DNA of 19,552 nt, taken from Candidatus Omnitrophota bacterium (GTDB lineage Bacteria > Hinthialibacterota > Hinthialibacteria > Hinthialibacterales > JAKPRU01). The position numbers were made by a program, and so were the translations under genes. Below the pieces are notes generated by a model. That model ran no database searches and was not told where the DNA came from. It saw only the letters and a program-made list of their open reading frames with translations. This document shows, piece after piece, positions 1 through 19,552 of the stretch (position 1 is the stretch's first letter; each line of letters opens with the position of its first letter). The stretch lies in NCBI GenBank assembly GCA_029557025.1, contig JAKPRU010000313.1:1-19552 (forward strand). Direction: 5' to 3'.

Positions 1-436
1 CCGAGAACTCCAGGATTTCGGGTCTCGATGGGCCGTTGTACGTATCGGGTTCCGTGAGTGTCGGATTAATCGAGAGAAACACGCGGCCGTCATAAAATGC
101 AACCAGCGGGGAAGGCTCCCGTGTGCGACCCTCCCCTTTGTATATCTGCTCCCATCCCTTGTCGGTGCGCCGGAACAGCATGGGGAGGCAGTTATTCAGC
201 GGCGAGGCATCCGGAATTGTCTCAATACCGCTCGCGAAGACGGTTTTACCGATGCGGACAATACTTGTATTGCCGTGACACCACATCGGATTCGCGCCGT
301 TATTAGCCGGTTGATAGGAGTAAACTTCTTCCTCTACCTCGACGATGGGGGAGAGCGGCTTTGATTTTGCTCCATCGGAAAGTGAAGCGGACAGCATCAC
401 GCTGGAAACGATCAGGATCGTTACAGTAATACGCAT
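1..436 (-). CDS. Secreted protein of unknown function, N-terminal part (runs off left edge)
   Basis: The minus-strand frame opens at an ATG (436-434) preceded by AGGAGG with a good spacing and stays open to the window edge, so only the first 145 codons are present. The N-terminus is a signal peptide (MRITVTILIVSSVMLSASLS, then DGA), so the product is probably exported. The visible mature part is rich in short beta-strand-like segments with WCHGNTSIVRIGKTVFASG and PSPLVAFYDGRVFLSINP, which resembles the blades of BNR/sialidase-like propeller proteins, but I cannot name a family. It starts 18 bases after the stop of the upstream secreted propeller-like protein, so the two are probably one transcript and may act on the same extracellular substrate. 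That functional link is inference. Confidence 0.8.
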   Translation of the reverse strand, partial: MRITVTILIVSSVMLSASLSDGAKSKPLSPIVEVEEEVYSYQPANNGANPMWCHGNTSIVRIGKTVFASGIETIPDASPLNNCLPMLFRRTDKGWEQIYKGEGRTREPSPLVAFYDGRVFLSINPTLTEPDTYNGPSRPEILEFS

Positions 437-454
437 AAAAATGCCTCCTGTAGG

Positions 455-2005
455 TTATTCGATTCTTTCGCTCTCCGGAATATGCAGGAGCGTAATGGAA
501 TTGTGTTTAAAGAGAGACTTCTTTTTCTCCCCGATCGTGTATTCGTACTCAACGAACGCGCCGTTCCAACAGATAAATAGTCGTTCGCCCCGATCATCCA
601 GTCGAACGGAAAACGCACCGCTGGGAGTGTAGCCGTATTGATCATAGTAATACGGAGTGAGAAAGGCGAGGACTTTTCTTTCGCCGGTTCGGCTGTCGTA
701 CTGGACCACCGGGGAACCGTCGTTATTGGCTTCGCCGTGCGCGCCGGGAGCATAGTAGATATATCGTCCCCCGGGACTTCGCTGCATGGAGGTCGTGTAT
801 CGTTCCTCACCGGGCCAGTTGATTCCGAGGTCTTTGATTTCCTCGGTTTCCGGGTTGAATGTGAACAATTCTCCTTCGTGGGTTGTTCCATAGAACAGCC
901 CATCCGGAGCCTTGTTTTCAGTTACGGCTCTCATTTTGCTGACCGTGCCGCCTTTGTAGTCCCCTACTTGCTCGGTCGGCGGCATCTCGGCGTCCAATAG
1001 TCGGAAGCGATTTTTTGCGGGATCGTATTCGATCAGGCGGCACTTGGGATCGGACGGATGCTGGTTGCAGGTATAGACCTTGCCGGTTGCCTCATCGATC
1101 AGGAAGGTACGGTTGGACCAGACCATTCCCTCCGGCAGGTATCCGGCCCAGTTTACTTTCTGATGGTCGATATCCCAGGCGAGGAACTCGCAATAATAGC
1201 CGACGGCATAGAGCAGCCGGCGTTTTGTATCTACGCGATGGCCCGGCCAGGAGGCCCGGAGCATCGGCACGCCGAAATCGCAGAACTCTTTTGTTTCGAC
1301 GTTGTATGCCATGATATGCCCGCCGGTGTATCCGGTCGCAAAATCTTCCTCGTGTACGTCGGGATATTTTGACCAGTATGTGCAGAACCACAGGTATGGG
1401 CCATCCAGGAAATCCAGGTTGCCGTGGATTTTCCCTTCGGAGAACACATCATCGGCGCGTCCCAGGGCATCGTTGATTTCCTGGGACAGACCGAACGAAA
1501 GCGTGGCAGGATCGTATTCCACGATATACAGGTGAGCATTGTAGCTCCCGTTGTCCCCGATGGCGGTATAGAACTTTCCGTTTGGAGGATAGTAGGCGGA
1601 TTGGCTCCAGCTTGCCCAGAACGCGCGGTGATGATCATCCACCGGTTCGGGGAAAAATCGCGGCGTCGCCGGGATGACGCCGAATTCGACTTTCGGCGGA
1701 GTTTTGGCCATGGTGAAATACTTCCCCTCGAACGGCTTGATGTGCTTGGGAGCGACAAGCATCTTCTTGTCCTGATCCACCACGACGCGCCCGGTATAGA
1801 GGAGATTTTCCTTGTCCAGTTTCTCGGCGGTTTTTTTCTCGGCGAGGGCCTCTTCGCTCAGATTCTCGGTGTCCGGCTCGGAGACATACCGGGAGGGGAT
1901 ATGTTTCGCCTTAGCATAGACCTCCGGCGCGTCGGTCCGGCCGGTCAAGACCGCAGGTCCGATCAGGCACAATGTCAACAGGAATGGGAAGATTCGCCTG
2001 GTCAT
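455..2005 (-). CDS. Secreted beta-propeller-like protein
   Basis: 516 codons. I chose the ATG at 2005 because GGAGG lies 6 bases upstream and a signal peptide follows directly (MTRRIFPFLLTLCLIGPAVL); the frame is open further upstream, but without SD or signal sequence. After a charged linker (about residues 25-90) the protein shows repeated units of the type GKFYTAIGDNG, HLYIVEYDPAT, GHIMAYNVETKEF, KVYTCNQHPSD, CRLIEYDPAKNRF, GELFTFNPETEEI and PVVQYDSRTGERK. This strand-turn-strand pattern is that of YVTN/SMP-30-like propellers. No catalytic motif is recognisable, so substrate and reaction are unknown. The next gene, 18 bases downstream, also encodes a secreted protein. A 246-base gap upstream makes this the likely first gene of the unit. 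Confidence 0.8.
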   Translation of the reverse strand: MTRRIFPFLLTLCLIGPAVLTGRTDAPEVYAKAKHIPSRYVSEPDTENLSEEALAEKKTAEKLDKENLLYTGRVVVDQDKKMLVAPKHIKPFEGKYFTMAKTPPKVEFGVIPATPRFFPEPVDDHHRAFWASWSQSAYYPPNGKFYTAIGDNGSYNAHLYIVEYDPATLSFGLSQEINDALGRADDVFSEGKIHGNLDFLDGPYLWFCTYWSKYPDVHEEDFATGYTGGHIMAYNVETKEFCDFGVPMLRASWPGHRVDTKRRLLYAVGYYCEFLAWDIDHQKVNWAGYLPEGMVWSNRTFLIDEATGKVYTCNQHPSDPKCRLIEYDPAKNRFRLLDAEMPPTEQVGDYKGGTVSKMRAVTENKAPDGLFYGTTHEGELFTFNPETEEIKDLGINWPGEERYTTSMQRSPGGRYIYYAPGAHGEANNDGSPVVQYDSRTGERKVLAFLTPYYYDQYGYTPSGAFSVRLDDRGERLFICWNGAFVEYEYTIGEKKKSLFKHNSITLLHIPESERIE

Positions 2006-2064
2006 GGTCAACCTCCATGCGTTCCGTTTTGATGAATGCCGCTCGATTCCGACATTGTGCGGGC

Positions 2065-2073
2065 ATCTTAGCA
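2065..2073 (-). promoter_or_regulatory. Weak extended -10-like site in the 2006-2251 gap
   Basis: The 246-base gap between the glycosyltransferase stop and the propeller gene holds no convincing gene or terminator. On the minus strand it contains TGC followed by TAAGAT (4 of 6 matches to TATAAT, with a TG extension), about 60 bases before the start codon. No good -35 hexamer sits at the right distance. This is the only promoter-like element I could pick out here, and it is tentative. Confidence 0.2.
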
Positions 2074-2251
2074 CTTGCAACGGAAATGGTAATCTGTTCC
2101 AAGGCGCTGGATTCGACAGAGTGTTGCGGACTCTCAAGACTCGCCGATGGTGAGGCAGGGTCGTTTATCATCTCCCCCAAGATCGGGCGGATTACAGAGG
2201 AGACAAGAGTGTCGAACCGGTCAACCCGCACCCAGGCTCCCTGTGCGGCCC

Positions 2252-3481
2252 TCACGCTACTTCCTTGTGATTCCGGCGGGCACGGATTTGTTGCGCCTCC
2301 CACAACTTATCGAGAATCATCTCCAGAACAGCATAGCAAAACACCTGCATTCCCGACAGAACCAGGACTGCACCCAGCGCGACACGGGTCCAATGTTCAT
2401 GGATCTGACGTTCGGCGATGTATTGAAATAATGGTTTCACGTTAATCATCACACCCGCAACAATACAAAAGATCGCGACAACCGCGAATCTGCCGGTCAG
2501 AAACCGCCGCCCTTGCGGGCGATAGAAACCGTGGATAAACGCCACCACACGGTTTGCCAATAATCCCACGCTGATCAGCATCAGCCCGCCCACGGCAAAG
2601 GTTATCACGGCCAGCAGGCGATAAATCCGATCCTCCGGGACATTTTGAAATCGCAGATAGTGCAGCACCGGCCCCAAACCGTACGCCACGGCGAGAAGCA
2701 GCAACAGCAGCCCCCCCGCCCCGAAAAACTTGAGCGGTTGATACAGTAACGCAATCTCCCCGATCGTATAGAGAAATCGCACGCCATCTTTGATAACCGA
2801 AAGTTTCGATCTCCCCACACGCTCCTTGTAACTCATCTCAATTTCCTCAATCCGAAGCTCGGGATCGAAGATGGCCCGACAAGTCATCGCCGGGGTAAAG
2901 TGCAATCCATCGGGAAGCGGATACAGCCTGTCCAGGGAATCCCGCCGGATCACCCGCATTCCGCTGGCGGTGTCGCTGACCTTCGACCCCGCCAATACAT
3001 TCAGAATTGTGCGAAAAATCCAGTTCCCGACTCGCCGGATGCGGGGCATTTCGGAATGCGGCCCCATGCGGGACCCGATGCACACATCCGCTCCCGTCGA
3101 AAGGAGGTTCTGAATCATTGGGATGAATTGGAGCGGATCGCAGGTTCCATCCCCATCCAGAAAGGAAACCAGAGAGCCGCGAGCCTGCTCGAACCCGAAC
3201 TTGATTGCGGCGCCATAGCCACGGTTCTGCGGAAAAGCAAATACCCGCAGGTCCGGCTCGAATTGGCGCGCAATTTCCTCCGTGCGGTCGGTGGAACCAT
3301 CCGAGATCAGAATTACCTCCACCGATCGGCAGGGGGTTTGCCGGCAGATCGGACCCCGGGCATCCAGGCAGCGCCGAATCGTGCTTTCGATTGCCTCTTC
3401 CTCATTGAAAGCAGGGATGATAATCGACAAAGTCGGCGCTTCACCCGTTGAAGGCTCGACGGGATGGGCGGTCTCGCTCAC
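2252..3481 (-). CDS. Family 2 glycosyltransferase with C-terminal membrane domain (DPM1/GtrB-like)
   Basis: 409 codons, starting at GTG (3481-3479) with AAGGAG 6 bases upstream. The N-terminal GT-A domain (about 17-240) has the nucleotide-sugar signature IIPAFNEE (21-28), ISDGSTDRT (59-67), QNRGYGAAIKFG (85-96) and the metal-binding DGDGTCDP (109-116, the D-x-D motif). The C-terminal half carries about four hydrophobic helices (near 253-275, 287-309, 331-350 and 366-390). This layout matches polyprenyl-phosphate sugar transferases that load a sugar from a nucleotide donor onto a lipid carrier at the inner face of the membrane. The sugar cannot be read from the sequence. It starts 32 bases after the stop of the Gfo/Idh/MocA oxidoreductase on the same strand, so the two are probably cotranscribed. 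Confidence 0.9.
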   Translation of the reverse strand: MSETAHPVEPSTGEAPTLSIIIPAFNEEEAIESTIRRCLDARGPICRQTPCRSVEVILISDGSTDRTEEIARQFEPDLRVFAFPQNRGYGAAIKFGFEQARGSLVSFLDGDGTCDPLQFIPMIQNLLSTGADVCIGSRMGPHSEMPRIRRVGNWIFRTILNVLAGSKVSDTASGMRVIRRDSLDRLYPLPDGLHFTPAMTCRAIFDPELRIEEIEMSYKERVGRSKLSVIKDGVRFLYTIGEIALLYQPLKFFGAGGLLLLLLAVAYGLGPVLHYLRFQNVPEDRIYRLLAVITFAVGGLMLISVGLLANRVVAFIHGFYRPQGRRFLTGRFAVVAIFCIVAGVMINVKPLFQYIAERQIHEHWTRVALGAVLVLSGMQVFCYAVLEMILDKLWEAQQIRARRNHKEVA

Positions 3482-3513
3482 CGCTGGCTCCTTTTACGAT
3501 TCGACGATGGCTG

Positions 3514-4755
3514 TCAAGCCTCGCGGATTTCCCGTTTCTCGCGGTCGTAGATCATGGCTCGCCCCGTGACATAAGCCCTGTCGGACAGGATCACCGCCAC
3601 ACCGTGCTGGTAGCCCGCGTCGATATTGGCGTTCGGCTGTTTGCGGCTGCGAAGACACTGAAGCCAATTCTCCATGTGATGCGGCATCTCCACGCCGGGA
3701 ATCATGTACTTGTCCGGGATCCGACCCGGGTCCGGGGTTCCTTGCGTAGTCAGGAACGGCTCGCTCCAGTTCGTGCAGTCGATGGTTCCCCGTGTGCCGT
3801 AGAATCGGGTATAGCTGTTGCTTCCGTTACCGATGCAAGTCGAATAACTCACCAGGAACCCTTCCGGGTATTCCAGAATGGTTTGCACATTATCGGGGCA
3901 GGTTCGCGCGTCTTTGTAGAAATACTTCCCGCCGATTGTGACCGCTTTACACGGGAATATCCCTTCCGTAATGTAATGGACCAGGTCGATGAAATGGACC
4001 ATCAATCCACCGATGGGACCGGAAGAGAAATCCCGATATCCATACCAGGCAGTGCATTGATCCGCATCGAACGGCCGATATGGACGGTGCATCAGGAAAG
4101 CTTTCCAGTCGGTATCCGATTCCTTGATATCGCGATATCGTTCCTGCCAATAGGGGATCAGGCTGTTACGAACCTGTTCCACTTTGCAGACATTCCCGAT
4201 ATAGCCGCCCTGAACAATTCGTCGTACTGCGGTAAATGAGGGCCAGCTGCGCAGTTGGGTTCCCATCTGCACAATTCGCCCGCTTTCTTTCACCGTATCG
4301 TAAGTGTCGATCAGTTCGGCAAGGTCCATGGCAATCGGTTTTTCCTGATAGACATCCTTGCCGGCCAGCACGGAAGCCTTGAGAATCGTGCAATGCTGGT
4401 GATCCGGGCTGGCCGAGATCACAGCGTCAATGTCTTTCAAGGCCAGGAGATCCTGATAGTGGATGAATTGCCGGGGTTCTTTGCCGAAGAGTTCTTTGAC
4501 CTTCCCGACGGCTCGTTGCCGTGCCTCGTTCCAGGGATCGCACACAGCGGTGATTTCGACATTCTCCTGCTCGCTGAACCGATACGCCTCCGGTATGAGC
4601 GCATTGCAGCCCCGTTCGCCGGTGCCGATCACGCCGATGGAAATGCGGTCGTTCGCGCCGGGGACGCGCGCTATCGCTCTGCCCGCCTGAATCGCGGCCA
4701 TCGCGCCCGCGGTTCGGCCCAGAAATTGACGACGATTCCAAGTGTGTTCCGACAT
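3514..4755 (-). CDS. Tat-exported Gfo/Idh/MocA family oxidoreductase
   Basis: 413 codons, ATG at 4755 with AAGGAG 8 bases upstream. The N-terminus carries a twin-arginine signal (NRRQFLGRTAGAMAA, residues 7-21), so the folded, cofactor-loaded enzyme is probably exported. The Rossmann domain begins at ISIGVIGTGERGC (38-50), with the dinucleotide-binding G-x-G-x-x-G, followed by VCDPW (71-75), SASPDHQH (114-121) and the family hallmark EKPIAMD (138-144). The C-terminal domain is the usual beta-sheet substrate domain. Members oxidise or isomerise sugars and cyclitols with tightly bound NAD(P); Tat-signal versions are abundant in planctomycetes and several candidate phyla. The substrate is unknown. 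It heads a unit with the glycosyltransferase 32 bases downstream. Confidence 0.9.
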   Translation of the reverse strand: MSEHTWNRRQFLGRTAGAMAAIQAGRAIARVPGANDRISIGVIGTGERGCNALIPEAYRFSEQENVEITAVCDPWNEARQRAVGKVKELFGKEPRQFIHYQDLLALKDIDAVISASPDHQHCTILKASVLAGKDVYQEKPIAMDLAELIDTYDTVKESGRIVQMGTQLRSWPSFTAVRRIVQGGYIGNVCKVEQVRNSLIPYWQERYRDIKESDTDWKAFLMHRPYRPFDADQCTAWYGYRDFSSGPIGGLMVHFIDLVHYITEGIFPCKAVTIGGKYFYKDARTCPDNVQTILEYPEGFLVSYSTCIGNGSNSYTRFYGTRGTIDCTNWSEPFLTTQGTPDPGRIPDKYMIPGVEMPHHMENWLQCLRSRKQPNANIDAGYQHGVAVILSDRAYVTGRAMIYDREKREIREA

Positions 4756-4800
4756 GATGTATTCTCCTTCTTGGTTCGAGATATCCTGTGATCGTTTATC

Positions 4801-4827
4801 GTCATTCCGGCGAAAGCCGGAATCCAG
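4801..4827. repeat. REP-like dispersed palindrome (GAAA-loop hairpin)
   Basis: The sequence contains ATTCCGGC, loop GAAA, GCCGGAAT: a perfect 8-base stem flanked by GTC and CCAG. Its translation on the minus strand gives the peptide WIPAFAGMT, a recurring signature of a very common dispersed intergenic repeat in many bacterial genomes. It lies between the 5' end of the oxidoreductase gene and the 3' end of the small membrane protein gene. There is no T-run, so a terminator role is unlikely. Confidence 0.7.
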
Positions 4828-4846
4828 GCGCTATCCATCAGGATTT

Positions 4847-4866
4847 GGCAGGCACGGAGGCCTGCC
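4847..4866. repeat. Second dispersed palindrome, abutting a stop codon
   Basis: GGCAGGC, loop ACGGAG, GCCTGCC forms a perfect 7-base stem with a 6-base loop. It ends one base before the TAG of the small membrane protein gene on the minus strand. The text resembles another common dispersed repeat (minus-strand GGGCAGGCCTCCGTGCCTGCC-type). With the preceding palindrome it makes a small cluster of two different repeat families within 66 bases. Confidence 0.6.
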
Positions 4867-5106
4867 CTACTGTTTGTTTCGGTGTTCATGAATCCGTTCT
4901 TTGATCCGGTTATACCATCTCCGAACAAATGGGACATCCACCGAAAGCAACGCCAGGCCCGGCAGTCCCAACATCCAACCCTGAAAAATCGGTATCAATC
5001 CGCCGATCAACCCCAGGAGGACCAGGATCACACCCAAGGTAATTCGAAGGACTCTCAGTGCAGCCTTCCCGGCAGATTGAAAACGGTGATTGTCAAAGTA
5101 AGACAT
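4867..5106 (-). CDS. Small two-helix membrane protein (PGPGW-like)
   Basis: 79 codons, beginning MSYFDNHRFQ. Two hydrophobic segments (about 19-37 and 40-56) are separated by LIPIFQGWMLGLPG, and the C-terminus is a basic amphipathic tail (VRRWYNRIKERIHEHRNKQ). This layout resembles small integral membrane proteins of the PGPGW/DUF454 type, whose function is not established; the assignment is by resemblance only. The frame is open upstream for another 98 codons, but that extension is the shadow of the divergent gene. No strong SD lies at normal distance from the ATG; a GAGAGGA sequence sits about 14 bases away. The stop codon directly adjoins the hairpin repeat. Confidence 0.65.
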   Translation of the reverse strand: MSYFDNHRFQSAGKAALRVLRITLGVILVLLGLIGGLIPIFQGWMLGLPGLALLSVDVPFVRRWYNRIKERIHEHRNKQ

Positions 5107-5113
5107 GGCCTGT

Positions 5114-5142
5114 ATGCTAATCCTCTCCCCACGCGGAACCAA
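5114..5142 (-). promoter_or_regulatory. Candidate promoter for the small membrane protein
   Basis: On the minus strand TTGGTT and TAGCAT are separated by exactly 17 bases. The -10 element ends 7 bases before the ATG, so transcription would start at or next to the start codon, giving a leaderless or nearly leaderless message. This fits the lack of a well-placed SD, but both hexamers are weak matches. Confidence 0.25.
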
Positions 5143-5230
5143 GGCAGGTGGCCCTCTGTCGGAACGGTTTGTCCTTTCGAAGACCGCACGGGTCGTGTAT
5201 CCTTGGAGACACACCGGAGGGAACACGACG

Positions 5231-5698
5231 ATGGAATGGGTGATTTGCAGCGGATTGACCGTGCTGGATGCGGTGCTGCTGTGGTGGATTTTCGCGCTGC
5301 GCCGCGAGATTCGGCAGATCCGCGAAATAGCCGAAAACCGCCGCTCTGAAAATACCCTCAGCGAAGAAGACCTTCGGGCGTTACAGAAATCCCTCACCAC
5401 GCTGGTCGAAACCCTTCAATCGTACACCGAGGAACATCTGGCGGAAATGCGGAACCAGGTGGAATCCATGCGGGAATTGGCAAACGAGATTCTTCGGATC
5501 CGTGGGACCGCTCCCGTGTCCAACGAACCGGGATCCTCACGAAGTGTCCATATTCGCCCAGATACCTCGTTGATTGAACATCGCGAAAAGGAGAGGATCA
5601 TCGCACTGCATCGCCAGGGAAAAAGTGTCCGGGAAATCTCCCGGATGCTTCAGGTTACCGCCGGCGAGGTGGAACTGGTGATCCGGCTGTCATCATGA
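5231..5698 (+). CDS. Membrane-anchored coiled-coil protein with C-terminal HTH (DUF2802/SwrB-like)
   Basis: 155 codons, ATG preceded by GGAGGG nine bases upstream. The N-terminus is one membrane helix (about 7-23, GLTVLDAVLLWWIFALRRE), followed by a long charged, heptad-like helix (25-95) and a polar linker. The C-terminus (about 120-153, ERIIALHRQGKSVREISRML then QVTAGEVELVIRL) is a helix-turn-helix of the kind seen at the end of DUF2802 and SwrB/DUF6115 proteins, often found near motility genes. No flagellar genes are visible here. Its TGA overlaps the purB start by four bases (ATGA), so the two are translationally coupled. The HTH may bind protein rather than DNA, as it is tethered to the membrane. 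The family match is by resemblance. Confidence 0.8.
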   Translation: MEWVICSGLTVLDAVLLWWIFALRREIRQIREIAENRRSENTLSEEDLRALQKSLTTLVETLQSYTEEHLAEMRNQVESMRELANEILRIRGTAPVSNEPGSSRSVHIRPDTSLIEHREKERIIALHRQGKSVREISRMLQVTAGEVELVIRLSS

Positions 5699-6990
5699 TT
5701 GAACGATACACCCGCCCTCAGATGGGGGCCATCTGGAGCGAGGAAAACAAGTACCGTACCTGGCTGCGGGTCGAAATTGCCGCCTGCCGCGTGATGTGCC
5801 GACTGGGAAAGGTCCCCCCGGACGCGCTCCGGGAGATTGAAGAGAAAGCCGACTTCGACATCCCCCGTATCCGCGAGCTCGAAAAGACCCTGGACCACGA
5901 AACCATCGCATTTCTCACTGCGGTGGGAGAGAAGGTGGGTCCGGCGTCGCGGTTCATTCATTTGGGATTAACCTCTTCCGACAAGTTGGATACGGCGGGC
6001 GCTCTCCAGCTCGTGCAGTCGCTCGATCTTATTGCGGAAGGCCTTCAGAAACTTCGGCAGGCAGTCGGCAGCCGGGCGGTGCAGCACAAACATACTGTGA
6101 TGATCGGCAGAACCCACGGCGTACATGCGGAACCGATCACATTCGGCCTGAAACTGGCCATCTGGTATGAAGAGCTGAGACGCCATATCCTTCGTCTCGG
6201 GAATGTTCGCAGGAACATTGCGGTGGGTAAGATTTCCGGCGCAGTCGGTACGTATTCCCACGTGCAGCCGGAAGTTGAGCACATGGTGTGTAAGGACCTC
6301 GGCCTGGAACCGGCCCCCGTGTCCAACCAGATCATCCAGAGAGACCGTCATGCGGAGTATCTCAACGCTCTCGCGCTGCTCGCCTGCACATTGGAAAAAA
6401 TGGCGTTCGAGATTCGGGGGCTGCAAAAGACCGAGGTTCACGAGGTGGAGGAACCGTTCCCGAAAGGGCAGAAGGGCTCCTCCTCCATGCCGCACAAAAA
6501 GAATCCTAATCTCTCCGAACGAATCACCGGCCTGGCGCGTCTGCTGCGCGGTTACGCCCTGGTCGGCATGGAAAACGTGGCGCTATGGCACGAGCGGGAT
6601 ATTTCGCATTCCTCCAATGAGCGAGTCACCCTGGCAGATGCCTCCATTCTGGTCGATTACCTGCTTGACCGCATGACCTGGATTATTACCGACATGCGTG
6701 TTTTCCCGGAACACATGAAAAAGAATCTGGACCTGACCGGCGGCCTCATTTTCTCCCAGAAAGTTCTCCTTGCCCTCACCAAGGCCGGAATGTCACGCGA
6801 AGAGGCGTACGCCATTGTCCAGGAGAGCTCCATGAAAGTTTGGGAGGAAGGCGGACATCTGCGCGATTTACTGAAAGATCATCCGAAGGTCAGGGAACTT
6901 CTTAGCGAAAAACAGCTGGAGGAATGCTTTGGGCTGGGGAATCTGCTGGAAATGGTCGATCTCGTTTTTGAGCGGATTGGGTTGGTGTGA
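5695..6990 (+). CDS. purB: Adenylosuccinate lyase
   Basis: 431 codons, the usual length. It catalyses two steps of purine synthesis in the cytoplasm: SAICAR to AICAR plus fumarate, and adenylosuccinate to AMP plus fumarate. Fumarase/aspartase superfamily motifs are in order: HLGLTSSDKLDT (89-100), MIGRTHGVHAEPITFG with the catalytic His (136-151), SGAVGTYSHVQPEVE (181-195) and the mobile-loop signature GSSSMPHKKNP (261-271) with the catalytic serine. One oddity is lysine in TSSDKLDT, where a hydrophobic residue is usual. The start overlaps the stop of the upstream membrane protein (ATGA). No other purine gene is in view. The gene is convergent with uvrC, with only 34 bases between the two stops. 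Confidence 0.97.
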   Translation: MIERYTRPQMGAIWSEENKYRTWLRVEIAACRVMCRLGKVPPDALREIEEKADFDIPRIRELEKTLDHETIAFLTAVGEKVGPASRFIHLGLTSSDKLDTAGALQLVQSLDLIAEGLQKLRQAVGSRAVQHKHTVMIGRTHGVHAEPITFGLKLAIWYEELRRHILRLGNVRRNIAVGKISGAVGTYSHVQPEVEHMVCKDLGLEPAPVSNQIIQRDRHAEYLNALALLACTLEKMAFEIRGLQKTEVHEVEEPFPKGQKGSSSMPHKKNPNLSERITGLARLLRGYALVGMENVALWHERDISHSSNERVTLADASILVDYLLDRMTWIITDMRVFPEHMKKNLDLTGGLIFSQKVLLALTKAGMSREEAYAIVQESSMKVWEEGGHLRDLLKDHPKVRELLSEKQLEECFGLGNLLEMVDLVFERIGLV

Positions 6991-7024
6991 AGAGGGGGAG
7001 ATGTGGACGGAGAAGACGGGAGAT

Positions 7025-8851
7025 TTACAGATTCAGTTTTGACAGGATCGATTCGGCTAGTGCAACAGTAATGCCGGGGAGTTTCGCCATTTCCTCTACT
7101 GAAGTGGTGCGGATTTTCTCTACCGAACCAAAAGTGCGCAGTAAAAGCCGTGCTTTGGCCGGACCGATGCCGGGAATCTCGGTCAGGATGGATTTCTTGA
7201 GCTTCTTATCCCGCCGGGCGCGATGATAGGTGACGGCAAATCGGTGCGACTCATCGCGGACACGCTGAAGGAGGCGCAGCCCCTCATGCCGACGGTCCAG
7301 TTTCAGCGGCTCCTCGCGTTGCGGTATGTAGATTTCCTCTTCGCGTTTCGCCAGACTGACTACCGGAACGTTGTCTAACACCAGATCGGATAGAATCTCC
7401 AACGCGGCGTTCAGCTGCCCGCGCCCACCGTCGATCAGCAGTAAATCGGGATCGGAGGCAAAGCGTCGCTTTTCTTCTTCGGATTCCTCCCCATGAATAA
7501 ATCGGCGGCGGAGTACCTCACGCATGGCCGCATAGTCGTCCGATCCGGACACGCCGCGAATCCGGAACCGCCGATACCCGGATTTCTGCGGCTTGCCCTG
7601 TTGAAAAACTACCATGGAAGCAACCGTTTCATCCCCCTGAATGTTGGAGATATCGTAGCCTTCAATTCGTTGCGGCAGGGTTTCCAGGTTCAACACTTTC
7701 TGTAGCGCAATCACGGCGGGATCGACTTCCTCCGTAACGCCGCGCAGTTTTCGGAACCGCTCCGAGGCTCGCGCGCGGCTGTTCTTTTCGGCTAATTCCA
7801 CCATTCGAATATGATCTCCCCGCCGGGGGCGAATGATCGATACACGATGTCCGGCCAGCTCCCCGAACCACTGTTCCAGGGTTTCCCGGTCCTCCTTCGG
7901 CACGGTGACGTTTAAAAAAATCTCGCGGGGATATTCCGGCGCCTGCGAATAGTATTGCAGTAAAAAAGAACCGAGGATTTCCTCTTCGGAGACGTTCGGA
8001 GGACCCTCCATAAAATGATGCGAACTGCCGACAATCCGTCCGTTCCGTCTCCGCGCCACCAATATGCACGCAATATCGTGTACCCGCGCATAGCCGATAT
8101 AATCCTGGTTGTCTACCGCCTGTTTCGCCATTTTCTGGCGATGAGCGAATTCCTCTGTCGCCTCCAGGATGTCGCGGTAGAGAGAGGCTTTTTCAAACAG
8201 AAGATTTTCGCTGCATTCCTCCATTCTCCGACGCAGAGCCGCCCTGACGGTCTCCTGGCGACCCCGCACAAAGTCGATCACCCCCCGACACAACTCTCCG
8301 TACTCCTCCGCTGTTACAAAACCTCCGCACGGCGCGCAGCAGCGACCGATTTCGTATTCTATACAGGGGCGAATCTCCCGCAACTTGTCCGAATCATGTT
8401 TGCATAGACGAAGCGGGAAAATCTCCTGCAAGCCGGATAAAGTACGCCGTGCCATGGCGACATGAGGATACGGGCCGAAATACCGGCTTCCATCCGCCTC
8501 CACCGTTCGCGTAAGAAATATCCGGGGGAATGTCTCCTGCACCGTGATTCTCAAGTAGGGATACCGTTTATCGTCCTTTAGTTTAACATTGTATCGTGGA
8601 TTGTGTTTTTTGATTAAATTGTATTCAAGCAGGAATGCTTCGGAATCCGTATCGGTAATGACATAGTCGATTTGTTCGACATGCACGACAAACGGCGAGG
8701 CGTATTGGCCGCCTTTGCGGCTGAAATGGGATCGGATTCGCTTCTGAATGTCGATGGCCTTGCCGACATAGATGACCTTCTCCGAGGCGTCCCGCATCAG
8801 GTAGACACCAGGCTCAGAGGGCAGCAACTCGATATCCTCTCGGCTAATCAT
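7025..8851 (-). CDS. uvrC: UvrABC excinuclease subunit C
   Basis: 608 codons, the family length. UvrC makes both incisions around a DNA lesion marked by UvrA/UvrB. The N-terminal GIY-YIG nuclease (3' cut) shows PGVYLMRD (14-21), VIYVGKA (26-32), the catalytic Arg region and LLEYNLIKKHNPRYN (74-88). Cysteines at about 150, 163, 171 and 175 (ending GRCCAPC) have the spacing of the Fe-S ligands reported for UvrC. A UVR motif (about 203-237) for UvrB contact follows, then the RNase H-like domain (5' cut) from EGYDISNIQGD, LLIDGGRGQL and SLAKREEEIY. The C-terminal tandem helix-hairpin-helix is ILTEIPGIGPAKARLLLRTF and AKLPGITVALAESIL. It is the last gene of an rsmE-mtaB-uvrC unit and starts 5 bases after the mtaB stop, with AAAGGA overlapping that stop. 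Confidence 0.98.
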   Translation of the reverse strand: MISREDIELLPSEPGVYLMRDASEKVIYVGKAIDIQKRIRSHFSRKGGQYASPFVVHVEQIDYVITDTDSEAFLLEYNLIKKHNPRYNVKLKDDKRYPYLRITVQETFPRIFLTRTVEADGSRYFGPYPHVAMARRTLSGLQEIFPLRLCKHDSDKLREIRPCIEYEIGRCCAPCGGFVTAEEYGELCRGVIDFVRGRQETVRAALRRRMEECSENLLFEKASLYRDILEATEEFAHRQKMAKQAVDNQDYIGYARVHDIACILVARRRNGRIVGSSHHFMEGPPNVSEEEILGSFLLQYYSQAPEYPREIFLNVTVPKEDRETLEQWFGELAGHRVSIIRPRRGDHIRMVELAEKNSRARASERFRKLRGVTEEVDPAVIALQKVLNLETLPQRIEGYDISNIQGDETVASMVVFQQGKPQKSGYRRFRIRGVSGSDDYAAMREVLRRRFIHGEESEEEKRRFASDPDLLLIDGGRGQLNAALEILSDLVLDNVPVVSLAKREEEIYIPQREEPLKLDRRHEGLRLLQRVRDESHRFAVTYHRARRDKKLKKSILTEIPGIGPAKARLLLRTFGSVEKIRTTSVEEMAKLPGITVALAESILSKLNL

Positions 8852-8856
8852 TTCCT

Positions 8857-10185
8857 TTAGTCTTCTGTTTTGTCCGTGCCTGTGCTTCCGTGTTCGTCCA
8901 TGTTCTCTCCCTCAACCATTAACCCGCTCGCTTTCTTTAGTATAACATCCGCAACCGTATTCGGCGTAACGCCCGACTTGCCCGGAAAACGGACACGCAG
9001 ATAATTCGGCGTCAATCCTTCCGCAACACCATTTTTGCAAGTCTCAACGAGGACCGGCATGGTCCGTCCCAGGAGTTTCCGGCGAGTCTCTTCGGCTTTC
9101 GCCAGGGCGAATCGGTCCAGAAGTTCGCGGCGTTGCCGGGCAACAGGGAAAGGAACCTGTTCCGGCATGTCTGCTGCCCGAGTTCCGGGCCGAATGGAAA
9201 ACGAAAACGAATGGACTTTCGAAAATCCGCATCGTTCCACTATGGAAAGAGTTTCCTGAAAATCGTCCTCGCTTTCTCCCGGGAAACCAACCATGATATC
9301 CGTTGAAACGCACAAATCTGCTATTTGCCGGTGTGCCTGCTCGATCAACCGCAGATAATCGTCTCGGCGATACTTGCGGCCCATGCGCTCCAGGATGCAA
9401 TTCGATCCGCTCTGCAATGGCAGGTGCAGGTGCGGGCACAAAACCGGCTCCCGCGCAAAGATATCTATGATCCGCTGACCGAAATCCTCGGGCTCCAGCG
9501 AACTGAGGCGCAGACGCAACAGGCCCGGTGTTTTCCCAAGCGCCTGCAACAGGTCCGGCAGGGCAATCCCCAGGTCCCTGCCATACCAACCCAAGCGGGT
9601 GCCGCAAAGCACCACTTCCCGGAATCCCTGCCTCACAAGGCTCTTGATCTCCTCTTTTACTTCCGCCATAGGGCGACTGCGCGGCGCGCCCCGACTGAAC
9701 GGAACACTGCAATACGTGCAGAACAGGTCACAACCTTCCTGCACCTTGAGAAACGCCCGTGTCCGTTCGTGCGCAAGAATCGGCGGCGGTCCCTGAATCT
9801 CCTGCCGCCCGAACTCCCGGGCGATGCGCTCCGCAAGATCGCTTTGTTCGTCGATTCGGCAGACTTCGTCCAGCTCTCCAATCCGGGACAGATCCACGGT
9901 TTCCAGTTCTGCCGCGCAGCCGGTCGCAATGATTTTTGCGTCGGGATACTCCCGTCCGAATTTGCGGATCATCTGGCGGCATTTCCGTTCGCTGGTGTGA
10001 GTCACGCAGCAGGTGTTGACTACAACAATATCGGGAGTTCCATCGAATGCCTGCTGATCTGTTCCTACCTGAAAACCGAACCGTGCGAATCCCGCAGCGA
10101 GCCGGTCGCTGTCGTATCGGTTTACCTTGCAACCGAGTGTCTTAATCAGAACCGATGGCGGGCAGGACGGATCAGCGATCTTCAT
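8857..10185 (-). CDS. mtaB: tRNA t6A37 methylthiotransferase (radical SAM)
   Basis: 442 codons from the ATG at 10185, chosen because GGAG lies 5 bases upstream; an in-frame TTG at 10209 has no SD. MtaB converts t6A37 of ANN-decoding tRNAs into ms2t6A using two Fe-S clusters and SAM. The N-terminal methylthiotransferase domain has TLGCKVNRYDSD (16-27), VVNTCCVTHTSERKC (55-69) and IATGCAAE (86-93), giving the three cluster ligands. The radical SAM core has CDLFCTYC (152-159), the C-x3-C-x2-C motif, within VQEGCDLFCTYCSVPFSRG. PRSRP and HLHLPLQSGSN follow. KTLGCKVN and the overall layout favour MtaB over MiaB or RimO. The gene overlaps the end of rsmE by 14 bases. Its last 20 or so codons come from a repetitive GGAC/ACGGA-rich stretch and look like a non-conserved tail. 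Confidence 0.93.
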   Translation of the reverse strand: MKIADPSCPPSVLIKTLGCKVNRYDSDRLAAGFARFGFQVGTDQQAFDGTPDIVVVNTCCVTHTSERKCRQMIRKFGREYPDAKIIATGCAAELETVDLSRIGELDEVCRIDEQSDLAERIAREFGRQEIQGPPPILAHERTRAFLKVQEGCDLFCTYCSVPFSRGAPRSRPMAEVKEEIKSLVRQGFREVVLCGTRLGWYGRDLGIALPDLLQALGKTPGLLRLRLSSLEPEDFGQRIIDIFAREPVLCPHLHLPLQSGSNCILERMGRKYRRDDYLRLIEQAHRQIADLCVSTDIMVGFPGESEDDFQETLSIVERCGFSKVHSFSFSIRPGTRAADMPEQVPFPVARQRRELLDRFALAKAEETRRKLLGRTMPVLVETCKNGVAEGLTPNYLRVRFPGKSGVTPNTVADVILKKASGLMVEGENMDEHGSTGTDKTED

Positions 10186-10936
10186 GGTCTCTCCCGATTG
10201 CCAATTCAAGGACTGTGTTCACCATGACCAGGGAGGCCATGGCCGCCAGTTCCATCCGTAGAATCCTCCGCCCCAGGTGAATAAACCGACTCGGAATCGA
10301 ACGAAGCAGAGACTCTTCATCGGGAGAGAATCCCCCCTCCGGTCCGATAACTAAAGCAATCCCGGCACGAACAAGGGAATAAGGCAACATGATCAGATGC
10401 TCTTTGCCTTTCGGCGAAAGGGTGAGGAATGTGATACTCGGATATTCTCGGCGCACAGACTCCAGGGCGGTCGGGAAATCCGGCTCTGCACTGGATATCT
10501 TCGGGACCAGTGACCGGCCGCACTGTCGGCAAGACTCGATGGCGACTTTTTGCAGCTTTTCAATCTTATTTTCCGATCCGCGTCCCATAGAACGCTCTGC
10601 TTGAAAAAAAATGACCTCCGTGGCTCCCAGGGCAGCGGCCTCTCTCACAATGTTACCCGCTTTGCCCGCTGTGCCGTGCGCCTGAAAAAGAACGCAGGGC
10701 ACAACCGGATTAGCCGGATTGATCTCCTTTCCTGTCATTCGGAGCTCGAGACCGTTTCGGTCGGACTTCTCCACAACATACCAGTAGTCAAGCGGGTCAT
10801 CGGCAAACACACCGACCCGATCGCCGCAGCGAAGACGCAGAACACGGGCCACCTCAAGAATCTCCGGATCATCTGTGAACAGGCGCTTCGCTCCTGCCTG
10901 GGGCAAAAACAAACGAGTTCGAACCGATTCTGTCAT
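10172..10936 (-). CDS. rsmE: 16S rRNA m3U1498 methyltransferase
   Basis: 254 codons from the ATG at 10936, which has GAGG 6 bases upstream; another in-frame ATG at 10948 lacks an SD. RsmE is a SPOUT-fold enzyme that methylates N3 of U1498 in helix 44 of 16S rRNA within the assembled 30S subunit. The N-terminal PUA-like domain contains EVARVLRLRCGDRVGVFADD. The C-terminal knotted domain has AAALGATEVIFFQAERS, the SAM-loop motif LVIGPEGGFSPDEE and HLGRRILRMELAAMASL. The last motif normally reads R-T-E-T; here it is R-M-E-L, a possible deviation, although the glutamate is kept. It is the first gene of the rsmE-mtaB-uvrC unit and is divergent from the fumarase gene, with an 89-base shared upstream region. 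Confidence 0.95.
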   Translation of the reverse strand: MTESVRTRLFLPQAGAKRLFTDDPEILEVARVLRLRCGDRVGVFADDPLDYWYVVEKSDRNGLELRMTGKEINPANPVVPCVLFQAHGTAGKAGNIVREAAALGATEVIFFQAERSMGRGSENKIEKLQKVAIESCRQCGRSLVPKISSAEPDFPTALESVRREYPSITFLTLSPKGKEHLIMLPYSLVRAGIALVIGPEGGFSPDEESLLRSIPSRFIHLGRRILRMELAAMASLVMVNTVLELAIGRDHEDR

Positions 10937-11025
10937 GTGACACCTCATGCTTTTTGCTCTTATTCGCCTTGCTCCTGCTTGTTATGCTATTCTCTCACGG
11001 TCCGGCCAGGAAGGAAGAATGGACG

Positions 11026-11868
11026 ATGCGGACAATCCACACACGGCAAATCACAGAGATTATCAAAGAACTCTGTATCACCGCCAATTACGATCTGCCC
11101 CGGGAAATCACGGAATCACTTCGCAAAGGATGTGAAACTGAAGAATCCCCGGCAGGAAAAGATATCCTGAAACAGATCCTCGAAAACGAACGAATCGCGC
11201 GCGAAGAGAGGTGCCCGCTGTGCCAGGATACCGGAACCGCCTGTGTTTATCTGGATATCGGGCAGGAAGTAACCCTGGAGGGGCCGCCTTTGCGTGAGGC
11301 GGTCGATGAGGGTGTCCGACGCGGCTACGAGAAAGGATATCTACGCAAGTCCATTGTCCGTGATCCGCTGATTCGAGAGAACACCGGAGACAACACGCCT
11401 GCGATGTTGCACACAGAGATCGTGCCCGGCGACAACATCAAGATCCACGTAATGACCAAAGGTGGCGGCTGTGAGAATATGAGCCGGCTGGCGATGCTCC
11501 GTCCCAGTGATGGGCGGAAAGGAATCATCGACTTCGTGGTGAACAACGTCAAAAACGCGGGCGGGAATCCCTGCCCGCCACTGGTGCTGGGTGTCGGCAT
11601 CGGCGGCGCATTTGACATAGTTGCGACTATTGCCAAGCGAGCCTTGATGCGCGGTGTCGGAATCCCTCATCCTCAGCCGCACCTGGCCGAGCTGGAACGG
11701 GACCTTCTCACTGCTTGCAACAATACCGGTGTCGGCCCGATGGGGCTGGGCGGCAGAACGACGGTCCTAGCGGTAAATGTGGAAGCGTACCCGACCCACA
11801 TCGCCTCTCTGCCCGTGGCCATGGCAGTCAACTGCCATTCCAGCCGATACAAAAGCGCGGTGATCTAA
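11026..11868 (+). CDS. Class I (Fe-S) fumarate hydratase, alpha subunit
   Basis: 280 codons; the ATG at 11026 is preceded by an AAGGAAG-type SD. The family interconverts fumarate and (S)-malate, or dehydrates L-tartrate, using a 4Fe-4S cluster. Motifs: EERCPLCQDTGTACVY (61-75), LIRENTGDNTPAMLH (115-129), VMTKGGGCENMS (142-153), GGNPCPPLVLGVGIGG (179-194), VGPMGLGGRTT (236-246) and VAMAVNCHSSRYK (264-276). Cys66, Cys183 and Cys270 have nearly the spacing of the three cluster ligands of class I fumarases. Length and end match the separate alpha subunit of two-subunit enzymes. The expected beta subunit does not follow: the next gene is leuC after 166 bases. The beta subunit must lie elsewhere or be lost. 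The alpha subunit of tartrate dehydratase (ttdA) cannot be excluded. Confidence 0.92.
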   Translation: MRTIHTRQITEIIKELCITANYDLPREITESLRKGCETEESPAGKDILKQILENERIAREERCPLCQDTGTACVYLDIGQEVTLEGPPLREAVDEGVRRGYEKGYLRKSIVRDPLIRENTGDNTPAMLHTEIVPGDNIKIHVMTKGGGCENMSRLAMLRPSDGRKGIIDFVVNNVKNAGGNPCPPLVLGVGIGGAFDIVATIAKRALMRGVGIPHPQPHLAELERDLLTACNNTGVGPMGLGGRTTVLAVNVEAYPTHIASLPVAMAVNCHSSRYKSAVI

Positions 11869-11889
11869 ATATCGCGGATCCTCGTTACG

Positions 11890-11912
11890 GGTATCATCAT
11901 ATCGATACCTTT
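11890..11912 (+). terminator. Weak hairpin after the fumarase gene
   Basis: GGTATC, 8-base loop, GATACC, followed by TTT and A residues, begins 21 bases after the fumarase stop. The stem is only 6 pairs and the T-run only 3 bases, so at best it is a weak terminator or a processing hairpin. The rest of the 166-base gap before leuC shows no gene; it ends in a strong GGAGG for leuC. No leader peptide rich in Leu codons or T-box element was recognised. Confidence 0.25.
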
Positions 11913-12034
11913 AAAACATGGACAGCGTTGTAAAAACAGTCGTTCAGACCTAGCAAGCCTCCATGGACTTCACAGCCCGTTCGGGTCAAACTTATTGTTT
12001 CCGCGTTCTGCCTATCTAACGGAGGAACACTGCC

Positions 12035-13330
12035 ATGGGCATGACCATGACCGAGAAAATCCTCGCCGCCCATGCGGGCCGCGAGAAAGTTGCCCCCGGC
12101 CAAAACATCTGGGTCAACGTCGATGTGCTGATGACCCATGATGTTTGCGGCCCCGGAACATTCGGCATTTTCAAGAAGCAATTTGGCCCCGATGCCAAAG
12201 TCTGGGACCCCGAAAAAATCGTCCTCATCCCCGACCACTACATCTTTACAACCGACCCGCACGCGAATCGGAACCTCGAGATTCTTCGCACCATCGCGAA
12301 GGAACAGAACCTCAAGTACTTTTATGATGCAAACACCCCGGCTTACAAAGGTGTGTGCCATGTTGCACTGCCCCAGGAAGGCCATACCCGACCGGGCGAG
12401 ATTCTCATCGGCACCGACTCACATACCTGCACCGCCGGTGCGTTCGGCGAATTCGCCACCGGTGTGGGCAACACGGATGCCGCCCTCGTCCTCGGAACCG
12501 GCAAAATCTGGCTCAAGGTCCCCCCGACCATGCGCTTCATTTTCGACGGTCCCCCACCGCCTTATCTCATGGCGAAAGACCTCATTCTGCACATCATCGG
12601 CGAGATCGGCGTGGATGGCGCAACATACCGTGCCATGGAGTTCGCCGGAGATGGCGTCCTTGCGCTTAATGTCGAGGAACGCATGACCCTCTGCAATATG
12701 GCCATCGAGGCCGGCGGCAAAAACGGTATTATCGAACCGGATAACATCACTCTCGCCTATGTCAAAAAGCGTACCGACAAGCCGTTCACCGTTGTAAAGA
12801 ACGACGAGGACGCCTCGTATTACTCCGAACGGGTTTTCAAGAGCGCGGATATCCAGCCGACCGTGGCCCGGCCTCATTCCCCGGAGAACCGCGCTACCGC
12901 GCGGGAACTGACCGGAACAAAAATCACCCGCGCTTATATCGGCTCCTGTACCGGCGGCAAAATCACCGACATCCAGGCCGCGGCGCGTGTCCTGCTCGGC
13001 AGAAAAACGGCGGTCCCCACGTTTGTGGTTCCGGCGACAATGGAAGTCGCCCGCGCGATGGAACATGAAAAGGTGGATGGCTCTACCCTCAAACAGGTTT
13101 TCGAGTCGGCGGGAGCGCAGATTGCTCCGCCTTCCTGCGCCGCCTGCCTGGGCGGCCCGCCGGATACATTCGGGCGGCTCAACGGCCGCGAAATCTGTAT
13201 CTCCACAACCAACCGGAACTTTCCGGGACGGATGGGATCCAAAGAGTCCCTGGTCTTTCTCGCATCGCCTTACACGGTCGCCGCAAGCGCCGTTCGGGGC
13301 CGGATTACTGACCCCCGCGAGTTTCTTTGA
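12035..13330 (+). CDS. leuC: 3-isopropylmalate dehydratase large subunit (LeuC2/homoaconitase type)
   Basis: 431 codons, start MGMTMTEKIL with GGAGG 9 bases upstream. With LeuD it isomerises 2-isopropylmalate to 3-isopropylmalate in leucine synthesis, using a 4Fe-4S cluster. Aconitase-family motifs: VDVLMTHDVCGPGT (29-42), LIPDHYIFTTDPHAN (64-78), GTDSHTCTAGAFGEFATGVG (126-145), YIGSCTGGKITD (301-312) and APPSCAACLGGPPD (364-377). Cys305, Cys368 and Cys371 are the three cluster ligands. The 420-430 residue length with MGMT start is typical of the LeuC2 group, which also includes homoaconitase and methylmalate-pathway enzymes, so the substrate is not certain from sequence. leuD follows after 11 bases. 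No leuA or leuB is visible. Confidence 0.93.
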   Translation: MGMTMTEKILAAHAGREKVAPGQNIWVNVDVLMTHDVCGPGTFGIFKKQFGPDAKVWDPEKIVLIPDHYIFTTDPHANRNLEILRTIAKEQNLKYFYDANTPAYKGVCHVALPQEGHTRPGEILIGTDSHTCTAGAFGEFATGVGNTDAALVLGTGKIWLKVPPTMRFIFDGPPPPYLMAKDLILHIIGEIGVDGATYRAMEFAGDGVLALNVEERMTLCNMAIEAGGKNGIIEPDNITLAYVKKRTDKPFTVVKNDEDASYYSERVFKSADIQPTVARPHSPENRATARELTGTKITRAYIGSCTGGKITDIQAAARVLLGRKTAVPTFVVPATMEVARAMEHEKVDGSTLKQVFESAGAQIAPPSCAACLGGPPDTFGRLNGREICISTTNRNFPGRMGSKESLVFLASPYTVAASAVRGRITDPREFL

Positions 13331-13341
13331 GAGGTTGCATG

Positions 13342-13899
13342 ATGGAAAAAATCATCGAAGGAAAAGCATTCATTCTGGGCCATAACATCGACACAGACCA
13401 GATCATCCCTGCACAACATCTGGTCTACAATCTGGATGATCCCGAAGAACGCAAGAATTTCGGACGATTCTGCCTGTCCAGCGTACCGCCGGAGTTCTCC
13501 GGCCTGCCAAACGGACACATCCCGTTCATTGAAGACGGCGAATGCCCCTCCGAATATCAGATCATCATCGCCGGCGGCAATTTCGGATGTGGCTCCAGCC
13601 GCGAACATGCTCCCGTGGCTCTTAATATGGCCGGTGTCAAAGCAGTCGTTGCGGAATCTTACGCCCGCATTTTTTTCCGAAATGCCGTCAACGGCGGATA
13701 TCTCATCCCCTTTGAGACACCGCAGAGACTGATCGACCACATCGCAACCGGCGACAGGCTGAGGATTGACTTGCAGGCCGGAACACTCACCAATCTCGAT
13801 ACCGGACAGACCTTCTCCCTGTCTCCGCTGGGTGATGTGGCGGAGATTCTGAAAGCCGGCGATGTATTTGCCTATGCAAAAACGGCCGGATTGTACTGA
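13342..13899 (+). CDS. leuD: 3-isopropylmalate dehydratase small subunit
   Basis: 185 codons. The ATG at 13342 follows GAGAGG with 7 bases spacing; the ATG just before it (13339) is an equally possible start. This is the swivel-domain subunit that pairs with LeuC. Signatures are GHNIDTDQIIPAQHL (13-27 region), IIIAGGNFGCGSSREHAPVAL and AVVAESYARIFFRNAVNGGYL, all standard for the family, with active-site residues in GCGSSREHA. It lies 11 bases after leuC and 17 bases before a small membrane protein gene, so all three are likely cotranscribed. As for LeuC, a role in another 2-oxoacid chain-elongation pathway is possible. Confidence 0.95.
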   Translation: MEKIIEGKAFILGHNIDTDQIIPAQHLVYNLDDPEERKNFGRFCLSSVPPEFSGLPNGHIPFIEDGECPSEYQIIIAGGNFGCGSSREHAPVALNMAGVKAVVAESYARIFFRNAVNGGYLIPFETPQRLIDHIATGDRLRIDLQAGTLTNLDTGQTFSLSPLGDVAEILKAGDVFAYAKTAGLY

Positions 13900-13916
13900 T
13901 TGCAAAGGTTTTCCTG

Positions 13917-14171
13917 ATGGGGATCAACGAAAATCTCGATCGAATATTTTCCATTCTTCTTTCCCTGGTGGCACTGGCGATTCTTGTGTCCACCGGTGCG
14001 GCTGTGGGATTTCTGGCCGGCGTGGCGGGGATGCTTGGCCTGTGGGGGATCGGTGTTTCCGCCGGGAAAGGCGTGGTTTTCGGCACGACTCTGTTTGCGG
14101 CATTGATCGCCACTCTGGTCGGTATCAAGTACTGTAAAACGATGTATTGGAGCAATATCAAGCAGCGGTAG
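13917..14171 (+). CDS. Small two-helix membrane protein, unknown function
   Basis: 84 codons, ATG with AAAGG 8 bases upstream, starting 17 bases after leuD. After a short polar start (MGINENLDR) it has one long or two closely spaced hydrophobic helices (about 11-47, containing FLAGVAGMLGLWGIGV) and another (about 53-70, VVFGTTLFAALIATLVGI), then a basic C-terminus (NIKQR). It is glycine-rich, as in helix-packing membrane proteins. I do not recognise a family. Its position at the end of the leuCD unit suggests cotranscription, not necessarily a shared function. Confidence 0.6.
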   Translation: MGINENLDRIFSILLSLVALAILVSTGAAVGFLAGVAGMLGLWGIGVSAGKGVVFGTTLFAALIATLVGIKYCKTMYWSNIKQR

Positions 14172-14202
14172 CCGGATTCCCCTGTCTCCCTCCGGAAGAG
14201 CC

Positions 14203-14249
14203 GGATCTCCCCCTCTCTCTTTGCAAAAGGGTTGGGGTGAAGGTTTTTT
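14203..14249. repeat. Dispersed repeat of the 'CACCCCAACCCTTTTGC...GGGGGAGATCC' type
   Basis: Read on the minus strand, this stretch gives CTTCACCCCAACCC, then TTTTGCAAAGAGAGAGGG, then GGAGATCCGG. Its translation contains LHPNPFAKREGE, a recurrent signature of one of the most widespread intergenic repeats in bacterial genomes. It sits in the 245-base gap between the leuCD unit and the lipoprotein gene, beside a separate hairpin (14260-14278). Recognition is from memory of such repeats, not from a search. Confidence 0.5.
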
Positions 14250-14259
14250 CTTCGGCTGA

Positions 14260-14278
14260 CACCGGCTTCTTGCCGGTG
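14260..14278. repeat. Perfect 7-base hairpin in the leuCD-secretin gap
   Basis: CACCGGC, loop TTCTT, GCCGGTG. There is no T-run on either side in a terminator position (the T-run lies before it on the plus strand), so it may be part of a dispersed repeat or a mRNA-processing structure at the end of the leuCD unit. Confidence 0.5.
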
Positions 14279-14338
14279 AAACTCCTGTGACATCCCGGCT
14301 TCCGAATCGTTTATGGGGGGAGAGGACAGTGTTTCCGC

Positions 14339-14367
14339 TTGACCGATCGGCGGAAGATCTCTAGCCT
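14339..14367 (+). promoter_or_regulatory. Candidate sigma70-type promoter of the lipoprotein-secretin operon
   Basis: TTGACC (5 of 6 to TTGACA) and TAGCCT (3 of 6 to TATAAT) are separated by exactly 17 bases. The -10 ends 49 bases before the lipoprotein start codon, leaving a leader of about 40 bases that contains AAGGAG. The strong -35 and correct spacing support it; the -10 is weak. Confidence 0.35.
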
Positions 14368-14416
14368 GACTGCATGATGATTGCGCCGCTCCGGGGTTGA
14401 GCATAAGGAGACAAGT

Positions 14417-15370
14417 ATGCGTAAAGGCTGGCGAGTGAAGTTTATTGCGGTCGCGCTGATGGGAGTTCTCCTGACAGGCTGCGCGACATCAAAGTCGCTC
14501 GTGATTCGAGACCCGACGCTCCGTGAGGCGGAATCGTATTTCAACCGAGGCGAGTACCGTCTGGCCCAACTCAAGTATTCCGCTTATCTGTATTCCCCTG
14601 AAGAACCGAAATCCCAGAAAGCGCTGGCGCTCTATCGCCTCGGATACTGCCAATACATCACCGGTTGTCACCGCGATGCAGAAAGAACCCTCAGTCAGTT
14701 CGTCACCGAATTCCCCAATGACAAACGCCGCCCGGAAGCCGAGGAATGGCTGAACAACATTCGCGGTTTCTTGCAGAAACAGGCCGAACGGAGCCGGCAG
14801 CAGGTTGAGAAAACGACACAGCAGATCTCCTCGCTGCGCGAACAGACTCAACAGAGTCCCAACGATGCAGAGAAACATTTCCAACTGGGCGAATCCTATT
14901 GGAAAATGGGCCTATTCGAGGATGCACTTAAGGAATACAACGTGGCCGTACAACTGAATCCTCAGTATCGCCAGAATTCCTCTGTGCAGAAACGTACCTA
15001 TATCGGAGACGATGGCACATTGAAGTTGCGGGAATCCCTTCTGACTCCCAAGGCGGTCGGCCCCATCGACATTCGGAGAATCCGCACTCGGCGGGTGGAA
15101 ACCTCCGATTTCTGGGGAACTACGCCGACCAAGTACTCTTACGTGGTGAGCGGTGAGGCCGTTCATGTTGGCGATCGGGTCTGCGCCAATGTGCAAATCG
15201 AGGTCACGATCTATGACTTCTTTGAAAAGGTAATGGATTCGCGGATTGTCAATATCGGGACAATGCAACCGGGACAGACCCGCCATTTTGTGGCGGAACT
15301 GAATCGGTTTGCCGGGGACCCGCTCGAAATCAATCGCTACGAAACCCAGGTGTTCTACGAGGAACAATGA
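14417..15370 (+). CDS. TPR outer-membrane-type lipoprotein with FxLYD-like domain (pilotin candidate)
   Basis: 317 codons; ATG with AAGGAG 8 bases upstream. It has a lipoprotein signal peptide: MRKGWRVKFIAVALMGVL then the lipobox LTGC (Cys22), so the mature protein is lipid-anchored. Residues 35-115 contain TPR-like helices (AESYFNRGEYRLAQLKYSAY, ALYRLGYCQYITGCHRDAER), 118-145 a Gln-rich coiled coil, and 152-185 a clean TPR (AEKHFQLGESYWKMGLFEDA, LKEYNVAVQLNP). The C-terminal part (about 240-315) is beta-rich with VQIEVTIYDFFEKVMDSR and GTMQPGQTRHFVAEL, resembling FxLYD domains. The stop overlaps the first secretin gene (ATGA). TPR lipoproteins (PilF/PilW, Tgl) help secretin assembly in type IV pilus systems, so a pilotin role is a reasonable inference, not shown. 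Confidence 0.85.
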   Translation: MRKGWRVKFIAVALMGVLLTGCATSKSLVIRDPTLREAESYFNRGEYRLAQLKYSAYLYSPEEPKSQKALALYRLGYCQYITGCHRDAERTLSQFVTEFPNDKRRPEAEEWLNNIRGFLQKQAERSRQQVEKTTQQISSLREQTQQSPNDAEKHFQLGESYWKMGLFEDALKEYNVAVQLNPQYRQNSSVQKRTYIGDDGTLKLRESLLTPKAVGPIDIRRIRTRRVETSDFWGTTPTKYSYVVSGEAVHVGDRVCANVQIEVTIYDFFEKVMDSRIVNIGTMQPGQTRHFVAELNRFAGDPLEINRYETQVFYEEQ

Positions 15371-16350
15371 AAAACAAACTCCTTCTTGCGGTATGTATTC
15401 TGGCGCTTTTCCTCCAATCAAGGGTCTGGTGCGCCCCGCCCGAGGCCGTGGCCGGATCGTCCTACAACCCGGCGGTGGTGGCCATCCGCGATCAGCTGGC
15501 TCAGACCTTTCCCATGATGGCCCTGGTGGAGGTCCGCATTATCGAGGTTCTGAGCGATTCCATAGGGGATTTGGGATTCTACTACGAAATGACCGGGAGA
15601 AACGGACGCCTGCGAAGCTCCGTGATTGACTTGAAGATCCTCGGATCGACCGATCCCGGCCTGAGGGTGGAGGGAATTCTGAGCCGGGATGCCGAGTCGC
15701 AAATCAATGCTGCGATTGAAATGCTCGCTACAAAACGAGAGGTAACCGTCTGGGCGGAACCGTCCGTCCTCATCCTGATGGGCCAGACCGCTGCCATCCA
15801 GTCCGGGGACGAAATCCCTTACATCAAGCGGGTTGTTGTGGGCTACACCGAGACCATTTCCTCCGACTTCAAACCCACCGGCATCTCGCTTAAGGTTACT
15901 CCGAACATCCTGGACATGGCGGGACAGCGATTGGTCCAAATGTTCCTCTCCGCAAGTTCCAGCAGTGTGACTCGCTATCGAGAAGAAGAGGGATACCAGC
16001 AACCCATCACGGACACGCGGGAATACGAAAGTACGATCGCTGTCGCTCCGGGGCAATATGCTGTCCTGGGAGGCATCATTCGCAGCACAGTTTCCGAATC
16101 ACGCCGGGGGGTCCCGACCCTGATGAACATCCCTGTTGTGGGCATGGCGACTCGCGGGAAATCGCAGCGCACAAACCTGGCCGAACTCTGGGTTCTTGTT
16201 CGGCCTCATATCGTGAACCTCGAAACATCGCCCGCAACCGACTTGAAGGGATTCCAACAGGAGTCTGCAAAAGAGAGACAGATGGCCTTGACCGGTTCCG
16301 TGAACCTCTTGCAGCCTCCCATACAGCCGGAGACGGAGAAAAAGAAATGA
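15367..16350 (+). CDS. Minimal secretin-domain protein 1
   Basis: 327 codons, start coupled to the lipoprotein stop (ATGA). It has a signal peptide (MKNKLLLAVCILALFLQSRV then WCAPP). Almost the entire mature protein is the C-terminal secretin domain of GspD/PilQ-type channels: MALVEVRIIEVLSDSIGDLG (51-70), INAAIEMLATKREVTVWAEP (113-132), the TAAIQSGDEIPYI lip region (141-153), FKPTGISLKVTPNI (168-181), TREYESTIAVAPGQYAVLGG (217-236) and the signature VPTLMNIPVVG (249-259) followed by AELWVLVRPHIVNL (272-285). Canonical secretins are about 600-800 residues with periplasmic N0/N1 domains; these are absent. It presumably forms, alone or with the next gene product, an outer-membrane ring. The short Lys-rich tail ends PETEKKK. 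Confidence 0.88.
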   Translation: MKNKLLLAVCILALFLQSRVWCAPPEAVAGSSYNPAVVAIRDQLAQTFPMMALVEVRIIEVLSDSIGDLGFYYEMTGRNGRLRSSVIDLKILGSTDPGLRVEGILSRDAESQINAAIEMLATKREVTVWAEPSVLILMGQTAAIQSGDEIPYIKRVVVGYTETISSDFKPTGISLKVTPNILDMAGQRLVQMFLSASSSSVTRYREEEGYQQPITDTREYESTIAVAPGQYAVLGGIIRSTVSESRRGVPTLMNIPVVGMATRGKSQRTNLAELWVLVRPHIVNLETSPATDLKGFQQESAKERQMALTGSVNLLQPPIQPETEKKK

Positions 16351-17366
16351 TCCGACAAACTTCCATCGAAACGGGTAGTCTGTCTGAGACTTCTTCAAAA
16401 CCGTCTTCCCCAAAATTGGGGGAGATACGGAGGGGGTTGAACCGATCCGCCGTTTTTGTACTGGCCCTCCTCCTCGGAGTGGCTTCTCCCATCCCCTGCC
16501 AGCGGGTAATTGAGATCGAGGCGGAGGTCTACGAATATCGCTTTGATGAAAACAAACAGATCGGACTGTTCCATGACTGGAAGAATTACTCGGGCGACCT
16601 GACTTCCCTCTCGATGAGAATGCCCGGCACAGAACGGATTTCGGACGATCCGCTGAGCGGAGTGGATCTCAACCTGGATTCCCTCAGCCTGATCTGGGGA
16701 ACGATTCAGACCCGTCTGATCGCGGCTGTGCGAGACGGTAAGGCGACATTGCTCAGCAGTCCCACGGTCATTGCCCTGGAGGGAACAACCGCACAGATAG
16801 TCAGCGGAGAGAGTTTTCCAGTCACCCAGTTTTCGGGTGTCGGCACCATTCAGTCTCTGACCGAACGTCCGTTGAATACCGGTGTCAAACTCTATGTGAC
16901 GCCCGCTGTCTTTCGCGACGAATACATCGTATTGAGTATCCAGGCGGAATCCAGTGAAATCCGCGACCAGCTGGTCGAATTTGTTACACCGGATAACCGT
17001 CGATACCAACTGCCCCAACCGTCAAAACGGTCCGCACAAACCGTCGTGATTCTTCGCTCCGGCCAGTCCTTCTATGTGGGCGGATTAATTCAGGAATCCG
17101 AACAGAGGCAGGTTCGATCCATTCCTATGTTGGGAAATATACCTCTTTTCGGGCGAGTCTTCCGGGGAACCAACAGGACTTCCGCTACCACGGAAACTGT
17201 TTTCCATATCCGACCCACTATTCTGCAACCGGGTGAGGGAAGCGGCCAGTATACTCGGCTGTTCGGCGAATCGCCCGAAGAAACGGCCGCAATGCCCAGT
17301 GTGTCCGAAATCTTCCCGGCCACGCCGGATGTCTCTTACCTGACCTCCTATCCGCACGTCCAGTAG
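16347..17366 (+). CDS. Minimal secretin-domain protein 2
   Basis: 339 codons, start overlapping the previous stop (ATGA) with GGAGA upstream. A second, diverged copy of the stand-alone secretin domain: VIEIEAEVYEYRFDENKQIG (54-73), LIAAVRDGKATLLSSPTVIA (124-143), TTAQIVSGESFPVTQF (147-162), LNTGVKLYVTPAVF (176-189), SAQTVVILRSGQSFYVGGLI (229-248) and the signature IPMLGNIPLFGRVF (259-272) with ETVFHIRPTIL (283-293). It again lacks N0/N1/N2 domains. The export signal (about 33-50, RSAVFVLALLLGVASPIP) is preceded by 32 unusual residues encoded in part by a dispersed repeat; a TTG at 16437, just after GGAGGGGG, would remove this extension, but the spacing is too short to prefer it. Possible partner or functional variant of secretin 1. 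Confidence 0.87.
   Translation: MIRQTSIETGSLSETSSKPSSPKLGEIRRGLNRSAVFVLALLLGVASPIPCQRVIEIEAEVYEYRFDENKQIGLFHDWKNYSGDLTSLSMRMPGTERISDDPLSGVDLNLDSLSLIWGTIQTRLIAAVRDGKATLLSSPTVIALEGTTAQIVSGESFPVTQFSGVGTIQSLTERPLNTGVKLYVTPAVFRDEYIVLSIQAESSEIRDQLVEFVTPDNRRYQLPQPSKRSAQTVVILRSGQSFYVGGLIQESEQRQVRSIPMLGNIPLFGRVFRGTNRTSATTETVFHIRPTILQPGEGSGQYTRLFGESPEETAAMPSVSEIFPATPDVSYLTSYPHVQ
16407..16440 (+). repeat. Dispersed palindromic repeat inside the second secretin gene
   Basis: TCCCCAA, AA, TTGGGGGA is followed by GATACGGAGGGGGTTGA. The composition and order (CCCCAA palindrome, then GGAGAT-x-GGAGGGGG) match a common dispersed repeat family; the 11-mer TTGGGGGAGAT also occurs on the minus strand at 2180-2170. 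Here it encodes SSPKLGEIRRGL in frame, upstream of the export signal. Confidence 0.5.
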
Positions 17367-17477
17367 CCCTTTCCTTCTCTTCTATCCCCGTTGTTTTTAT
17401 GATTTCGCACAGTGGCCGGCATCCTGGGGGGCATCGGTTCGCACAGTCCTGAATCGGAGGCCATTTGGACTACCGCC

Positions 17478-17981
17478 ATGCCAAAAAAGAAAAGCGCTCA
17501 ACCCGGTCAATTATCCTCCGATGCTGTCGCGGCGCTGAGGGCTGCTCGAAACCCCTCACTCGCCGGCAAACCGACGGATGTCCCATCCGTGCCTCTTGCA
17601 TGGGAGTTTCAGCCACACGGTCTCCCGGACATTGCTCCGCCGCCGGAAATCCCCTCTGAAGAAAACCCAATACCGCTCAGTGTTCAGGGACCCCAGGCGG
17701 GATTGATTCCTCGAATCGTTCGGGAACAATTGGTTGATGCAATGATTGCCTGGATTCAGGACTACTTCACCAAGCTGGAGAGGGCAAAAGCTCCCACCGT
17801 TATGCTTGTTCAAGTGGCGAAGACTTTCACGGAGATTGAGACACTCAAAAAGGATCTTCTGTGCCTGGAACGATCCATTGAGCTGGTGGGACGGGAGAAC
17901 GCCCAGGTCCTGATCGATCATGCCGGGGAGATCCGGTCGAAAATTATCGCCCTGTACGAACAGGTCGCATCCGGATCCTGA
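17478..17981 (+). CDS. Helical protein of unknown function downstream of the secretins
   Basis: 167 codons from the ATG at 17478; a GTG at 17412 would add 22 residues but has no SD, while the ATG has GGAGG only at an unusually long distance (about 17 bases), so the start is uncertain. The N-terminal half (1-75) is rich in Pro, Ala and Ser and probably disordered (MPKKKSAQPG, IAPPPEIPSEENPIP). The C-terminal half (76-165) is amphipathic helix (REQLVDAMIAWIQDYFTKLE, TFTEIETLKKDLLCLERSIE, LIDHAGEIRSKIIALYEQVA). There is no signal peptide or membrane helix, so it is probably cytoplasmic. It lies 111 bases after the second secretin on the same strand and is convergent with the next gene (6 bases). 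I do not recognise a family. Confidence 0.6.
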   Translation: MPKKKSAQPGQLSSDAVAALRAARNPSLAGKPTDVPSVPLAWEFQPHGLPDIAPPPEIPSEENPIPLSVQGPQAGLIPRIVREQLVDAMIAWIQDYFTKLERAKAPTVMLVQVAKTFTEIETLKKDLLCLERSIELVGRENAQVLIDHAGEIRSKIIALYEQVASGS

Positions 17982-17987
17982 ATGCTC

Positions 17988-18584
17988 TTATCGTCTTCGG
18001 TCTGCCGTCGCCATTCCGGTTCGTCTCCCCGCCTCCCGGGTATGCGGTGTGAGCATCCCCGGTTTTGTCTCCGCTCCTTCCGGCTGTCCCACGGTGGCCT
18101 GGCACTTGACGCAAATCTCGGAGCGCGATTCCTCCGGCAGGCTTCCGGCGCAGATGAGACACTGGCGGATGGCTGACTCGGCATAATCTCCTGCCATTTG
18201 CAGGATCCCACGTGCCGCGTACAGGCGGATCAGGAAATCGAAAAAGTCGGTATACTCTCCCCCATATTCTTCCTGATACGCTTGGATTTTCTCCAGCAGA
18301 GGCTGGTATTTCCGAATCTGACGCTCGTCCTTGGTAACCAGCTCCAGAAAGGCCAGAATGTATTCCTTCCATTCTTTCTCTGTCTGGATACGGTTCCCGG
18401 GAAACCGCCGCAAGGCCAGGCTGGCTTTGCCCTGGAAAGCCCGGAACAGCTCATGACAGCACACATCGATCATGTGATAACAGAGATAATCTCTCAGGGC
18501 AACTCGTTCGCGACCGCACCAGGGGCAGTCGCTGATCGGAATACGGACTTCTTGTTTTGCTGCTTTGATGACGGATCGATCCAT
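17988..18584 (-). CDS. Cysteine-rich, probably zinc-binding protein of unknown function
   Basis: 198 codons, ATG with GAGGGGG 6 bases upstream. An N-terminal CPWCG (20-24) and a C-terminal pair QCLICAG (141-147) and EICVKCQ (157-162) form C-x2-C knuckles; the second and third could fold together as one zinc ribbon. Further cysteines lie at 35, 42 and 43, with His37 and His44. The middle (about 70-140) is helical (EWKEYILAFLELVTKDERQI, FFDFLIRLYAARGILQMAGD). The last 35 residues are basic and probably disordered. No signal peptide, so cytoplasmic. I know no named family with this arrangement. It is convergent with the preceding helical protein, and its own upstream region has a good -10 and an inverted repeat. 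Confidence 0.75.
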   Translation of the reverse strand: MDRSVIKAAKQEVRIPISDCPWCGRERVALRDYLCYHMIDVCCHELFRAFQGKASLALRRFPGNRIQTEKEWKEYILAFLELVTKDERQIRKYQPLLEKIQAYQEEYGGEYTDFFDFLIRLYAARGILQMAGDYAESAIRQCLICAGSLPEESRSEICVKCQATVGQPEGAETKPGMLTPHTREAGRRTGMATADRRR

Positions 18585-18590
18585 ATCGCA

Positions 18591-18611
18591 CCCCCTCTTT
18601 CAATGAAAGGG
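18591..18611 (-). promoter_or_regulatory. Leader hairpin overlapping the SD of the cysteine-rich protein
   Basis: In the leader, CCC TTTC, loop ATT, GAAA, 2-base bulge, GGG can pair; the GGG arm is part of GAGGGGG, the SD of the gene. If formed, the hairpin would hide the ribosome site. The stem is 7 pairs with a bulge, so the effect may be modest. Confidence 0.25.
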
Positions 18612-18647
18612 TTTGGAACAGTCCCTTTCCTATTGAGACCGAATCCT

Positions 18648-18676
18648 ATCATAACTCATTCTACAGGATGTGAATA
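18648..18676 (-). promoter_or_regulatory. Candidate promoter of the cysteine-rich protein
   Basis: On the minus strand TATTCA and TATGAT (5 of 6 to TATAAT) are separated by 17 bases, giving a leader of about 55 bases before the ATG at 18584. The -10 is good; the -35 matches only 3 of 6. Confidence 0.4.
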
Positions 18677-18681
18677 CCTGT
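18663..18681. promoter_or_regulatory. Inverted repeat across the -35 (operator candidate)
   Basis: ACAGG-N9-CCTGT is a perfect 5-base inverted repeat with 19 bases total, the size of a dimeric regulator site. It encloses the proposed -35 (18671-18676) of the cysteine-rich gene, so a bound protein would block RNA polymerase. The arms are short and a chance occurrence is possible. Confidence 0.25.
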
Positions 18682-18863
18682 TCGGCAGGATTTTTTTGTT
18701 GTAGAAGGGGGGAGGTAGCACAGAACGGGGGGCATCATGATGGAACTAATCGCTTTTTTTGCAGCCTCTCTCCAGCGGGGCCGGTGATTGGGGTCAAGAA
18801 AGCGTCGTTCCCGCCCTTTTTTGCCGGGCCGGAACTCCCAGGCCACGGGTGGGAGGGGCCTCG

Positions 18864-19470
18864 GTGCCTGTCGATGGGGGCTCTTTCTTTGGAGCAGCAG
18901 CCGTTGTTGTGCTGCCGTGTATGGCGCACGATGCCCAATCTCCGCTCAATCCGCATCGCGGCTTCCCATTCGAGGGTCTCAATGAGTTTCAGGAATCCCC
19001 GGGTGGTTTCGTAAATATGCTTGCCCCGCTGGAACAACAACGCGGTTTTTCCTTGTGGATGCGTTGGAATGAGGGGAACATTTCTCATTCGGCGAGATAA
19101 TGGATCGATATATGTGGTGGTCCGGTAATTCGTATTCGACCGCCGCCGAAGTCGGTTTAGAAGAGTCCAATCTGCGGGGCCTGTTTGACATGTATGGAAA
19201 TATCCGGGAAATATGCCAGGATTGTGGGGAACCTTATTTTGCGGAGCCGCAAACAGACCCGGTTGGACCGCATGAGGGTCAACACTACGTAATACGTGGA
19301 GCGGCCCGAGGATACAATGCCGTCTTCGGCGCTCGGCTCTCCCGTCTTCTTATCTTACCGGGCCTGACTATACTGCCGGCTCCATCGGTGTTCGCGTTCT
19401 TCGCGGATACGAATGGAGAGAACCAAGTAATCGTCTGGACTATCTGAAACATAGGAGAGAATCAAGATGA
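18864..19470 (+). pseudogene. Degraded FGE-sulfatase (formylglycine-generating-enzyme-like) gene
   Basis: Pieces of an FGE-sulfatase domain occur in the right order but in three frames. Frame 1 (from 18864): VPVDGGSFFG, the family start normally ending in MG; then FPFEGLNEFQESPGGFVNML (about 18966-19025), comparable to HPVEGVSW...F..WL; then QQRGFSLWMRWNEG, comparable to RLPTEAEWE. Frame 2 (from 19076): HFSFGEIMDRYMWWSGNS, NLRGLFDMYGNIREICQD and DPVGPHEGQHYVIRGAARG, comparable to GLYDMHGNVWEWCQD and RVIRGGSW. Frame 3 (from about 19318): SSYLTGPDYTAGSIGVRVLR, ending at a TGA (19468-19470). Roughly 40 residues are missing after the start, conserved tryptophans are replaced and an in-frame stop (19070) precedes frame 2. 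Intact members are carrier-free sulfatase activators or related secreted proteins. The stop overlaps the next ATG (ATGA), as in an operon. Confidence 0.75.
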
Positions 19471-19552
19471 AGGCTCGACTGTTGGATATTCTTGTTTGTC
19501 CGTCTTGCGGGAATCTGCATCCGTTGGAATTGAAAGACCAGGAGGTTAAGGG
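19467..19552 (+). CDS. Trm112-like zinc-ribbon protein, N-terminal part (runs off right edge)
   Basis: Starts at ATG 19467 with AGGAGA 8 bases upstream and overlaps the stop of the FGE remnant. The 28 visible residues, MKARLLDILVCPSCGNLHPL and then ELKDQEVK, match the start of the Trm112/YcaR family (M-x-x-x-L-L-D-I-L-x-C-P-x-C). Such domains stand alone (about 60 residues) or form the N-terminus of SAM-dependent methyltransferases; which one applies here cannot be seen. Confidence 0.75.
   Translation, partial: MKARLLDILVCPSCGNLHPLELKDQEVK

What the first reader, a model, noticed from the sequence alone, without database searches (positions are those of the whole stretch)
14417..17366. Operon of a TPR lipoprotein and two stand-alone secretin domains
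Seen: a lipoprotein (lipobox LTGC, TPR units, FxLYD-like end) followed by two proteins that each carry a complete secretin core ending in VPTLMNIPVVG and IPMLGNIPLFG, joined by ATGA overlaps. Known: canonical GspD, PilQ and RcpA-type secretins are about twice as long and need N0/N1 domains to contact the inner-membrane platform; TPR lipoproteins act as pilotins. Inference: this may be a compact outer-membrane channel, perhaps a hetero-oligomer of two paralogues, dependent on an unusual or shared inner-membrane partner. No ATPase, pseudopilin or platform gene is in the window.
Basis: partly seen in the sequence, partly recalled or inferred. Interest (0 to 1): 0.8.

Follow-up and report, generated by a model that had tools for sequence, protein, structure and literature searches.

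The report
Paired minimal secretins with TPR lipoprotein
Three adjacent genes encode a lipoprotein and two outer-membrane pore proteins stripped down to the pore itself; the same trio is kept in two bacterial groups, which suggests an unstudied kind of gated outer-membrane channel.

Summary
A lipoprotein (14417-15370; TPR repeats, FxLYD domain) is followed, through ATGA overlaps, by two secretin-pore proteins (15367-16350, 16347-17366). Each matches only PF00263 in Pfam, no N-domain family. They are not fragments: dN/dS is 0.08-0.20, and the trio occurs in 11 of 14 genomes of the phylum. The lipoprotein profile also hits 63 of 68 genomes of another, unnamed class. There, all 45 inspected loci with at least 2400 nt of contig downstream carry two or more short secretins behind it; 44 of 44 first and 44 of 44 second secretins match PF00263, none a secretin N-domain family. 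[quoted passage not shown] I read the trio as a gated outer-membrane channel of two N-module-less secretins with the lipoprotein as pilotin. Hetero-ring or two homo-rings, and the substrate, are unresolved. The host's T2SS secretin is split into N-domain protein and core, so an N-ring in trans stays possible, though the mostly long secretins listed for the second class speak against it (capped list).

The parts
14405..14410 (+). Shine-Dalgarno-like AAGGAG before gene A
   Evidence: read in the sequence
14417..15370 (+). gene A: TPR-FxLYD lipoprotein, 317 aa, lipobox LTGC
14513..14995 (+). helical TPR solenoid of A (model residues 33-193)
   Evidence: predicted model; TPR hits
15137..15343 (+). 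FxLYD domain of A
   Evidence: NF038353, 35.8 bits, cut-off 23
15367..15370 (+). ATGA overlap of A and B
15367..16350 (+). gene B: secretin pore protein without N-module, 327 aa, signal peptide
15724..16215 (+). PF00263 match in B
16347..16350 (+). ATGA overlap of B and C
16347..17366 (+). gene C: secretin pore protein without N-module, 339 aa, signal peptide
16728..17225 (+). PF00263 match in C

Best explanation
The operon encodes an outer-membrane channel complex. B and C are exported by Sec and build secretin-type double-walled beta-barrel pores with a central gate but no periplasmic N-module. Lipoprotein A, anchored in the outer membrane, is their pilotin: its TPR groove would hold the C-terminal tails of B and/or C during assembly. 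Without N0 the pore cannot dock on an inner-membrane platform in the usual way, so substrate would come from the periplasm or through a partner held by the TPR/FxLYD lipoprotein. Shown: gene layout, domain content, conservation of the trio, purifying selection within the genus. Inferred: export, pore assembly, pilotin role, gating, platform independence. The strict pairing of two diverged secretins suggests one functional unit (mixed ring or obligate partner rings) rather than redundant copies.
For: PF00263 alone in B and C; profile and model match solved secretins over the pore domain; trio in 11 of 14 phylum genomes; lipoprotein in 63 of 68 genomes of a second class, with two or more short secretins behind it in 45 of 45 loci with enough contig; first/second secretin junction -4 in 29 and -1 in 10 of 44 pairs; no N-domain family in 44+44 proteins; dN/dS 0.083-0.196; FxLYD over cut-off in 9 of 9 further lipoproteins tested. 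Precedent: the TPR lipoprotein TadD binds the last four residues of RcpA and is essential for the ring (PMC10499894, abstract and passages).
Against: No experiment shows assembly, interaction or transport. The lipoprotein homologue of G011 (L040) shows no lipobox, and a loose lipobox pattern was found in only 46 of 61 second-class lipoproteins as called (start codons uncertain). T2SS/T4P-type platform genes (PF00482) exist in 68 of 68 second-class genomes, so independence of a platform cannot be argued from co-occurrence. The first secretin of the second class matches solved secretins only weakly and in part (best E 8.7e-8). Only B was modelled, at mean pLDDT 65.8. Three of 14 phylum genomes and 5 of 68 second-class genomes gave no lipoprotein match.
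Confidence: 0.55

Rival explanations
1. Two separate homo-oligomeric channels with different substrates share one lipoprotein pilotin.
For: B and C, and likewise the first and second secretin of the other class, are far apart in sequence (28% identity by the search of C against the own genome) and sit on long branches; known secretin rings are homomeric (recalled; PMC4311626 passage calls the complex homo-multimeric).
Against: Strict one-to-one adjacency, mostly with overlapping or touching genes in the second class, and near single copy.
Confidence: 0.27
2. Split secretin: the N-rings are supplied in trans, for instance by the separate N-domain protein of the T2SS, so B/C are exchangeable caps on a shared platform.
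For: The host's T2SS secretin is split into an N0 plus three Secretin_N protein and a core; ten phylum genomes have such ~400-aa cores (by open frame); split secretins exist in rhizobial T3SS (PMC3574062, PMC3973906, passages).
Against: No N-domain gene beside the trio in what was scanned.
Confidence: 0.12
3. Not a transport channel: the secretin fold serves as a structural ring or a plug-like outer-membrane organiser bound by the lipoprotein.
For: No substrate, energy source or platform gene is linked to the operon in the window ORFs scanned; conserved neighbours in the second class look like envelope genes (Lnt and MurJ are names given by eye).
Against: Glycines at the positions of the central-gate pivots are kept in B, C and Y by alignment.
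Confidence: 0.05
4. Fragments or pseudogenes of one ordinary secretin.
For: Only the short length.
Against: Own signal peptides and complete pore domains, short length kept in 11 phylum genomes and 44 complete second-class pairs, dN/dS 0.083-0.196.
Confidence: 0.01

Closest known systems
RcpA-TadD secretin-pilotin complex of the Tad system (PDB 8odn; PMC10499894, abstract and passages)
   Same: Short secretin plus TPR lipoprotein pilotin. Tad-type secretins fall on the same larger side of the tree as the N-less proteins (94/89).
   Different: RcpA has an N-domain (residues 33-130 with linker), is one gene, and belongs to a pilus machine; here two secretins, no N-domain, an added FxLYD domain, no pilus genes among the window ORFs scanned.
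Rhizobial split secretin RhcC1/RhcC2 with TPR lipoprotein Y4yS (PMC3574062, PMC3973906, PMC4311626; passages)
   Same: A pore part encoded apart from the N-domains; a TPR lipoprotein that affects the level of the pore protein.
   Different: RhcC1 supplies the N-terminal part and all sits in a T3SS; here no N-domain gene was found beside the trio and there are two pore genes.
T2SS secretins GspD/PulD/XcpD
   Different: They carry N0-N3, which B and C lack.
TPR lipoproteins BamD, YbgF, PilW/PilF, Tgl
   Different: C-terminal FxLYD domain and fixed linkage to two secretin genes.

Membership tests
Secretin superfamily | PF00263 pore domain | tested here: met
   B E 7e-34, C E 5.1e-35, both over the cut-off; 44 of 44 first and 44 of 44 second secretins of the other class
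Machine secretins of T2SS/T3SS/T4P/Tad | N0 and further N-domains (N-module), and N3 | tested here: not met
   no N-domain family in B or C at E<=1; 0 of 44 and 0 of 44 in the other class at E<=0.01; first pore strand of B starts at residue 51 in the model
Machine secretins of T2SS/T3SS/T4P/Tad | linked ATPase, platform or pilin genes | tested here: not met
   not in the 19 window ORFs scanned; such genes exist elsewhere in the phylum
Split secretin (RhcC1/RhcC2 type) | separate N-domain protein that completes the secretin | tested here: inconclusive
   none beside the trio in what was scanned; one in the T2SS operon of the same genome
TPR pilotin | lipobox and TPR repeats | tested here: met
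   LTGC, TPR families, solenoid in the model; the homologue in L040 lacks a lipobox
TPR pilotin | binds the cognate secretin and is needed for its assembly | not testable with these tools
   needs experiment or multimer modelling
Outer-membrane channel | oligomeric ring with central gate | not testable with these tools
   only inferred from the fold and from glycines at the gate positions

The most novel reading that the evidence does not exclude
A lineage-wide outer-membrane machine in which two diverged secretins without any N-module form one hetero-oligomeric gated pore on a TPR-FxLYD pilotin and work without a dedicated inner-membrane platform: secretins as stand-alone outer-membrane gates.
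Probability: 0.33. Interest if true: 0.87.

Novelty: new variant of a known kind. Interest (0 to 1): 0.72.

Why it matters
[quoted passage not shown] B and C lack both, and the trio is near single-copy and conserved in two bacterial groups. It therefore makes testable what the N-module is for, and whether one secretin ring can be built from two different chains. It also gives a marker operon for uncultured bacteria. Literature searches (secretin with missing N-domains, FxLYD, hetero-oligomeric or two secretins, Hinthialibacterota) brought up no paper on such a system, judged from the listings; the library holds open-licence papers only.

Tried and rejected
Fragment or frameshift hypothesis: rejected. 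Chance co-location: rejected. The Skp-like gene as part of the core: searched in the own phylum, 1 of 14 genomes, at E 9.5e-4 over part of the profile, so not part of the core trio. Platform independence by co-occurrence with PF00482: uninformative, 68 of 68. Orthology of the pairs (B with first, C with second secretin): neither grouping rejected (p-AU 0.352 and 0.516). N-domain ORFs of G008, G005 and G006 that are not in the PF00263 list were fetched and their neighbours called, but not followed further. Two regular-expression counts (gate glycines, first pore strand) missed most rows in some families and were discarded; the gene gaps are used. The 386-genome search with profile B scored at most five candidates per genome and lists only its best rows, so it is no census of N-less secretins. 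The VIA-align list for the lipoprotein tests only its helical part.

Full report
WHAT IS THERE. Gene A (14417-15370) is a 317-aa lipoprotein with lipobox LTGC, TPR repeats (TPR_2 E 9.4e-10) and a C-terminal FxLYD domain (35.8 bits, cut-off 23). Its model has a helical solenoid (33-193) and a beta domain (217-316) at mean pLDDT 77.5. Genes B (327 aa) and C (339 aa) each match PF00263 over practically its whole length (E 7e-34 and 5.1e-35) and no other Pfam family at E<=1. A/B and B/C overlap by ATGA.

CONSERVATION IN THE PHYLUM. The phylum of the window's genome has 14 held genomes. Four of five named relatives are titled Candidatus Omnitrophota in NCBI; I recall that GTDB calls such genomes Hinthialibacterota, which no call confirmed. 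Adjacent pairs of short secretins occur in 11 of 14 genomes (four families); none of the three genomes of the fifth family shows such a pair (two adjacent hits in G010 cover different parts of one domain). In all 11 the lipoprotein comes first. Gaps range from -14 to +155 nt, -4 in 10 of 22 junctions, with start codons partly chosen by me. Within the genus dN/dS is 0.083-0.196 over the three genes.

A SECOND CLASS. In 386 genomes the lipoprotein profile matched at E<=1e-15 in 14: the 11 above, G153, G290 and G368. G368's match covers only the TPR part (positions 14-206 of 322), and its called neighbours gave no hit to the B or C profile. G153 and G290 belong to one class of 68 held genomes; 63 of 68 have the lipoprotein (37 of 38 of the cleaner genomes), one match each except two in G443. 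I inspected 61 of these 63; the fragments of G394 and G410 were not fetched. Of 45 loci with at least 2400 nt of contig downstream, 44 have two and one has three short secretins on the same strand; 9 of 9 loci with 1200-2400 nt have one; of 7 with less, two have one and five none (criterion over 25 bits to profile B or C). Of the 44 complete pairs, all first and all second secretins match PF00263 and none matches a secretin N-domain family at E<=0.01. The junction of the two is -4 in 29 and -1 in 10 of 44. FxLYD passes its cut-off in 9 of 9 further lipoproteins tested, six from this class and three from the own phylum. A small secreted gene stands just upstream in 46 of 61 loci; it looks Skp/OmpH-like (two members scanned, PF03938 E 9.2e-5 and 1.6e-7, both below the Pfam cut-off). 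It is not found in the own phylum except one marginal hit.

ORIGIN. In a 66-row tree the first secretins (X), the second (Y) and the T2SS cores are firm groups (100/100, 100/100, 100/99); B (66/79) and C (43/15) are weak, B plus C 88/84. The 51 N-less rows, including a lone one in G142 (L091), lie on one side of a branch with support 73/36, so one origin is neither shown nor excluded. Tad-type secretins lie on the same larger side (94/89). Seven end branches are long.

THE HOST'S OWN T2SS. The same genome carries a secretin split in two genes: an N0 plus three Secretin_N protein (483 aa) and a 405-aa core; the same in L085 and L090 by Pfam, and by sequence in L041 and L086. Beside it in the relative G001 lie T2SS genes F, G, J, K and M by Pfam. 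Some cores keep one weak or partial Secretin_N match. Ten phylum genomes have such cores by open frame (397-437 aa). This keeps the in-trans rival alive.

MECHANISM. TPR lipoproteins serve as pilotins: TadD binds the last four residues of RcpA and is essential for secretin formation (PMC10499894, abstract and passages); loss of Y4yS lowers the level of the split core RhcC2 (PMC4311626, passages). A PulD variant without most of its N-terminal region still oligomerises, but it keeps N3 and, in the paper's words, N0 (PMC6946019, passages), so it is no test of a fully N-less pore. The tails of the second secretins hold residues invariant in 44 of 44 (A342, F345, W346 of the first sequence), and B's model ends in a helix (293-309); these are candidate pilotin-binding tails (inference). 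[quoted passage not shown] By position I equate them with G154/G179 in C, G194/G221 in Y and G147/G172 in B (G147 at 90% or more only in the wider alignment A7); the first secretins (X) keep only the second. The most likely reading is a gated outer-membrane pore assembled by the lipoprotein, without the usual inner-membrane docking ring.

NOVELTY. [quoted passage not shown] B and C show neither. Split secretins and TPR pilotins are known, so I call this a new variant of a known kind. Searches brought up no description of such a system.

Noticed in passing
L029:6294-8984 (-), L085:8772-11611 (-), L090:6391-8994 (+), L041, L086: The T2SS secretin of the window's phylum is split into an N-domain protein (N0 plus three Secretin_N) and a ~400-aa core in one operon.
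   Followed up: partly
L077:7554-11481 (-): In an unrelated genome (G219) an AMIN-TPR protein with weak N0-like matches is followed by two tandem secretin cores, each with one Secretin_N domain, in an operon that by eye holds GspE/GspF/PilM-like genes.
   Followed up: partly
L091:725-2125 (-): In G142 a lone 294-aa secretin with PF00263 alone stands behind a 134-aa OmpH/Skp-like gene; no TPR lipoprotein was called next to it.
   Followed up: partly
L144-L201 (second class): Upstream Skp-like gene in 46 of 61 loci, divergent ~867-aa gene in 33; downstream genes that look by eye like Lnt (21 loci) and MurJ (20 loci).
   Followed up: partly
L145 and L144: G443 holds two tandem copies of the module; G445 has three short secretins behind one lipoprotein.
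   Followed up: no
first secretin (X) of the second class, e.g. L078:7502-8656 (-): The stretch between the GG motif and the last strand is longer than in ordinary secretins, and the PF00263 match of the member shown ends at profile position 137 of 169.
   Followed up: no
window 17412-17981 and 13917-14171: Flanking genes without family hits (189 and 84 aa) that are also beside the trio in the two other genomes of the genus.
   Followed up: no
window 18670-19447: Overlapping short frames near the contig end; the last one matches part of the FGE-sulfatase domain, so the gene there may be broken or cut.
   Followed up: no
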